Positions 1-64,000 of a DNA stretch of 64,000 bases are shown one piece after another (position 1 is the stretch's first letter; every line of letters starts with the position of its first letter). The notes under the pieces were generated by a model. It worked only from the letters and a program-made list of their open reading frames with translations, was not told the DNA's origin and ran no database searches. Origin of the DNA: Amycolatopsis lurida (GTDB taxonomy: Bacteria > Actinomycetota > Actinomycetes > Mycobacteriales > Pseudonocardiaceae); assembly GCF_900105055.1 (NCBI RefSeq), contig NZ_FNTA01000004.1, positions 3,255,501 through 3,319,500 of the forward strand, in the 5' to 3' direction. The position numbers were made by a program, and so were the translations under genes.

Positions 1-283
1 AGAAGAAGTCCAGCGCCGGCTTCCCGAGGTCGAGCACCTGGTCGGACTTGGTGGTGGAACCACCCGCGGCAGGCCGGGACATGGAGTCGAGATCCTTGTC
101 GGCCTGTTTCGTGGCGGCCGCCTGCTTCTTGTCACCGGCCGCGTTCGAGTCACGTTCGGCGACGGCCTTCTTGTAGGCCTCTTCCCTGCCGCCGAACGAC
201 AACACCAACGCGTCTTTGGTGCCCTGAGTGACGTACGGGTCGTTCAGGATTTCCTTGATCTGTGCGGGCGTCGGTTCACTCAT
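1..283 (-). CDS. Partial T7SS-associated protein, N-terminal 94 residues
   Basis: The gene runs off the left edge; only the N-terminus is seen, starting MSEPTPAQIKEILNDP. It overlaps the upstream gene by one base (TAATG), so translation is probably coupled. It is a paralogue of the 819-residue protein at 4187-6646: both begin with T-x-A-(E/Q)-(I/V)-x-x-I-(I/L)-N-D, both have a charged Ala/Lys/Gln-rich segment, and both reach a matching SDQ(V/I)LD(L/F)GKP block (here near residues 80-90). Its small upstream partner is likewise paired as in the second cassette. A role as a type VII secretion substrate or accessory is inferred from that relationship. The C-terminal part is not visible. Confidence 0.75.
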   Translation of the reverse strand, partial: MSEPTPAQIKEILNDPYVTQGTKDALVLSFGGREEAYKKAVAERDSNAAGDKKQAAATKQADKDLDSMSRPAAGGSTTKSDQVLDLGKPALDFF

Positions 284-597
284 TACTGGGTTCCCGCCTT
301 GTTGGCCGCCGCGGCGTTCGCCTGGTCGGATGAGGTGTAGCGGGTCGACGCGGTGCTGACCCCGCCGGCGAGCTGGGTGAGCTGGCCCGCGTAGCCCTTC
401 ATCGCGTCGGAAATGGCGAGAATTCCGGTGGCGTAGCCCTTTTGGTAGTCCTTGTGGATCCGGCCGAAGTCGGCGGGCTGGACCTGCGTCGGCCCTACCT
501 TCCCCGCCTCGGACGTCGTGTTCTCAGCCGCGCGCTCCAACGACGTCGACGCCGTGAGCATCGCCTCTGAATCGGCTTTGTAGCCCCCGTCCGGCAT
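283..597 (-). CDS. Small helical ESX/EspC-like protein (104 aa)
   Basis: An Ala/Thr-rich helical protein of WXG100/EspC-like size without a clear WXG motif. It has a central DFGRIHKDYQKGY segment that matches DFGQGHQDSYGPY in the 103-residue protein at 6643-6954, and the two proteins align along their length. It is followed with a one-base overlap by a large partner gene, as in the second cassette. Secretion through the ESX-4-type system is inferred from family resemblance and context only. A 17-bp box at 681-697 upstream is shared with the paralogous cassette. Confidence 0.75.
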   Translation of the reverse strand: MPDGGYKADSEAMLTASTSLERAAENTTSEAGKVGPTQVQPADFGRIHKDYQKGYATGILAISDAMKGYAGQLTQLAGGVSTASTRYTSSDQANAAAANKAGTQ

Positions 598-680
598 GAC
601 CGGTGCCCCCTTCGTCCCGCTGTATCCGCCTCGTTGTCCTACCTACGACGCACGCCGGCGGCATCAGGTGCCATCGCATA

Positions 681-697
681 TGCACACAGAATGTACC
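681..697 (-). promoter_or_regulatory. 17-bp box upstream of first T7SS-type cassette
   Basis: Reads TGCACACAGAATGTACC on the plus strand. The same sequence with one mismatch is found at 7028-7044 upstream of the paralogous cassette. It ends 83 nt before the start codon of the 283-597 gene. It may be an activator/repressor site or part of a promoter; no convincing -35 box is shared by the two regions. Confidence 0.4.
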
Positions 698-735
698 CAT
701 CGGCCATCCGGACCGCAGGGACATTCACACCTTTG

Positions 736-1041
736 CTAACTCAAACGATTTCGGCGTAAGAAGCCTGGTAGACCGCGTTTTCGCGGTTTCGCGCCCGCGT
801 CGATGGCTTCGGCGAGCACGGTGGCCGCGCCGCGGATGTCGACCAGGCGATCCAGCTCGTCGAGGTCGATGTCGATACCGAACTCCACCTCGACGGTCGC
901 CAGGAGCCGGACGCGGCGCCGGGAGTCGACGCCCATCTCGGCGAAGGGCGTGTTCTCGTCGATGGTGTCCGGATCGACGTCGAAGGTTTCGCAGACGAGG
1001 GCCTTGATCTCGTCGACGTACTCGCTCCCGTCAGCTGCCAT
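736..1041 (-). CDS. Acyl carrier protein
   Basis: A small acidic protein of about 101 residues with a PP-binding (ACP) fold. The motif EMGVDSRRRV carries the serine expected to receive 4'-phosphopantetheine (about residue 40); the usual Leu/Met after the Asp-Ser is Arg here, which is atypical. A basic C-terminal tail (KPRKRGLPGFLRR) follows the domain. The gene overlaps the 3' end of the acyl-AMP ligase gene by 11 bp with the ATG at 1041, or 29 bp with an alternative ATG at 1059, so the two are co-translated. The ligase probably loads this ACP with an activated fatty acid; the final product is not evident. Confidence 0.85.
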   Translation of the reverse strand: MAADGSEYVDEIKALVCETFDVDPDTIDENTPFAEMGVDSRRRVRLLATVEVEFGIDIDLDELDRLVDIRGAATVLAEAIDAGAKPRKRGLPGFLRRNRLS

Positions 1042-2704
1042 GGGGGAATTCTGTCCCATCCGCGGTCCAGTACCGCGTTCTGGCCGCGGAACGCGCGACC
1101 TTGCCGCTGGAGGTCCTGGGCAGGCCGCCGGGTTTCACCAGGAAGAAAGCACGAAGCCGCACGTCGTGCCGCTCGGCGACGGCGCGGGTGGCGGCCCGCG
1201 CGATCTCGGCTTCGTCGAAGTCAGGGGCTTTCCGCGCGCGTTCGGCGACCACGACGACGCCCTCCCCCTCATCGCCGTCGACCGAGAACGCGGCGACTCG
1301 GTCGGGCCCGAGAAGGGGGTGCGCGGCGGCGACCGTCTCCTCGATGTCGTGGGGGCTGTGATTGCGGCCGTCGATGATGATCAGATCCTTGATGCGACCG
1401 GTCACCGACAGCCTGCCGTCGCGGATCATGCCCAGGTCACCGGTGCGGAGCCAGCCGCCTTCGCCGTCGAGTTCGGCGCCGAACACCTCGGCGGTCAACT
1501 CCGGACGGCGCCAATACCCGGCGGCCACATTGGGCCCCTTGACCCAGATCTCGCCCGTGTCGACTTTAGCGGGCAAACTGCGATCCGGCGGTGGCACGAC
1601 GCGGACCCGCTGCCCCCTGGGCCAGCCGATTTCGACGATTTCCCGGCCGTCCACTTCGGTCACCACCGGGCCGCCGGAATCGCCGCTGGCGACGTAGACC
1701 GTAGCCTCGGCCAGACCGTAGGACGGCCGGAACGCGCCCCTCGGGAAGCCGTGGGGTTCATAGGCGGCGAGGAACTCTCGCACGGTCGCCGCCCGGACCG
1801 GTTCACTGCCGCTGAGCGCGATCGACACCGTCGAGAGGTCGTACTCCGCGCGCTTCGACTCGGGCACGGCCTCGGTCACCAGGTCGTACGCGAAGTTCGG
1901 GGCCGCGGTGAGCGTGTTCGGATACGACGACATCAGCAGCAGCCAGCGCTCCGGGCGCCGGATGAACTCCAGTGGCGCGATGAACACCGTCCGGCCGCCG
2001 GCGTGCATCGTCCCCGCGAGCAGTTGCGCCAGCCCCATGTCGTGGAAGAACGGGATCCAGCCGACGCACGTGGTGTGCTCGCCGACGTCGTAGGCGTCGC
2101 AGATCTGCCAGCAGGCGGCCGACAACGCCCGATGCGTGATGATCACGCCGGCGGGTGATCGCGTCGTGCCGGAGGTGTACTGCAGGTAGGCGGGGTCTTC
2201 GGGGGAGACCGGCGACGGCGGCGACTGGTCGGCCGGGTCCAGCGTCAGGGTGTCGACGGCGATGATCTCGCGAGGCACCGGAACCGGCTCGGCCTCGGCG
2301 AACTCGGTCAGCCGCTCGACCAGGGCCTCCGACGTGAGCCAGATGTCGGCGTCGCAGTCGTTGAGGACCCCGACGAGCCGCTCGCGGTGAGCGCGGACGT
2401 CCGGTGCGGACAGTGGCACCGCGACAGCCCCGGCGTACAGCGCGCCGAAGAAGGCGACGACGTAAGAGAGGTCCTGCCGCGCAGTGATCGCGACGCGGTC
2501 TCCCGGCTGGATCACCTCACGCAGCTTCGCCGCGACAGCCCGGACGTGGACGAGCAGTTCGGCCCAGGTCAGCGTGTCCTCGACGGGCTCATGCCGGTTC
2601 GAGCAGTCGAGGTGCGTGTACGCCGGACGATCGACGTCGGCGCGTTCGAGCAGGCGGAACACGAGCGGCGTCCGCAACACTTCCTCGGGCACTTCTGGTG
2701 ACAC
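1031..2704 (-). CDS. Fatty acyl-AMP ligase (FAAL-type adenylating enzyme)
   Basis: An ANL-superfamily adenylating enzyme of 557 residues, expected to activate a fatty acid as acyl-AMP and pass it to the adjacent ACP. The P-loop-like motif YLQYTSGTTRSPAGV lies near residue 180, GEIWVKGPNVAAGYW in the middle, and TGRIKDLIIIDGRNHSPHDIE near the C-terminus; the last is typical of FAAL rather than CoA ligases. The GTG at 2704 has GGAGG at ideal spacing; GTG 2710 is an alternative but is only two bases from that site. About residue 375 a repeat copy (1561-1588) encodes RSLPAKVD in a loop before GEIW. The gene is divergent from the P450 gene. Confidence 0.9.
   Translation of the reverse strand: MSPEVPEEVLRTPLVFRLLERADVDRPAYTHLDCSNRHEPVEDTLTWAELLVHVRAVAAKLREVIQPGDRVAITARQDLSYVVAFFGALYAGAVAVPLSAPDVRAHRERLVGVLNDCDADIWLTSEALVERLTEFAEAEPVPVPREIIAVDTLTLDPADQSPPSPVSPEDPAYLQYTSGTTRSPAGVIITHRALSAACWQICDAYDVGEHTTCVGWIPFFHDMGLAQLLAGTMHAGGRTVFIAPLEFIRRPERWLLLMSSYPNTLTAAPNFAYDLVTEAVPESKRAEYDLSTVSIALSGSEPVRAATVREFLAAYEPHGFPRGAFRPSYGLAEATVYVASGDSGGPVVTEVDGREIVEIGWPRGQRVRVVPPPDRSLPAKVDTGEIWVKGPNVAAGYWRRPELTAEVFGAELDGEGGWLRTGDLGMIRDGRLSVTGRIKDLIIIDGRNHSPHDIEETVAAAHPLLGPDRVAAFSVDGDEGEGVVVVAERARKAPDFDEAEIARAATRAVAERHDVRLRAFFLVKPGGLPRTSSGKVARSAARTRYWTADGTEFPHGS
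1561..1588. repeat. Palindromic repeat copy inside FAAL gene
   Basis: Core TTTAGCGGGCAAACTGCG followed by ATCCGG. The consensus CTAA arm is CAAA here; on the coding strand this turns an in-frame TAG into TTG (Leu), so the ligase stays open. Confidence 0.85.
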
Positions 2705-2742
2705 TGGCACATCCTCCGGCGGCGCATGGGCATCATACGAAC

Positions 2743-3675
2743 GTGGACGACTTCTTCGTGCTGGACGATCCGGCGGATCGCGTCAAGGCCCTGCGCGACC
2801 GCGAGCTCAGCTCGAACCCGGGCGGTGCCGCCGCCGAGACGCCGAACCTCCTGCTGATGGACGGCTCGGACCACCGGCGGCTCCGCGCGGTCGTCAAGGA
2901 GGTCATCGCCCTGGTGGAACCCCTCCCGAATGCCCTGCTCACAGACCTGCGCGTCACGATTAGCCCGCTAAAGTCGAGTGCGCGCTTCGACCTGGTGGCC
3001 GATTTCGCCAGGCCGGTGGCGGCCAGGGTGACGGAGGCGGTGCTGGGCACGGTCGAGCCGCTCGGCGAAAAGCTCCTGACGAATCTTTCGGAGACCGCCG
3101 CGAATCTGGACGTCTGGTCGGGCGGGCCCGCCGGGGCCGACACCGCCGCGCTCAGGGTCGCGATGTTCTTCCTCAAGGCGAAGGCCGTCGACGGCGGCGG
3201 GCTGGCGCTGCTCCGCGAAGCGCACGAAGCGGGCCGGATCACCGAAGACGAGCTGATGATCACGCCGGTGATGCTCGCCCACGCGGCGTACGAGAACTCC
3301 ATGAACTTCCTCGCCCTCGCCGGACTGGAACTCCTACGCCGTCCAGACGTCCTCGACGACGTACGCGGTTTGATCCACGAAATCGCCCCGACACGCTTCG
3401 CCGCCCGCCGCGTGACCACGCCGTTCTCCTTGGCGGGCAAGGACTTCACGACCGGGGACAAACTGGCCATCCCCCTGGGCCCCGGCGACGAACTCGCCTT
3501 CGGCCTCGGCAGGCACACCTGCCCCGGCTCGCGAGTGGCGGTCGCCGAGGGCGAAGTCGCGCTTCGCGCCCTTGCCGAGATCCTGACTCCCGACCACGTC
3601 GCCGAGGAGGTGCGGTACAAGACGCACGCCGTCTTCCACGGCGTCGAGCGGGCCATCGTCGCGCTGCGAACCTGA
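2743..3675 (+). CDS. Shortened cytochrome P450-like protein
   Basis: The C-terminal part has the P450 haem-binding signature (AFGLGRHTCPGSRVA, Cys about residue 260), and an I-helix-like AHAAYENSMNF segment lies near the middle. At about 310 residues it is roughly 90 shorter than usual. The stretch between the K-helix and the Cys loop is compressed (KLAIPLGPGDELAFGLG), and the ExxR motif is not recognisable (HEIAPTRF). It may be a reduced, non-canonical P450 acting on a substrate of the adjacent FAAL/ACP pair, or a non-catalytic derivative. The GTG at 2743 is preferred because GTG 2698 would overlap the divergent gene's start. A repeat copy encodes TISPLKSS (2955-2976). Confidence 0.8.
   Translation: MDDFFVLDDPADRVKALRDRELSSNPGGAAAETPNLLLMDGSDHRRLRAVVKEVIALVEPLPNALLTDLRVTISPLKSSARFDLVADFARPVAARVTEAVLGTVEPLGEKLLTNLSETAANLDVWSGGPAGADTAALRVAMFFLKAKAVDGGGLALLREAHEAGRITEDELMITPVMLAHAAYENSMNFLALAGLELLRRPDVLDDVRGLIHEIAPTRFAARRVTTPFSLAGKDFTTGDKLAIPLGPGDELAFGLGRHTCPGSRVAVAEGEVALRALAEILTPDHVAEEVRYKTHAVFHGVERAIVALRT
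2955..2976. repeat. Palindromic repeat copy inside P450-like gene
   Basis: CACGATTAGCCCGCTAAAGT, an intact core read in the open frame as T-I-S-P-L-K-S. Confidence 0.8.
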
Positions 3676-3679
3676 CCGT

Positions 3680-4156
3680 TCAGGTCGCCAGCCAGTCGGT
3701 GTCGGCGAAATCGTCGTCGTCGCCTCGCGCTGCGGCCGCCCGCCGATGCCGCCCGGCCGGACGCTCGTCCGGCACAGGCGCCGGTGGCTGCGGCGGCGCG
3801 GGAACGGACGGAGCAGGCGGCCGGTACGCGATCGGCGGCTCCTCGGCCGTCCGATACCCGGCTCGGCGCTCGTTCTCGGTCTCGTCCTCCTCGAACCCGA
3901 AGTCGCCGTCGTCCTCGACCTTCTCGGAGAGCGTCGACTCGGTCGCCCAGCCACCCGCGGCCTTGGCCTTACGGTTGCGCTCCTGCAACCGGACGATGAC
4001 ACCGCCCTGGATCTTCGACTGTTTGTCGAATTTCTCCTTGGCCTCGGCGAGCGCCTCTTCACGGCGTTTGTCGAGCAGAGCCATCCGGGCGGAGTTCTCG
4101 CTCTCCAAGTTCGCCAATTTGCTCTTCATCGCGGCAAGCGCGTCTTCGGAACCCAC
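3680..4156 (-). CDS. Coiled-coil protein with acidic C-terminal tag (158 aa)
   Basis: Unrecognised. Residues 1-65 are a charged, heptad-like helix (KSKLANLESENSARMALLDK), followed by a Pro-rich linker and a C-terminus RGDDDDFADTDWLAT. The terminal GDDDxDF pattern recurs in the unrelated-looking 120-residue protein at 12618-12980, also next to ESX genes. The gene follows the 819-residue WXG-type protein after 30 bp on the same strand and probably belongs to that operon. A chaperone-like or adaptor role for the T7SS substrate is speculation. Confidence 0.75.
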   Translation of the reverse strand: MGSEDALAAMKSKLANLESENSARMALLDKRREEALAEAKEKFDKQSKIQGGVIVRLQERNRKAKAAGGWATESTLSEKVEDDGDFGFEEDETENERRAGYRTAEEPPIAYRPPAPSVPAPPQPPAPVPDERPAGRHRRAAAARGDDDDFADTDWLAT

Positions 4157-4186
4157 GGTCAGTCCTCCCCTCGCTGATGCCGGCCG

Positions 4187-6646
4187 CTAGCGGAACCCGA
4201 TGACACCGTCGTCGTCGAGAGAGCCACTGATCCGGCTGCTCGACGTCGCGGTGTCGAACAGGCCGCCGTCGACGCGGTAGCCGCTCGAGGTGCGCTGCTG
4301 ATCCTCGCCACCGCCGCCCGCTCCGGCACCGCCCATCATGCCGCCGCCCATCATGCCCATTCCGCCGCCCATGGCCATGGCGGACTGATCGCCGCCGCCC
4401 GGCGCCGAGCCGAGGCCTGAGGATGCGGGCGTGGACGCGCCGCCGCCGGCACCCGCCGGGTCTGAGACCTCGCCGAGTCCGTCGTCGCCCATGGGATTGC
4501 CCAGCGACTGTGGCGAGGTCGACTCCGAATCCGCCGCCGGTGCGGTCTGCTCGGTGGCGGCCGCCGGGACTTCGACCGCGCCGGAAGCCGGAACGTCGTG
4601 CGGCCGCCCGGGCTGGCCTCCGTTTTGTGCTGCCGGCTCCGGATCGGCCTGCGGCGTCGCATGGTCCCTCGCCACCGCTTCGACCGGCTGACCGGGAACG
4701 TGCTCGGCGGCGTGCCTGCCACCCGGCACGGCGGCGTCCGAACGAGCTTCGGGAGCACCACCGCCGGCTGTCTTGGCCGGAGGGCTCTCTTCGCCGAGGG
4801 TGTAGGTCGTCGGCTTGCCGCTGCCGTCGTCGACCGTGACACGGGTGGGTCCATCGGGCCCGTCCGGCCGCTCGGCGGTGATCTTGAGGCCACCGTCCTC
4901 GATGTGGATCTTGCCGTCCTGGCCGGGTTTGAACGCCTGGTCGTCCGCGCGCGGAGCGTCCGGCGACTGAGCGGCGTCACCCCCGGGTCCGCGGTTCGGT
5001 GTGTCGAACGGCAACGGCCGCGAGTCACCGAAGTCGAGCTTGTACTCCTTCGGCTGTCCTGTGCCGTCTTCGACCGAGATCCCCATCTTGCCGTCCTTGC
5101 CGGGCTCGGCCATGGAGATCTTGTGATCGCCCTGCTCGACGGTGACGGATTCCGGGCTCTCCGGTTTGACCGCCTCGCCGGTGCGTGGATCGATCGGATA
5201 CGCCTCGCCGGTCTCCGGGTCGACTTCGAGCGGCTTGTCCGTGACGGGGTTGATGTTCGGATCCGGCGGGGTCGGCGGCGCCGGAGGGGCGGGAGGCTTC
5301 GTGTCGCCGATCGGCGTGGTGTTGCCCCCGCCTCCACTACCCGGCCCGGCACCCGGTCCTCCGCTACGACCGCCGCCGTCGTCCGGTCCTCCGCCGGTCT
5401 TGAACCCACCGTCCGAGGTCCCGGCCGCCGCGTCGAGATTGACGAACGGGTTCTCTTCGAGCTGGCTGAAGAAGTCGGTCAAGCCCTGCCAAGCCCCCGC
5501 GACCGCGGCGTGCGTGTTGGCGCACATGGTCCGGAAGTCGGTCAGGTACTTCGAGTAGAACGCGTTGAAGGTGCCCGACAGATACGCCTTGACCTGCCCG
5601 ATGATGTGATTGATCGTCTCGTCGTCGAGGTCGCAGTCCTCGTCGTTGATCATGTCGCGCGACTGCTGATCGAGGAACTTCGAGCAGTGCCTGAAATCGT
5701 CCTGGCTGGCGTTGTTGCCGAGCTCGGCGATGCGGATGATCCGGTCCAGATCCTGCGCGGTCACCTCGCCGAGACGGTCACACGACGCCTTGATCATCCA
5801 GTCGGCCTTGTCACGGCAGAACTTCGCGACCGAACCGGCCGCCGTCATCATCGCGACGGCGGCGTGTTCCGCGCCGTCGGCGACGACCTTCGTCTTGGCC
5901 TCGTAGTTCTGCTGATAGGTCCGCGCCTGGTCGGCGGCGGCACCCTCCCAGCCGCCGAGGTTCTTCTTCATCTCCCCGGAGACATCAGCGGAGGAAGTGG
6001 CGACCGCTTCCTTCAGCTTCGTGAACTCGTCGGCACCGGCCGCGAATTTGCCGAAAGGGATCTTCCGCTGCTGGTCGTACAGCTCACGCAGCTGGTTGAT
6101 GTCGGCCGGAGTACCGGAACGCACCGCCGCGACCGAACGGTTGTAGAGCGGGACGAAGATCTCGATGTTCCGGAACGAGGGTTTGCCGAAGTCCAGGATC
6201 TGGTCCGAGGTCTCCGCGGCGGGGTTGGTCGCGGAGGCCTTGGAGGCCATCTGGTCGAGGCCCGTCCTGGCGTCGGCGTTGGCCTTCTGGTTCGCCTGAC
6301 GCTCGTCCTCGGCGAACTTGTCGACATAGCCCTTGGCATTGCCGTACGCGACCTGGACGCTGTCTTCCAGGCTGTTGATCAGCTGGGTGTCGGAAAGCAT
6401 CCCGCCCCAGAAGTTGTTCCCGTTGAGATCGCCTTCGCTGATCTTCATCTGCGCCTTTACGGCGTCACGGAAACCGTTCTTGTCCTCATCGCTGGCGAAG
6501 CCGACCTCATCAGGGTCTTCATCTTCGATGTAGTCGATGTACTGAAGGGCGAGATCACGCCGGACGTCCCACGGGATCCGCGTGTCGTTGATGATCTGCT
6601 CGACCTCGGCACGGGTCGGGAGGTCGTCTTCTTCCTGGGCGGTCAC
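4187..6646 (-). CDS. Large WXG-type, Pro/Gly-rich T7SS-associated protein (819 aa)
   Basis: Residues 1-420 are helical and contain a WXG-type turn, GGWEGAAADQA (W233), like PPE/EspB-type substrates. Residues 420-819 are low-complexity, with Gly/Pro linkers, two imperfect beta-type repeats (about 515-560 and 590-640, both ending in EDGTGQP/DDGSGKP and a hydrophobic strand) and a Met/Gly-rich stretch (MGMMGGGMMGGAG). The start overlaps the 103-residue gene's stop by 4 bp. The pair sits directly downstream of glmM, the position of the Rv3440c/Rv3439c pair in M. tuberculosis (from memory). A secreted substrate of the ESX-4-type system is the favoured interpretation; function is unknown. Confidence 0.8.
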   Translation of the reverse strand: MTAQEEDDLPTRAEVEQIINDTRIPWDVRRDLALQYIDYIEDEDPDEVGFASDEDKNGFRDAVKAQMKISEGDLNGNNFWGGMLSDTQLINSLEDSVQVAYGNAKGYVDKFAEDERQANQKANADARTGLDQMASKASATNPAAETSDQILDFGKPSFRNIEIFVPLYNRSVAAVRSGTPADINQLRELYDQQRKIPFGKFAAGADEFTKLKEAVATSSADVSGEMKKNLGGWEGAAADQARTYQQNYEAKTKVVADGAEHAAVAMMTAAGSVAKFCRDKADWMIKASCDRLGEVTAQDLDRIIRIAELGNNASQDDFRHCSKFLDQQSRDMINDEDCDLDDETINHIIGQVKAYLSGTFNAFYSKYLTDFRTMCANTHAAVAGAWQGLTDFFSQLEENPFVNLDAAAGTSDGGFKTGGGPDDGGGRSGGPGAGPGSGGGGNTTPIGDTKPPAPPAPPTPPDPNINPVTDKPLEVDPETGEAYPIDPRTGEAVKPESPESVTVEQGDHKISMAEPGKDGKMGISVEDGTGQPKEYKLDFGDSRPLPFDTPNRGPGGDAAQSPDAPRADDQAFKPGQDGKIHIEDGGLKITAERPDGPDGPTRVTVDDGSGKPTTYTLGEESPPAKTAGGGAPEARSDAAVPGGRHAAEHVPGQPVEAVARDHATPQADPEPAAQNGGQPGRPHDVPASGAVEVPAAATEQTAPAADSESTSPQSLGNPMGDDGLGEVSDPAGAGGGASTPASSGLGSAPGGGDQSAMAMGGGMGMMGGGMMGGAGAGGGGEDQQRTSSGYRVDGGLFDTATSSSRISGSLDDDGVIGFR

Positions 6647-6954
6647 CGGCCGCTCGCCTTCACGGCCTGACTCGTGTCGGCTTCGTTGGCCTCGTACTTG
6701 CCGCCCGAAGCGTTCAGCTTCTGCGCGAACAGGTCAGCGGCCTTGAGGTAGCTGTCGGCCATATTGGCCAGCCGTGTGACGGCCGGCCGGTACGGGCCGT
6801 AGCTGTCCTGGTGCCCCTGCCCGAAATCCATCGCGGTCAGCTGGATGTCCTTGACCGCGGCCAACGGCTGTTCCAAAGCGTGCTTCGGAATGTCGCTCAG
6901 TGCCTTGGCCGCCTGCGTCAACGCCTGCGGATCGACCTTGTGGCCGCCGGCCAT
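6643..6954 (-). CDS. Small helical ESX/EspC-like protein (103 aa)
   Basis: An Ala-rich two-helix protein of WXG100 size with no clear WXG; the central DFGQGHQDSYGPYRPAV resembles the turn of its paralogue at 283-597. The 4-bp overlap (ATGA) with the 819-residue gene indicates a translationally coupled pair, probably a heterodimer of secreted partners. The position next to glmM matches Rv3440c in mycobacteria (recalled, not checked). The 17-bp box at 7028-7044 lies 73 nt upstream. Confidence 0.8.
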   Translation of the reverse strand: MAGGHKVDPQALTQAAKALSDIPKHALEQPLAAVKDIQLTAMDFGQGHQDSYGPYRPAVTRLANMADSYLKAADLFAQKLNASGGKYEANEADTSQAVKASGR

Positions 6955-7027
6955 GTCTCCCCCTCACCCTGGGCAACGATCTGCGTCGGAGATCAGACGT
7001 GGCCCAAGCCCTCCCGGTGCCGCTCCT

Positions 7028-7044
7028 TGCACACGGAATGTACC
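7028..7044 (-). promoter_or_regulatory. 17-bp box upstream of second T7SS-type cassette
   Basis: TGCACACGGAATGTACC on the plus strand, 16 of 17 identical to 681-697. It ends 73 nt before the start of the 103-residue gene; probably a common regulatory site for the two paralogous cassettes. Confidence 0.4.
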
Positions 7045-7090
7045 GGGCCGGTAACCCCAGCGCAGCGACTTGGGGAGATCGTGAGAGGGG

Positions 7091-8425
7091 TTACGAGGCG
7101 GAGGAGACGACTCCCGCGAGCCGGTCCGCGGCCGCCTGTGCGGTGTCGTGCGCGGTGGCCTCGACCATGACGCGGACCAGCTGCTCGGTGCCCGACGGGC
7201 GCAGCAGGACACGGCCTTCTTCACCGAGTTCCGCCTCGACGGCGCCGACGGCGTCGCGGACCGCGGCCGAGACGGCGACGGCCGCCTTGTCCGCCACCGG
7301 GACGTTCACCAGCACCTGCGGCAGGCGGTTCATGACCGCGGCGAGCTCGGCGAGCGATTTGCCGGTGGACGCCATGCGGCTCATCACACGCAGCGCGGTG
7401 AGGAGGCCGTCGCCGGTGGTCGCGTAGGCGGGCAGGACGACGTGGCCCGACTGCTCGCCACCGAGCGCGAACCCGCTCGCGCGGAGCTCTTCGAGGACGT
7501 AGCGGTCTCCGACGGCGGTGGTGACGAGGTTGATGTCGTGCGCGCGCATCGCCAGATGCAGGCCGAGGTTGCTCATCACGGTCGCGACCAGGGTGTTCTT
7601 GGTCAGTTCGCCGGTCTCGGCGAGCGCGAGCGCGAGGACGGCCATGATCTGGTCGCCGTCGACGAGTTCACCCGCGGCGTCGACCGCGACACAGCGGTCC
7701 GCGTCACCGTCGTGCGCGATCCCGAGGTCGGCGCCGTGCTCGACGACGGCGGCGCGCAACGCTTCCGGGTGATTCGAACCACAGTGCTCGTTGATGTTCA
7801 CGCCGTCCGGGTCGGCGTGGATCGCGATGACCTCGGCGCCGGCCTTGCGGTACACCTCGGGGGCGGCGAAGGAGGAGGCGCCGTTCGCGCAGTCGACGAC
7901 GACCCGCAGCCCTGCGAGCGGGTGCGGGGTGGCCGACAGCAGGTGCTCGATGTAGCGGTCACCCGCGTCGGGGACGTCCTTCACCCGGCCGACGCCGATG
8001 CCGGTCGGGCGGGTGACGGGAGCGGAGAGACCGGCTTCGATCTCGTCCTCGATCCCGTCGGGCAGTTTGTGGCCACCCGCCGCGAAGAGCTTGATGCCGT
8101 TGTCGGGCATGGGGTTGTGGGAGGCGGAGATCATCACGCCGAGATCCGCTTCGAGCGCGCCGACCAGGTAGGCGACGGCGGGCGTCGGGAGGACGCCGAG
8201 GCGGAGCACGTCGGCACCCGCGGAGGTGAGGCCCGCCACGACGGCGGCCTCGAGCATCTCGCCGCTGGCGCGCGGGTCACGGCCGACGACCGCGACCGGG
8301 CGGTGCGAGCGGTCGTGGGCGGCCAGAACGCGGGCGGCGCTGGCGGCGAGCGAGAGCGCCAGCTCCGGGGTCAGCTCCTCGTTGGCGAGGCCACGTACGC
8401 CGTCGGTACCGAATAGACGAGCCAT
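7091..8425 (-). CDS. glmM: Phosphoglucosamine mutase
   Basis: Interconverts glucosamine-6-phosphate and glucosamine-1-phosphate for UDP-GlcNAc, hence for cell wall synthesis; cytoplasmic. The 444-residue protein has the N-terminal [12 protein letters not shown] signature, the active serine loop [12 protein letters not shown] (S102), the metal loop DGDADR and the C-terminal phosphate-binding [11 protein letters not shown]. The start at 8425 has AAGGAGG about 7 nt upstream; an in-frame ATG at 8452 is less likely. Downstream of rpsI-rplM on the same strand, as in mycobacteria. Confidence 0.97.
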
Positions 8426-8498
8426 CTGTCGACCTCCTTGAAAAACCACCACGACAACCTAGCCAGTCCCCCTGCCGACCTGTCCACGCCCCCGTCTC

Positions 8499-8550
8499 GC
8501 CTTCAGCGGGCTAAACGCGACGCGCGCGACTTTAGCGGGCTAAACGTGAC
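8499..8550. repeat. Two palindromic repeat copies between rpsI and glmM
   Basis: Copies at 8499-8521 (CTTCAGCGGGCTAAACGCGA) and 8528-8550 (GACTTTAGCGGGCTAAACGT), same orientation, 29 bp apart, in the 255-bp gap. Confidence 0.85.
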
Positions 8551-8622
8551 ACGGGTGGGGCGCATGGGGTGGGTGTGACGGGTGGGGCTGGGGGCGAGAG
8601 GGGCCGAAGGACCCCGGAAACA

Positions 8623-8659
8623 CGGAAGCGCCCATCCGAGAGACGGATGGGCGCTTCCG
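8623..8659 (-). terminator. Terminator hairpin after rpsI
   Basis: A perfect 16-bp stem (CGGAAGCGCCCATCCG and its complement) with an AGAGA loop, 21 bp downstream of the rpsI stop on the minus strand. No long U-tract, as is common in actinomycetes. Confidence 0.75.
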
Positions 8660-8680
8660 CGGGTTGCGCCAGAGGCGCGA

Positions 8681-9202
8681 TCAGCGCTTGCTGTACTGCG
8701 GAGCCTTACGGGCCTTCTTGAGGCCGTACTTCTTCCGCTCCGTGGCGCGGGCGTCACGGGTCAGGAAGCCGGCCTTCTTCAGGGCCGGACGGTCGTCGGC
8801 GTCGACCTCGACGAGCGCACGGGCGATCGCGAGACGGAGCGCGCCGGCCTGGCCCGAGATCCCGCCACCGTGCAGGTTGGCGAAGATGTCGAACGAGTCG
8901 GGCTTGTCGACCGTCACCAGCGGCTCACGGATGAGCTGCTGGTGCACCTTGTTCGGGAAGTACTCTTCGAGCGTGCGGCCGTTGAGCTTGAACTCACCGG
9001 TACCGGGAACGACGCGCACCCGGACGACGGCTTCCTTACGACGGCCGACGGTCTGGGCGTTGCCACCGGCGGCACGCGACGGGCGCGGGGCGGCGGGGGT
9101 CTCGCTGGTCGCGACGGCGTCGCCCACCGGAGCGGTCTCCGTGGTCGCGACAGCCTCGACGGCCTCGGTCTCGGTGCTGGTCACAGACTGTTCCTCACTC
9201 AC
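8681..9202 (-). CDS. rpsI: 30S ribosomal protein S9
   Basis: The 173-residue protein has the S9 core from about residue 48 ([18 protein letters not shown]) to the conserved C-terminal tail [12 protein letters not shown], which reaches the ribosomal P site. The first 45 residues are an Ala/Thr/Glu-rich extension seen in actinobacterial S9. The start overlaps the rplM stop by 4 bp (ATGA), so the pair is one operon transcribed from upstream of rplM. Confidence 0.97.
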
Positions 9203-9651
9203 TGCGCGACCTGCGCGATCTTGGTGATCTCGCGCGCCTGCGGCTGCTGCGCGGCGTGCGGGTGCTCGGCACCGGCGTAGACCTTGAGCTTCTTCGCCTG
9301 GGCGCGGCCGAGCTTGTTCTTCGGGAGCATGCCCTTGACGACCTTCTCGAGCAGGTGCTCGGGCTTGGTGTCGAGCAGCTCGCCGAAGGAGCGCTTACGC
9401 AGACCACCGGGGTAACCGCTGTGCCGGTACGCGAACTTCTGCTCTCGCTTGTTACCGGTGAGCGCGACCTTCTCGGCGTTGACGATGATGACGAAGTCAC
9501 CGGTGTCCACGTGCGGGGCGTAGGTCGGCTTGTGCTTGCCGCGCAGCAGCGTGGCGACCTCGGTCGCGAGCCGGCCGAGCACGACATCCTCGGCGTCGAT
9601 CACGTGCCAGGCACGAGTGACGTCGCCGGGCTTGGGGCTGTACGTGGGCAA
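9199..9651 (-). CDS. rplM: 50S ribosomal protein L13
   Basis: A 150-residue L13 with [20 protein letters not shown] at the N-terminus, the [14 protein letters not shown] segment and the HSGYPGG loop. First gene of the rplM-rpsI operon. The 276 bp upstream, shared with the divergent lipoprotein gene, should hold both promoters. Confidence 0.97.
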
Positions 9652-9927
9652 GGGTCTACCTCGTCGTCAACATTGCGTGTGGGTTCTGTGCGGGCCTAGC
9701 GCTTACGCGCCGCAGCGCACAACGACATATGAAGATACCCCCACGCCCGACCCTACTGCGAAGCGGGGGTCGGTCCGGGGTCCCATACTAGGACCGGCGC
9801 CCGGCGGGCGCCCCGCAACTGTACCCCGCCGGTGTGGCGGAACCGCCCACGGCATCGTCGTTCGCGGGAGAGGATGAGACGATCCGGACGCGCACCGCGC
9901 GCGGGGGACTCGATCAGGGGAACGGCG

Positions 9928-10818
9928 ATGAACAAACGTCCAACGACCATCTTGTGCGTGCTGAGCGCCGTGCTGGCGCTCACCACCGCCTGCGGCCAGG
10001 GGCGGGCGGGCACCGCCGTGCCGAAGGGTGACGACGCGGCGACCTACGTCGGCACGAAGTTCGAAACGGCGATGAACAAGCTCCAGGACACCATCGGCCA
10101 GCAGCGCGACGTCACCAGCGAGTCGGGCGCCTACTTCCGGTTCGACGAGAAGTACATCCGCAGCACGATCTCCTCGGCCCGCACCGGTTCGCCGGAAGGC
10201 CGGGTCAGCCGTCAGCGCTCGCAGAAGAACCCGGACGACAGCATCGACTGGTACACGCCCGCCGACGGGACTGTCGAGTACGTGTACCTCGGCCCCGTCT
10301 ACAAGAGCCTCGCCCCGACACCGTGGGTCTCGATGCCGAAGTCGGAGGCCGGGCTGGCGATCCCGTGCGCCTGGGTCGGGATCATCACCGCCTGCAAGAT
10401 GGCCGACGCGATCGCCGTGTCCTACAACGCGGACAAGAAGATCGTGAAGGGCGCCAAAAGCCTTCCGGAGAACCGGATCGAGCTGACCGCCGACATCCCG
10501 TTCGGGAAGTTCATGGAACGGCGGGTGGAGATCCTGCCGCCCACGATCAGCGGGGCCGTCACGGCCGAGATGAAGAAGGCGCCGGTGCGCACCACCGTCT
10601 CCCTCAACTCGGACGGCACGCTGAACCAGATCGTCATGGACGCCAAGATCGAGGGTGGTGGGCACAAGATCGAGCTGCGCTACGACTTCCGCTTCACCGG
10701 CAAGGCGAGCGCGCAGGACCTGCCCAAGCTGCCCGACGCCTCGCAGATCACCGTGCTGCCGGACAAGGCGGCCAAGGACGACTTCAACCGCCGGTTCAGC
10801 GAGTTGAAGGGCGTCTGA
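9928..10818 (+). CDS. Putative secreted lipoprotein (296 aa)
   Basis: Starts MNKRPTTILCVLSAVLALTTACGQG: a short basic n-region, a hydrophobic core and a lipobox-like TTAC, so probably exported and lipidated. The rest is soluble, with no family I recognise. Beta-strand-like segments near residues 190-260 (GTLNQIVMDAKIEGGGHKI) could suit a lipid-binding LppX/LprG-type fold, but this is a guess. ATG 9928 is chosen because it gives the signal peptide immediately. It is followed by the DUF4333 gene after 59 bp on the same strand. Confidence 0.8.
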   Translation: MNKRPTTILCVLSAVLALTTACGQGRAGTAVPKGDDAATYVGTKFETAMNKLQDTIGQQRDVTSESGAYFRFDEKYIRSTISSARTGSPEGRVSRQRSQKNPDDSIDWYTPADGTVEYVYLGPVYKSLAPTPWVSMPKSEAGLAIPCAWVGIITACKMADAIAVSYNADKKIVKGAKSLPENRIELTADIPFGKFMERRVEILPPTISGAVTAEMKKAPVRTTVSLNSDGTLNQIVMDAKIEGGGHKIELRYDFRFTGKASAQDLPKLPDASQITVLPDKAAKDDFNRRFSELKGV

Positions 10819-10877
10819 GGCATGGCCCCCTTTCGTCCCGACGCCGTGAAGTTCCCGAAGTCCCGAGGTGACCACCG

Positions 10878-11612
10878 ATGAGCCAGCCCCCCGAACAGCA
10901 GCCGCAGCAGCCGCAGCAGTGGTGGCAGCCGCCCGCCAATCCCGCGAACCAGCAACAGGGCTGGCAGCAGGAAGGGCAGGCCACCGGACCGCACGCCGGG
11001 CAGTGGCAGCAGAACGATCCGAACGCGGCGACCACCGGTTCCTACACGGGACAGTGGCAGCAGCAGCCCGGCGTCACCGGCTCCTTTTCCGGGCCCTGGC
11101 AGCAAAGCGGCACTCCCGCACCGGGGACGGCGTGGCAGCAACCGCAGCAGCAGCCCGCGCCACAGCAGGATTGGCAAGCACCGCACCAGGTTCCGGGCAC
11201 TCCCCCGCAGGGACAGTACGGCGGCGGATTCCAGCCCGCCCAGTCCTCGCAGTACGGCGGGCTCGGCGCTTTCGGAACAGAGCCGGCGAAGAAGCCCAAG
11301 GCCTCCAAGAAGACCTTGCTGATCGGCGGGATCGCCGCGGCCGTCGTGATCGCGGGCGGCGTCGGCGCTTGGCTGCTCGGCGCGTTCGCGGGCGACACGC
11401 TCGATCAGAAGTCGGTCCAGGACGGTGTCGCGCGGGTGCTCAACGAGCACTACGGGGAGCCGGACGTGAAGAACGTGTCCTGTCCTTCCGGCCGGCCAGT
11501 GGAGAACGGCACCACGTTCGACTGCTCGATCGATCTTTCGGGGCAGCAGAAGAAAGTCACCGTCCGGGTGCTGAACACCACCCCGGAATTCGAGGTCGGC
11601 GCACCGCACTGA
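10878..11612 (+). CDS. DUF4333 single-pass membrane protein
   Basis: A 244-residue protein. Residues 1-135 are a Gln/Pro/Trp-rich cytoplasmic region with repeats of the type T-G-(S/P)-x-x-x-G-x-W-Q-Q. A TM helix (LLIGGIAAAVVIAGGVGAWLLGAF in part, about 150-170) follows, then an extracytoplasmic domain with two cysteines (VSCPSGRPVENGTTFDCSID) typical of DUF4333. The cysteines probably form a disulphide. Function unknown. It ends at a strong bidirectional terminator. Confidence 0.85.
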   Translation: MSQPPEQQPQQPQQWWQPPANPANQQQGWQQEGQATGPHAGQWQQNDPNAATTGSYTGQWQQQPGVTGSFSGPWQQSGTPAPGTAWQQPQQQPAPQQDWQAPHQVPGTPPQGQYGGGFQPAQSSQYGGLGAFGTEPAKKPKASKKTLLIGGIAAAVVIAGGVGAWLLGAFAGDTLDQKSVQDGVARVLNEHYGEPDVKNVSCPSGRPVENGTTFDCSIDLSGQQKKVTVRVLNTTPEFEVGAPH

Positions 11613-11617
11613 CACGA

Positions 11618-11649
11618 AAAAGCCGCGACGGGTTTCCGTCGCGGCTTTT
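11618..11649. terminator. Bidirectional intrinsic terminator
   Basis: AAAAGCCGCGACGG, GTTT loop, and the exact complement, so A- and T-tracts flank the stem on both strands. Lies between the DUF4333 gene (+) and the WXG100 gene (-). Confidence 0.9.
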
Positions 11650-11725
11650 CCTTTGACACAAACGAAACGGCGGGCTCGGCATCCGAAGATGCCTGCCCGC
11701 CGTTGCTCGTTCGGAGCCGGAAGAC

Positions 11726-12010
11726 TCAGAACAGGCCGGTGACGCCCTGTTCCGTGGCCTGGTAACCGTCGGCCAGCTGCGGCAGCACGCCGGCGACCTG
11801 CGCGAGCAGCTGCTTGAGCTCCTCGAACTTGTTGTCCCACTCGGTCTGCGCGGCGAGGTACGCGGTCTGCGCGTCACCCTGCCAGGTGTTGACCAGCGGA
11901 GCGAGGTCGCTCTTCAGCTGCCCGAAGAGGGACTCCAGCTCGCCGCCGGTGTTCTTGCAGTCGTCGGCCGCCGCGTGGATCGTGGCGTAATCGACCTTCA
12001 TCTCGCCCAT
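11726..12010 (-). CDS. WXG100 family protein (ESAT-6-like)
   Basis: A 94-residue helical hairpin protein with the WXG turn (W43-Q-G) and a C-terminal YxxxE secretion signal (Y83-QAT-E87). The start at 12010 has GGAGG with a 5-nt spacer. With the next gene upstream it forms the typical WXG100 pair, exported as a heterodimer by the ESX-4-like machine. Its position between rplM and the Rv3446c-like gene corresponds to EsxT/EsxU of mycobacteria. Confidence 0.93.
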   Translation of the reverse strand: MGEMKVDYATIHAAADDCKNTGGELESLFGQLKSDLAPLVNTWQGDAQTAYLAAQTEWDNKFEELKQLLAQVAGVLPQLADGYQATEQGVTGLF

Positions 12011-12064
12011 GAATTCCTCCAGTGATTAAGAAAAGTCTTGGATTGGTGCGGGGGTGGAGCCAGA

Positions 12065-12385
12065 TCAGCCGAGGACGCCGAAGCCCTTGTTGACCGAGTT
12101 GATGAGTTCCTGCTGCTGCTGCTCGGAAGCGTTGTACTTCGAGCCGGCCTGCTCGAGCAGGTCACCGATGTTCTGGAGGGCCTGGTTGAGCCCACGGCCC
12201 GCCTCGTCGAAGCGCTTCATCACGTTGTTGAACGCGATCGAGGCGTCGCCGGTCCAGCCGGCGCGGGTGGCCTCGATGTTGTCGCGAAGCTTGCTCAGGT
12301 TCTGGTCCATCGAAACGCGAACCTCGGTCACCCGCTTCTCAGCCTGGGTGAACTGCTCGACATTCCCCTGAAAACCGCCAGCCAT
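12065..12385 (-). CDS. WXG100 family protein (CFP-10-like)
   Basis: A 106-residue protein with W44-T-G and a C-terminal Y84-NAS-E88 (YxxxE) signal followed by a Gln-rich tail. First gene of the WXG100 pair; its partner lies 54 bp downstream. It is probably the partner recognised by the third ATPase domain of EccC. Confidence 0.93.
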   Translation of the reverse strand: MAGGFQGNVEQFTQAEKRVTEVRVSMDQNLSKLRDNIEATRAGWTGDASIAFNNVMKRFDEAGRGLNQALQNIGDLLEQAGSKYNASEQQQQELINSVNKGFGVLG

Positions 12386-12414
12386 GGGAGCTACCCCCTT
12401 CGTTCGTGGTTATC

Positions 12415-12443
12415 CGTACTTGGTGAAGTTCGTTTGGTACGGA
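12415..12443. promoter_or_regulatory. Inverted repeat upstream of the WXG100 pair
   Basis: CCGTAC, 17 bases, then GTACGG, 30-58 bp upstream of the start codon at 12385. It could be an operator or part of the 5' leader of the esx pair; weak evidence. Confidence 0.3.
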
Positions 12444-12617
12444 CCTACGACGGAGACACTGCCACGTCTGGTTCCCTCTTGTCGCTCGTTGGTTTCAAGT
12501 AGTTGCTTGCGTTAACGCTCCCGGAGGGAACCCGACGCGGGAACTCGGCGCGCACGCTGCGTTCCGCGCGGAGAAAATGGCCCTCACCACGCGATTTAGC
12601 GATCGCACACAGGCCGT

Positions 12618-12980
12618 TCAATCGCCGCGGCTCATGATTCGCGACTGCGAAAAGTCCTCGTCGTCGTCACCCACTCGTGGCCGTCGGGGCGCCGGTTCTG
12701 TCCGAAGGGGAACCAAGTCCGCCGCCGAGGGCAATGCGGGAACCGGAAGACCGGCACCGACACGGAACCGTTTCGCGGCGTTCCGGACGGCGGCGGGCGT
12801 CGGCGCGGTCTCGCCGCCCGCGAGCCTTCCCTTGCCGAATTGCTTCGCCAGTTCAGCGTTCTCACCGCGGCGGCGTTCGTAGCGCGCCTTGGCCGTGCGG
12901 GCGACCTGCCGCGCATAAGTGACCGCGTCGCGCCCTGTACGCGCGAAGTGTTCGGCGGCGGTCTCGGGTTCGGGTGGCAT
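12618..12980 (-). CDS. Small basic protein with acidic C-terminal tag (120 aa)
   Basis: Unrecognised. A basic helical N-terminal half (RTAKARYERRRGENAELAKQ) is followed by a Pro-rich segment and VGDDDEDFSQSRIMSRGD at the end. The GDDDxDF pattern near the C-terminus is shared with the 158-residue protein at 3680-4156. It lies 12 bp downstream of the Rv3446c-like gene on the same strand, so it is probably co-transcribed with the ESX-4-like core. Confidence 0.7.
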   Translation of the reverse strand: MPPEPETAAEHFARTGRDAVTYARQVARTAKARYERRRGENAELAKQFGKGRLAGGETAPTPAAVRNAAKRFRVGAGLPVPALPSAADLVPLRTEPAPRRPRVGDDDEDFSQSRIMSRGD

Positions 12981-12992
12981 ATGCCTCCCCCT

Positions 12993-14942
12993 TCAGTTGA
13001 TGACCACCATCGTCTTGACGACCTGCTCGCAGGCCGCGCTCACGCGTTGTTCGAGCGGCGAGCCGGTGCCGTACTGGCACCCGATGTGGACGCGAGTCTT
13101 CCCCTGCACGACGACGTACCAGTCGACGCGCGCGCTCGGCTTGGTCTCGCGGTAGTAGATGACGGTCTTCCCGGCGTACTGCGCGGCGCCGTTGAAGCCG
13201 CTGTACTTGTCCGGCTTCAGGCGCGCCAGCGCGGCGAGTTCGTCGACGAGCTTCTGCCTGTCGGCCGTCGCGTCGTAGTCCATCACGTTCTCCTGGGCGA
13301 CCACGAGATCGTCGCCGGTGAGGGATTCGCTGGGGTGGATCACCACCTGGCGGTTGGCGACGCGGTCGTCGGTCTGTGTCCAGTCCGGCGGCGCGATGAA
13401 GCGGTAGTCGTACTGGGCGAGCGTGCGGCCCTCCGGCTCGGCCTCCCCGCCGTTGACCGCGAAGAGGATGCCTGTCACGGCCGCCGCGACGGCCACCACG
13501 GCCCCCGCGATGATCCAGGGCAGCTTCTTGTTCTTCCCGCCTTTCTCGGCGGCCTTGGGTTCCCGGGCGGGCTCACCCGGCCGCCACGGCGGCGGCGCTA
13601 TCCCCTGCTGCCCCATCGGCGGCGACGGCGGCCCGTGCCGCGTCGCGTTTAGCGGGCTAAACGCGCTCTGCGGCGGGACGGGCTGGTGAGGGCCGGGCGG
13701 GAACGGGGGGCGCGGGGCATCGGGACGCCGGTCGGCCGCGACGGGCGCGGGGCCACCGCCGACGCGGGAGACCGCGGAGCCCGCGAGCGAACCCGTCCGG
13801 TCCGGATCGATCAGCACCGCGCGCAGGGCACCGCGGGCGACCACCGTCTCCGGCTGATCCAGGGTCGTGGGTACGACACCGGTCCGCTCGTGCACCAGCC
13901 GGGACACCATCGGGATCCGGCTGGACCCGCCCACGAGGAAGATCGCCGTCAGCTGTTTCGGCCGCAGCCCGGAATCGCCGATCGCGGCCACGGTCAGCTC
14001 GACCGCGCGGCCGAGCGGGCCCGCGATGAGCCGCTCGAGGTCTTCCCGGGTCACATGCGCGTCGGCGAACGGCGGCGGCATCGGGACGTCGGTGTACGCG
14101 TGCCGGGAGAGCGTCTCCTTCGCACCTCGCACGTCCTGCCGCAGGACGCGGCGCCGCCGTCTGTCCGTGAGCTCGCGGCCTTCGACCAGCTTCCGCCATT
14201 CCGGCGGGTCGACGGACGACACCAGCGACCCGACGTGCTCCAGGAGCGCCTGATCGACATCCGCTCCCCCGAAGCTCGGATCCCCCCGGGTGGCCAGCAC
14301 CTGGAACCCAGCGCGTTTAGCGGGCGAACTGCGATCCGCCGGGCTGCCGGGCATGCGCTGCACCACGGAGACGTCGACGGTGCCACCGCCGAGGTCGAGT
14401 ACCGCCAGCGCGTCGCCGGGGCGGCCGCTGAACTCGACGGTGCGCTCGGAATTGAGGTCGGCCGGGGCGAACGTCGCCGCGTGATAGACCGCCGCGGCGA
14501 CCGGCTCCGGCACGAGCGCGACCTGACGCGCGAGCCCGCCCGCCGCCTGCCGGAGCAGCCGAGTGCGGGTCGCGCCCCAATCGGCGGGATGGGTCAGGAC
14601 GAGCAGCTCGACCTCGGCGTCGCCGGCGAGCCGGCGCGCTTCGGTCACCGCACGCTTCAGCACGGCGTGGACGACGTCGGTCACGCGCAGGACGTTGTCG
14701 CCCAGCAGCAGGTCGCCTTCGTCGATCCGGCGCTTCGGGTTCGGCTCGTAGCGCGACGGATCCACCGCCGCCTGCCGCTCCGCCTCCTGGCCGACGAACA
14801 GCGTCCCGTCCGGCGCGGCGTAGACCGCCGACGACATCAAGGGCTGCCCGTCCACCACGACGACCTGCGGCTCGCGGCCGTTGATCGAAGCGACTACGCA
14901 GGTGCTCGATGTCCCGAAGTCCACCGCTACCCGCACTGTCAC
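12993..14942 (-). CDS. T7SS-associated Rv3446c-family protein with Hsp70-like domain
   Basis: A 649-residue protein. Residues 1-385 are an actin/Hsp70-type ATPase (VAVDFGTSSTCVV phosphate-1 loop, LDLGGGTVDVSVV phosphate-2 loop, FLVGGSSRIPMV adenosine motif). A Pro-rich linker, a TM helix near residue 490 and an extracytoplasmic C-terminal domain of the Rv3446c T7SS type (two cysteines, IGCQ and SAACEQ) follow. It is encoded immediately downstream of EccC, the same place as Rv3446c in ESX-4. It may use nucleotide state to regulate assembly or substrate handling; that role is inferred. Two repeat copies lie inside: 13644-13668 (SAFSPLNATR, in the linker) and 14312-14338 (ADRSSPAKRA, in a surface loop). 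Confidence 0.9.
   Translation of the reverse strand: MTVRVAVDFGTSSTCVVASINGREPQVVVVDGQPLMSSAVYAAPDGTLFVGQEAERQAAVDPSRYEPNPKRRIDEGDLLLGDNVLRVTDVVHAVLKRAVTEARRLAGDAEVELLVLTHPADWGATRTRLLRQAAGGLARQVALVPEPVAAAVYHAATFAPADLNSERTVEFSGRPGDALAVLDLGGGTVDVSVVQRMPGSPADRSSPAKRAGFQVLATRGDPSFGGADVDQALLEHVGSLVSSVDPPEWRKLVEGRELTDRRRRRVLRQDVRGAKETLSRHAYTDVPMPPPFADAHVTREDLERLIAGPLGRAVELTVAAIGDSGLRPKQLTAIFLVGGSSRIPMVSRLVHERTGVVPTTLDQPETVVARGALRAVLIDPDRTGSLAGSAVSRVGGGPAPVAADRRPDAPRPPFPPGPHQPVPPQSAFSPLNATRHGPPSPPMGQQGIAPPPWRPGEPAREPKAAEKGGKNKKLPWIIAGAVVAVAAAVTGILFAVNGGEAEPEGRTLAQYDYRFIAPPDWTQTDDRVANRQVVIHPSESLTGDDLVVAQENVMDYDATADRQKLVDELAALARLKPDKYSGFNGAAQYAGKTVIYYRETKPSARVDWYVVVQGKTRVHIGCQYGTGSPLEQRVSAACEQVVKTMVVIN
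13644..13668. repeat. Palindromic repeat copy in the linker of the Rv3446c-like gene
   Basis: GCGTTTAGCGGGCTAAACGC, a perfect core. The coding strand reads it in the open frame as A-F-S-P-L-N-A. Confidence 0.9.
14312..14338. repeat. Second palindromic repeat copy in the Rv3446c-like gene
   Basis: CGCGTTTAGCGGGCGAACTG, then CGATCC. Consensus CTAA is CGAA here; on the coding strand an in-frame TAG becomes TCG (Ser). Confidence 0.85.
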
Positions 14943-15010
14943 AAGCCACTCCCGCAGATCGTCGTCGTCACCCCACGCCCGGCCCTTGCCTCACCTGGTT
15001 CCGCGGGAGG

Positions 15011-18000
15011 TCAGTCCGGCTGAATCCACGAGACCTGCATGAGCTGCTTGCCGTGCTTCCGGGTCACGAGGTTGCCTCGGCCCGGCGGCATCTGGCTCGG
15101 CTTCACGTTGGCGACGAGGTTGCCTTCGTCTCGCGAGCCGTTCATGACCATACCGGGCGCCGCGATCTCCCTGAGCTTGCCGAGGATCGGGTCGAACATC
15201 GCCCGGCTCGCGCCACCACTGCGGCGCACGACGACGATGTGCAGACCGACGTCCTTCGCCTGCGCGAGGAATTCGGCGAGCGGCTTCAGCGGGTTGCTCG
15301 TCTGCGTGGCGACCAGGTCGTAGTCGTCGACGATGACGAACAGCTCCGGACCGGTCCACCAGGACCGGGTCTTGAGCTGTTCCTGCGTGACGTCCGGGCC
15401 GGGGAGGCGCCGGGTCATCGACCCGTGCACGTCCTTGACCATGCTCTCCAGCTGCGCGGCGGACACCGCGTAGCCGAGCAGCTGGTCCCCGCCGATGAAG
15501 CCGAGCATCGTGCGCCGGTAGTCGACGAGGATGATGACCGCTTCCTGCGTCGTGTACCGCTCGGTGATGCCCCTGGTGATCTGGCGCAGCAGGTTCGTCT
15601 TGCCTGACTCGCCGTCCGCGAACGCGTAGAAGTGCGAATCGGCGGCGAAGTCCAGGTAGATCGGCTGGAGGTCTTCCTCGTTGACGCCGATCGGAACCAG
15701 CTTCGTGTTGCGCTTGGTGTCGATGGACAGGACCTCGTCGTAGGTGACCATCTCCGGCAGCAGGCGGACCTGCGGCGCCGGGCGGCCCTTCCACGCGGCC
15801 TTGATCTTCGCGACCGCGTCGGCGACGCCGGCGGCGACGTCGTCCGGGTTGCTCGATCCGTCGATACGCGGAAGACCGGTCAGCAGGTGCAGCTTGTCCC
15901 TGGTGAGACCACGACCGGGGCGTCCGGCCGGGACGTTCACCGCGACCCGGCGGTCGATGTCCGACTCGCTCGGGTCACCGAGACGCAGCTCGAACCGGGT
16001 ACCGATCATGTCCTTGATCGCCGGGCGGATGTCCGCCCACCGGTTCGCCGCGATGATGACGTGCACACCGTAGGAAAGACCCTGGGTGGCGAGCTTGGTG
16101 ATCGAGGTCTCCAGCTCGTCGAAGTCGTCTCGCAGCGCCTTCCAGTTGTCGACGATCAGGAAGGCGTCACCGAAGGCGTCGTCCTCGGGCTTGATCTCGC
16201 CCCGCCGCTTACGGTTGCGGAACTCGTTCATCGAGTCGATGCCCATGGCACCGAACCGGCCTTCCCGCTCGGTGAGCAGGGTGGTCAGCTCGGCCACGAT
16301 CCGGCGGGCCTTGTCCGGCTCGCGCCGGGCGACGGCCACGCCGCCGACGTGCGGCAGGCCCTGGAGACCGGCCAACGTACCGCCACCGAGGTCGAGCGCG
16401 TAGAACTGCGCTTCCTCGGGGGTGTGGGTCAGCGCCATCGACATGATCAGCGTCCGGAGCATGGTCGACTTGCCCGACTGCGGACCGCCGACGATCACAC
16501 CGTGCCCGGCGCCACCGGAGAAGTCGGCCCACAGCAGGTCACGGCGCTGCTCGTACGGGCGGTCGACGATGCCCATCGGCACCTGGAGCCGTCCGTTGCC
16601 GAAGAACCCGACCGGGGAAAGACCGCGGTCGTCGGTGGGGTTTAGGTTCGGGAGCAGGGTGTCGAGCGAGTTCGGCTCCTTGAGCGGCGGCAGCCAGACC
16701 TCGTGCGCGGGCGGGCCCTGGCCGATCAGCCGGGACACGATCACGTCGAGCTCACTGGGCTCGACGGCCTCCTCCGACTTGGCCTCTTCCACCGGCGCGG
16801 CCTCGATCTGCTGCGGCTCCGGTTCCTTCGGCAGTTCGACGAAGTCCGGGACGAACAGCTGCGGGCGCTTGTCCGCGCGGACCACGGTCGCGACCGGGCC
16901 CGCCGCCTTGATGCCCGCGGGCCGGTACGGGCCCGAGACGTACGAGGCCTTGAAGCGGACCAGCGTCGAGGTGTCGTACTTGAGGTAACCGCCACCGGGC
17001 ACGGACGGCAGCTCGAACGCGTCGGGCACGCCGATCGCGGCACGGGATTCCGCGGCGGAGAAGGTCTTCAGACCGATGCGGTAGGAGAGGTGCGAGTCGA
17101 GACCGCGCAGCTTGCCCTCTTCCAGCCGCTGCGACGCGAGGAGCATGTGCATCTGCAGTGACCGGCCAAGACGGCCGATGGCGACGAACAGGTCGATGAA
17201 GTCCGGTTTCGCGGCCAGCAGCTCGGAGAACTCGTCACAGACGATGAAGAGCGCGGGCAGCGGGTCGAGGTCGGCGCCGTTCTCGCGGGCCTTCTCGTAC
17301 TCCCAGACGTTCTTGAAGTTACCGCCGTTCTTCAGCGCCTCCTGGCGCCTGTTCATTTCGCCCGCCAGCGCGTCCTTCATGCGGTCGACCAGCGTGACCT
17401 CGTCCGCGAGGTTGGTGATGACCGCGGAGACGTGCGGAGCGGCGTCCAAACCGAGGAACGTCGCACCACCCTTGAAGTCGACGAGGACGAAGTTCAGCGT
17501 GCTCGACGAGTGCGTGGCGAGCATGCCCAGCACCAGGGTGCGGAGGAACTCCGACTTACCGGAACCGGTCGCCCCGATGCACAGGCCGTGCGGGCCCATG
17601 CCCTCCATCGCGGCTTCCTTGATGTCCAGCTCGACCGGCTGGCCGTACTCGCCGACACCGAACGGGACGCGGTAGCGGTCTCGCACCGGGCGCGGCCGCC
17701 AGGCCTGCTGGACGTCGAAGGTCATCGGGTCGCCGGGGATGCCCAGCAGTTCGAGCAGACCGGGGTTGGACAGCAGCGGCTCTTCCTCGGCGGCGTCCTG
17801 CGCGGCGGTGCCGACGCGGTACGGCGCGAGAAGGCGTGCCAGCGCTTCGGCCTCGACCACGCTGAGCGTGTCCGGACGGCCGAACCACTCGACGCCGCCG
17901 GCGCTGCGCGCGCCGAGGCGGTCTTCCTCGACGACCAACCGCAGACCACGACGGGCCGCGAGGTTGCCGATGGAGTCGGAAAGGTCGATCAGGGTGACGC

Positions 18001-19018
18001 CGACCAGACCCTCTTCGAGGATGATCTGCTCCTCGCGGGTGACCTCGGCGTCGTCGACGATGATGACGACGTGCGGCTGGTCCGGGGCGGGCGTCGCGTT
18101 GCGGGAGAACCGCTGGCGGTCACGGAGTTCCTCGTCGAGCCACTGCTCGATCTGCGCGAGGGAGCCGGCCATCATCCGCAGCTGGCCGATACCGTCGGCG
18201 AGCGCCGGGTGCTGGGCGTGCGGCAGCCACTTCGCCCACTCCCACTCCTCTTTGGCGCGGCCCGCCGTGGCGACCGCGATGAGGACGTCGTCGGGGCTGT
18301 GGAAGGTGACCAGCTGGGCCAGCATCGCGCGGGTGAGGCCGCGGGTGAGGCCGCGATCGCCCTGCATGCTGACCGCGGCGAACCCGCGGAGGGTGATCTG
18401 GGTCGGCAGGTCCGGGACGATGGAATGCGCGCGGACGAACCGGCGCAGGGCGAGCGTCGCGATCGGCTCCAGCTCGTCGACCGGGCCGGTCTGCGGCGGC
18501 ACCAGCCGCGTCGCGAGGCGGTGCGAGCTGCGGCCGACGCGGAGGTGGAGGAAGTCCTGGTCGTTCTGGCGGCGTTCCCACATCCGGCGGCTCGCGGCCA
18601 GCGACCACAGTGTCTGCGGGTCGGGGTGTACCCATTCGAGAGCGGCGCGCTGGTCGACCATGGCCTCGCGGGCCCTGTCGCGCATCTGGCCGAGGTAACG
18701 CAGGTAGTCCTTGCGGTCCTCGTCCATCTCGGCCTTTTTGGCGCCGCCGCCCTTGCCCGCGCCGCCGGCCATCATGCCGACGGTGCTGAGCACCATCATG
18801 CCGCCCATCATCATCATCATGGGATTGCGTCCACCCGTGGTGAACATGAAGATCATCATGCCGATGGAGGCGAAGATCATCACCGCGGGCAGCAGCTTCA
18901 TGACGATGTTGCCCGGGATGGTGCGCGGCACCTCAGGCGGCGGTTCGAGATGCACCTCGCCGCCCGGCGGCCGCGGCGCCGCCAGACGCGGTGACTTCTT
19001 GAACTGCAGCGTGCTCAT
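15011..19018 (-). CDS. eccC: Type VII secretion ATPase EccC
   Basis: The motor of the ESX system at the inner membrane. The 1335-residue single chain has two N-terminal TM helices (about 40-85, separated by a Met-rich GRNPMMMMMGG loop) and three FtsK/SpoIIIE ATPase domains with Walker A lysines at about K488 (GATGSGKSEFL), K850 (GGPQSGKSTML) and K1140 (DGESGKTNLL). Walker B-like strands are LFIVCDEFSEL, FLIVDNWKAL and LFVIVDDYDL. The third domain normally binds the WXG100 C-terminal signal. ATG 19018 gives the family N-terminus. It is the first gene of a minus-strand unit continuing into the Rv3446c-like gene and divergent from eccD. Confidence 0.97.
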   Translation of the reverse strand: MSTLQFKKSPRLAAPRPPGGEVHLEPPPEVPRTIPGNIVMKLLPAVMIFASIGMMIFMFTTGGRNPMMMMMGGMMVLSTVGMMAGGAGKGGGAKKAEMDEDRKDYLRYLGQMRDRAREAMVDQRAALEWVHPDPQTLWSLAASRRMWERRQNDQDFLHLRVGRSSHRLATRLVPPQTGPVDELEPIATLALRRFVRAHSIVPDLPTQITLRGFAAVSMQGDRGLTRGLTRAMLAQLVTFHSPDDVLIAVATAGRAKEEWEWAKWLPHAQHPALADGIGQLRMMAGSLAQIEQWLDEELRDRQRFSRNATPAPDQPHVVIIVDDAEVTREEQIILEEGLVGVTLIDLSDSIGNLAARRGLRLVVEEDRLGARSAGGVEWFGRPDTLSVVEAEALARLLAPYRVGTAAQDAAEEEPLLSNPGLLELLGIPGDPMTFDVQQAWRPRPVRDRYRVPFGVGEYGQPVELDIKEAAMEGMGPHGLCIGATGSGKSEFLRTLVLGMLATHSSSTLNFVLVDFKGGATFLGLDAAPHVSAVITNLADEVTLVDRMKDALAGEMNRRQEALKNGGNFKNVWEYEKARENGADLDPLPALFIVCDEFSELLAAKPDFIDLFVAIGRLGRSLQMHMLLASQRLEEGKLRGLDSHLSYRIGLKTFSAAESRAAIGVPDAFELPSVPGGGYLKYDTSTLVRFKASYVSGPYRPAGIKAAGPVATVVRADKRPQLFVPDFVELPKEPEPQQIEAAPVEEAKSEEAVEPSELDVIVSRLIGQGPPAHEVWLPPLKEPNSLDTLLPNLNPTDDRGLSPVGFFGNGRLQVPMGIVDRPYEQRRDLLWADFSGGAGHGVIVGGPQSGKSTMLRTLIMSMALTHTPEEAQFYALDLGGGTLAGLQGLPHVGGVAVARREPDKARRIVAELTTLLTEREGRFGAMGIDSMNEFRNRKRRGEIKPEDDAFGDAFLIVDNWKALRDDFDELETSITKLATQGLSYGVHVIIAANRWADIRPAIKDMIGTRFELRLGDPSESDIDRRVAVNVPAGRPGRGLTRDKLHLLTGLPRIDGSSNPDDVAAGVADAVAKIKAAWKGRPAPQVRLLPEMVTYDEVLSIDTKRNTKLVPIGVNEEDLQPIYLDFAADSHFYAFADGESGKTNLLRQITRGITERYTTQEAVIILVDYRRTMLGFIGGDQLLGYAVSAAQLESMVKDVHGSMTRRLPGPDVTQEQLKTRSWWTGPELFVIVDDYDLVATQTSNPLKPLAEFLAQAKDVGLHIVVVRRSGGASRAMFDPILGKLREIAAPGMVMNGSRDEGNLVANVKPSQMPPGRGNLVTRKHGKQLMQVSWIQPD

Positions 19019-19515
19019 CGAAGGACCCCTCTTCAAACTCGACGATGGCGGCCACCGTTGGTGCGCGTACTGGTGCGCGAGACAACCTATCGAACGTGGC
19101 CGGCGAAATCCGGACAACGCCGAGAACGGCCCCGGCCGGGGCCGTACGCATGTCGGGAGTGTAGGGCTCCGGCTCCGCCGACGTGCGTTTAGCGGGCTAA
19201 GTGCGATCCGGCGGCCCAGAGGCCCGACGTGCGTTTAGCCCCCTAATCGCGATCCGGCGGCCCAGACGGCCCGACATGCGTTTAGCCCCCTAATCGCGAT
19301 CCGGCGGTCGTGGGCACCCGGGGGCCCAAGGCTCCGGCGCGTCGCGATTAGGGGGCTAAAGTCGACGCGCCGGCAGCCGGTCTGAGGGGGCTCGGAGGCC
19401 TTTCCGAGGTCGCCTCTCCTACTTTTGCCGGTCTTTTTCCGACAGTCGATGATGTGGGCACCCGGGTTCGGTATAGGTTCCCCCGGGAGCAGACTCTCAG
19501 GGCAGGGGGAAGGCA
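19019..19515. other. eccC/eccD divergent intergenic region
   Basis: 497 bp with no convincing gene. It must contain the divergent promoters and holds four copies of the palindromic repeat at 19181-19368. I could not assign -35/-10 boxes with confidence. Confidence 0.6.
19181..19368. repeat. Cluster of four palindromic repeats
   Basis: Copies at 19181-19213, 19227-19260, 19274-19307 (same orientation, about 46-bp period) and 19340-19368 (opposite). Cores are TTTAGCGGGCTAA, TTTAGCCCCCTAA (twice) and ATTAGGGGGCTAAA. The first three end in GCGATCCGGCGG, so the conserved unit extends past the palindrome on one side. Confidence 0.9.
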
Positions 19516-20910
19516 GTGGCAACGGGCACGACGGTATTCAGCAGGGTGACGGTGGTCGCGCCACGCACCCGGATCGACGTGGCTTTGCCGGCTGACGTCG
19601 CGGTGGCGGACCTGCTGCCCATGCTGTTGGAGATGGCGAAGGAGGCGACGCCCGACGGCGGCGCCCGCCACGGCGGCTGGGCGCTGGCGAAGCTGGGCGA
19701 CGCACCGCTCGACCCGAGCCGGACGCTCGCGTCCCTCGGCGTGGTCGACGGCGAACTGCTGCAGCTGCGCAAGCGCAACGAGAACCCGCCGCCTCCGCTT
19801 TACGACGACGTCGTCGACGCGATCGCCGAGTCGTCCCCGGACAGCTTCCGTCCGTGGACCAAGGAGACGGCACGCCGCTTCGGGCACATCGCGGGCGGCC
19901 TGTCGCTGTTCTTCGCCGCCCTCGCGCTCTTCACCAGCGGCTCTTTCTACGGCGGCAACGCGCTCGCCGCCGCGATCGCCGGCGGTGTCGGCGCGATCGC
20001 GTGCGTCGCGATCGGCGCGACGCTGGCCAAGGCCTACCAGGCCGAGGCGACCGGCGTGCTGATCGCCGCCGCGGGCGGTCTGCCGCTGGCGTTCGTCAGC
20101 GGGTTCTACATCGTGCCGGGGCTGTCCCTGTGGGCGAACCTGCTGCTCGCGAGCGCTCTCGTGATCATCGTGGCGGCGGTCTGCATCCTCGTCATCGGGC
20201 ACGGGATCACCACCTTCATCGCGGCCGCGACGACGGCCACGATCTCGGCGCTGACCTTCCTGGCCGCGACGCTCATCGACACCCCGATCGCCGGGATCGC
20301 CGCCGGCGCCACCGCGTTCTCGCTGGCCTGCATTTCGATCCTGCCGCGCGCGACGATCAAGCTCGCCGCCCTTCCGACGCCTCACGTTCCTGGCAGTGCC
20401 GAAGAGCTCAAGGAAGACTCGGGCTTCCCGGACTACCGCGCCATCGAGCGCCGCACGGCGGTCGCTCACGAGTACATGACCGGCCTGCTGACCGGCTGCG
20501 GCGCGGCCACCGCGCTGTTCGCGATCATCGCCTCGACTTCGCCGACGGTCTTCGGCCCGATCCTCGGCGTGATCGCCACGCTCGTCCTGCTCCTCAGGGC
20601 GCGCGCGTACGCGAACGGCGCGCAGGCCATCGCCCTGCTGACCACCGGCATGGTGTCCGGCGCGGGCATCCTGCTCGGCTGGATGTGGTCGGCGAGCCCG
20701 CTGAACCGTGTCCTGTTCGTGTTCGGCGCACTGCTGCTCATCGGCGCCGGCGCGCTCGTGGTCGGCGTGATCTTCCCGAACCAGCGCTTCTCGCCGCCGT
20801 TGCGGCGGACGGTGGAGATCTTCGAGGCCGTCTTCATCGCGACGGTGCTCCCGCTGGCGCTCGGCGTCATGGATCTCTACACGACGCTGCGCCACCTCAA
20901 CTTCAAGTGA
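19516..20910 (+). CDS. eccD: Type VII secretion integral membrane protein EccD
   Basis: A 464-residue protein with an N-terminal ubiquitin-like domain (about residues 1-95, FSRVTVVAPRTRIDVALP to DGELLQLRKR) and about eleven TM helices thereafter. It forms the bulk of the ESX inner-membrane pore. GTG start at 19516 with GGGGGAAGG just upstream. It is followed by the mycosin gene, which starts within or just after its stop, so the two are coupled. Confidence 0.96.
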   Translation: MATGTTVFSRVTVVAPRTRIDVALPADVAVADLLPMLLEMAKEATPDGGARHGGWALAKLGDAPLDPSRTLASLGVVDGELLQLRKRNENPPPPLYDDVVDAIAESSPDSFRPWTKETARRFGHIAGGLSLFFAALALFTSGSFYGGNALAAAIAGGVGAIACVAIGATLAKAYQAEATGVLIAAAGGLPLAFVSGFYIVPGLSLWANLLLASALVIIVAAVCILVIGHGITTFIAAATTATISALTFLAATLIDTPIAGIAAGATAFSLACISILPRATIKLAALPTPHVPGSAEELKEDSGFPDYRAIERRTAVAHEYMTGLLTGCGAATALFAIIASTSPTVFGPILGVIATLVLLLRARAYANGAQAIALLTTGMVSGAGILLGWMWSASPLNRVLFVFGALLLIGAGALVVGVIFPNQRFSPPLRRTVEIFEAVFIATVLPLALGVMDLYTTLRHLNFK

Positions 20911-20933
20911 CGACCCGATCGGATGATGTTCTG

Positions 20934-22583
20934 ATGGCCGTAGCGCGGAAGTCCAGGGGGACGCGCGTCCGCCACCTCGGCCTCGCCGGACGTACCGGAA
21001 CGGTGCTGCTGGCGGCCGGGATCGGTGTTCTCTCGCCGGCGTCGGTGGCTCTTCCCGCGTGGGCGCAGCAAAGCAGCGTCGCGCCGGACGCCGGTGGCTA
21101 CTACGCGACCCCGCCCCGGGTGGACCCGTCCAAGAAGCCGAACGACTCGGGGAAGCCGGACAAGACCTACGAGAAGAAGACCGAGTGCGTCCAGCGCAGC
21201 AAGCTCGGCGGCGACCAGGTCGACATCAAGAACCGGCCATGGGGCCAGGAGTACCTGCAGATCGAAAAGGTGCACCAGCTGATGCGCGGTGCCAAGAAGT
21301 CGGTCGGCGGGGGCATCAAGGTCGCCGTGATCGACACCGGCGTGTCCGCGCACCCGTACTTCGGGGGCCGGGTCGAATCGGGTGGCGACTACGTCGCGAC
21401 CCCCGGTGGCGGCAAGGCGCCCGGGCTCGAGGATTGCGACGGCCACGGCACCGAGGTGGCGGGCATCATCGCCGCGAACCCGCCCGACGCGAGCATCGGC
21501 TTCCGAGGGGTGGCGCCGGACGCGACGATCCTGTCGATCCGCCAGTCCAGCCAGAACTACGAGGAAGCGGAAAAGAAGGAAGAGCCGCCGCCCGCGTCCA
21601 GCTCGGCTCCGCCGCCTTCGTCGAGCAACCCGGGATCGCAGCTTCCGCCGTCCTCGCAGGGGAATGGCGCTGTCGGCGGCGCGGCGGACGGGACCGCGCC
21701 CGGCCAGGACAGGGGCGGACGGCAACAGGAACAGGGCAAGACCGCCGGTACGCTGACCACGCTCGCGCAAGCTGTGGTCCGGGCCGTCGATCAGGGTTCC
21801 AATGTCATCAACATGTCGGTCGACAACTGCCGCTCGGCCACCGGCGGCATCACCAAGGGCGAGCAGGAGCTTCAGGCGGCGGTGAACTACGCCGTCAATC
21901 GCAATGTGGTCGTCGTCGCGGCAGCGGGCAACGTCGGCGACAAGTGCCCGCAGAACGATCAACCGGATCCAAAGGCCCCCAAGACGATCGTCACTCCGCC
22001 TTGGTTCTCCGAAGACGTGTTGTCGGTCGCGGCGATCGACGAGACCGGCGGTGTCGCGGAGTTCAGCGTCCACGGGCCGTGGGTCAGTGTCGCCGCGCCG
22101 GGCACCAAGATCATCTCGCTGGACCCCGCGGAGGGGTCCAGCAGCCTGGCCAACCTGACCATCGAGGGTGGCAAGGACCCCGGCCCCATCCAGGGGACCA
22201 GCTTCGCCGCCCCGTACGTCGCCGGCGTGGCCGCGCTCGTGCGCCAGAAGTTCCCGGAGCTGACAGCGCGTGAGGTGATGAACCGGATCATGGCGACGGC
22301 GCAGCACCCTGCGGCTCCGGGCGGGCGGGACAACTTCGTCGGCTTCGGCGTCATCGACCCGATCGCGGCGCTTACGGCGATCGTGCCGGCGGAGGCGGAC
22401 AAGGCCAAACCGATCCAGCTGCCCGCGGACCTGCCGCCCGCGAACGACCGCGACCCGGCCCCGATGATCATCGCGCTCGCCGGAACGGGTGGGGGTCTGG
22501 TGGCCCTGCTCGTCACGCTGTTCGTGGTGCACTCGGTCCGCCGCAACCGGCCGACCGCCTCCTCAGGCCGCAAGACCCCGTAG
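20934..22583 (+). CDS. mycP: Mycosin, ESX subtilisin-like protease
   Basis: A membrane-anchored S8 serine protease, expected on the outer face of the membrane, that stabilises and caps the ESX pore. It has a signal peptide (about 1-47, ending ALPAWAQQ), the catalytic triad D134 (VAVIDTGVS), H171 (DGHGTEVAGI) and S423 (GTSFAAPYVAG), a low-complexity Pro/Ser insertion after residue 205 and a C-terminal TM helix with a basic tail. At 549 residues it is longer than mycobacterial MycP4, mostly because of the loop. ATG 20934 chosen; GTG 20907 overlapping the eccD stop is possible. The stop codon abuts a repeat. Confidence 0.95.
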   Translation: MAVARKSRGTRVRHLGLAGRTGTVLLAAGIGVLSPASVALPAWAQQSSVAPDAGGYYATPPRVDPSKKPNDSGKPDKTYEKKTECVQRSKLGGDQVDIKNRPWGQEYLQIEKVHQLMRGAKKSVGGGIKVAVIDTGVSAHPYFGGRVESGGDYVATPGGGKAPGLEDCDGHGTEVAGIIAANPPDASIGFRGVAPDATILSIRQSSQNYEEAEKKEEPPPASSSAPPPSSSNPGSQLPPSSQGNGAVGGAADGTAPGQDRGGRQQEQGKTAGTLTTLAQAVVRAVDQGSNVINMSVDNCRSATGGITKGEQELQAAVNYAVNRNVVVVAAAGNVGDKCPQNDQPDPKAPKTIVTPPWFSEDVLSVAAIDETGGVAEFSVHGPWVSVAAPGTKIISLDPAEGSSSLANLTIEGGKDPGPIQGTSFAAPYVAGVAALVRQKFPELTAREVMNRIMATAQHPAAPGGRDNFVGFGVIDPIAALTAIVPAEADKAKPIQLPADLPPANDRDPAPMIIALAGTGGGLVALLVTLFVVHSVRRNRPTASSGRKTP

Positions 22584-22666
22584 GACCTGCGTTTAGCGGG
22601 CTAAGTGCGATCTGACGCGGACTCGCCTCCGAGCCGCCCAGATCGCACTTAGCCCGCTAAAGTCGC
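22584..22666. repeat. Inverted pair of palindromic repeats between convergent genes
   Basis: Copies at 22584-22616 and 22641-22666 face each other; TTTAGCGGGCTAAGTGCGAT pairs with its exact complement, giving a long stem (about 25 bp) around a 24-nt loop. The pair fills the gap between the mycP stop and the next gene's stop, so it may act as a bidirectional terminator. Confidence 0.85.
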
Positions 22667-22671
22667 TCTGC

Positions 22672-23820
22672 CTACTTGGCGGGCTTGGGTTTCGGAGCGG
22701 GCTTCGCCGGCTTCTCGTCCTCACCGATCACGGGCGGGACGACCTGGCCGGGCTCACCGACCACATCGGACGGCTTCGACGCGGGCCGGGTCTTGGACTG
22801 GTGAGCCGTCTGGCCGCCCCCGCCCATGCCGCCCATCCCCATCATCGGCGCCATCCCCATCGGCATCATCGCCGAACCGGCCCCGGCGACCCCGTGCCCC
22901 TGAGCCGGAGCGGCCTGAACGGGCGCGATCTCCGGAACCAGCGCCTGCCCTTGCTCGATCAGCGGCTCGTGCGAGCCGGTCTGCCTGCCGTCGGCCGCGG
23001 ACGGCGACGTCGACTGCTCCTCGGCCGCCGCCCCGGAATCCGCCTCAGCGGGGGCCTTCTCGGGCACCGGCGCACCCTGTGCCTCGGAATCGTCGTGAAG
23101 CTTGAACTCGTCCTGCGGGTACCGGTGCGCGATCGAAATGCTCCGCGAGCCGGCATCAGGATCGTCGACGCCGTCGCAAAACCGCACGAAGCCTTCGAGG
23201 ACATTGCGCGCGGCTTCGTAGAGCGCTTTGGCCGACTCCTGCGCCTCCTCCAGCTGGGTCCGCGCACGCCGGACACCGCCGACCGGCAGCATCGCGGTCT
23301 CGGAGGTCAGTTCCGCCGTGTCGACCAGGACCTCGACGAGGTCGGTCAGGATGCGGCGGATCGACAGCACCAGTTCGTCGAGCGAGCTCGCCAGCGTGGT
23401 GAGGGCGTCTTCGACGTCGGAGCCCGCGGCGTTGATGTCCACGATGTACGCGACGAAGGCGTCAGCGTCCTTGCCGGACCACCCTGCGTCGAGACGTCCG
23501 AGGTCCTCTGACAGTTCCTTCGAGACGTTGCCCGCGGTCTTCGCCGCTTTCCGGAGCAGGTCTGCCTCGTCCTTCAAGTCCTCCCATCGCCCCACCAGCG
23601 GGGTCAGGTAGGCCTCGACCGGATCGATCAGCCCCAGATGCCCAGACAGCTCCGAAACGAAGGCGAGATGGGGCGCCGCGGACTCGATCAGCTCCTCACC
23701 GCCCGACCCCGTCGCGTTTAGCGGGCTAACCGCGATCGGGGGCGCCACGGGAGCCGCAGGGCGTGCGGCCGCCATCGGGTGCGGGATGGAATCCGTCGGG
23801 TTCTCCGATTCGGCGATCAT
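22672..23820 (-). CDS. WXG-domain T7SS substrate-like protein (382 aa)
   Basis: Residues 50-235 are a helical WXG-type domain with the turn LDAGWSGKDAD (W114). The C-terminal 150 residues are disordered, Pro/Ala/Lys-rich, with a Met/Gly stretch (MPMGMAPMMGMGGMGGGG) like that in the 819-residue protein. It lies inside the ESX-4-like locus, 5 bp downstream of the EspC-like gene, and is a probable secreted substrate. The N-terminal segment AVSPLNAT (residues 30-37) is encoded by a repeat copy at 23711-23737. Confidence 0.85.
   Translation of the reverse strand: MIAESENPTDSIPHPMAAARPAAPVAPPIAVSPLNATGSGGEELIESAAPHLAFVSELSGHLGLIDPVEAYLTPLVGRWEDLKDEADLLRKAAKTAGNVSKELSEDLGRLDAGWSGKDADAFVAYIVDINAAGSDVEDALTTLASSLDELVLSIRRILTDLVEVLVDTAELTSETAMLPVGGVRRARTQLEEAQESAKALYEAARNVLEGFVRFCDGVDDPDAGSRSISIAHRYPQDEFKLHDDSEAQGAPVPEKAPAEADSGAAAEEQSTSPSAADGRQTGSHEPLIEQGQALVPEIAPVQAAPAQGHGVAGAGSAMMPMGMAPMMGMGGMGGGGQTAHQSKTRPASKPSDVVGEPGQVVPPVIGEDEKPAKPAPKPKPAK
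23711..23737. repeat. Palindromic repeat copy inside the WXG-domain gene
   Basis: CGCGTTTAGCGGGCTAACCG followed by CGATC; core intact, read in the open frame as V-S-P-L-N-A. Confidence 0.85.
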
Positions 23821-23825
23821 GCGGT

Positions 23826-24140
23826 TCAGAGCTCCACTGCGCGCTTGATCGTCTGCGCGGCCTCGTCGTCGTGCCCGGCGTGCCGCGCGGTCACCGTGTG
23901 CAGGGCCTCCGACGCCGACCTCAGCGCGGCCGCGCCTTCCACCAGCTGCCGCCGGATGGCCTCGGCCGCACGCCCGTAGGACGCGCCGAGGCCCAGCTCC
24001 TCGCCCAGCGTGCCGTGGGACTCGACGGTGACGCCCTCACCCGTCACCTCCGCGGCCGCCAGGTCGAGTTCTCCGGCGGCCGCGTCCACCCGTTTCGCGT
24101 AGTCACCGACGACGTCGCCGTCGATCTTCAGGCCGGCCAC
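23826..24140 (-). CDS. EspC-like T7SS protein
   Basis: A small helical protein of about 104 residues of the ESX EspC type (LKIDGDVVGDYAKRVDAAAGEL at the start in part, no WXG). GTG 24140 is preferred because GGAGG lies 5 nt upstream; GTG 24155 is the longer alternative. It is encoded just upstream of the WXG-domain protein, an arrangement like EspC/EspA pairs, so the two probably form a secreted complex. Confidence 0.82.
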   Translation of the reverse strand: MAGLKIDGDVVGDYAKRVDAAAGELDLAAAEVTGEGVTVESHGTLGEELGLGASYGRAAEAIRRQLVEGAAALRSASEALHTVTARHAGHDDEAAQTIKRAVEL

Positions 24141-24207
24141 TGCACCTCCACTCACCCGATTCCGCTCGGGCGTTGAGACGCTCGCGCCGTCCGAGGGGTT
24201 CCCGTGA

Positions 24208-25818
24208 TCAGTTACCCGCCGGAGCCTGCGACTGCGTGGCGACCGAACCGGCCCTGTCGTCGATCGGCACCGTGTCGAACGTCCGGAGCACGTCCTGCGT
24301 GTTCAGCGAAGCGCCGGTGGGCAGGATCCTGACGATGGACTCGGGCGCGGGCACCCGCTTGTTCAGCCCGATCGAATCCGCCGTGACGGCGTCGGGGACG
24401 CCGTACCGGATCCCGCGATCGGAGATCAGCTGGATCGGCCCCTTGTCGAAGGTCTCCTTGCCGGTCGCCGACTGGACGACCGCGGCGAAGCCGGGCTCCA
24501 TGTAGAAGCTGTTGATCGGCGCGCCGACCGGGCCGGGGGTACCGATCTTGACGCCGGGCGCGGATCCGTCGGCGTTCCGGCCCTTCGGCAGCTTGTCGTC
24601 GACGAACACGGCCGTGTGCGCGTCCCGGGAGCCGCCTTCGCCCGCGATGGACCAGCTCAGGCAGGAGACCCGGGAGCCCTGGGTCGCGTTGAGCACCGTC
24701 GGCACGGTCTGGGGGTACGCGTCGAGCTCGACGACCTGGGAAACCCGCGTGAGGTTGCGGATCGCGGCCAGCGGCACGGACGTGACCGAGGTGCTGCCGT
24801 CATTCTTCCCGGTCTTCACGATGTCCGCGACGGCGGGCGAGATGGACTGGATGCCTTCCCTCGTAATGAGGTAGAAGTCCTTCCGCCCTTCGGCCTGCTC
24901 CGTGGAGAACACGTCGCCGACCTTCATGCCTTCGATCTCGTAGCTCGGGCTCTCGCCCTTGCCCGGGACGTCCGGGAGTTTCAGCTCCGGCACCTCGGGG
25001 ATCGCGTCCAGCAGGCCCTGCGAGATACCGCGGGGCTGATTGGGCAGCTTCAGCGCGGAACGGACGGCGTCGGCGTCAGGCTGGATCTCGGCCTTGACTG
25101 CGTTCGCGTTCCGGACGTTCGGGTCCGGCTTCTGCCGGTAGATCAGGTACTCACGGCCGTTGGCACCCTTGGCCAGCAACGCTTCGTTCTGGCCGAGCTC
25201 ACGGCTTCCGAGCTGCTTCACGCCCGCGTAGACGGTCGTCTCCGTCTTCGTGAGGTCCGGCTGAGGCACGGACGGGTCGTACATGACCTCGTCGCACACG
25301 CCCCAGTCCGGGGAGACCCGCTGAGTGTCCGTCGGCATCAGCTGCGGGCCGTTCGGAATACCCATGAGCTGGCCGCGGGGGATGTTCTTCAGCTGTTCAT
25401 CCGAGACGACTGTGGGGTTCTTCACTTCGGAGGCCTGTGCGGGCCCGGAAGGCTTGGCGCCCGCCTGCTGCGCCCCTTGTTTCGACTGCGCGATGATCAG
25501 CAGTCGCGCGGAGGCGAGGTTGAAGGTCGGGATCAATTTCTTCGGGTTCCCGGCCACGACGTAAACCGTTCCGGACTGCTCGCCGATGACGATGTTGCCC
25601 GCTTCCGGCACGGCAGGCTTCGGGCTCAGCAGGCCCCAGATGATGAAGACCAGGACGCCCAGCGCGGCCAGCACGACACCCACGATGGTCGCCCGCGTGT
25701 GCGTGCGCATCGGGTCGTGGAGCATGACGGCGTCGCGACGGACCAGCGCGGATTGCATCCGTCGCAGAACGAACTGATAAGCCTGAACTTGAGACTTAGT
25801 AGTCGGTGTTGATGGCAT
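24208..25818 (-). CDS. eccB: Type VII secretion protein EccB
   Basis: A 536-residue protein with a short cytoplasmic N-terminus carrying the conserved [21 protein letters not shown], one TM helix (about 43-65) and a large extracytoplasmic domain with the family cysteines and repeats. It forms part of the ESX membrane complex and contacts the periplasm-facing side. Divergent from eccE; downstream lies the EspC-like gene on the same strand. Confidence 0.96.
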
Positions 25819-25974
25819 TCTCGACCTACAGTCCTCCCCGTCGCGGTACGGTTCCGCAGGATAGCCGTACGGGGACCGTCTGGTGTGGGGTTTCTACCAA
25901 CTCCAGCTAGTGTCAAGTTCCTCGGGACCGGCTTTCCGGGTACGCAGCAAGCACGAGGGGAAGAGAAAGCGCGG

Positions 25975-27549
25975 ATGTCCGTCACCACTCCTCCACGTCC
26001 GCCCGGCCCTCCGGGGCCGCAACCTCCCGGTCGTCCGCCGGGGCCGCCGCCCAGGCCCAGCAGACCGGGTGGTCCGGGCGGCCCGGCCGGAGGCCCGGGA
26101 GGTCCCGGTGTTCCTCGCGGTCCGGGGGGCCCAGGTGGCCCTGGAGGGCCTGGCGGACCGCAGGGTCCCGGCGGCCCTGGTGGTCCCGGTGGTCCCAAGG
26201 GCCCCGGCGGACCTGGGGGTCCAGGAGGGCCCGGTGGGCCTGGAGGGCCAGGCGGTCCTCCGTCCGGCGGCCCCGGCCCGCAGTCCGGTCCTCCGCCCGC
26301 TCCGGCGGTACGGATCGCGGCGCCCGCGCGGCGCCGGACCGGCGGGATCAACCTCGGCCCGCTGCCCGTGGCGAACCTGGTCGTGCTCGAACTCGGGCTC
26401 GCGATCGGCCTCGTCCTGCTAGCGATCGACATGAAGCTGAAGTACGTCGCCATCGGCGTGCTCGCGTTCGCGATCATCATCGCGTTCCTGCGCTGGGGCG
26501 GCCGCTGGTTCACCCAATGGGCTGGACTCACCATGCGGTACATGTTCCGGTCGCACGATCGGGTGGCGAATCCGCTTCCGCCGAGCAGCATCGAGTCGCT
26601 CGCGGCCGAAGAGGACGCCGTCACCGGTCCCGACGACGCCCGCGTGAACCTGCTTCGCCTCGCCGTTCCCGATCTCGTCGTCGCGCACGGTGTCGACCAC
26701 GAGCGCCAGCAGGTCGGCATCGCGTGGAACGACGGCACGTGGACCGCCGTCCTGCTCGTCGAACCCGCGCCCGCGCTGATCACCCAGGCGGGTGGCGCGC
26801 CGAGCCTGCCGCTGTCCGCGCTCGCGCCGTGCCTCGAAGACCGCGGTGTGGTCCTCGACTCGATTCAGATGATCTGGCACTGCTACCCGGGCAGCGCCGC
26901 GCTTCCGTCGGACTCGCCCGCCCTCAGCTCCTACATGGAGGTGCTCGGCCCGCTCCCCGCGGCGGCGCGGCGGACGACATGGGTCGCCATCCGGCTCGAC
27001 CCGCGCCGGTGCCCGGCGGCCATCCGCGAACGCGGCGGCGGTGTCGTGGGTGCGCATCGCGCCCTGATCGGCGCGCTCTCGCGCGTGCGCAACGCCTTGG
27101 AATCGCAGGGCGTGCCGACCCGGCCGCTCGACCCGGACGAGCTGCTGCGCTCCAGCATTTCGGCCGCGGAACTGACCGCGGTCGCCGGTTCGCAGGGCAA
27201 GGTCGGTCTGCAGGAACGCTGGACCGGCGTCACCGCGGCAGGCATCGGTCACGCGAGCTACGCGATCACCAGCTGGCCGAAGGGCAAGATCAGCGGCAGC
27301 CTGAACGCGCTGACCAGTGTCCGCGCGCTGTCGGCGACGGTGGCGATGTCGATCTCGCCGTCCGCGGACGAAGGCAAGATCGGCCTGCGGGGAATCGTTC
27401 GCCTGAGCGCGCGGAACCCGCGTGAACTGGACGCGGCCGACCAGCGGCTGCAAGGCGTCTCGGACCGGCTGGGTGTGACGCTGACGCCGCTGCGCGGACT
27501 GCAGATCTCCGGGTTCTCCGCGACTTTGCCGATCGGAGGCACGGCATGA
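25975..27549 (+). CDS. eccE: Type VII secretion protein EccE with collagen-like N-terminus
   Basis: A 524-residue protein. Residues 1-105 are a Pro/Gly-rich tract with many consecutive G-x-y triplets ([10 protein letters not shown] type) resembling collagen-like sequence. Two TM helices (about 125-175) follow, then a cytoplasmic EccE domain. EccE is the peripheral membrane-complex subunit; M. tuberculosis ESX-4 lacks it, but other ESX-4 loci have it. ATG 25975 starts [11 protein letters not shown]. The stop overlaps the next gene's start by 4 bp. Confidence 0.88.
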
Positions 27550-28268
27550 GCACCCGCATGCGCGACGCCGGCCAGAGCGCCGGTGTCGCCCCGGAATTCA
27601 CCGTCGACCCGGCGATGCTCGACGCGATCAGCCCTTCCGGCGATCGCGGCGGGATCGTCCTCGGCTCCGGGCTCAAGGGCGAGCCGCTGACGATCTCCGC
27701 GCTGCGCTCGACACCGACCAGGATCGTGCTCGTCGGCGGTCTCTATCTGGCTCGCCAGGTGGCGCTGCGGGCGATGGCGGTCGGGGCGTGGGTCGTCGTG
27801 GCGACCGGACGTCCGGCCGCGTGGCAGGTGCTCCCGCAGGCCGCGGGGAACCAGCCCAACGGCAGGCCTTCGCCGCTGGTGCAGATCCGGCGGCTGTCGC
27901 CGGTGGACCTTCCGCGGCCCTCCGAGGACGCGCCGCTGCTCGTGGTGACCGATGGTGGCCCGACGCCGCAAGACCTGTTCCCGCCGCGGTCGCCGTGGCA
28001 GACGACGATCTACGTGCTGCCGTACCTGCACCCGCAGGCCGGGGCGACCGCGAACGCGGCCGACCTGGTGTTGATGCAGCGGCTCCCGCCGGGACAGGCC
28101 GAGCTGGCCGCCCGGATCTGGCGGCTCCCGCCCCAGATGATGAAGCAGCTCACGACGCTGAAGGACGACCAGGTCGTCGCTCTGGGCCGGAACCTGTGGC
28201 GCCCTCTTCGCCTGGTCACCACGGCGAAAGAGCAGCAGATCCTGGGCCCCGTGCGCCGAGGCGACTAA
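27546..28268 (+). CDS. EccE-linked conserved protein (240 aa)
   Basis: Not recognised. A soluble alpha/beta protein with strands such as [20 protein letters not shown] and [14 protein letters not shown], so a nucleotide-binding or Rossmann-like fold is possible, although no P-loop is present. The ATGA overlap with eccE implies coupled translation and a role with the EccE cytoplasmic domain. The operon ends at the terminator at 28307-28343. Confidence 0.8.
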
Positions 28269-28275
28269 CCCGCCC

Positions 28276-28305
28276 GCGTCGACTTTAGCGGGCTAAGCGT
28301 GCTCT
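28276..28305. repeat. Palindromic repeat after the eccE operon
   Basis: GTCGACTTTAGCGGGCTAAG followed by CGTGCTCTG, between the last stop codon and the terminator hairpin. Confidence 0.85.
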
Positions 28306-28306
28306 G

Positions 28307-28343
28307 CGGGGGCACTGTCCTTTTCGGACAGTGCCCCCGTTTT
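28307..28343 (+). terminator. Intrinsic terminator of the eccE operon
   Basis: CGGGGGCACTGTCC, TTTTC loop, exact complement, then TTTT: a textbook rho-independent terminator. Confidence 0.95.
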
Positions 28344-28353
28344 GCGTCCTGCC

Positions 28354-28388
28354 CGCGTCACGGTTAGGCCGCTAAACGCGATCCGATG
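28354..28388. repeat. Palindromic repeat upstream of the DUF559-type gene
   Basis: GCGTCACGGTTAGGCCGCTA followed by AACGCGATCCG; the variant centre GCCG shows that the four central bases are free. Confidence 0.8.
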
Positions 28389-28512
28389 CGTGGGGTTTCT
28401 CCGTCAAGGGGAAATCGCGTCGGCTGTGGATAGACCGGTGGTTGTGGATAAACCGCCCTCGAGCAGGCGGTCCCCGCCATGGGTTGCCGGTCATGTCGAT
28501 CACCGTGTCGAT

Positions 28513-29475
28513 ATGACCAAACCCTTCGATTCGTCTCATCTTCCCGACGTCTTCCGTGGCTCGGAAGCGCGCAAGGCAGGCCTCATCACGGCCAGCCAGC
28601 TACGCGGCTCGAGTGTCCGACGGCTGTTCCAGGACGTCTACACACGCGCTGATGTCGAGGTCACGCACGAGTTGCGTTGTCGAGGAGCCGCGTTGCTGGC
28701 GCCTCCCGAAGCGGTGCTGACCGGGCGATCGGCCGCGACCGTTCAAGGTGTCGAGTTGGCGAAACCCCATGATCCGGTCGAGATGGTCGTACCGGAGAAA
28801 CACCGCTTCGGCCCGATAGTCGGTATCAAGGTTCGGCGCACCGAAGTCACGCCCGAGGAATCGAGGCCGTGGAACGGCATTCGGATCGCCCGGAAAAGCC
28901 GAATCGCGCTGGATCTGCTTCTCCGGCTTTCTCCCCGCAAATCCGGTTGGGTGCGACGGCTCCGCATCGGCGTGCCGGATCTGGACCAGTTCATGAGGGC
29001 CGAGAGCCTGACCGATCTGCACCTCAACAGGGAGTTCTACGGCCGCCGCAACAGGGGAATCCGCTTGGCCAGACATGCTTTACGACTGTCCGACCCTCGC
29101 GCGGAGTCGCCCCCGGAGTCGGAGCTTCGCATCGTCCTGGCCGCCGGCGGTATCACGGCGACGCCTCAGCTTGAGGTCACCGCCCGAACCGGCCATTTTC
29201 TCGCTCGCCTCGACCTGGGGGACGAAAAGTTCAAGGTCGCCGTCGAATACGACGGCCGATGGCACAACACACCGAAGCAACGAGCCCACGATCGCAAACG
29301 CCGAAGACGCGTGGAGGCCGAAGGCTGGCGTTTCGTCATCGTCACCGCGGAGGACCTGGCGAACGACTTCGAAGGCATCGTCGAGTCCGTCTGGCGGGCT
29401 CGCCGCCGCGGCGCGTTTAGCCCGCTAACCGCGCCGCGCCCGGATCAGAAGGGAGTGCGCATGGCGCGCGTTTGA
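28513..29475 (+). CDS. DUF559/VSR-like endonuclease-fold protein with AbiEi-type N-terminus
   Basis: A 320-residue protein. The N-terminus (LITASQLRGSSVRRLFQDVY, then GAALLAPPEAVLTGRSAATV) resembles AbiEi-antitoxin-like winged-helix regions. The C-terminal domain has the restriction-like core VAVEYDGRWHNTPKQRAHDR and GWRFVIVTAEDL of DUF559. No AbiEii nucleotidyltransferase partner lies nearby, so a toxin-antitoxin role is not supported. The codons from 29412 are a repeat copy (AFSPLTAP), and the final tail overlaps the convergent truA by 31 bp, so the C-terminal tail looks acquired. Confidence 0.82.
   Translation: MTKPFDSSHLPDVFRGSEARKAGLITASQLRGSSVRRLFQDVYTRADVEVTHELRCRGAALLAPPEAVLTGRSAATVQGVELAKPHDPVEMVVPEKHRFGPIVGIKVRRTEVTPEESRPWNGIRIARKSRIALDLLLRLSPRKSGWVRRLRIGVPDLDQFMRAESLTDLHLNREFYGRRNRGIRLARHALRLSDPRAESPPESELRIVLAAGGITATPQLEVTARTGHFLARLDLGDEKFKVAVEYDGRWHNTPKQRAHDRKRRRRVEAEGWRFVIVTAEDLANDFEGIVESVWRARRRGAFSPLTAPRPDQKGVRMARV
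29412..29434. repeat. Palindromic repeat copy in the 3' end of the DUF559-type gene
   Basis: CGCGTTTAGCCCGCTAACCG; core intact, read in the open frame as A-F-S-P-L-T-A. Confidence 0.85.
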
Positions 29476-30347
29476 TCGGCACGGGAGGCAAGCTCCGCGT
29501 CCGGCGGGTAGTCGACCGCCATCAGCGTCAGGCCGTGTGCGGGGGCCACCGCACTGTCGCGCGTCCGGCTTTCCAAAACGTCGCCGGGCCAGCCCAGCGG
29601 ACGGCGGCCGTCACCGACCAAGAGCAGCGCTCCCACCAGGCTGCGCACCATCGAGTGGCAGAACGCGTCGGCGGAGACGGCGACCTCTACTGCATGCGGC
29701 CCGGTCCGCCGCCATTCGAGCCGCTGCAGCTCGCGAATGGTGGTCCCACCTTCTCGCTGCTTGCAGAAGGCCGCAAAATCCTGAAGGCCCAGGAGAGCCG
29801 TCGATGCCTCGTTCATCGCGTCGATCGATAGCGGACGGCCCCAGGCCAGGGTGTCGTGACGCCGCAACGGATCCACGCCCCAGGGCGCGTCCGAAACGCG
29901 GTAAAGGTAGTGACGCCGCACGGCCGAGAACCGCGCGTCGAACCCAGGCGCCGCGACCCGGGCATCCAACACCCGTACGTCGCCCGGCAGGTAGCGATTC
30001 CAGCGGTGACGCATCCGCCCCAGGTCAGGAATGCCCTGCTCGTCCAGTTCCAGACGACCGGATCGCGTTTTGCCCGCTAAAGGCGACGCGTCGACGTGGA
30101 CCACCTGGCCGGCCGCGTGCACACCGGCATCGGTGCGGCCGGCGACGACAACGGACTTCGGGACCGAAGCTCCCGGAGGCTGCTTCGCGAGCGCCTCTTC
30201 GAGGACTCCCTGCACCGTGCGCCGTCCGGGCTGCCGCGCCCAACCGGAGAAATCGGTGCCGTCGTAGGAAACATCCAGACGCAGACGAACGAGCCCGCCC
30301 TCCGCAGTGGGAGTGGCGGGCTCGTCCGGGGTGTTCGGTGCCGTCAG
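29445..30347 (-). CDS. truA: tRNA pseudouridine(38-40) synthase
   Basis: Converts uridines 38-40 of tRNA anticodon arms to pseudouridine. About 300 residues; catalytic Asp in VVAGRTDAGVHAAGQ, RHYLYR and the C-terminal SFCHSM-type motif (ADAFCHSMVRSLVG) are present. No ATG, GTG or TTG lies between the rplQ stop (30352) and the conserved DVSYDGTDFSG, so a CTG at 30347 with AAGGA 8 nt upstream is proposed. A repeat copy at 30061-30090 encodes SPLAGKTRS in the variable loop after HVDA. It follows rplQ with a 4-nt gap and ends convergent with the DUF559-type gene. Confidence 0.92.
   Translation of the reverse strand: MTAPNTPDEPATPTAEGGLVRLRLDVSYDGTDFSGWARQPGRRTVQGVLEEALAKQPPGASVPKSVVVAGRTDAGVHAAGQVVHVDASPLAGKTRSGRLELDEQGIPDLGRMRHRWNRYLPGDVRVLDARVAAPGFDARFSAVRRHYLYRVSDAPWGVDPLRRHDTLAWGRPLSIDAMNEASTALLGLQDFAAFCKQREGGTTIRELQRLEWRRTGPHAVEVAVSADAFCHSMVRSLVGALLLVGDGRRPLGWPGDVLESRTRDSAVAPAHGLTLMAVDYPPDAELASRADQTRAMRTPF
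30061..30090. repeat. Palindromic repeat copy inside truA
   Basis: GATCGCGTTTTGCCCGCTAA followed by AGGCGACGCG. The TTTAG arm is TTTTG here; on the coding strand an in-frame TAA becomes AAA (Lys). Confidence 0.85.
30291..30323 (-). promoter_or_regulatory. Inverted repeat at the 5' end of truA
   Basis: GAGCCCGCC and its exact complement, 15 nt apart, within the first codons of truA. It could fold in the mRNA and modulate truA translation or rplQ 3' end formation; no U-tract follows. Confidence 0.4.
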
Positions 30348-30351
30348 GACG

Positions 30352-30915
30352 TCAGTCCTTCTTGCTGTCCGCGTCCGCGGCGGGGGCCTCAGCGGCCTCG
30401 TCGGCGGCGGGAGCCTCGGTGGCCTCCGGAGCCTCGGTGGCGGCCGTGTCGGCAGCCTCAGGGGCGTCGGTGGTCTCCTCGGCGGCCGGGGCGGCAGCCT
30501 TCGGCTCGTCCTTGGCGAACTTCGTCTTGCGCGCGGCCTCGGCCTCGGCGGTGACGGTCTTCTCGGCCACCAGCTCGATGACGGCCATGGGGGCGTTGTC
30601 GCCCTTACGTGCCATCGTCTTGGTGATCCGGGTGTAGCCACCCGGACGCTCCGCGAAGAACGGACCGATCTCGGCGATCAGCTTGTGCACGACGTCCTTG
30701 TCGCGCACGATGCGCTGGATCTGACGACGGTTGTGCAGGTCGCCCCGCTTCGCCTTCGTGATCAGCTTCTCGGCCAGCGGGCGCACCCGCCGGGCCTTCG
30801 CCTCGGTCGTCGTGATCTTGCCGTGCTCGAACAGCTGGGTGGCCAGGTTGGCCAGGATCAGCCGTTCGTGCGCGGGCGACCCGCCGAGACGGGGTCCCTT
30901 TGTGGGGGTGGGCAT
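30352..30915 (-). CDS. rplQ: 50S ribosomal protein L17
   Basis: A 187-residue L17: the core is residues 1-120 ([20 protein letters not shown], then [20 protein letters not shown]). The final 65 residues are an acidic Ala/Glu-rich actinobacterial extension. Last ribosomal gene of the alpha operon, followed by truA. Confidence 0.96.
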
Positions 30916-30992
30916 CGGTTCTCCTCGTTCAGCTCACAGCTGGAGGCCGTCGCTCCCCCACCCCTACTGGTGTGAGGGAGCCGTAGCTGGCC

Positions 30993-32066
30993 TTACAGCT
31001 GCTCCGTCTCTGCGTAGTCCTGGCCATCGTCGTGGCCGTTGTCCGAAATTCCGTCCGTGATGCTGTCGACGCCCTCGGACCAGCCTTCACCGTCGTAGCT
31101 GGCCGCGGCCGCGGTCGGGTCGAACCCGGGCGGGCTGTCCTTCAGCGCGAGGCCGAGACCGACGAGCTTGAGCTTGACCTCGTCGATCGACTTCGCACCG
31201 AAGTTGCGGATGTCCAGCAGGTCGGCCTCGCTGCGCGAGACCAGTTCGCCGACGGTGTGGATGCCCTCGCGCTTGAGGCAGTTGTACGACCGGACGGTGA
31301 GGTCCAGGTCCTCGATCGGCATCGCGTAGGCGGCGATGGTGTCCGCCTCCTGCGGCGACGGGCCGATCTCGATGCCTTCGGCGTCGACGTTCAGCTCGCG
31401 CGCGAGACCGAACAGCTCCACCAGCGTCTTACCGGCCGACGCGACAGCGTCCCGCGGCGTGATCGACGGCTTCGTCTCCACGTCCAGGATCAGCTTGTCG
31501 AAGTCGGTGCGCTGCTCGACACGAGTCGCCTCGACCTTGTAGGTCACCTTCAGCACCGGGGAGTAGATGGAGTCGACCGGGATCCGGCCGATCTCCGCGC
31601 CCGCCTGCTTGTTCTGCAGGGCCGGAACGTAACCGCGGCCGCGCTCGACGACGAGCTCGATCTCGAGCTTGCCCTTGCCGTTCAGCGACGCGATGTGCAG
31701 ATCCGGGTTGTGCACGGTGACACCGGCCGGGGGCACGATGTCGGCGGCGGTGACCTCACCGGGGCCCTGCTTGCGCAGGTACATGGTGACCGGCTCGTCC
31801 TCTTCCGAGGAGACCACGAGCTCCTTGAGGTTCAGGATGATGTCGGTGACGTCTTCCTTCACCCCGGGAACGGTGGTGAACTCGTGCAGCACGCCGTCGA
31901 TGCGGATGCTCGTCACGGCCGCGCCCGGAATGGACGACAGCAGCGTACGACGCAGCGAGTTGCCGAGCGTGTAGCCGAAGCCGGGCTCCAGCGGTTCGAT
32001 GGTGAACCGGGAGCGGGTCTCGTTGACCGTCTCTTCGCCGAGAGCCGGTCGCTGGGAAATCAGCAT
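30993..32066 (-). CDS. rpoA: RNA polymerase alpha subunit
   Basis: A 357-residue alpha subunit. The N-terminal assembly domain ([35 protein letters not shown]) and the C-terminal HhH domain for UP-element/activator contact ([33 protein letters not shown]) are both present. ATG 32066 matches family starts. A perfect hairpin at 32161-32187 lies between rpsD and this gene. Confidence 0.98.
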
Positions 32067-32160
32067 CTTTCCTAATTCCTTTCCAAACGGCGCCCGCCAT
32101 ATGACACCGAAAGGGATGGCGAAACGGCGGCGCACTCCGGGCGCCGCCGCCCGTGCCCAC

Positions 32161-32187
32161 ATCGGGCCGGGGAAACCCCGGCCCGAT
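32161..32187 (-). promoter_or_regulatory. Hairpin between rpsD and rpoA
   Basis: ATCGGGCCGGGG, AAA loop, exact 12-bp complement. No U-tract follows on the minus strand, so a partial attenuator, a processing site or a regulatory element is more likely than a full terminator. Confidence 0.55.
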
Positions 32188-32193
32188 GGTGGA

Positions 32194-32799
32194 TCACTTC
32201 GAGTAGAGCTCGACGATCAGCTGTTCCTGGACCGGAACGTCGATCTGAGCGCGCTCCGGGAGCTGGTGGACCAGCACACGGAGGTTGGACGGAACGACCT
32301 GGAGCCACGCGGGAACGGGACGCTCGCCGAAGGACTCCTTGGCCGCGACGAAGGGCAGCATCGCGAACGACTTCGGCCGCACGTCGATGATGTCCCACTT
32401 CGTGACCTGGTAGGACGGGACGTTGACCTTGACGCCGTTGACCAGGAAGTGGCCGTGGCTCACCAGCTGACGCGCCTGACGGCGGGTGCGGGCGATGCCG
32501 GCGCGGTAGATCACGTTGTCCAGCCGGGACTCGAGGATCTGCAGCAGGTTCTCACCGGTCTTACCCGGACGCCGGACGGCTTCCTTGTAGTACCGGACGA
32601 ACTGACGCTCGAGAACGCCGTAGGTGTAGCGAGCCTTCTGCTTCTCCTGCGACTGCAGGAGGTACTCGGACTCCTTGATGCGCCCGCGGCCGTGCTGGCC
32701 CGGCGGGTAGGGGCGACGCTCGAAAGCCTGGTCGCCGCCGATGAGGTCAACCTTGAGGCGACGCGAAATACGCGTCGCGGGGCCGGTGTAACGAGCCAT
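32194..32799 (-). CDS. rpsD: 30S ribosomal protein S4
   Basis: A 201-residue S4 ([21 protein letters not shown]4 RNA-binding domain [20 protein letters not shown]). No N-terminal zinc cysteines are seen, so this is the zinc-free form. It binds 16S rRNA early in 30S assembly. It lies between rpsK and rpoA. Confidence 0.97.
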
Positions 32800-32822
32800 T
32801 TCTTCTTACTCCTCCCCGTTCC

Positions 32823-33230
32823 TCAGACCCGGCGCCGCTTGGGCGGGCGGCAGCCGTTGTGAGGCTGCGGGGTCACGTCCTGGATGGTGCCGACCTCGAG
32901 GCCGGCCGCCTGCAGCGAGCGGATCGCCGTCTCGCGGCCCGAACCCGGGCCCTTCACGAACACGTCGACCTTCTTCATGCCGTGCTCGGCAGCCTTGCGG
33001 GCGGCGTTCTCGGCGGCCATCTGCGCGGCGAACGGGGTGGACTTACGCGAGCCCTTGAAGCCCACGTGACCACTCGACGCCCACGCGATCACGGCACCGG
33101 TCGGGTCCGTGATCGAGACGATGGTGTTGTTGAAGGTGCTCTTGATGTGCGCGTGACCGTGCGCGACATTCTTCTTTTCCTTACGGCGGACCTTCTTGGC
33201 CCCCGCCGCAGTACGAGACTTCGGTGGCAT
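32823..33230 (-). CDS. rpsK: 30S ribosomal protein S11
   Basis: A 135-residue S11 with [20 protein letters not shown] and the C-terminal [18 protein letters not shown]. The AGGAG ribosome-binding site lies directly after the stop of the 61-codon frame at 33249-33434. Confidence 0.97.
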
Positions 33231-33248
33231 GTTTTGAGGGTTCTCCTG

Positions 33249-33434
33249 TTAGCGCGCGTTCTCTTGGTGAGCGGCGACCGCTTCGGCCTGTCCGCGCCGG
33301 ATGATCGAACCGGCGTCGGTGTACAGGTTGCGGAGCGCCATCGGGCGGGCGTAGAGCGCCTTGGGCGAGACACAAGCCGAGCCACGACGGCGGACGCCGC
33401 CCATCTGCACGACCTTCTTGCCCTGGACGCTCAC
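33249..33434 (-). CDS. Unrecognised 61-residue protein between rpsM and rpsK
   Basis: A GTG start overlaps the rpsM stop (GTGA) and the TAA lies just before the rpsK ribosome-binding site. GC at codon position 3 is about 85% against about 52% at position 2 by my hand count, a coding-like profile for this genome. The product begins [20 protein letters not shown], with a basic N-terminal half, one Cys and a helical-looking C-terminus ending HQENAR. The gene order known to me has rpsK directly after rpsM. It could be a small ribosome-associated or regulatory protein; there is no family match that I recognise. Confidence 0.55.
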
Positions 33435-33811
33435 TTCTTGCCAGCCTTCTTCTTGCCGGCGACCGTCTTCTTCGGACCCTTACGGGTGCGGGCGTTCGTC
33501 TTGGTGCGCTGACCACGGACGGGAAGTCCGCGGCGCCAGCGAAGGCCCTCGTAGCACCCGATCTCGATCTTCCGACGGATGTCGGCGTTCACCTCGCGGC
33601 GAAGGTCACCCTCGACCTTGAAGTTCTCCTCGATGTAGACCCGCAGCTTCGCGAGGTCGTCATCGCTCAGATCCTTGACGCGAGTGTCCGCGTTGAGCTC
33701 GGCAGCCGCGATGAGCTGCTTCGAGCGGGTACGGCCGATGCCGTAGATGTAGGTCAGCGCGATCTCCAACCGCTTTTCGCGGGGGAGGTCTACGCCAGCG
33801 AGTCGTGCCAT
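33431..33811 (-). CDS. rpsM: 30S ribosomal protein S13
   Basis: A 126-residue S13 ([40 protein letters not shown]) with the usual Lys-rich tail. First gene of the alpha operon proper, 200 bp downstream of rpmJ. Confidence 0.97.
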
Positions 33812-33941
33812 TGGCGTTGATGCTCCTTCATAGAATTCATCTTCAGGTCTGCTCCCCGTCCGGTCCCGGGACCGACTCGCCTGTCGTGCCCTCTGCTTGC
33901 GCTTCGGGTGTCCCGGCCTCGGCCTGAAGTCCGAGGGTGAA

Positions 33942-33963
33942 CCGGGCCGTTCGCACGGCCCGG
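33942..33963 (-). promoter_or_regulatory. Hairpin between rpmJ and rpsM
   Basis: CCGGGCCGT, TCGC loop, ACGGCCCGG. It lies in the 205-bp gap; either a partial terminator after rpmJ or a leader element of the alpha operon. Confidence 0.45.
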
Positions 33964-34016
33964 CAGGTGCGGGGAGATTGTGTAGCCGTCAATCCACTCT
34001 GTACGAGTGCGAGTGA

Positions 34017-34130
34017 TCAGCCCTGCCGCTGCTTGTGCCGCAGGTTTTCGCAGATCACCATGATCCGGCCGTGACGGCGGATCACCTTGCACTTGTCGCA
34101 GATCTTCTTGACGCTCGGCTGAACCTTCAC
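34017..34130 (-). CDS. rpmJ: 50S ribosomal protein L36
   Basis: A 37-residue protein starting [19 protein letters not shown] (GTG start with AGGAG upstream) and ending RHKQRQG. It keeps the zinc ligands C-x2-C, C and H, so it is the zinc-ribbon (C+) form. It lies between infA and rpsM. Confidence 0.95.
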
Positions 34131-34166
34131 GTCTCCTGCTCTCCTGCTTGTGCTAACTCGTCGTGA

Positions 34167-34388
34167 TCACTTGTAGCGATAGACGATGCGACCACGTGAC
34201 AAGTCGTAGGGCGAGAGCTCCACGACAACCCTGTCCTCGGGCAGGATGCGGATGTAGTGCTGCCGCATCTTGCCGCTGATGTGTGCAAGGACCTTGTGGC
34301 CGTTCTCCAACTCGACGCGGAACATCGCGTTGGGGAGCGGCTCGACTACGCGGCCTTCGACCTCGATGGCCCCGTCTTTCTTGCCCAT
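34167..34388 (-). CDS. infA: Translation initiation factor IF-1
   Basis: A 73-residue OB-fold protein ([41 protein letters not shown] in part). It binds the 30S A site during initiation. The first gene of this stretch after the repeat-containing gap downstream of map. Confidence 0.97.
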
Positions 34389-34643
34389 GTCCTCCGCATT
34401 TCCTGTCGCTACGCTGTGTTATCAGTCAGAGCTTGAGTGCTTGGCTGGGTGGTGCATCGGCACACTCCTGCCCGGGTCCAATGTCCGTTCGCGAGAAGTC
34501 ACGAGCGCGCAGGATCCGGGCGCGATGAGTACACCGACTTGACAGTGTACGCAACCCGTGTCGCGAGCCCCAAACGGGGGTGACTGTGTTAGGTGGCCCC
34601 TGAGCCCGCCTGATGCGGCCTCCACCATCGTACGCCCTCGCCG

Positions 34644-34677
34644 ACCTGCGTTTAGCGGGCTAATCGCGATCCGGCGG
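34644..34677. repeat. Palindromic repeat upstream of infA
   Basis: ACCTGCGTTTAGCGGGCTAA followed by TCGCGATCCGGCGG: a full-length consensus copy. Confidence 0.9.
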
Positions 34678-34779
34678 GCTCGCGACCTGGGGGCGCTCGG
34701 CGGACGAGGTGCACCCGATGGAGGCAGCCGGCAGGCACCTCAACGGCGGGCCCGGACGCTCCCCCGACAAGCGGACGCA

Positions 34780-34846
34780 CTTGCGTTTAGCGGCCTAACT
34801 GCGATCTGTGGGCGCACTTGCGTTTAGCGGCCTAAACGCGATCCGG
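34780..34846. repeat. Tandem pair of palindromic repeats downstream of map
   Basis: Copies at 34780-34808 (TTTAGCGGCCTAACTGCGAT) and 34817-34846 (TTTAGCGGCCTAAACGCGAT), same orientation. Both share the variant centre CGGC, suggesting local duplication. Confidence 0.9.
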
Positions 34847-34862
34847 AGGGAGAGAAGCGAGG

Positions 34863-35639
34863 TCAGGCGTCTTCGGGGGCGGTCAGCACCCACGGGCCGT
34901 CATCGGTGATCGCGACGGTGTGCTCCCAGTGCGAGGCCCGCGAGCCGTCGGCGGTCACGACGGTCCACCCGTCCTCGAGCTCGACGGTCTCACCGCCACC
35001 ACCGGTCAGCATCGGCTCGATCGCGAGCGCCATACCGGTCTTGAGCCGGGGTCCCTTGCCCGGCTTGCCCAGGTTCGGCAAGAACGGGTCCATGTGCATC
35101 TGGCGCCCGATGCCGTGGCCGCCGTACTCGACGATCATCCCGTATTCGGTGCCGTCTTCCCGGCCGGCCTTCTCGGCCGCGGTCTGCACCGCGTGCGAGA
35201 TGTCTGTGAGCCGGCCCCCGGACGACACCGCGGCGATTCCCGCCCACATCGCCGCCTCGGTGGCGGCCGAGAGCGCGAGATCCGCCTTCGACACCTCGCC
35301 GATGGCGAGGGTGACCGCGGAGTCTCCGTGCCAGCCGTCGAGGATGGCGCCGCAGTCCACCGAGATGATGTCGCCGTCGTTCAAGACCTGGGTCTTCGAC
35401 GGGATGCCGTGCACGATCTGCTCGTTCACCGAAGCGCAGATCGACGCCGGGAAGCCGTGGTATCCCTTGAACGAGGGCACCGCGCCCGCGTCACGGATCG
35501 TCTGCTCGGCGAGTTCGTCGAGATCGGCCGTGGTCACCCCTGGCTTGGCTAGCTCACGCACCGCGGTGAGAGTGCGCCAGACGACCAGTCCGGCGGCCCT
35601 CATCGCCTGAAGCTCGCCAGGGGTCTTGATTTCGATCAT
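34863..35639 (-). CDS. map: Methionine aminopeptidase type I
   Basis: Removes initiator Met from nascent proteins. 258 residues from ATG 35639 (MIEIKTPGELQAMRAAG). The metal ligands are visible as the Asp pair around VDCGAILDGWHGDSAVT, His in EYGGHGIGRQMH, and Glu in LAIEPML and WEHTVAI. A GTG at 35687 overlapping the adk stop would add 16 residues but departs from the family. Downstream of adk, operon secY-adk-map. Confidence 0.96.
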   Translation of the reverse strand: MIEIKTPGELQAMRAAGLVVWRTLTAVRELAKPGVTTADLDELAEQTIRDAGAVPSFKGYHGFPASICASVNEQIVHGIPSKTQVLNDGDIISVDCGAILDGWHGDSAVTLAIGEVSKADLALSAATEAAMWAGIAAVSSGGRLTDISHAVQTAAEKAGREDGTEYGMIVEYGGHGIGRQMHMDPFLPNLGKPGKGPRLKTGMALAIEPMLTGGGGETVELEDGWTVVTADGSRASHWEHTVAITDDGPWVLTAPEDA

Positions 35640-35683
35640 GCGCCCACGACGAAGCCGTTGCAGTACACGCAGTCCTCCGAGAT

Positions 35684-36238
35684 TCACGTGCGGTCGCGCA
35701 GCGCTTCCAGCACGCGGGCGGAGATCTCGTCGACCGAGCCGACGCCGTCGACCCTGACCAGGATGTCCGAGTAGTACTCGAGCAGCGGAGCGGTCTCGGA
35801 CACGTAGATCTGCTGGCGGCGGCGGATGACCTCTTCGGTGTCGTCCGACCGGCCGCGGGACAGCAGCCGATCGACGACGACGTCTTCCGAGACCTGGAGC
35901 TGGATGACCGCGTTGAGCTTGGCGTCGACCTCGCCGAGGATCTCACCGAGGACGTCGGCCTGCTTCGTGTTCCGGGGGAACCCGTCGAGCAGGAAACCGA
36001 CCTTGGCGTCGGGTTCGGCGAGGCGTTCACGCACCATCTCGTTCGTGACCGAGTCGGGCACGAGTTCGCCGGAATCCAGGTAGCGCTTGGCTTCCTGGCC
36101 CAGCGGCGTCTGCTCGCCCACGTGGGCGCGGAACAGATCGCCGGTCGAGATGTGCGGGATCCGGAGCTTCTCCGACAGTGCTACCGCCTGAGTACCTTTG
36201 CCCGCGCCAGGAGGGCCAACGAGAACCAGGCGCGTCAC
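35684..36238 (-). CDS. adk: Adenylate kinase
   Basis: AMP + ATP to 2 ADP. The 184-residue short-LID form: P-loop [13 protein letters not shown]-binding [11 protein letters not shown], and a compact LID ([18 protein letters not shown]), as in mycobacteria. The start overlaps the secY stop by 4 bp. Confidence 0.97.
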
Positions 36239-37542
36239 TTCAAGAACCCTTCGTAGTTACGTTGCATCAGCTGGCTTTCGATCTGCTTCACGGTGTCGAG
36301 ACCGACACCGACCATGATCAGCACAGCCGTGCCACCGAACGGGAAGTTCTGGTTGTTCCCGCTGCCGGTGACGGACAGGAAGAAGTTCGGAAGGATCGCG
36401 ATGATGCCCAGGTACAGCGAGCCCGGCAGGGTGATGCGGCCGAGGACGTAGCTGAGGTACTCCGCGGTGGGTCGGCCCGGGCGGATACCCGGGATGAAGC
36501 CACCGAACTTCTTCATTTCTTCCGCACGCTCGTCCACGTTGAACGTGATCGTGATGTAGAAGTACGTGAAGAAGATGATCAACGCGAAGTACAGCAGGAC
36601 GTGCGCCCAGCTGGACTGGTTGACGATGTAGTTCTGGATGAAGACCTGCCAGCCCGCGTTGCTGTTGGCGTCGCCGACGAGACGGCTGATCAGGTCCGGC
36701 AGGTAGAGCAGCGACGAGGCGAAGATGACCGGGATGACACCGGCCTGGTTCACCTTGATCGGCAGGTAGGTCGAGGTCCCGCCGTACATGCGGCGGCCGA
36801 TCATGCGCTTGGCGTACTGCACCGGGATCCGGCGCTGGCCCTGCTCGACGAAGATGACGCTGGCGATGATCACCAGGCCGAACACACAGATCAGGGTGAA
36901 GACCACCGGCCCGGCGCTGCTGAGGATGTTGCCACCCTCGATCGGGATCCGGGCCGCGATGTTCAGGAAGATGAGGACGGACATGCCGTTGCCGACGCCG
37001 CGCTCGGTGATCAGCTCACCCAGCCACATCATGACGGCGGTACCGGCGGTCATCGTGATGACGATGATGGCCAGCGTGTAGACGCTGTTGTCCGGGATGA
37101 TCGCGGTGTCGCACTGCGGGAAGAGCTGCTTGCGGTCGGCGAGTGCCACCACACCGGTCGCCTGCAGGATCGCGAGGGCGATCGTCAGATACCGGGTGTA
37201 CTGGGTCAGCTTGCCCTGGCCGGCCTGGCCTTCCTTCTTCAGCTCCTCGAACCGCGGGATGACCACGGTGAGAAGCTGGACGATGATGCTCGCCGTGATG
37301 TACGGCATGATGCCGGTCGAGAACAGCGACAGCTGCAGCAGTGCACCGCCACTGAACAGGTTCAGCAGCTGATAGACGCCCTCCTGCGACCCGGTCTCCG
37401 TGCATTGCTGCACGGCGGAATACGAGATGCCCGGGGCCGGGATGGTGGCACCGATTCGGTAGACCGCGACGATGGCTAGCGTGAACAGGATCTTCTTACG
37501 TAGATCCGGCGTCGCTAGAGCCGAGCGGAAGGCGCTGAGCAC
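36235..37542 (-). CDS. secY: Preprotein translocase subunit SecY
   Basis: A 435-residue, ten-TM channel of the Sec system. The plug/TM2a region ([20 protein letters not shown]) and cytoplasmic loops ([14 protein letters not shown]) are present. GTG 37542 has GAGGAGG 8 nt upstream. In many actinomycetes secY follows rplO directly; here two unrelated genes and repeats separate them. Confidence 0.97.
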
Positions 37543-37640
37543 GCGGGGAACCTCCTCGGCGTCGTCGGCTGTCTTACCGACGATCGGCTTGGCCGGCCTG
37601 GGGCCGGCGGGAACACACAGCTTTCTGGCACAAGCCAGGA

Positions 37641-37670
37641 ACGCTTCGGGGCACACTCGTCCCGAAGCGT
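37641..37670 (-). promoter_or_regulatory. Hairpin in the secY leader
   Basis: ACGCTTCGGG, 10-nt loop, exact complement, about 100 bp upstream of secY. Possibly a leader regulatory structure. Confidence 0.4.
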
Positions 37671-37817
37671 GTCGCCGACTCTAACAGCTTCACAGGGCGT
37701 GTCCGCAGTGCGTGTGGGTTTTCCGGACGAAGGTTGGTCCGCGGGGTTGATCGACCGCCGTTTCTCGCTCCGGGATCTTGACAGAACGCCTTGCCGCTCC
37801 TCACTTTTCCGGCCACC

Positions 37818-37846
37818 GGATCGCGATTAGGGGGCTAAACGCAACG
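37818..37846. repeat. Palindromic repeat just after the LysE-type gene
   Basis: CGGATCGCGATTAGGGGGCT followed by AAACGCA; lies 4 bp downstream of the stop codon of the 37850-38482 gene. Confidence 0.88.
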
Positions 37847-37849
37847 TGA

Positions 37850-38482
37850 TCAGGAGCCCGATGCGGCGAGGGCGCCCGCCATGCCGAGGAGCACGACGCC
37901 GGTGCCGCGGTCGACGTTGCGAGTCACCCGGCGGGACAACCGGAACGACTTCACGAGCGCGCCAGCACCGACGTAGGTCGCGCCCGCCACGAACTCGGCG
38001 AGCAGGTAGACGGCGCCGAGAATCGCGATCTGGCTGGGAAAGGAGCCGTGAGCTGCGTCGATGAACTGGGGTACGAACGCCGTGAAGATGAGGATCGCCT
38101 TCGGATTCGTGATCGCGACGACGAATTCCTTCCTCGCGATCCGGAGCGCAGGTACGGATTCGGTGCCTCGCGGCGCCTGGACCAGCGCGGTCCGCCCGGC
38201 ACCGAACGTCGACCACAGCAGGCGCCCGCCGATCCAGACCAGGTAGGCGACGCCGGCCCACTTGATCACTGTGAGTGCAAGCTCCGAAGCCGCGAGGAGC
38301 TGTCCGAGCCCCGCGGCGACGGCCGCGATCAGGACCGTGAATGCGGCCAATCGGCCTAACAGGCCGGCGAGCCCCTTCCAGGCCCCCTGCGTCATGCCGT
38401 TGTGCATGCCGAGCAGATTGTTCGCCCCTGGCGTAAAAGCCACGAGGACCGCCGCTCCGAAGAACACCGCCGCCCAAGTCAT
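37850..38482 (-). CDS. LysE/RhtB family amino-acid exporter
   Basis: A 210-residue, six-TM protein with the family signature GAAVLVAFTPGANNLLGMHN near the N-terminus and ARKEFVVAITNPKAILIFTA in the middle. Expected to export an amino acid or derivative; substrate not predictable. GGAGG precedes ATG 38482. It has no functional link to its ribosomal and secretion neighbours and looks inserted between rplO and secY. Confidence 0.9.
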   Translation of the reverse strand: MTWAAVFFGAAVLVAFTPGANNLLGMHNGMTQGAWKGLAGLLGRLAAFTVLIAAVAAGLGQLLAASELALTVIKWAGVAYLVWIGGRLLWSTFGAGRTALVQAPRGTESVPALRIARKEFVVAITNPKAILIFTAFVPQFIDAAHGSFPSQIAILGAVYLLAEFVAGATYVGAGALVKSFRLSRRVTRNVDRGTGVVLLGMAGALAASGS

Positions 38483-38517
38483 CAGCCACCTCCTCCCCCA
38501 CCGTATCGGCCGCCGCG

Positions 38518-38543
38518 AGCGCGTTTAGCGGGCTAATCGCGCT
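38518..38543. repeat. Palindromic repeat that supplies a stop codon
   Basis: GCGTTTAGCGGGCTAATCGC followed by GCTC; the minus-strand gene 38533-39303 ends with GAT-TAG inside the core. Confidence 0.88.
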
Positions 38544-39303
38544 CTTTCGCGCCAGGGTCCGGCGGAGGCGCGAAGGCCGAATAGTCCGGTTTCTCGGGCT
38601 GCGGCTCCGGTGGGAGCACCATGATGGAGATGCCGTCCTTCGGTGTGGGCATGTCCGCGAGACTCGGGTCGCCACTCATCGGGACTTCGCCATCCTGGAC
38701 GCGGTGGCTCATGACGGCCGCGCCCACCGCGGCCGCGACCGCGGCGAAGAGGGCCCACATCCCCGCTTCGAGAGTCAGGGTCACCTTGAGGTCGTCGCCC
38801 AACTGGCGTCCGGATCCCAGCGTGGCGACGCTGCTGACAGCTCCGGCGAGGAACACCGCCGCGATAGTGGTGAGCCACCTGTCCAAAGTGCCTGGACGTT
38901 GACGCCCGGCGACGCGCGTACTGACGACCGTGGCCGCCAGCAGGAGCGCCGCGGCGACCAAGAGCGGGATACCGATGGGCGCCGTCGACGTGGTGAAGGC
39001 AGGTTGGCCGGTCTGATAAGCCGTCGTGTCCCAAGCTCCTTGCACGAACACGATCTCGAGCAGGTCGCTGGCGTCGAAGCCGAACCGATGTTCGGTCTTG
39101 AAGTGCGGGAAGAAGCAGCCCACGAGGGTCAGCACCAGGGCCAAGGCGGCCAAGCCCGCTGCGACGAGCCTGCGGGGCTCAAGCCGACCGGACCGCACCG
39201 GTTCGTCCGGGGGATCCATGGGCCCTGAAACCGATACGACCATCGGCGGGGCGTCCGGCTGCTGCTGGAAGGGCTGCGGATCCTGCCCGGGAGGTATGGC
39301 CAC
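38533..39303 (-). CDS. Four-TM membrane protein of unknown function (256 aa)
   Basis: A Pro-rich N-terminus, four predicted TM helices (about 45-65, 108-125, 140-160, 175-195) and a cytoplasmic Pro-rich tail. Between TM1 and TM2 is an extracytoplasmic loop (FFPHFKTEHRFGFDASDLLE). No family recognised. GTG start with AAGGA upstream. The TAG stop lies within a palindromic repeat. It is separated from the LysE gene by that repeat. Confidence 0.75.
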   Translation of the reverse strand: MAIPPGQDPQPFQQQPDAPPMVVSVSGPMDPPDEPVRSGRLEPRRLVAAGLAALALVLTLVGCFFPHFKTEHRFGFDASDLLEIVFVQGAWDTTAYQTGQPAFTTSTAPIGIPLLVAAALLLAATVVSTRVAGRQRPGTLDRWLTTIAAVFLAGAVSSVATLGSGRQLGDDLKVTLTLEAGMWALFAAVAAAVGAAVMSHRVQDGEVPMSGDPSLADMPTPKDGISIMVLPPEPQPEKPDYSAFAPPPDPGAKERD

Positions 39304-39358
39304 CTAGCGATCCTTCCAGCCCAGGCCCCCTTCCGCCACGCCCTCGGCCTGGCGGCCG

Positions 39359-39556
39359 ACCTGCGTTTCGCGGGCTAACCGCGATCTGGACGCCGGGCAC
39401 CTGGGCGACCGACGGATCGCGTTTAGCCCGCGAAACGCAAGTCGGGTACCGGGAGGGCTACCCGCGCCCGGATCACGATTAGGGGGCTAAACGCAGGTGG
39501 GCGCGCAAGCGCACGCCCGAGGGACCAGATCGCGATTAGCCCGCGAAACGCAGGTC
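39359..39556. repeat. Cluster of four palindromic repeats
   Basis: 39359-39390 (TTTCGCGGGCTAA), 39412-39443 (TTTAGCCCGCGAAA), 39471-39499 (ATTAGGGGGCTAAA) and 39527-39556 (ATTAGCCCGCGAAA). Three copies carry a T-to-C or A-to-G type change in one arm, so some drift occurs where there is no coding constraint. Confidence 0.88.
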
Positions 39557-39571
39557 GGGCCGGCGCAAGCG

Positions 39572-39604
39572 AAAGGCCCGCCGGGCGGAGCCGGGCGGGC
39601 CTTT
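39572..39604 (-). terminator. Terminator of the spc operon after rplO
   Basis: AAAGGCCCGCC and its complement GGCGGGCCTTT with an 11-nt loop, 23 bp after the rplO stop. Confidence 0.8.
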
Positions 39605-39626
39605 CGGTGAAGCGAGCGAAGAAAGC

Positions 39627-40073
39627 TCAGAGCGTGGTGGCGGAGCCACCGGCAGCGGAGAGCTTCTCCTTGGCGGAGCCGGAGAAAGCGTCGGCGGTGA
39701 CGTCCAGCTTGACGCCGTTCACGTCGCCGTTGCCGAGCACCTTCACGAGCTTGCCCTTGCGGACCAGACCGTTCGCGACGAGCTCCTCGGCGCCGACCTT
39801 GCCACCCTCCGGGAAGACGCGGGCGATGTCGCCCACGTTCACCGGCTGGTACTCGGTGCGGAAGCGGTTCTTGAAGCCGCGAAGCTTCGGGAGCCGCATG
39901 TGGATGGGCATCTGCCCACCCTCGAAGCCGGCGGGCACGTTCTTCCGGGCCTTGGTGCCCTTGGTACCGCGACCGGCGGTCTTGCCCTTCGAGCCCTCAC
40001 CACGGCCGACGCGGATCTTGTCGCGCTTCGCGCCCGGAGCCGGACGAAGGTGGTGGATCTTGATGGCAGTCAT
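39627..40073 (-). CDS. rplO: 50S ribosomal protein L15
   Basis: A 148-residue L15 ([40 protein letters not shown]). The start overlaps the rpmD stop by 4 bp. Last gene of the spc cluster before the terminator. Confidence 0.97.
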
Positions 40074-40255
40074 GCCTTGACCTCCTCGACCTCCACCAGG
40101 TGGCGGACGGTGTGGATAAGGCCGCGCACCTCGGGAGTGTCATCACGCACGACGCTCTGGCGGATCTTGCGCAGCCCGAGGGTGCGCAGCGACTCGCGGT
40201 GAGCGTGCTTCGTGCCGATCTTGCTCTTGACCTGGGTCACCTTGAGCTGAGTCAT
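40070..40255 (-). CDS. rpmD: 50S ribosomal protein L30
   Basis: A 61-residue L30 ([40 protein letters not shown]). Lies between rpsE and rplO with minimal spacing. Confidence 0.96.
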
Positions 40256-40256
40256 G

Positions 40257-40901
40257 TCAGACCCCCTGGCCCGCGCGCTGGCGCAGCATCCGAGCCGGAG
40301 CGACGTCCTCGAGCGGGAGACCGCGGCGGGCCGCGACCTCTTCGGGACGCTGCAGACCCTTCAGGGCCGCCACGGTCGCGTGCACGATGTTGATCGCGTT
40401 GTCGGAGCCGAGCGACTTCGACAGCACGTCGTGGACACCCGCGCACTCCAGCACCGCGCGCACCGGGCCACCGGCGATGACACCGGTACCGGCCGAGGCC
40501 GGACGGAGCAGCACGACACCGGCGGCTTCCTCACCCTGGATCGGGTGGGGGATGGTGCCGGCGACGCGGGGGACGCGGAAGAAGTTCTTCTTCGCTTCCT
40601 CGACGCCCTTGGCGATGGCCGCGGGAACTTCCTTGGCCTTGCCGTAGCCGACGCCGACCTGACCGTCGCCGTCACCGACGACCACCAGGGCGGTGAAGCT
40701 GAAGCGGCGACCACCCTTGACGACCTTGGCGACGCGGTTGATCGTCACGACCTTCTCGAGGTGCGGGGTCTTTTCCTGGCCGGCCCCGCCACGGCCGCTG
40801 TCGCGCCGGTCACGGCGGTCGCGACGGTCATTGCGGTCGTTGCCGCCCTGTCCGCCGGGTCCGCCCTGGCCACCGCCGAATTGCCGTGTACGTCCCGGCA
40901 T
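40257..40901 (-). CDS. rpsE: 30S ribosomal protein S5
   Basis: A 214-residue S5. ATG 40901 starts [14 protein letters not shown]; a Gly/Asp/Arg-rich N-terminal extension of about 45 residues precedes the S5 domain ([20 protein letters not shown]). The decoding-fidelity region ([15 protein letters not shown]) is intact. Confidence 0.97.
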
Positions 40902-40935
40902 CAGGCTTTCCTTCCATTCACGAGCATCTGCTGCA

Positions 40936-41334
40936 TCAGAACTCCAACCCCGCCTCACGCGCGGCGTCGGCGAGCGCCGCGATGCGGCCGTGGTAGGCGT
41001 TGCCACCACGGTCGAACACCACGGTCGAGACACCGGCGTTCTTGGCGCGGGCGGCGACGAGTTCCCCGACCTTGGCGGCCTTGGCCTTCTTGTCGCCTTC
41101 CAGCGCGCGGACGTCCGCCTCGAGGGTGGACGCCGACGCCAGGGTCTTGCCGGCGAGGTCGTCGATCAGCTGCACGGCGATGTGCCGCGACGAACGCTTG
41201 ACGACCAGGCGCGGACGCTGGTCCGTGCCGTTGATCTTCTTGCGAAGGCGGAAGTGCCGACGGGCCTTCGCGACGCGGCGGCGGGTCGAGATGTCCTTGC
41301 CGACCGGCTTGCGCTTCGTAGTCGTGTCGCTCAT
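40936..41334 (-). CDS. rplR: 50S ribosomal protein L18
   Basis: A 132-residue L18 ([20 protein letters not shown]; 5S rRNA-binding [18 protein letters not shown]). ATG 41334 lies just past the rplF stop; GTG 41340 is possible. Confidence 0.96.
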
Positions 41335-41336
41335 GA

Positions 41337-41876
41337 TCACTTACCCGTCTTTCCGACCTTGCGGCGGATCTTCTCACCCTCGTAGCGCAGGCCCTTGCCC
41401 TTGTACGGGTCCGGGCGGCGCAGCTTGCGGATGACCGCGGCGATCTGGCCGACCTTCTGCTTGTCGATGCCCGAGACCGAGAACCGGGTGGGGGTCTCGA
41501 CCTTGAAGGTGATGCCTTCCGGGGCCTCGATCTTCACCGGGTGGCTGTAGCCGAGGGCGAACTCGAGGTCCGAGCCCTTGGCCTGCACGCGGTAACCGAC
41601 ACCGTGGATCTCGAGCTTCTTCTCGTAGCCCTCGGTCACACCGACGACGAGGTTGTTGACCAGCGTCCGGGTGAGACCGTGCAGGGCACGGCTGGTGCGC
41701 TCCTCGTCGGGCCGCTTGACCTCGAGAGTGCCGTTCTCGGCCTTCTCGACGGTGATCGGCTCGGCGATGGTGTGCTCAAGGGTGCCCTTGGGCCCCTTGA
41801 CCTTGATCTGCTGACCTTCGATGGTCACCTCGACCCCGGAGGGGACGGCGACCGGCAGCTTTCCAATGCGTGACAT
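41337..41876 (-). CDS. rplF: 50S ribosomal protein L6
   Basis: A 179-residue L6 ([20 protein letters not shown]) with the C-terminal [20 protein letters not shown] signature. ATG 41876 matches family starts. Confidence 0.97.
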
Positions 41877-41892
41877 GTCTTTGCCCCCTTCC

Positions 41893-42291
41893 TTACCAGA
41901 CGTAGGCGAGGACTTCGCCGCCCACGCTGTTTCGCTTGGCCTGACGGTCGGTCTGAAGGCCGGACGACGTCGAGATGATCGCGACGCCGAGGCCACCGAG
42001 AACCGACGGCAGTTCGGTCGATTTTGCGTAGACCCGCAGGCCGGGCTTGGACACGCGGCGGAGGCCGGCGATGCTGCGCTCACGGTTGGGGCCGTACTTC
42101 AGCTCCACGACGAGGTTCTTGTGCTTCTCGCCCGGCTCGTCGCGGTAGCCCGAGATGTAACCCTCGCGCTTGAGGATCTCGGCGATGTTCGCCTTGATCT
42201 TCGAGTGGGGAAGCACGACCTCGTCGTGGTACGCCGAGTTCGCGTTACGCAGACGGGTCAAGAAGTCTGCGATGGGGTCGGTCATCGTCAT
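41893..42291 (-). CDS. rpsH: 30S ribosomal protein S8
   Basis: A 132-residue S8 ([21 protein letters not shown]-terminal [20 protein letters not shown]). A central 16S rRNA binder and, in other bacteria, the translational regulator of the spc operon. Confidence 0.97.
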
Positions 42292-42371
42292 GGTGACCTG
42301 TCAACCTTTCTCGCCCTGGTTCCCTGCGATACGTGCGGGGCCTGTGGCGAAGTGGGAGTTAAAAAAGACTC

Positions 42372-42557
42372 TTACCAGCTGGACTTGCGGACGCCGGGCA
42401 GCTCGCCCGCGTGTGCCATCTCGCGAAGGCAGATCCGGCAGAGCCCGAACTTGCGGAACACCGAGTGCGGGCGACCGCACCGCTGGCAACGCGTGTAACC
42501 GCGAACCTTGAACTTCGGCGTCTTCGCGGCCTTGTGGACCAGTGCTTTCTTGGCCAT
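42372..42557 (-). CDS. rpsN: 30S ribosomal protein S14, zinc-binding type
   Basis: A 61-residue short S14 ([20 protein letters not shown]) with CQRC and CRIC zinc-ligand pairs 12 residues apart. It is the C+ (rpsZ-type) form. Lies between rplE and rpsH. Confidence 0.96.
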
Positions 42558-42561
42558 CGAC

Positions 42562-43125
42562 TCAGTTCTCCTTGAACGGGAAGCCGAGCTTGCGAAGCAG
42601 CGCGCGGCCCTCGTCGTCGGTGTTGGCGGTGGTGACGACAGTGACGTCCATACCGCGCGGGCGGTCGATGGCGTCCGGGTCGATCTCGTGGAACATGGAC
42701 TGCTCGTTGAGACCGAACGTGTAGTTGCCGTTGCCGTCGAACTGCTTCGGCGAAAGCCCGCGGAAGTCACGGATACGCGGCAGCGCGATGGTCAGCAGCC
42801 GGTCGAGGAACTCCCACATCCGGTCGCCGCGCAGCGTGACGCGCGCACCGATCGGCTGGCCCTCACGCAGCTTGAACTGCGCGATGGACTTGCGAGCCTT
42901 GCGAACCTCGGGCTTCTGCCCGGTGATCGCGGCCAGGTCGCGGATGGCGCCTTCGATCAGCTTGCTGTCACGGGCGGCGTCACCGACACCCATGTTCACG
43001 ACGACCTTGACGACGCCCGGGATCTGGTGGACGTTCTCGAAGGAGAACTCCTGCTGGAGCTGCCCCTTGATCTCCTCGCGGTACCGCACCTTGAGGCGCG
43101 GGGCGATCTTCTCTGCGGTGGTCAT
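42562..43125 (-). CDS. rplE: 50S ribosomal protein L5
   Basis: A 187-residue L5 ([40 protein letters not shown]). Binds 5S rRNA. Followed by rpsN after 4 bp. Confidence 0.97.
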
Positions 43126-43127
43126 GA

Positions 43128-43442
43128 TCAGATGTCCTTACCGTTCCGGCGCGAGACCCGGACCTTCTTGCCGTCCTCGCCGATGCGGTAGCCCACCCGG
43201 GTCGGCTTGCCGTCGGAGTCGACGACCATCACGTTCGAGACGTGGATGGGCGCTTCCTGCGTGACGATGCCGCCGGACTGCGCACCGCGCTGGGTCTGGG
43301 AGATCCGCGTGTGCTTCTTGATCCGGTTCACGCCCTCGACCAGCACGCGCTCGCGCTCGGGGTAGGCCTGGATGACCTTGCCCTTGGCACCCTTGTCCTT
43401 GCCGGCGATGACGACGACCGTGTCGCCCTTCTTCACCTTCAT
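43128..43442 (-). CDS. rplX: 50S ribosomal protein L24
   Basis: A 104-residue L24 with the KOW motif at the start ([20 protein letters not shown]). Early assembly protein of the 50S subunit. Confidence 0.97.
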
Positions 43443-43445
43443 GCT

Positions 43446-43814
43446 CTACAACACCTCCGGCGCGAGCGAAATGATCTTCATGAACTTTCGGTCGCGCAGC
43501 TCGCGGCCGACCGGCCCGAAGATGCGGGTGCCGCGGGGCTCATTGTCGTTCTTGATGAGCACAGCAGCGTTCTCGTCGAAGCGGATGTAAGAACCGTCCG
43601 GACGACGGCGCTCCTTGCGCGTGCGAACGATGACCGCCTTGACGACGTCACCCTTCTTCACGCCGGCGGCCGGCATGGCGTCCTTCACGGTGGCGACGAT
43701 GATGTCGCCGATGCCCGCGTAGCGCCGCCCCGAGCCACCGAGAACGCGGATGCAAAGGATCTCCTTCGCGCCCGTGTTGTCGGCAACCCGAAGCCGCGAC
43801 TCCTGCTGGATCAC
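43446..43814 (-). CDS. rplN: 50S ribosomal protein L14
   Basis: A 122-residue L14 ([40 protein letters not shown]). Full family length; first of the tight rplN-rplX-rplE run. Confidence 0.97.
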
Positions 43815-43891
43815 GTCTACTCCTGTATGTCGCGCTGGTTCTCGCGCTGAAGCGCGAGCCTTGCGGAACTAAGGGACTCAGAGAGCCCTAC

Positions 43892-44173
43892 TTACTTGGC
43901 CTTCTCCACGATCTGCACCAGACGCCAGCGCTTGGTCGCCGACAGCGGGCGGGTCTCCATCAGGGTGACCCGGTCGCCCACGCCCGCCTCGTTGTTCTCG
44001 TCGTGCACCTTGACCTTGCTGGTGCTGCGGAGAACCTTGGCGTAACGACGGTGCTTCTTGCGGTCTTCGAGCTCGACCACGATCGTCTTGTTCATCTTGT
44101 CCGAGACGACGTAACCCTCACGGACCTTGCGGTCGTTGCGGGGGGCCGCCTCAGCGTTGGGCTGCTCGCTCAT
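43892..44173 (-). CDS. rpsQ: 30S ribosomal protein S17
   Basis: A 93-residue S17 with the OB-fold core [20 protein letters not shown]. The start overlaps the rpmC stop by 4 bp. A 77-bp gap separates it from rplN. Confidence 0.97.
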
Positions 44174-44418
44174 GCGGCACCTTCACTCTCGGCGTCAGGG
44201 GAAACGGACAGGCCGAGTTCACGCTCGCGCATGACCGTGTAGATCCGCGCGATGTCCGTGCGGACGGTGCGCAGACGGCGGTTGTTGTCGAGCTGTCCGG
44301 TCGCCATCTGGAAGCGGAGGTTGAAGAGCTCCTCCTTGTATTCCTTCAGACGCAGAACGAGCTCTTCCGCGGTGAGCTCACGCAGCTCCGATGCCTGGGC
44401 GGCACCTGCCTTCGCCAT
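44170..44418 (-). CDS. rpmC: 50S ribosomal protein L29
   Basis: An 82-residue L29 ([40 protein letters not shown]). Lies at the exit-tunnel rim. It overlaps rplP by one base and rpsQ by four. Confidence 0.96.
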
Positions 44419-44837
44419 CAGAACTCACCACCTTCACGGGTCACGATGCGGCACTTCATGGGCAGCTTGTGGATCGCGCGACGGAGCGCCTCACGGGCGG
44501 TCTCCTCGTTCGGGAACGAGATCTCGAACATCACGCGGCCGGGCTTCACGTTGGCGATCCACCACTCGGGCGAACCCTTACCGGAACCCATGCGGGTTTC
44601 CGCCGGCTTCTTGGTCAGCGGGCGGTCCGGGTAGATGGTCGTCCACACCTTGCCACCACGCTTGATGTGACGCGTCATGGCGATACGAGCGGACTCGATC
44701 TGCCGGTTGGTCACGTAGCTGTGCTCAAGCGCCTGGATGCCGTACTCGCCGAAGTTCACCTTCGTACCGCCCTTGGCGGCACCGTGGCGCTTCGGGGAGT
44801 GCTGCTTCCGGTGCTTGACCCTGCGCGGGATGAGCAC
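44418..44837 (-). CDS. rplP: 50S ribosomal protein L16
   Basis: A 139-residue L16 ([40 protein letters not shown]). A-site region protein of the 50S subunit. Confidence 0.97.
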
Positions 44838-44840
44838 GTG

Positions 44841-45698
44841 TCAGCCCTCCGTCTTTTCTGCAGTCTCAGCAGCCGGGGCCTCGGTGGCGGTGCCACTCTT
44901 GGGGGCGTCGTCGCTCTTGGCGGCGGCGGCCGCCCGGCCGGCTTCGGTCGAGGTCGGCGTCGTGCCCGACGAGCCGGAACGGCGCGGTCGGGACGGACGG
45001 TCACCACGGTCACGGCGCGGGGCGCGCTCGGCGGCCGCGGCGGCGTCACGCGCCTCCTTGGCCTTGAGGCCACCCACGAGCTCGCCCTTGTAGATCCACA
45101 CCTTCACGCCGATGCGACCGAACGTCGTCTTGGCCTCGAAGAAGCCGTAGTCGATGTCGGCACGCAGCGTGTGCAGCGGGACGCGGCCATCGCGGTAGTG
45201 CTCGGAGCGGGACATCTCGGCACCGCCGAGACGACCGCCGCACTGCACGCGGATGCCCTTGACCTGCGGCGAACGCATGGAGGTCTGGATCGCCTTGCGC
45301 ATCGCGCGGCGGAACGCCACACGGTTGCTCAGCTGCTCCGCGACACCCTGAGCGACGAGCTGGGCGTCGGCCTCGGGGTTCTTCACCTCGAGGATGTTCA
45401 GCTGGACCTGCTTGGCGGTCAGCTTCTCCAGCGCGCCGCGGATGCGGTCGGCCTCCGCGCCGCGACGGCCGATGACGATGCCCGGCCGGGCGGTGTGGAT
45501 GTCGACGCGGACCCGGTCACGGGTGCGCTCGATCTCGACCTTGGAGATCCCGGCGCGCTCCATGCCCGTGGACAGCAGCTTCCGGATCTTGACGTCCTCG
45601 GCCACGTACTCCGCGTACTGCTTGTCGGCGTACCAACGCGACTTCCAGTCCGTGGTGATACCCAGGCGGAAGCCGTGCGGGTTGATCTTCTGGCCCAC
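44841..45698 (-). CDS. rpsC: 30S ribosomal protein S3
   Basis: A 285-residue S3 with KH domain ([20 protein letters not shown]). The last 70 residues are a disordered Ala/Ser/Arg-rich extension ([20 protein letters not shown]) usual in high-GC actinobacteria. The start overlaps rplV by one base. Confidence 0.97.
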
Positions 45699-46114
45699 TA
45701 CCGGCCACCTGCCTTCTTCTTGCCCTGTGCCTTCTTGGCCTCGGCCTTCGGACGCGACTCCACCTCGACGGTGATGTGGCTGGTCCGCTTGCGGATCCGG
45801 TACGCGCGGCCCTGGGCCCGCGGACGGATGCGCTTGAGGGTCGGGCCCTCGTCGGCGTAGGCGTTCTTGACCCAGAGGGTGTCCGGGTCGAGATCGAGGT
45901 TGTTTTCGGCGTTGGCCACGGCGCTGGCGAGCACCTTCGCGACCGGCTCGCTTGCCGCCTGCGGGGCGAACTGGAGCACGGCCAAGGCGTCGGCGGCGCT
46001 ACGTCCCTTGATCAGCTCGATCACCCGGCGCACCTTGGTAGGCGAGTCCCGGACGAAGCGAGCCCGCGCGTAAGCCGTCGGCAGAGCCTCGGCCACGTCG
46101 TTCTGGGCGTTCAT
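45698..46114 (-). CDS. rplV: 50S ribosomal protein L22
   Basis: A 138-residue L22 ([20 protein letters not shown]; the beta-hairpin [20 protein letters not shown] lines the exit tunnel). The Lys/Ala-rich tail is typical of the group. Confidence 0.97.
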
Positions 46115-46143
46115 CGCTAGCTTCCTTGTTCTCTCGTGCCCGC

Positions 46144-46425
46144 TCAGCGGCGGCGCGACTTGCGGTCGTCCTTGATGTGGCCCTTGAAGGTCCTAGTCGG
46201 AGCGAACTCGCCCAACTTGTGACCCACCATCGCCTCGGTGACGAACACCGGGACGTGCTTGCGGCCGTCGTGCACCGCGATCGTGTGACCCAGGAAATCC
46301 GGGATGATCGTGGAACGACGCGACCACGTCTTGATCACGGTCTTCTTGCCCGACTCGTTGAGAGCGTCCACCTTCTTGAGCAGGTGGTCGTCCACGAAGG
46401 GGCCCTTTTTGAGGCTACGTGGCAT
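46144..46425 (-). CDS. rpsS: 30S ribosomal protein S19
   Basis: A 93-residue S19 ([40 protein letters not shown]). Full length. Confidence 0.97.
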
Positions 46426-46443
46426 GTTCTTCTACCTCCCTGC

Positions 46444-47277
46444 TCAGCGCTTCTTGCCGGTACGCCGGCGGCGGACGATCATGGCGTCGGAGGCCTTGCG
46501 GCGGCGGGTGCGGCCTTCGGGCTTTCCGTTCGGGTTCACCGGGTGGCGACCACCGGAGGTCTTACCCTCACCACCACCGTGCGGGTGGTCGACCGGGTTC
46601 ATGACGACACCACGGACGGTGGGGCGCTTGCCGCGCCAGCGGTTACGGCCCGCCTTGCCCCAGTTGATGTTGGAGTGCTCGGAGTTGCCGACCTCGCCGA
46701 TGGTGGCGCGGTTGCGCACGTCGACGTTGCGGATCTCGCCCGACGGGAGACGAAGCTGGGCGTACGGCCCGTCCTTCGCCACCAGCTGCACCTTGGCACC
46801 GGCGGACCGCGCCATCTTCGCGCCGCCACCGGGGCGGAGCTCGATCGCGTGGATCACGGTGCCGACCGGGATGTTGCGCAGCGGCAGGTTGTTACCCGGC
46901 TTGATGTCGGCCCGGGGGCCGTTCTCCACCGTGTCACCCTGCTTGAGCTTCTCCGGGGCGATGATGTAGCGCTTCTCGCCGTCGGCGTAGTGCAGGAGCG
47001 CGATACGAGCGGACCGGTTGGGGTCGTACTCGATGTGCGCGACCTTGGCGGGAACGCCGTCCTTGTCGTTCCGGCGGAAGTCGATCAGCCGGTACGCACG
47101 CTTGTGGCCACCGCCCTTGTGGCGGGTGGTGATCTTGCCGCTGGAGTTACGGCCGCCGGACTTGCTCAGCGGACGCAGCAGCGACTTCTCCGGGGTGGAC
47201 CGAGTGATCTCGGCGAAGTCGGAGACGCTGGAACCGCGACGACCCGGGGTCGTCGGCTTGTACTTGCGGATGCCCAT
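46444..47277 (-). CDS. rplB: 50S ribosomal protein L2
   Basis: A 277-residue L2 ([20 protein letters not shown]). The conserved [20 protein letters not shown] loop contains the His near the peptidyl transferase centre. Confidence 0.97.
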
Positions 47278-47293
47278 GTGTCAGCTCAGTCCT

Positions 47294-47605
47294 TTACGCG
47301 GTGGGTCCGCCGAAGATCTCGATCGGCTTGCTCTCAGCCGAAAGAGTCACGATGGCGCGCTTGGTGTCCTTGCGCTTGCCGAAGCCGGCGCGAGTCCGCT
47401 TACGCTTGCCCTGGCGGTTGGCCGTGTTGACGCTGACCACCTTGACGCCGAACACCTTCTCGACCGCGATCTTGATCTGGGTCTTGTTGGCGTCCGGGCG
47501 GACGATGAACGTGTACTTGTGGTCCTCGAGCAGCCCGTAGGACTTCTCGGAGATCACCGGCGCGAGCAAGATGTCGCGGGGATCGGGGATGGCGATCGCA
47601 CTCAC
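47294..47605 (-). CDS. rplW: 50S ribosomal protein L23
   Basis: A 103-residue L23 ([40 protein letters not shown]). Docking site for trigger factor and SRP. Overlaps rplD by 4 bp. Confidence 0.97.
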
Positions 47606-48288
47606 TGCTCGTCACTCCCTTCAACCTCGCTCGACCGAGCCGAAGCCTTCGCGCCCTTGCCCCGGACGGGGCCGGCGACGAACACGTCGTAAGCGGCCTT
47701 GGTGAACACCACGTCGTCGTTGACCAACACGTCGTAGGTGTTGAGCTGGTCGGGCGTGATGATGTGGACCTCGGCCAGGTTCCGCAGCGAGTTCCAGCTC
47801 AGCTCGTCGTCGCGGTGCAGCACCACGAGAACGCGCTTGGCCTGGGTCACCGCGGCGATGGCGGCCTTGGCGGACTTGGTGGACGGCTTCTCGCCGGTCA
47901 CCAGTTCGGTGACGACGTGCAGCTGCCCGGCGCGGGCCCGGTCGGAGAGGGCGCCACGCAGGGCGGCGGCCTTCATCTTCTTCGGGGTGCGCTGGGTGTA
48001 GTCACGCGGCGTGGGGCCGTGGACGACGCCACCACCGGTGAACTGCGGCGCACGGGTCGAACCCTGGCGGGCGCGGCCGGTGCCCTTCTGGCGGTACGGC
48101 TTCTTGCCACCACCGCGGACTTCACCGCGGGTCTTGGTGTCATGCGTGCCCTGGCGAGCGGCGGCCAGCTGGCCCACCACGACCTGGTGCATGAGGGGCA
48201 CGTTGGCCTGCACGTCGAAGATCTCCGAGGGGAGCTCGACCGTGCCGTCGGCTTTACCGGCCGGGGTCTTCAGCTCGACGCTGGTCAT
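47602..48288 (-). CDS. rplD: 50S ribosomal protein L4
   Basis: A 228-residue L4 with [20 protein letters not shown] in the tunnel loop. In E. coli it represses the S10 operon; whether it does so here is unknown. Confidence 0.97.
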
Positions 48289-48290
48289 GT

Positions 48291-48941
48291 TCAGTTACCA
48301 CCCTTCGCGGCGCTGCGAACGAACAGCAGGCCGCCCTTGGGACCGGGCACGGCGCCCTTGATCAGCAGCAGGCCGTCCTCGGCACGCACCGCGTGCACGG
48401 TCAGGTTCTGCGTGGTGACCCGGTCGTTGCCCATCCGGCCCGCCATGCGCAGGCCCTTGAAGACGCGGCCCGGGGTGGCGCAGCCACCGATCGAGCCGGG
48501 CTTGCGGTGCACGGCCTGGGCACCGTGGCTCGCGCCCTGGCCCTTGAAGCCGTGACGCTTCATGACACCGGCGTAGCCCTTGCCCTTGCTGGTACCGGTC
48601 ACGTCGACCTCGATACCGGCCTCGAACACCTCGGCGGTGATCTCCTGGCCGACCTCGTAGGTCTCGGCGTCGGTGGTACGCAGCTCCGCAAGGTAACGAC
48701 GCGGGGTCACGCTCGCCTTGTCGAAGTGGCCGGTGCGCGGCTTGTTCACCCGGCGCGGGTCGACCGCGCCGAAAGCCAGCTGCACGGCCTTGTAGCCGTC
48801 GTTCTCCTGGGTCCGAACCTGGGTGACCACGTTCGGCCCGGCCTGGACGACGGTCACCGGGACGACCCGGTTGTTCTCGTCGAAGACCTGGGTCATGCCG
48901 AGCTTGGTGCCCAGGATGCCCTTCACTTGCCTGTCAGACAT
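48291..48941 (-). CDS. rplC: 50S ribosomal protein L3
   Basis: A 216-residue L3 ([40 protein letters not shown]). The tip of its loop lies near the peptidyl transferase centre. Confidence 0.97.
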
Positions 48942-48975
48942 GAGTCTCTTACTCTCCGCCGCTCGCCAGCCGCTG

Positions 48976-49281
48976 CTACTGGATGTTGACGTCGACGCTC
49001 GCCGGCAGGTCGATGCGCATGAGCGCGTCGACCGTCTTCGGCGTCGGGTCGAGGATGTCGATCAGACGCTTGTGCGTGCGCATCTCGAAGTGCTCGCGCG
49101 AGTCCTTGTACTTGTGCGGCGAGCGGATGACGCAGTAAACGTTCTTCTCGGTGGGCAGCGGCACCGGCCCGACAACACGGGCGCCGGTGCGCGTGACCGT
49201 CTCGACGATCTTGCGCGCCGAGGTGTCGATCGCCTCGTGGTCGTAGGCCTTGAGCCGGATGCGGATCTTCTGTCCCGCCAT
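48976..49281 (-). CDS. rpsJ: 30S ribosomal protein S10
   Basis: A 101-residue S10 ([40 protein letters not shown]). First gene of the S10 operon; also the NusE partner of NusB in antitermination. Confidence 0.97.
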
Positions 49282-49326
49282 GGTGGCTGCTCGTTCCTTG
49301 TCGTCTCGTGCCGCTTTTGTCTTTTC

Positions 49327-49349
49327 AAACCTCAGTCTGACTGAGGTTT
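49327..49349 (-). promoter_or_regulatory. Hairpin in the S10 operon leader
   Basis: AAACCTCAG, TCTGA loop, CTGAGGTTT. A candidate regulatory stem just upstream of rpsJ. Confidence 0.4.
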
Positions 49350-49560
49350 TCCCAGTTCAACGGCCCTGTCCCCGGTCCACGCGGTCGGGCGTGTCGAGCC
49401 CGACGCACAGACGGATCCCGCGGGATCTTCGTCTTGCCTGGTCTTCCTCAACGTGAGGAGGCATCGAGCCGGCGGAAAAGCTTGGATCGCCGTCTCAAAC
49501 GCCCTTGCCCGCTAGCCTCACCCGAAGGAAGTGCTCCGCGGACCGTGGCCGCTCATACCA

Positions 49561-49606
49561 GGGCGGCCGGAACCTGCCTTCCGAAGAAGAACGAGTTCGG
49601 CCGCCC
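49561..49606 (-). promoter_or_regulatory. Long imperfect hairpin upstream of rpsJ
   Basis: GGGCGGCCGGAAC pairs with GTTCGGCCGCCC (one bulge) around a 21-nt loop. It could be part of an S10 leader or an additional tuf 3' structure. Confidence 0.35.
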
Positions 49607-49655
49607 CAGGACGAGCAACCTGAATAGTGTCGCACACGTGATTTGACGCCTTGAA

Positions 49656-49681
49656 CCCGGGGGTGTATCAGACCCCCGGGT
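49656..49681 (-). terminator. Terminator of tuf
   Basis: CCCGGGGGT, 7-nt loop, ACCCCCGGG directly after the tuf stop on the minus strand. Confidence 0.8.
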
Positions 49682-49691
49682 CGGCGTTAAA

Positions 49692-50885
<1,194 letters not shown>

Positions 50886-51009
50886 TGGAATGTCCTCCTG
50901 GACTGTTTTGCTTACTCACCGGCCAACGTGGCTGTCGGACGGGGATTCGTTTCTTGACGGATGCTGCGGACGTTCAGGAGTGTTCCTTATGCCCGCGAGC
51001 GGACGGGAA

Positions 51010-53109
51010 CTACTCCCCCGTCGCCTTCGCGATGATTTCCTTCGCGACGTTCGCGGGAACCTCGGCGTAGGAGTCGAACACCATGGAGTAGTTGGCACGT
51101 CCCTGCGTACGCGAACGCAGGTCGCCGACGTAACCGAACATCTCCGACAGCGGGACCAGTGCCTTGACGACACGGGTACCGGCGCGCTCCTCCATGGCCT
51201 GGATCTGGCCACGGCGGGAGTTGAGATCGCCGATCACATCGCCCATGTAGTCCTCGGGCGTGGTGACCTCGACGGCCATCAGCGGCTCGAGGATGACCGG
51301 ACCGGCCTTCTTCGCGGCTTCCTTCATCGCCATGGAGCCGGCGATCTTGAAGGCCATTTCCGAAGAGTCGACCTCGTGGTACGCGCCGTCCAACAAGGTG
51401 AACTTCAACCCGACGAGCGGGTAGCCGGCCAGCACGCCGTACTGCATGGCGTCCTGTGCGCCCGCGTCGACCGACGGGATGTACTCCCGCGGCACGCGGC
51501 CACCGGTGACCTTGTTGTCGAACTCGTAGAGGGCACCGTCGGTGGACTCGAGCGGCTCGAGCTTGACGATGACCTTCGCGAACTGACCGGAACCACCGGT
51601 CTGCTTCTTGTGCACGTAGTCGAGCTTCTCGACCGTCTTGCGCACCGTCTCGCGGTAGGCGACCTGCGGCTTACCGATGTTCGCCTCGACCTTGTAGTCG
51701 GACTTCATGCGGTTGACCAGCACCTCGAGGTGCAGCTCGCCCATACCCGCGATGATCGTCTGACCGGTGTCCTCGTCCAGGTTGACCTGGAACGTCGGGT
51801 CCTCTTCGGCCAGCTTCTGGATCGCCAGGGACAGCTTCTCCTGGTCGGCCTTGGTCTTCGGCTCGATCGCGACGCGGATGACCGGCGCCGGGAACGTCAT
51901 CGACTCGAGGACGACCGGGTTCTGCGGGTCGGCGAGGGTGTCACCGGTGGTGGTGTCCTTCAGGCCGATGACCGCGTAGATGTGGCCCGCCTGGGCCTCG
52001 TCCACCGGGTTCTCCTTGTTGGAGTGCATCTGGAAGAGCTTCCCGATGCGCTCCTTGCGCTCCTTGGTGGCGTTGATCAGCTGCGCGCCGGAGGCGACCT
52101 TGCCCGAGTACACCCGGATGTAGGTCAGCTTGCCGAAGAACGGGTGCGCGGCGATCTTGAACGCCAGAGCGGAGAAGGGCTCCTCGGTCGACGGCTTGCG
52201 CGACACGACGGTCTCACCGTCGGGCAGCGTGCCCTCGACGGCCGGGACGTCCAGCGGCGACGGAAGGTAGTCGATGACCGCGTCGAGCATGGGCTGAACG
52301 CCCTTGTTCTTGAACGCGGAACCGGTGAGCACCGGGTACGCCTCGCGGTTCACGGTGAGCTTCCGGATGCCGGCCTTGATCTCGGCCTCGGTCAGCTCCT
52401 CACCCTCGAGGAACTTCTCCATCAGGGAGTCGTCGGTCTCGGCGATGGCCTCGACCAGCTTCTCCCGGTACTCGGCCGCCTTGTCGGCGAGCTCGGCCGG
52501 GATCTCCTCGACGGCGTAGTCCTCGCCCTTCTGGACCTCGCCGCGCCAGGTCAGCGCCTTCATGCGGACCAGGTCGACGACGCCTTCGAACTCGTTCTCG
52601 GCGCCGATCGGCAGCTGGATGACCAGCGGGCGGGCGCCGAGGCGCTCCTCGATGGTGCGGACGGTGAAGTAGAAGTCCGCGCCGAGCTTGTCCATCTTGT
52701 TGACGAAGCAGATACGAGGAACCTCGTACTTGTCCGCCTGACGCCAGACCTGCTCGGACTGCGGCTCGACACCCTCTTTGCCGTCGAAGACGGCGACGGC
52801 ACCATCGAGCACGCGGAGCGAACGCTCCACCTCGACGGTGAAGTCGACGTGGCCCGGGGTGTCGATGATGTTGATCTGGTGATCGGCCCAGAAAGTGGTG
52901 GTGGCAGCCGAGGTGATGGTGATACCCCGCTTCTGCTCCTCCTCCATCCAGTCCATGGTGGCGGCGCCATCGTGGACTTCACCGATCTTGTAGTTGACCC
53001 CGGTGTAGAACAGGATCCGCTCGGTGGTGGTGGTCTTACCGGCGTCGATGTGGGCCATGATGCCGATGTTGCGGACCTTGTTCAGGTCGGTCAGCACTTC
53101 ACGTGCCAC
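51010..53109 (-). CDS. fusA: Elongation factor G
   Basis: A 699-residue translocase GTPase. Motifs [23 protein letters not shown] and [10 protein letters not shown] are present, and the five-domain length is normal. GTG 53109 ([16 protein letters not shown]) has AGGGGA upstream and fits the family; a longer frame from 53130 is less likely. Confidence 0.98.
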
Positions 53110-53172
53110 GAGAGTGTTCCCCTGTCTCAAAATTGGGGCCCGGCAAGGCTTTGATCGGCAGCCGGGCGGACA

Positions 53173-53643
53173 TCACCAGCGGTAGTGCGCGAAGGCCTTG
53201 TTGGACTCGGCCATCTTGTGCGTGTCCTCGCGCCGCTTCACGCTGGCGCCGAGGCCGTTGCTCGCGTCGAGGAGCTCGTTCTGCAGACGCTCGATCATGG
53301 TCTTCTCGCGACGAGCCTGCGAGAAGGAGACCAGCCAGCGAAGCGCGAGCGTGGTGGAGCGTCCCGGCTTGACCTCGATCGGCACCTGGTAGGTGGCACC
53401 ACCGACGCGGCGGCTCTTCACCTCGATGGTGGGCTTCACGTTGTCGAGGGCGCGCTTCAGCGTGACGACCGGGTCGGTGCCGGTCTTCTCGCGAGCGCCT
53501 TCGAGGGCGCCGTAGACGATGCGCTCGGCCAGGGACCGCTTGCCGTCCTTCAGCACCTTGTTCACCAGCTGGGTGACCAGCGGGGATGCGTAGACGGGGT
53601 CAGAGATCAGCGGCCGCTTCGGGGCCGGACCCTTGCGGGGCAT
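53173..53643 (-). CDS. rpsG: 30S ribosomal protein S7
   Basis: A 156-residue S7 ([40 protein letters not shown]). The start overlaps the rpsL stop by one base. In other bacteria it is the autoregulator of the str operon. Confidence 0.97.
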
Positions 53644-54017
53644 TAGCTCTTCTCCTTCTTCGCGCCATACCGGCTGCGCGCCTGCTTACGGTTCTTGACA
53701 CCCTGGGTGTCGAGGGAACCGCGGATGATCTTGTAACGGACACCCGGCAGGTCCTTCACACGACCACCGCGCACGAGCACCATCGAGTGCTCCTGCAGGT
53801 TGTGGCCTTCACCGGGAATGTAGGCGGTGACCTCGATGCCGCTGGTCAGCTTCACACGAGCGACCTTGCGAAGCGCCGAGTTCGGCTTCTTGGGGGTTGT
53901 GGTGTACACGCGAGTGCACACGCCACGCCGCTGCGGGCTCCCCTTGAGGGCCGCGGTCTTCTGCTTGGCAGCCTTGTCCTGGCGGCCCTTACGGACCAGC
54001 TGCTGGATCGTGGGCAA
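53643..54017 (-). CDS. rpsL: 30S ribosomal protein S12
   Basis: A 124-residue S12 ([20 protein letters not shown]). The decoding-centre loop [13 protein letters not shown] has the wild-type lysine where streptomycin-resistance changes are known; the second loop [20 protein letters not shown] is also wild type. First gene of the str operon. Confidence 0.97.
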
Positions 54018-54280
54018 TGGACCAGCTTTCTGTTCGCGATCTTGCTACTACGTGTTGTCTCCGGCCCCCGCGGTCGGGCGTGTCGGCCCGCGTCACGGTC
54101 TTGCGACCGGTAACTTCCCGTAGGGATTTTCCGTCGGATCCCGCGTGGGCGAAGCCTTCGGACCGGATGCCTGAGCACCCCGTCCATGCCGCACGGCACA
54201 CGGGACGGCCCGACGCCTGCCGGGCACGGTCTCCAAAGATACCCGGCCACTTCCGGACCGGCCAAATCGGGGGGTCGATA

Positions 54281-54286
54281 ACTATA
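54281..54286 (-). promoter_or_regulatory. Candidate -10 box of the str operon
   Basis: TATAGT on the minus strand, 264 nt upstream of rpsL. No good -35 hexamer at 17 bp. Low confidence. Confidence 0.25.
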
Positions 54287-54689
54287 TCGTGCCGGGCGCC
54301 ACGCCGCGGCGACCCTGATGGAACGGCGTTTCGGCCGGTTTCATTCCACTCGCCGGGCTTGGCGTCGCACTTCCCGGCAGAGGCCTCATTCCTCGTCGGG
54401 CTTGGCGTGGTCCGCTCGGCCCGGATGCGGGTCCCGGGAGAGGTCGATCAACGGATGCACGGGTGCCCCCTCCGGCGCCGCGTGACTCCCCCGCCGGGGT
54501 TCTTCGCTGCTTTCCTTCTGCTCGGCGTCCACGACGCCTCCCCTCGTTCGTACTGATACCGCCCTGCTCGGCGGACCACGCTACCTATTCCCCTCTCGGG
54601 GGAGCCGGATGGATCCGGAATGGACACTGGCACCACGAGGCCTTCCGAGCCCTTTTCAGGACAGTCGACCTGAGCATTGGGACGCCCGC

Positions 54690-54725
54690 CCCAGACCGCG
54701 TTTAGCGGGCTAAACGCGGTCTGGG
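54690..54725. repeat. Perfect extended palindromic repeat
   Basis: CCCAGACCGCGTTTAG, CGGG, then the exact complement: a 16-bp stem, the longest in the window. The flanks differ from the standard GACCTGCG/GATCCGG ends but match each other. Confidence 0.9.
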
Positions 54726-54858
54726 CTGCGGCGGAGAAGCCTGGAGGATGCTCTCTTCCCAATGAGTGAGCCGGGGTGGATCCAGGACTGATGACGTCGC
54801 GTCGAACCCGTGAATAGGTCACGATGACACCGATCACACGTAAGGCACGGGAGGTTCC

Positions 54859-55419
54859 ATGTCGGCCGAGTTCGAACAGCTGGTCGCGGAATTCGACAAG
54901 TTCCAGTCCAAGCTCCAGAACGTCGACGATCGCTTGGCGAACATCGGCGGGATGCAAGACGAGCTGAGCAGGCTCGAGGCGACGGCGACCTCGCCCGACC
55001 GTTCGGTGACCGTGGTGGCGGGCCCCGGCGGCGCCATCATGGACGTCCGGTTCACCGAGGAGGCCCTGCGCCAGCGCCCCGAGGGCCTCTCGGCCGCGCT
55101 GATGTCGACCATCCAGCAGGCCGTGGCCGAATCGGCCCGTAAGCAGGCCACCATCGTCGAAGAGCACATGGGCGACGACCTCCACCTCGTCGACCAGGTG
55201 CTGGAGACCCAGGCGGAGCTGTTCGGGACCACGGTCGAGGACCTGAAGGCGCAGATGGAGGACGCGCCCGCGCGGGAACGGGCCGAGCAGCCCGACGACT
55301 ACTCCGAGCGCTCGGTCCTGCGGTCCGAAGCGGAACCGCAGCAGCCCACCCCGCCGCCGGCCGCCGCCTCCGACGGCGACCGTTTCCTGAAGAACCTGTT
55401 CGACGAAGACGACCGCTGA
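54859..55419 (+). CDS. YbaB/EbfC-family, EspL-like protein
   Basis: A 186-residue protein. Residues 1-110 resemble the YbaB/EbfC fold (coiled N-terminus, then SVTVVAGPGGAIMDVRFTEE), followed by a Pro-rich acidic tail ending FLKNLFDEDDR. YbaB-like proteins also occur in ESX loci (EspL of ESX-1). GGGAGG precedes the ATG. It heads a plus-strand group with an EspC-like gene and a WXG-type gene, so an ESX chaperone or stabilising role is more likely than a nucleoid role. Confidence 0.82.
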   Translation: MSAEFEQLVAEFDKFQSKLQNVDDRLANIGGMQDELSRLEATATSPDRSVTVVAGPGGAIMDVRFTEEALRQRPEGLSAALMSTIQQAVAESARKQATIVEEHMGDDLHLVDQVLETQAELFGTTVEDLKAQMEDAPARERAEQPDDYSERSVLRSEAEPQQPTPPPAAASDGDRFLKNLFDEDDR

Positions 55420-55427
55420 CCGGCGCC

Positions 55428-55456
55428 GATCGCCTTTAGCGGGCTGAACGCGATTT
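55428..55456. repeat. Palindromic repeat after the EspL-like gene
   Basis: CGCCTTTAGCGGGCTGAACG followed by CGATTTG, with one change in the CTAA arm (CTGA). It begins 8 bp after the stop. Confidence 0.8.
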
Positions 55457-55546
55457 GAAGGTCCGGGGAACCGGGCACGGCGCCTCCGGGTCCAAGGGGC
55501 CGATCACGACGATCCGCACCGGAAAGGTGCTTGAGGAGGGTCACTG

Positions 55547-55906
55547 ATGGGCGAGGGACACGCGGTGGTCATCAACGCTCTGCGCACTTACTCGGGCAAG
55601 CTCGCGCAGGACGTCCGGGTCCCGGCCGAGGTGGGGCGGCTGGTGCAGCAGTCCGACGTCGGTGACGAATCCTGGGGCGTGGTCGGCCTGTTCGTGAAGA
55701 ACGAATACACGGGGATGCTCACCGACCTGCAGGATCTGCTGATCGAGATGTCGGCGGGGCTGACCGCGGCGTCGGAGAAGCTCGGCAGCGCGGCCACCAT
55801 CTACGAGCGCAACGAAGAGGACAACGTCAAGTCGCTCAACGAGATCCTCAAGATGCTCGAGCAGCCCGCGCAATCGCGGACACCGAAAATCGGACCGGCC
55901 AAGTAA
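55547..55906 (+). CDS. EspC-like T7SS protein (119 aa)
   Basis: A helical protein with a D-E-S-W-G-V-V-G segment at about residue 47 and a predicted helical hairpin, of the ESX EspC/WXG size class. ATG with GAGGAGGG upstream. It lies 15 bp before the WXG-type gene, like EspC-EspA-type pairs, so the two are probably secreted together. Confidence 0.8.
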   Translation: MGEGHAVVINALRTYSGKLAQDVRVPAEVGRLVQQSDVGDESWGVVGLFVKNEYTGMLTDLQDLLIEMSAGLTAASEKLGSAATIYERNEEDNVKSLNEILKMLEQPAQSRTPKIGPAK

Positions 55907-55921
55907 AAAGGGGGCACGATC

Positions 55922-57109
55922 GTGGCCGACCAGAAGATCACCGGCGAGCACACCGGCATCAAGATCAACGACTACAACCCGGACGTCATCCGCACGGACA
56001 AGATGCTGACGTCATTGCCCGGTCCGCTCGGCAGCGGGGTCAGCACCTTCAACACGGTCAAGAGCGCGACCGCGGACGGCTTTCAGGCGAGCGACATCGG
56101 CACCATCGCCGCGAGCGGGGCCGGTTTCATCAGTTCCTGCGCCGGCGTCGCGGACATCGCGAGCGATCCGATCGGCTGGCTGGTCGGCCAGGGGCTCAAC
56201 TTCCTGATGAACGTGTGCCAGCCGATCCAGGACGCCATCCACATGGTCAGCGGCGACGGTCCGGCGTTGTCGAACGCGGCGAGCAACTTCAACAACATCG
56301 GTGTCTGGCTGCAGAAGTACAGCAAGGAATTCAGCGACAACGCGGTGCGGTCACTGTCCCAATGGGACGGTGACGCGGCGAACGCGGCCGGCGAGAAACT
56401 GGCGAAGTTCGGGCAGGGCATCGACGGGATCGCGGCACAGGCCGGGGACATCGCGCAACTGCTGCAGATCTCCAGCATGGTGATGACGGTGATCGAGGAG
56501 TTCATCAAGGCGATCCTCACCGAGTTCATCACCTGGCTGATCATGATCTGGATCCCCGCGCTGGCCGCGGCCGTCCCGACCTGCGGCGGCTCGACGGCGA
56601 CGGCGGGCGGGCTGACGGCCACCCGCGCGGTCTCCACGACGTCGAAGGTGCAGAAGTTCCTGAACAAGCTTCGCCAGCTGCTCGACAAGATCAAGCAGTT
56701 CCTCGGCAAGCTCAAGGAGTTCTTCGGCAAGTGGAAGGGCAACTACAAGGACCTGATGGCCCACAACAAGGCCGCCGGGCAGCTGGCGGCGGGGCCGGGC
56801 GCGTCCGCGTGGGGCAAGTTCGCTTCGAAGGACGGCGCCATGGGCGGCAGGCTCGCGGACGGGTTCGGCGAGCGGATGACGTCGGCCACGAAGAAGGCCG
56901 CGTTGAACACCGTTGGGCTCGGCAAAGCCACAAACCCGGACGGCAGCTGGAAGACGCCCGAGACGGGCAGGGAGAAGGGCGAAGTCGCGGCCGGCGTCAC
57001 CGGCAAGGTCGGCACGTACACGTCGGGCGGGATCAAGGCCGGCGAGTACGGTTCCGTGGGTGATGACGAGCAGACGACCGAGGAGACCAGCGACAACCTG
57101 GACTTCTGA
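55922..57109 (+). CDS. WXG-type T7SS protein with hydrophobic segments (395 aa)
   Basis: The N-terminal half is helical with the WXG-type turn SLSQWDGDAANAAG (W148). Hydrophobic stretches follow near 85-100 and 185-220 (VIEEFIKAILTEFITWLIMI), then an amphipathic Lys-rich segment (FLNKLRQLLDKIKQFLGKLK) and a Gly-rich C-terminus with no toxin domain that I recognise. GTG start with AGGGGG upstream. It could be a pore-forming or scaffold substrate. The downstream membrane protein gene starts 3 bp after its stop. Confidence 0.8.
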   Translation: MADQKITGEHTGIKINDYNPDVIRTDKMLTSLPGPLGSGVSTFNTVKSATADGFQASDIGTIAASGAGFISSCAGVADIASDPIGWLVGQGLNFLMNVCQPIQDAIHMVSGDGPALSNAASNFNNIGVWLQKYSKEFSDNAVRSLSQWDGDAANAAGEKLAKFGQGIDGIAAQAGDIAQLLQISSMVMTVIEEFIKAILTEFITWLIMIWIPALAAAVPTCGGSTATAGGLTATRAVSTTSKVQKFLNKLRQLLDKIKQFLGKLKEFFGKWKGNYKDLMAHNKAAGQLAAGPGASAWGKFASKDGAMGGRLADGFGERMTSATKKAALNTVGLGKATNPDGSWKTPETGREKGEVAAGVTGKVGTYTSGGIKAGEYGSVGDDEQTTEETSDNLDF

Positions 57110-57112
57110 GCT

Positions 57113-57718
57113 GTGACCGGGTGGATCGTCGCCATCGTCGCGGTGGCGCTGCCTCTCGTGCTGGCCGCTTGGTGGATCGCCGCCGGGGCGGCGAAGAAAC
57201 GCGGGCTGGCCAAGCTGGCCAAGGAACGGGGCTGGGACTTCTTCAGCGGCGCCCGTCTCGGGTCCTCGGGCGGGCGGCACGAGCAGGCCGCAACGGGTCG
57301 GGCGCCCGCCCCCTTGCGGCGGACCGGCGAGTCGATCGACCAGGCCGTGGTGGGCACGCACCGCGGGGTGCCCTTCGGCGTCTACCGCTACCACCAGCCG
57401 GGTGCCGGGTTCCGTCAGGACGGCACCCGGGAGTCCGGTTCGCTGCGGACGGTCGTGCACGTCGAGGTGGGGACGGCCATGCCCGACTGCACGCTCTCCA
57501 TCAGCGGATCCGAAGTGGACTGCTCGAATCCCGGATTCGTGCTGCGGCCCGAGGTCCGCGAATGGCTGCTGGCGAACGTCGGCCGGTGCCGCGAGTTCCA
57601 CACGTCCGGCCGGACGGTGGCGGTGGTGCCGAAGTCGTTGCCGAGCGGGCCCAGGCTCCTGCGCACCTTGGACTACCTGACCGACGTCGCCGGCCAGGTA
57701 CCCCTCAATCGCGTTTAG
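57113..57718 (+). CDS. Membrane-anchored protein of unknown function (201 aa)
   Basis: An N-terminal TM helix (GWIVAIVAVALPLVLAAWWI), a basic segment, then a soluble domain (YRYHQPGAGFRQDGTRESGS) with two cysteines. No family recognised. It is the last gene of the EspL-like cassette and may anchor or protect against the WXG-type protein; inferred only. The final codons (N-R-V-stop) lie inside the repeat at 57709-57737. Confidence 0.75.
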   Translation: MTGWIVAIVAVALPLVLAAWWIAAGAAKKRGLAKLAKERGWDFFSGARLGSSGGRHEQAATGRAPAPLRRTGESIDQAVVGTHRGVPFGVYRYHQPGAGFRQDGTRESGSLRTVVHVEVGTAMPDCTLSISGSEVDCSNPGFVLRPEVREWLLANVGRCREFHTSGRTVAVVPKSLPSGPRLLRTLDYLTDVAGQVPLNRV

Positions 57719-57737
57719 CGGGCTAAACGCGATCCGG
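57709..57737. repeat. Palindromic repeat supplying stop codons to two convergent genes
   Basis: TCGCGTTTAGCGGGCTAAAC followed by GCGATCC. Both the plus-strand gene (57113-57718) and the minus-strand gene (57723-58223) end ...R-V-TAG inside this one palindrome. Confidence 0.92.
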
Positions 57738-58223
57738 CACGGCCGGGGCCAGGGACTTCGCGAAGTAGTGATGCGCGAAGGGGTCGTCGTTGAAGGGCTC
57801 GACCGTCTCGTAACCGAGGCGCGCGTACAGGGCCCTCGCCTCGACGAGGTCGTCGCGGGTGTCGAGGCGGATCAGCGTGGCGCCGAGGCCGCGGGCGACG
57901 TCTTCGGCGGCGGCCACGAGCAGCGCCGCGCCGCCCTTGCCGCGTTCGGACTTCCGCAGGAAGACGCGTTTGAGTTCGGTGATCTCGGGCGTCATCACCC
58001 GGAGCCCGGCACAGCCCGCGAGCACCCCGTCGCGCCACGCGAGAAGGAAGGCACCGGTCGGCGGGACCATGTCCCTGCTGTGCTGCTCCTCGAGCAGGAC
58101 GTCGAGCTCGTCTTCGGTGACCTGGCGCTCGTAGTAGCGGGACGCGATCTCGTCCAAGTACTCGCGCAGCAGCTGGGCGGCGTCCGGGTGATCGACGGGG
58201 GTGACTTCAAAGATCCAGGTCAT
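57723..58223 (-). CDS. GNAT family N-acetyltransferase
   Basis: A 166-residue GCN5-type acyltransferase with the acetyl-CoA-binding VFLRKSERGKGGAALLVAAA and the C-terminal ARALYARLGYETVEPF. Substrate unknown. ATG 58223 starts MTWIFEVTPVDHPDA; a longer frame from 58250 is possible. The stop codon is within a palindromic repeat. Confidence 0.9.
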   Translation of the reverse strand: MTWIFEVTPVDHPDAAQLLREYLDEIASRYYERQVTEDELDVLLEEQHSRDMVPPTGAFLLAWRDGVLAGCAGLRVMTPEITELKRVFLRKSERGKGGAALLVAAAEDVARGLGATLIRLDTRDDLVEARALYARLGYETVEPFNDDPFAHHYFAKSLAPAVPDRV

Positions 58224-58268
58224 GGCTACATTCTGCCCATCCCTGGCCACCGGTTTTCGCCTGCCGCC

Positions 58269-58299
58269 AGATCGCGATTAGGGGGCTAAACGCAGGTCA
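58269..58299. repeat. Palindromic repeat abutting the MmpS-like gene stop
   Basis: AGATCGCGATTAGGGGGCTA followed by AACGCAGGTCA; the minus-strand gene ends TGA directly joined to the CCTGCG end of the repeat. Confidence 0.9.
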
Positions 58300-58788
58300 G
58301 GAGGGGGCGAGGCGGCCGGCGCAGGTGGCGACCTCGCCCGGGGCCGACTTCTCCGAGGTGACGACGGCGCCGCCCACGGCCACCCGGCATTCGACGGCGC
58401 CCTCGCCCTGCCCCATCAGCTGGACGGTCGGCGGGGTGCCGGTGTTCTTCCACGTGAGCTCTTTGCGCCACGGCAGCCTCACCTGCAGCTCCTGGTGCAC
58501 GAGCCCCAGCCCGTTCGAGTCGTAGACCACGGTCGCGGTCCCCGTCCCGGCCAGCTCGTAGGCGATCCGCCAATCGTTCGACACCGGCTGCGGCTGCGCC
58601 TGGCTGAGCGTCCGCGTGATCGTGCGATCCGGCCCCCGCGACGGCGCGGCCTCGGCCGGCTCGCCGACCACGGCCACGGTCTCGGCCTGCGGCTCCTCAC
58701 CGCCGTTGAGCAGCACCACACAGGTCGCGAGCGCGGCCACCACGATCCCCGCGATGGCGATACGCCCGATCAGTTGTCTGTCAGCCAT
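58297..58788 (-). CDS. MmpS-like membrane-anchored protein
   Basis: A 163-residue protein: one N-terminal TM helix (RIAIAGIVVAALATCVVLLN), a disordered linker and a beta-sandwich MmpS-type domain (RIAYELAGTGTATVVYDSNG; QVRLPWRKEL). MmpS proteins are accessory to MmpL/RND lipid exporters; no MmpL gene lies in the window. GAGGAGA precedes the ATG. Confidence 0.78.
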   Translation of the reverse strand: MADRQLIGRIAIAGIVVAALATCVVLLNGGEEPQAETVAVVGEPAEAAPSRGPDRTITRTLSQAQPQPVSNDWRIAYELAGTGTATVVYDSNGLGLVHQELQVRLPWRKELTWKNTGTPPTVQLMGQGEGAVECRVAVGGAVVTSEKSAPGEVATCAGRLAPS

Positions 58789-58805
58789 CTGTTCTCCTCG
58801 CCGAA

Positions 58806-58837
58806 GCGGCGGCGCGGCCCGAGAGCCGCGCCGCCGC
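58806..58837 (-). terminator. Hairpin downstream of the 77-residue secreted protein gene
   Basis: GCGGCGGCGCGGC, CCGAGA loop, exact 13-bp complement; 6 bp after the stop at 58843. Confidence 0.7.
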
Positions 58838-58842
58838 GGAAG

Positions 58843-59076
58843 TCAGGACGGCAGCAGCCGGCCGGGGACGCCGTTGAGGGACTGGATGAGGCCAAGCACC
58901 GGGACGCCGAGCGGCGCGAACGTCCAGATGTTGTGGAGGTCGCTCGTGTCCGGTTCGTCGACGACCACGACATCGTTCGGGGCGTCCTGCGCGGCGAGCG
59001 CCGGAGCGGCCGAGCCGAGCACGACGAGACCGGCGAGCGCCGCGCCGGTGACCGCGCGGACGAAGGTCTTCTTCAT
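58843..59076 (-). CDS. Small secreted protein (77 aa)
   Basis: A signal peptide (MKKTFVRAVTGAALAGLVVL, cleavage after ALAA) and a mature part of about 48 residues (NIWTFAPLGVPVLGLIQSLN) without cysteines. No family recognised. AAGGAGA upstream. It lies next to another small secreted protein of similar design. Confidence 0.75.
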   Translation of the reverse strand: MKKTFVRAVTGAALAGLVVLGSAAPALAAQDAPNDVVVVDEPDTSDLHNIWTFAPLGVPVLGLIQSLNGVPGRLLPS

Positions 59077-59102
59077 GAGATTCTCCTTTGCTGGTAACGG
59101 TT

Positions 59103-59327
59103 TTACGAAATCGGCGTGATGATCCCGTAGATCGGGGCGAGGACGTCGGTGGGCACGGGGACGGTCGGGCCGAGCAGTCCGCCGAGGTCGACGCCGGGGA
59201 TCAGCCAGAGCGCCGGATCGCCGCCACCGGTCGGCAGGGGGTCTGCCGAGGCGACCCCGCCGGCGAGTCCGGACAGCGCGCCCGCGACGGCGAGCGGCAG
59301 CAGCACACGGGCCGCGATTCGTTTCAT
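59103..59327 (-). CDS. Small secreted protein (74 aa)
   Basis: A signal peptide (MKRIAARVLLPLAVAGALSG, probable cleavage after ASA) and a mature peptide rich in Pro/Gly/Leu (GGLLGPTVPVPTDVLAPIYG). Unrecognised. AGGGAGAAG upstream. Probably co-transcribed with the 77-residue gene and downstream of the multi-TM protein. Confidence 0.72.
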   Translation of the reverse strand: MKRIAARVLLPLAVAGALSGLAGGVASADPLPTGGGDPALWLIPGVDLGGLLGPTVPVPTDVLAPIYGIITPIS

Positions 59328-59364
59328 TTCTCTTCTCCCTTTTCTTTCGGTGAAATCGGATCGT

Positions 59365-61113
59365 TCACCGCAGTACCGAGCTGACCGGCACGATCGTGCC
59401 GTCGGGGATCCATTGCCCCGCGTAGTTCCGATCGGCGATCATCCCGACGGCGTGCGGTTCGCCCGGGTACATCGGCATGGCATTGACCTGCGCCGCGGCG
59501 AAGATCTGGACGTCGCCGTTCACCGACCTCCACTGGTCGCCCAGCCAGCTCCGGAACCCGCCGAGCGTGGGGCTTTCGCCGCCGAAGGCGTTGCCCGCGG
59601 CGACCGCGAAACTCACGGCGACCTGCTCGCGCGGGTCGAACCTCAGCGGCACCGAAGAACTCGCGACGGAGTTGACGATCGGCCCGTTCAGGAGCCAGGG
59701 CGCCAGGTACAGGCCGTATTGATGGGTCGGCTTGAGCCGTTGGGACTCGGCCGCGCGGGTCATCGCCGTGTAGCCGCCGGCCCAGCCGGACACGACGACC
59801 AGCGCGGTGTTCGGCCCTGCCTCGGTTTGCACCGGCAGACCGGAACGCGCGGCGGTCTCTCGGACCAGCTTCGCGGCGGCCACACCGCGCCGAGAAGTGT
59901 CCTCGACGAGCGTGAGCGCGGAAGGCTTGCGCCCGGCGAGGAATTCGACGAGCTTGACGAGAGAACCGCTGTCCTCATTCGAAAGCGCGTCCGCCGGGCA
60001 TGAGGTGAGGACTTCGCGGCGGTCGGCGACAAGGCCGCCCAGCGCCGCCGAAGCACACTCGGGTGCATCCGCGTCCTCGATGGCGGGGCCCGGCTCGTCC
60101 CCCGCGTCGACCTCGATCTTCGTCTTTTCCTCGCCGCGGCCGATGACGAGGTCGCTGCGGCCCTTCGGCAGGTCGACCTCGGCCCAGGTGCCCTCGGCGC
60201 CTGGGCGCACGATGGCCTTGGCGATCAGGCCACCTTCGATTCCGGCGGACAGGTCTTCTCCCGCGCTCGCGGGGAAATGGACGAGGTTCTTGCCAGGCCG
60301 CTGCGGACTCACCAGTACGGGCAATCGCTGTTCACCGAGGGAGGCCTCGGCGAGCAGCGCGACACCGGGAACCGGAAGCTCGGGTGGTTTGGGAATGGCC
60401 GCGAGGGCGCTCCACGCAATGAAGGCAACGGCCACGGCGACCGCGCCGAACCGGTAGACACGCGTGGAATCGTTGCGGGAGAAGAAGAAAACTGCGGCGA
60501 GCGGCAGCACAGCGGTCACCAGCAACGTGAGGCCGAAGAGGGTGCCGTAGATCCGGCGGTCGAACCCGAGCCCCGAGGTGAACAGCTGGACAGCGCCGGC
60601 GACGACGAGAAGCCCGCCCAGCGTCAGGGAAAGCGGGCCGAGCCGGAAGTTCGTCTGGCGCCATCGCTCGGCGGGAACCCAGACAGAGAGAACGGAGACG
60701 CCGAACCACAAGGCCGCGGCCGCGACGTAGACGGTGTCGATGGCGAATTCGACACCTGTCCGCCCGAGCGAGGTTTCGAGCACCACCAGCGCGGCGAGCG
60801 CGAGAGCGGCCCAGCGGCCTGCCGACGGCCTGCGGATCAGGACGGGAATAGCCAGCGCGAGCACGAGATGCACGATCAACGCGATGACGTTGACATCGGT
60901 CGCGAAGGCGGAAACCGCGGCCAGCGTGGCGGAAACCCCGCCGAGTACGGCGATCGTGAGATGGAGCCGTCGGGGCAGCTCACCCACCAGCGGGCGCAGG
61001 ATCCCTGTGCCCGCGAGGAAAGCGGTTGCCAGCAGAAGTCCGAGCCGAAGCAGGACGAGGGCGATGTCGGCTCCGGCCGAACCCGAGCTAGCCGGTATGA
61101 CGTGGTGATCCAT
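59365..61113 (-). CDS. Multi-TM protein with extracytoplasmic C-terminal domain (582 aa)
   Basis: About eight TM helices in residues 1-250, whose layout (LLRLGLLLATAFLAGTGILR; FIAWSALAAIPKP) loosely recalls CopD-type copper membrane proteins. A large soluble C-terminal region with two cysteines (PECASAALGG, LTSCPADALS) follows. I do not recognise the family. GGAGAAGG precedes the ATG. It follows the SBP56-like secreted protein on the same strand, separated by a hairpin, so the two may act together outside the membrane. Confidence 0.75.
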   Translation of the reverse strand: MDHHVIPASSGSAGADIALVLLRLGLLLATAFLAGTGILRPLVGELPRRLHLTIAVLGGVSATLAAVSAFATDVNVIALIVHLVLALAIPVLIRRPSAGRWAALALAALVVLETSLGRTGVEFAIDTVYVAAAALWFGVSVLSVWVPAERWRQTNFRLGPLSLTLGGLLVVAGAVQLFTSGLGFDRRIYGTLFGLTLLVTAVLPLAAVFFFSRNDSTRVYRFGAVAVAVAFIAWSALAAIPKPPELPVPGVALLAEASLGEQRLPVLVSPQRPGKNLVHFPASAGEDLSAGIEGGLIAKAIVRPGAEGTWAEVDLPKGRSDLVIGRGEEKTKIEVDAGDEPGPAIEDADAPECASAALGGLVADRREVLTSCPADALSNEDSGSLVKLVEFLAGRKPSALTLVEDTSRRGVAAAKLVRETAARSGLPVQTEAGPNTALVVVSGWAGGYTAMTRAAESQRLKPTHQYGLYLAPWLLNGPIVNSVASSSVPLRFDPREQVAVSFAVAAGNAFGGESPTLGGFRSWLGDQWRSVNGDVQIFAAAQVNAMPMYPGEPHAVGMIADRNYAGQWIPDGTIVPVSSVLR

Positions 61114-61140
61114 GGGACCTTCTCCGAACAGATCGGCGGA

Positions 61141-61175
61141 GCCGTGGGTGACGGGGCGCGCCCGCCACCCACGGC
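61141..61175 (-). terminator. Intercistronic hairpin after the SBP56-like gene
   Basis: GCCGTGGGTG, 15-nt loop with its own GGGCGCGCCC symmetry, then CACCCACGGC. It could partly terminate or stabilise the upstream message. Confidence 0.55.
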
Positions 61176-61193
61176 CTTCCGCGCCGAGCAGGG

Positions 61194-63038
61194 TTACTTG
61201 AGATCCGCGTCCGCCACGACGAACAGTTCGGAGTGCGGCTTGGCGTTGCCGAAGGACCCGTGCGGCCAGGTCTTCCGGTTGAAGTTGATCCCGACCTGTC
61301 CGGTGAACTCGTCCCGGAAGTTCTGGTCGACCGCGACCTTTCCGTCCTCGCCGAGATTCAGCAGGTTGACCTTGTGGTCACCGTCCAAACCGGACCGTGC
61401 GACGAAGTAATTCGACACCGCGAGGTGCTGTGGCTTGTCGGTTTCGTGGTAGTAGCCGTCGTCGCCGAGCACGAAGTTGTCGTACGCGCCCCAGTGCGGG
61501 CCGCCGCCGGGCGTACCCGGGTTGATCGGTGCCGCGCCGACGACGGTCGGCAGGTCGCCGCCACCGCCCTGCTGGGACTTCTCCTTCGTGTCGATCCGGC
61601 CCTTGATGTTCTCGACCTTGTCGCCGGCGGCGACCAGCTTCTGGATGTCGAGGACGTACACGCCGCCGGTGGTGCCGGGGTCGTGCGGGCCGAGGGCGCC
61701 CTTGGAACGGCCGGTGATCGCGCGATAGAGGTACTTGTCGTCGGGGCTGGTCTGGATCCAGCCACCGTTGGAGCCACCGCCGTTGGAGTCGTTGCTCGGA
61801 TGGATCGCCTTGTTGGCGGCACCGTCGTCGAACACCTGGATCCAGTGCGGTTCCTTGGCGGTGATGTCCGGCGTGTAGAACACCGCTCCGCCCTGCATCG
61901 TCTGGGCGAACGCGCCCTTGTGGCCGGGCAGGTTGGTCACCGTGGTCTCCATGACCGCGCGGCTTTCCGCGTGCAGCGGGTCCGCGGGATCGGCGCGAGG
62001 GCCGTCCGGCAGGTACGAGACCGCCTTGAGCTTCGGCTTGTTGCGATCGGAGATGTCCCAAGTGCGGACCGTCGGGCGCCGCAGGTACGGTGACGGCTGC
62101 TTCACCGGGTCGAGGATGATGTTGCGCGGCTCGGCGTAGTCGCTGGTGACCAGGGTGTCGAGATCCTCACGTGCCTGGATGCCGTGCGGGTTGGCGCAGG
62201 TCGGCTTGTCCAGCTGCGGAAGGTTGTCGCACAGCTTCTTGTTGTCGCCCTGCGGTGTGGCCGCCGGGGACTCGGAAAGCACCTGCGCGTTCTGGTCGAA
62301 GCGGACGACCTCACCGGGGCTGCCGGCGAAACCGTTGCCCACGACCGTGGAACCGTTGGCGTAGGTGTGCGGGCCGGGCACGACCGGGCCGCCCATGTAG
62401 GTGCCGTAGGCGGTGCCGTCCTTGAGCACCCAGTACGCGTCCGGCACGGAGCCGCCGAGGGTCTGCGTCGGGAGGCTGACGCCCTTGAGCTTCAGTTGCG
62501 GCAACGCGGAGACATCGAAGGCGTACGTCGCGGCGGCGAACAGCGCGCCGGCGTAGATCGTGTCTCCCTTGTGCCACACGTATTGCATGTGGTGCGGCTC
62601 GTTCTCGACGAGTGGTCCGACGGTGGCGGTGTTGACGACCTTGCCGTACGTCGGCGAACCCTGCGTCGCGTCGATCACGGCGAGGAAGTCCGGACCGGGC
62701 AAGGCGTTCTTGATCTTGTTCAGGCCGCCGCCGAGCGAACCCGGAAGGTTCTTGATGTCCTTGACCAGGGTGTCGGCGATGTTCTCGTCACCGGCCCAGA
62801 CCAGCAGCCACTTCTTGCGCTTGCCGTCCGCGCTCCGGGATGCCGCGACGTCCTTGGACACCAGGTGGTTCTGAACCCAGTACTCCTTGCCGTCGGCCGC
62901 CTTCTTCGCGTCCTTGACGACCTGGACGTCGGCGTAGGCGCTCGTCGTGGAGCCGGTGTAGGTCACCGTGCCCACGGCGAGCGCCGCCGCCAAGGCGCCG
63001 ATCACCACTTTTCGCCACTTGGGCGAGTTGGATAGCAT
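61194..63038 (-). CDS. Secreted SBP56-like beta-propeller protein
   Basis: A 614-residue exported protein (signal peptide about 1-36, ending TTSAYA). Motifs resemble the selenium-binding protein 56/methanethiol oxidase family: EPHHMQYVWHKGDTIYAGAL, NPHGIQAREDLDTLVTSDYA, RTWDISDRNKPK and the C-terminal KPHSELFVVADADLK. Several histidines recur in these motifs and could hold a metal (copper in methanethiol oxidases, established for that family). The enzymatic role here is inferred. GGGAGAAAG precedes the ATG. Confidence 0.78.
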   Translation of the reverse strand: MLSNSPKWRKVVIGALAAALAVGTVTYTGSTTSAYADVQVVKDAKKAADGKEYWVQNHLVSKDVAASRSADGKRKKWLLVWAGDENIADTLVKDIKNLPGSLGGGLNKIKNALPGPDFLAVIDATQGSPTYGKVVNTATVGPLVENEPHHMQYVWHKGDTIYAGALFAAATYAFDVSALPQLKLKGVSLPTQTLGGSVPDAYWVLKDGTAYGTYMGGPVVPGPHTYANGSTVVGNGFAGSPGEVVRFDQNAQVLSESPAATPQGDNKKLCDNLPQLDKPTCANPHGIQAREDLDTLVTSDYAEPRNIILDPVKQPSPYLRRPTVRTWDISDRNKPKLKAVSYLPDGPRADPADPLHAESRAVMETTVTNLPGHKGAFAQTMQGGAVFYTPDITAKEPHWIQVFDDGAANKAIHPSNDSNGGGSNGGWIQTSPDDKYLYRAITGRSKGALGPHDPGTTGGVYVLDIQKLVAAGDKVENIKGRIDTKEKSQQGGGGDLPTVVGAAPINPGTPGGGPHWGAYDNFVLGDDGYYHETDKPQHLAVSNYFVARSGLDGDHKVNLLNLGEDGKVAVDQNFRDEFTGQVGINFNRKTWPHGSFGNAKPHSELFVVADADLK

Positions 63039-63903
63039 TCTTTCTCCCTGTTTTCGCTAGCGAAGCGCCAGACAATTGGCACACCTCTCCCTTTTCGTGC
63101 AGGCGTCTCCACCGCGGATCGAAGGGAAAGCAATCAGCCGCCGGTTCCACCTGGGAACCGTTGCGGCACAGTGGAAAGCGTCAGCGTACGAGGAAATGTC
63201 ACAGCCGTTGTGAATACGCTGATCGAGTAAGCCCGGAAAGGGTCAGGAATACATACACAGCGCGCTGGCTTGCTGCCGCAAGTCAACGTGCCGGCGCCAC
63301 ACCAAGGCGACTGGGGATTGCATGGGCGAAATACTCGTGTGAAGCCGTTGGAGTGTCAATCTCGTGATCAAAGAATGAGACATGCCACGGCAGAGTGAAT
63401 TTCCCACGATGCGGATAGGCCGTTGAGCCGTATGGGTGGCGGTTTTCCGAGTATTGGGAATTAGGCCACCTGGGCGCACTACCGCACGTCACAACGGACC
63501 AGTAACCCACATCCAACCCAGCCGAGGCCGTTATGGTTTCGTTACGCTTTCCCGGGAACTCTGCTGCGTCCCGGGCCCTACGAGGCGGCGCGAGCGATCC
63601 GATACCGGGACTTCGTCGCGAGAAGAGGCCAAGGCGAACGGGCCCAGTCGAGGCAGCCGACCCCCGCACTCGCCGAGGCGTGGTGGCGCCCTTCCCGAAC
63701 ACCCGCTGACCTGCGGCCCCTCCGCCGGATCGCGATTAGGGGGCTAAACGCAGGTCGAGCGAAGAGGCGGGCGGCGGGCGGGCAGATCGCGATTAGCCCG
63801 CTAAACGCAAGAGGCCACCGGATCGCGTTTAGGAGGCTAAACGCGGTCCGGTGGCATCGGGCGCGGGCAGGTGACAGATCGCGATCAGGGGGCTAAACGC
63901 AGG
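63039..63903. other. Gene-poor region with repeats
   Basis: 865 bp without a convincing gene. 63240-63560 is noticeably less GC-rich than the rest. A TTCGCTAGCGAA palindrome (63053-63064) lies just upstream of the SBP56-like gene. Four palindromic repeats occupy the right end. Confidence 0.6.
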
Positions 63904-63907
63904 TCAG
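63727..63907. repeat. Cluster of four palindromic repeats
   Basis: 63727-63756 (ATTAGGGGGCTAAA), 63783-63810 (ATTAGCCCGCTAAA), 63819-63850 (TTTAGGAGGCTAAA within a near-perfect palindrome) and 63875-63907 (ATCAGGGGGCTAAA, abutting the stop of the partial gene). Confidence 0.9.
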
Positions 63908-64000
63908 TCGGCCTGGTGGCGACGGCGGCGCGAGGTGAAGACCAGACCCGCGCCGAGTACCAGGGTGGCCAGGGCGAGGGCCCCGAGGCCGAGGACGTCG
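63904..64000 (-). CDS. Partial gene, C-terminal membrane anchor
   Basis: Only the last 31 codons are seen: a hydrophobic helix (LGLGALALATLVLGAGLVFT) followed by the basic tail SRRRRHQAD. This is the usual end of a surface or secreted protein with a C-terminal anchor. Function cannot be told. The stop codon TGA joins directly to a palindromic repeat. Confidence 0.65.
   Translation of the reverse strand, partial: DVLGLGALALATLVLGAGLVFTSRRRRHQAD

Follow-up and report, generated by a model that had tools for sequence, protein, structure and literature searches.

A palindrome providing the stop codons of two convergent genes belongs to a regional repeat family linked to an AbiEi/Vsr-like gene in Amycolatopsis

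Two convergent genes of Amycolatopsis lurida take their stop codons from one palindrome, and this sharing is a side product of a repeat family that is regional, conserved and linked to a gene. The palindrome lies in a window of 64,000 nucleotides (C4:3255501-3319500 of the 9.05-Mb genome G000), and positions without a contig name refer to this window. On balance, it is probably one of about 100 sites of a two-part system with an AbiEi/Vsr-like protein, spread or kept near the gene for that protein. In a more detailed form, to which we give somewhat less than an even chance, the AbiEi-Vsr fusion would seed, edit and occupy helically phased palindromes in the surroundings of its gene and would mark the ribosomal-protein region over genus-level divergence; the site sequence and a DNA-binding residue would change together while the positions stay.

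The double-stop palindrome

The following features meet at the shared stop:
57113..57718, + strand, 201-residue gene without a Pfam family, ending R-V-TAG in the palindrome
57708..57733, no strand, double-stop palindrome, source of the TAG of both genes
57723..58250, - strand, GNAT acetyltransferase gene (PF00583), ending R-V-TAG in the palindrome

The palindrome reads as a perfect inverted repeat with 12-bp arms and a 2-nt centre (ATCGCGTTTAGC-GG-GCTAAACGCGAT), and its inner part is composed of TTTAGC (57714-57719), the GG centre and GCTAAA (57722-57727). The last codons of the 201-codon frame are CGC-GTT-TAG with the TAG at 57716-57718; the GNAT frame ends with the same three codons on the minus strand, where the stop appears as CTA at 57723-57725. 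Both TAGs therefore lie in the repeat, as the initial annotation had claimed. The repeat itself was also real, while the limits given for it (57709-57737) have to be replaced by 57708-57733. A similar case named at 38518-38543 was borne out: the TAG of the frame 38533-39303(-) sits in TTTAGCGGGCTAAT (38524-38537), and a Pfam search of this frame gave no match.

The annotation further held that the repeat sets both C-termini and proposed comparing orthologues with and without it. Of the 80 genus genomes, 66 contain relatives of the GNAT gene; 30 loci, including that of the own genome, were compared. All eleven repeat-free loci have a TGA stop at query residue 168 instead of 175 (e.g. ...AKALS before the stop), whereas 17 of the 19 repeat-bearing loci end DRV-stop inside the palindrome. 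G002 (locus L090) ends SRLAG-stop in another frame of the palindrome, and L094 is counted among the 19 with its GNAT end unread owing to an in-frame TGA near the frame start. Stop positions thus differ with the repeat: the repeat-free relatives end seven residues earlier, and the GNAT gene has gained about seven residues and its stop from the repeat. The 201-residue gene was found in six of the 19 repeat-bearing loci; the match reaches residue 201 in three of them (own genome included) and residue 198 in the other three, at least two of which have a further palindrome behind the first. In the remaining 13 loci the palindrome is present and this gene was not found. Overall, the claim on both C-termini is supported, for the GNAT gene by its relatives and for the 201-residue gene on thinner evidence.

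Copies in the window

The window contains 38 matches to the core TTTAGCNNGCTAAA with at most three mismatches, against a mean of 3.31 and a maximum of 10 in shuffled sequences. None of 100 shuffles reached 38, and a chance origin of the copies was rejected. Besides those around the nuclease-like gene described below, we list the following (no strand):
8499..8547, copy pair 29 bp apart
19185..19363, four-copy array with spacings of 46, 47 and 66
34648..34839, three copies, two of them 37 bp apart
38521..38540, source of the TAG of frame 38533-39303(-)
39363..39551, four-copy array with spacings of 56, 56 and 57
54698..54717, lone symmetric copy, without a counterpart in G044, whose orthologous interval is shorter by 155 bases
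58274..58293, asymmetric form ATTAGGGGGCTAAA, 3 bases from the stop of gene 58297-58788(-)
63732..63900, four-copy array with spacings of 57, 36 and 56, the last copy 3 bases from a called stop codon

ESX/type VII secretion-like genes (EccE, WXG100 and EspB/PPE-like) and a YbaB-like protein gene are found among the sites at 22672-27549 and 54859-57109.

Confinement to one chromosomal region

The exact core occurs 22 times in G000, with 21 copies located within 316 kb (3.094-3.410 Mb) and one at 4.743 Mb; a reversed control pattern had no occurrence in this genome. Of 18 control stretches, each 20 kb long, 16 had no core with at most two mismatches. REP/RAYT repeats are dispersed over the whole genome; with 21 of 22 exact cores in 316 kb and most control stretches empty, a genome-wide REP family was rejected here. 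The site density in G000 drops with growing distance from the nuclease-like gene, starting at about 5 per 10 kb and ending at 0.1. Genes of the block include those for ribosomal proteins, rpoBC, groEL and guaAB, recognised by eye from translations, and the L17 and TruA-like genes are backed by Pfam.

Two other repeat families were seen in the control stretches, both of them in at least two. Arrays built from a 21-bp unit like GATCACGCGAGTTACGCC... are found in L039 (G000:C4:3484369-3484634) and L045 (G000:C4:5658790-5658918); those in L039 are two arrays in opposite orientation, and the period equals two helical turns. A composite hairpin, GTTGCGAAAGCCACTTTCGCAAC...GTTGCGAAAGTGGCTTTCGCAAC, is present at G000:C4:957485-957748, 3102314-3102366 and 3119476-3119528, two of these being inside the palindrome cluster.

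With a rule of 20 bases and at most three mismatches, which missed at least one core site (28284), we counted 102 copies in 459 kb of G000. As judged with a crude gene caller, 89 of them are intergenic and 22 have divergent contexts; convergent gaps, which make up about 14.5% of the intergenic bases, contain 36, and none touches a start codon. Seventeen copies overlap a stop codon or lie within 3 bases of one, and 57708-57733 is the single copy that provides two stops at once.

The intergenic position and the excess in convergent gaps would suit bidirectional transcription terminators, and the RNA hairpin at 57708-57733 is indeed more stable than its shuffles (z -2.3 and -2.6). We nevertheless regard such a role as very improbable. 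No terminator-like site was found in 57500-58000, and the intrinsic terminator was dropped for want of a T tract there; the copies in divergent contexts do not fit; among asymmetric copies, one was no better than shuffles (z -0.6) and another was better (z -3.0). Terminators would also leave the confinement and the helical phasing of the sites unexplained.

Helical phasing of the spacings

Centre-to-centre spacings of neighbouring copies peak near 37, 47, 56, 67 and 78 bp. The period was 10.4 bp in G000 (R=0.66, n=43), 10.0 bp in G044 (R=0.64, n=61) and 10.6 bp in G058 and G031 together (R=0.715, n=20), and in each case none of 2000 jittered sets equalled the observed value. When only mutually unlike, non-redundant spacers were kept (42 of 146), R was 0.52 at 10.3 bp (p=0.001). 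Spacings of 32 and 42 in G001 and G011 represent a shifted phase. In G003 the spacings are mostly one unit of 27-28 bp with a best period of 13.9, giving no support for 10.4 bp when taken alone.

We read the phasing as selection on protein-protein contact along the helix. Helical phasing is unexpected of terminators or neutral repeats, and it is not predicted by a model of spreading alone.

The same block and the same places in relatives

At least one exact core was found in 31 of the 80 genus genomes and at least three in 29. The cluster stretches of G044, G002, G031, G058, G005, G001 and G011 all correspond in alignment to one and the same G000 block. This also holds for 12 of 13 outlying stretches, chosen by record name, including Saccharomonospora, Prauserella and family members known only as MAGs; the remaining one (L236) matches the block weakly.

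Many sites also keep their places. Compared with random intergenic placement, site groups lie in intervals orthologous to those of G000 sites in 16 of 20 cases in G031 (6.1 expected), 18 of 32 in G058 (5.9), 7 of 8 in G005 (2.6), 6 of 8 in G011 (2.0) and 7 of 9 in G001 (3.0). For G003, which has a variant motif, the count was 11 of 20 (3.7 expected); 43 of its 80 loosely matched sites are inside called genes, so some of the G003 sites may be chance matches. Copy numbers in the arrays are unlike between sister species.

In G000, dnaA is located at 4.074 Mb and the palindrome cluster 0.66-0.98 Mb away. In G000, G002, G031, G049 and G058, the main cluster is always on the same side of dnaA, at a distance of about 0.55-1.0 Mb; it has a different position relative to dnaA in G014, G020, G001 and G011, for which genome sizes were partly rounded. 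Outlying sites were seen at 4.743 Mb in G000, 2.075 Mb in G014, 8.293 Mb in G020, 6.89-7.02 Mb in G049 and at several places in G058. The group at G000:C4:4743229-4743397, that at G049:C1:6.89-7.02 Mb and the clusters of G001 and G011 are at about the mirror distance across dnaA, and minor or main site groups at such a distance are expected from inversions around oriC.

The position relative to dnaA, together with the confinement, the phasing, the kept orthologous places and the same block in other genera, might speak for sites that, once bound, fold, segregate or insulate the ribosomal-protein/rpoBC domain as matS/MatP does in its own domain, the nuclease domain being irrelevant or part of a non-catalytic binder. 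The abundant sites of G003, where nuclease residues are changed, would agree with this. We think it unlikely, though with real weight, that organisation of the domain is the whole explanation, since the cluster position relative to dnaA differs in the four genomes named above and G041 keeps most of the block genes with neither the nuclease-like gene nor sites. The system is therefore dispensable.

A nuclease-like gene linked to the sites

We screened for genes missing in the palindrome-free G041 and present in at least two of G031, G058, G005 and G003. Of the three candidates obtained, the one at 28513-29475 is located inside the palindrome cluster, and we propose its product as the cognate protein of the sites. 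The features around it are:
28284..28297, no strand, core with one mismatch upstream of the nuclease-like gene
28360..28379, no strand, second palindrome upstream of the gene
28513..29475, + strand, AbiEi-like winged-helix plus Vsr/EDxHD-like nuclease gene, 320 aa
29413..29432, no strand, palindrome in the 3' end of the gene, encoding part of the C-terminal tail (GAFSPLTAP)
30065..30084, no strand, core within the TruA-like coding sequence

The immediate neighbours of the gene encode a protein of 240 aa matched by neither Pfam nor NCBIfam and the TruA-like pseudouridine synthase, and no AbiE nucleotidyltransferase toxin was recognised among these two. Orthologues with the same two neighbours and 54-66% identity were found in G003, G058, G001, G011, G005 and Saccharomonospora L196, and an orthologue is also present in L184; in G041 the place of the gene is a 71-bp gap.

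Orthologues were then defined over 390 family genomes by E<1e-90, a cut-off set after seeing the gap from 2e-95 to 9e-78. Within the genus, the orthologue is present in 28 of the 29 genomes with at least three exact cores and in 4 of the 51 others (Fisher p=3e-16). G003 is one of these four, the only one examined, and has a variant palindrome family. Outside the genus, where counts are strand matches (one symmetric site gives two) and not sites as in the genus, 12 of 13 genomes with any exact match have the orthologue. So do all ten genomes with at least two strand matches, against 12 of the 300 others (p=3e-13); both tests overstate independence because gene and sites share a syntenic block and descent. 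Ten of the 22 orthologue bearers outside the genus have no exact match, as counted with the exact core only.

The presence of sites tracks the gene with one clear exception, G031, which has 23 exact sites in 200 kb and no orthologue. Its gap at the place of the gene contains other open frames, read by eye as insertion-sequence remnants, and the best match elsewhere is a 46% paralogue. The gene is therefore not needed for the persistence of the sites, at least for a while.

The gene also stays close to the sites. It is within the cluster in all nine gene-bearing clusters compared, and ten clusters have their medians at a distance of 9-57 kb, taken to the gene or, in G031, to its empty place, when the outlying sites of G020, G049 and G058 are left out. 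In 26 of 30 loci, a site precedes the gene by about 150-240 bp. The core at the downstream distance of 30065-30084 recurs in different genera, with 29 of 30 loci having it; as it lies in the TruA-like gene, coding constraint and site constraint may coincide there. G058 has two copies of the gene, grouped in the tree (99/97). Two near-matching sites (one mismatch each) adjoin the second copy, which is located at 5.14 Mb, and exact sites at 4.89-4.97 Mb are among the matches listed for this genome.

Gene and palindromes might also be separate residents of a conserved block that share only their ancestry, with another protein binding the palindromes. Their common syntenic block, the G031 sites without the gene and the ten bearers without an exact match are all compatible with this. 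We consider it quite unlikely in view of the second gene copy of G058 with its adjoining sites, the site upstream of the gene in most loci and the covariation of protein residue 31 with the sites described below.

Of the paralogues in G000, one with 26% identity is located at 3.069 Mb, where no comparable local repeat family was found when a single motif was counted. Another with 44% identity at G000:C4:5014742-5015578 may own a different site family; matches of similar strength are present in many genomes without these palindromes.

The 320-aa protein

In the C-terminal part, the Pfam matches (PF18741/DUF559) were to MTES_1575 nuclease at E=6e-9, just under the cut-off, and to DUF559 over the cut-off. 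PADLOC matched AbiEi weakly (E=7.5e-4), and NCBIfam had no family for the protein. The predicted structure has a mean pLDDT of 87. In this model, the first ~200 residues resemble the AbiEi antitoxin 6y8q (Z 7.2, rmsd 6.8, 177 aligned) and 1zel (Z 6.0, rmsd 5.3, 196 aligned), the latter being the best Foldseek match (E 3.5e-4). The model thus points to an AbiEi-like fold, although Z values of 6-7 alone would not decide. Residues 197-309 resemble Vsr 1cw0 (Z 10.3, rmsd 2.5, 105 aligned), and the C-terminal domain resembles I-Bth0305I 3r3p (Z 11.2, rmsd 3.1, 96 aligned). E245, D247 and H251 are invariant in 24 sequences and D234 nearly so. The C-terminal domain is thus predicted to have a Vsr-like fold with a conserved acidic/His motif and could be considered a putative nuclease. 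In G003, E202 is changed to K and D234 to N, so cutting may be dispensable.

Residue 31, next to helix 27-30 of the model, is R where the arms flanking TTT are mostly CG. It is Q in G072 and G003, which have GC arms, and L in G002, which has changed arms. This covariation is suggestive and would reflect about two events, as G072 and G003 group in the tree.

Lineage-wide change of the palindromes

The TTTAGC core, in the form TTTAGC-SS-GCTAAA, is the consensus in each palindrome-bearing stretch read, and the outer arms vary by lineage. G003 carries the variant TTTTGCSSGCAAAA family with GC arms in the same region. Among one-to-one orthologous palindromes, 17 of 18 are not identical in G000 and G002, two genomes about 87-94% alike over their larger aligned pieces; for G000 and G044 the count is 10 of 18. 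One half-site base is A in 43% in G002 where it is C in 97% in G000. At some orthologous places of G000 and G044, the centre is swapped between CCC and GGG (ATTAGCCCGCTAAA in G044, ATTAGGGGGCTAAA in G000).

Such lineage-wide changes, the unequal arrays of sister species, the density dropping away from the gene and the duplicated gene in G058 with near-matching sites next to it could all be produced by a purely selfish repeat that hops locally, driven by the nuclease and without any host role, like REP/RAYT with another enzyme family. We would give this a low though still appreciable probability. Phasing across unlike spacers and kept orthologous places are unexpected of junk, and the apparent catalytic changes in G003 also speak against it.

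The half-site TTTAGC/GCTAAA is identical to that of the KorB operator OB of RK2, given as TTTAGC-G-GCTAAA in a passage of PMC11790492, and the palindromes might be taken for sites of a ParB/KorB-family clamp. A second ParB_N match was found in 5 of 16 palindrome-bearing genomes and in none of 8 others. We hold this to be exceedingly improbable: the centre has 2 nt instead of 1, four of the five second matches are weak (E 3e-7 to 8e-7), and the other 11 palindrome-bearing genomes have only the strong ParB_N protein common to all 24, encoded in G000 next to dnaA and parS. On these counts, we rejected an additional ParB_N protein accompanying the sites. Identity with parS was rejected too, the exact parS (GTTTCACGTGAAAC) being located at 4.078 Mb, outside the cluster.

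Discussion

In the two-part system that we favour, the N-terminal winged helix would bind each palindrome as a dimer, and adjacent bound dimers would touch, for which spacings in whole helical turns are required. The binding of inverted repeats by AbiEi and Rv2827c, described in a passage of PMC7319586, makes this half plausible. The protein would then act mainly near its own gene and help to copy or retain the sites, perhaps by nicking or cutting followed by repair from a nearby copy. A passage of PMC3943268, in which I-Bth0305I forms a dimer on its target of almost 60 bp, makes the nuclease half plausible. Density falling with distance, growth of arrays and lineage-wide sequence changes would follow from such local action. 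By their sequence, copies turn into the stop codons of neighbouring genes because the core holds TAG and TAA in two of three frames per strand and because the copies are mostly intergenic, enriched in convergent gaps and absent at start codons; the double stop represents the most extreme example.

The system can be compared with several known ones. REP/REPIN with RAYT (TnpA-REP), as described in excerpts of the literature, also has short extragenic palindromes in arrays and an associated enzyme gene, and the repeats studied here are likewise numerous, short and largely extragenic. Their proposed enzyme is AbiEi-like plus Vsr-like instead of a tyrosine transposase, and the copies stay within a few hundred kb, show helical phasing and often occupy orthologous places. 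In matS/MatP, short palindromic sites are also repeated in only one chromosomal domain, matS occurring 23 times in the 800 kb of the E. coli Ter macrodomain according to a passage of PMC3330122; the sites here are far denser, form phased arrays, lie near ribosomal genes and not the terminus, and would be served by another protein.

As for the two halves of the protein, AbiEi antitoxins and Rv2827c act at their own promoters and are likened to it by the modelled fold of the N-terminal part. A passage of PMC7319586 gives their sites as 23-bp inverted repeats 3 or 13 bp apart, a difference of 10 bp. The present case differs in the lack of a toxin among the two immediate neighbours, in about 100 sites over 300 kb and in the nuclease-like fusion. 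I-Bth0305I, an EDxHD homing endonuclease, and the Vsr endonucleases are similar in the modelled fold of the C-terminal domain. Unlike them, the gene here is a free-standing chromosomal one at a single syntenic place in the lineages read, and it is linked to a population of palindromes where I-Bth0305I has one intron site. In the open-licence full-text literature we found no description of these repeats or of a link between DUF559 proteins and palindromes.

If the proposed system is true, it would be a second type of enzyme-plus-palindrome system beside REP/RAYT, local rather than genome-wide, and would explain how repeats write C-termini and stop codons. It would provide a natural example of a DNA-binding protein that co-evolves with about 100 sites on the chromosome, as well as a testable function for the poorly characterised DUF559/MTES_1575 proteins, whose paralogues perhaps own other local repeats. 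For the antibiotic-producing actinomycetes, it would represent a route to the marking of a chromosome domain.
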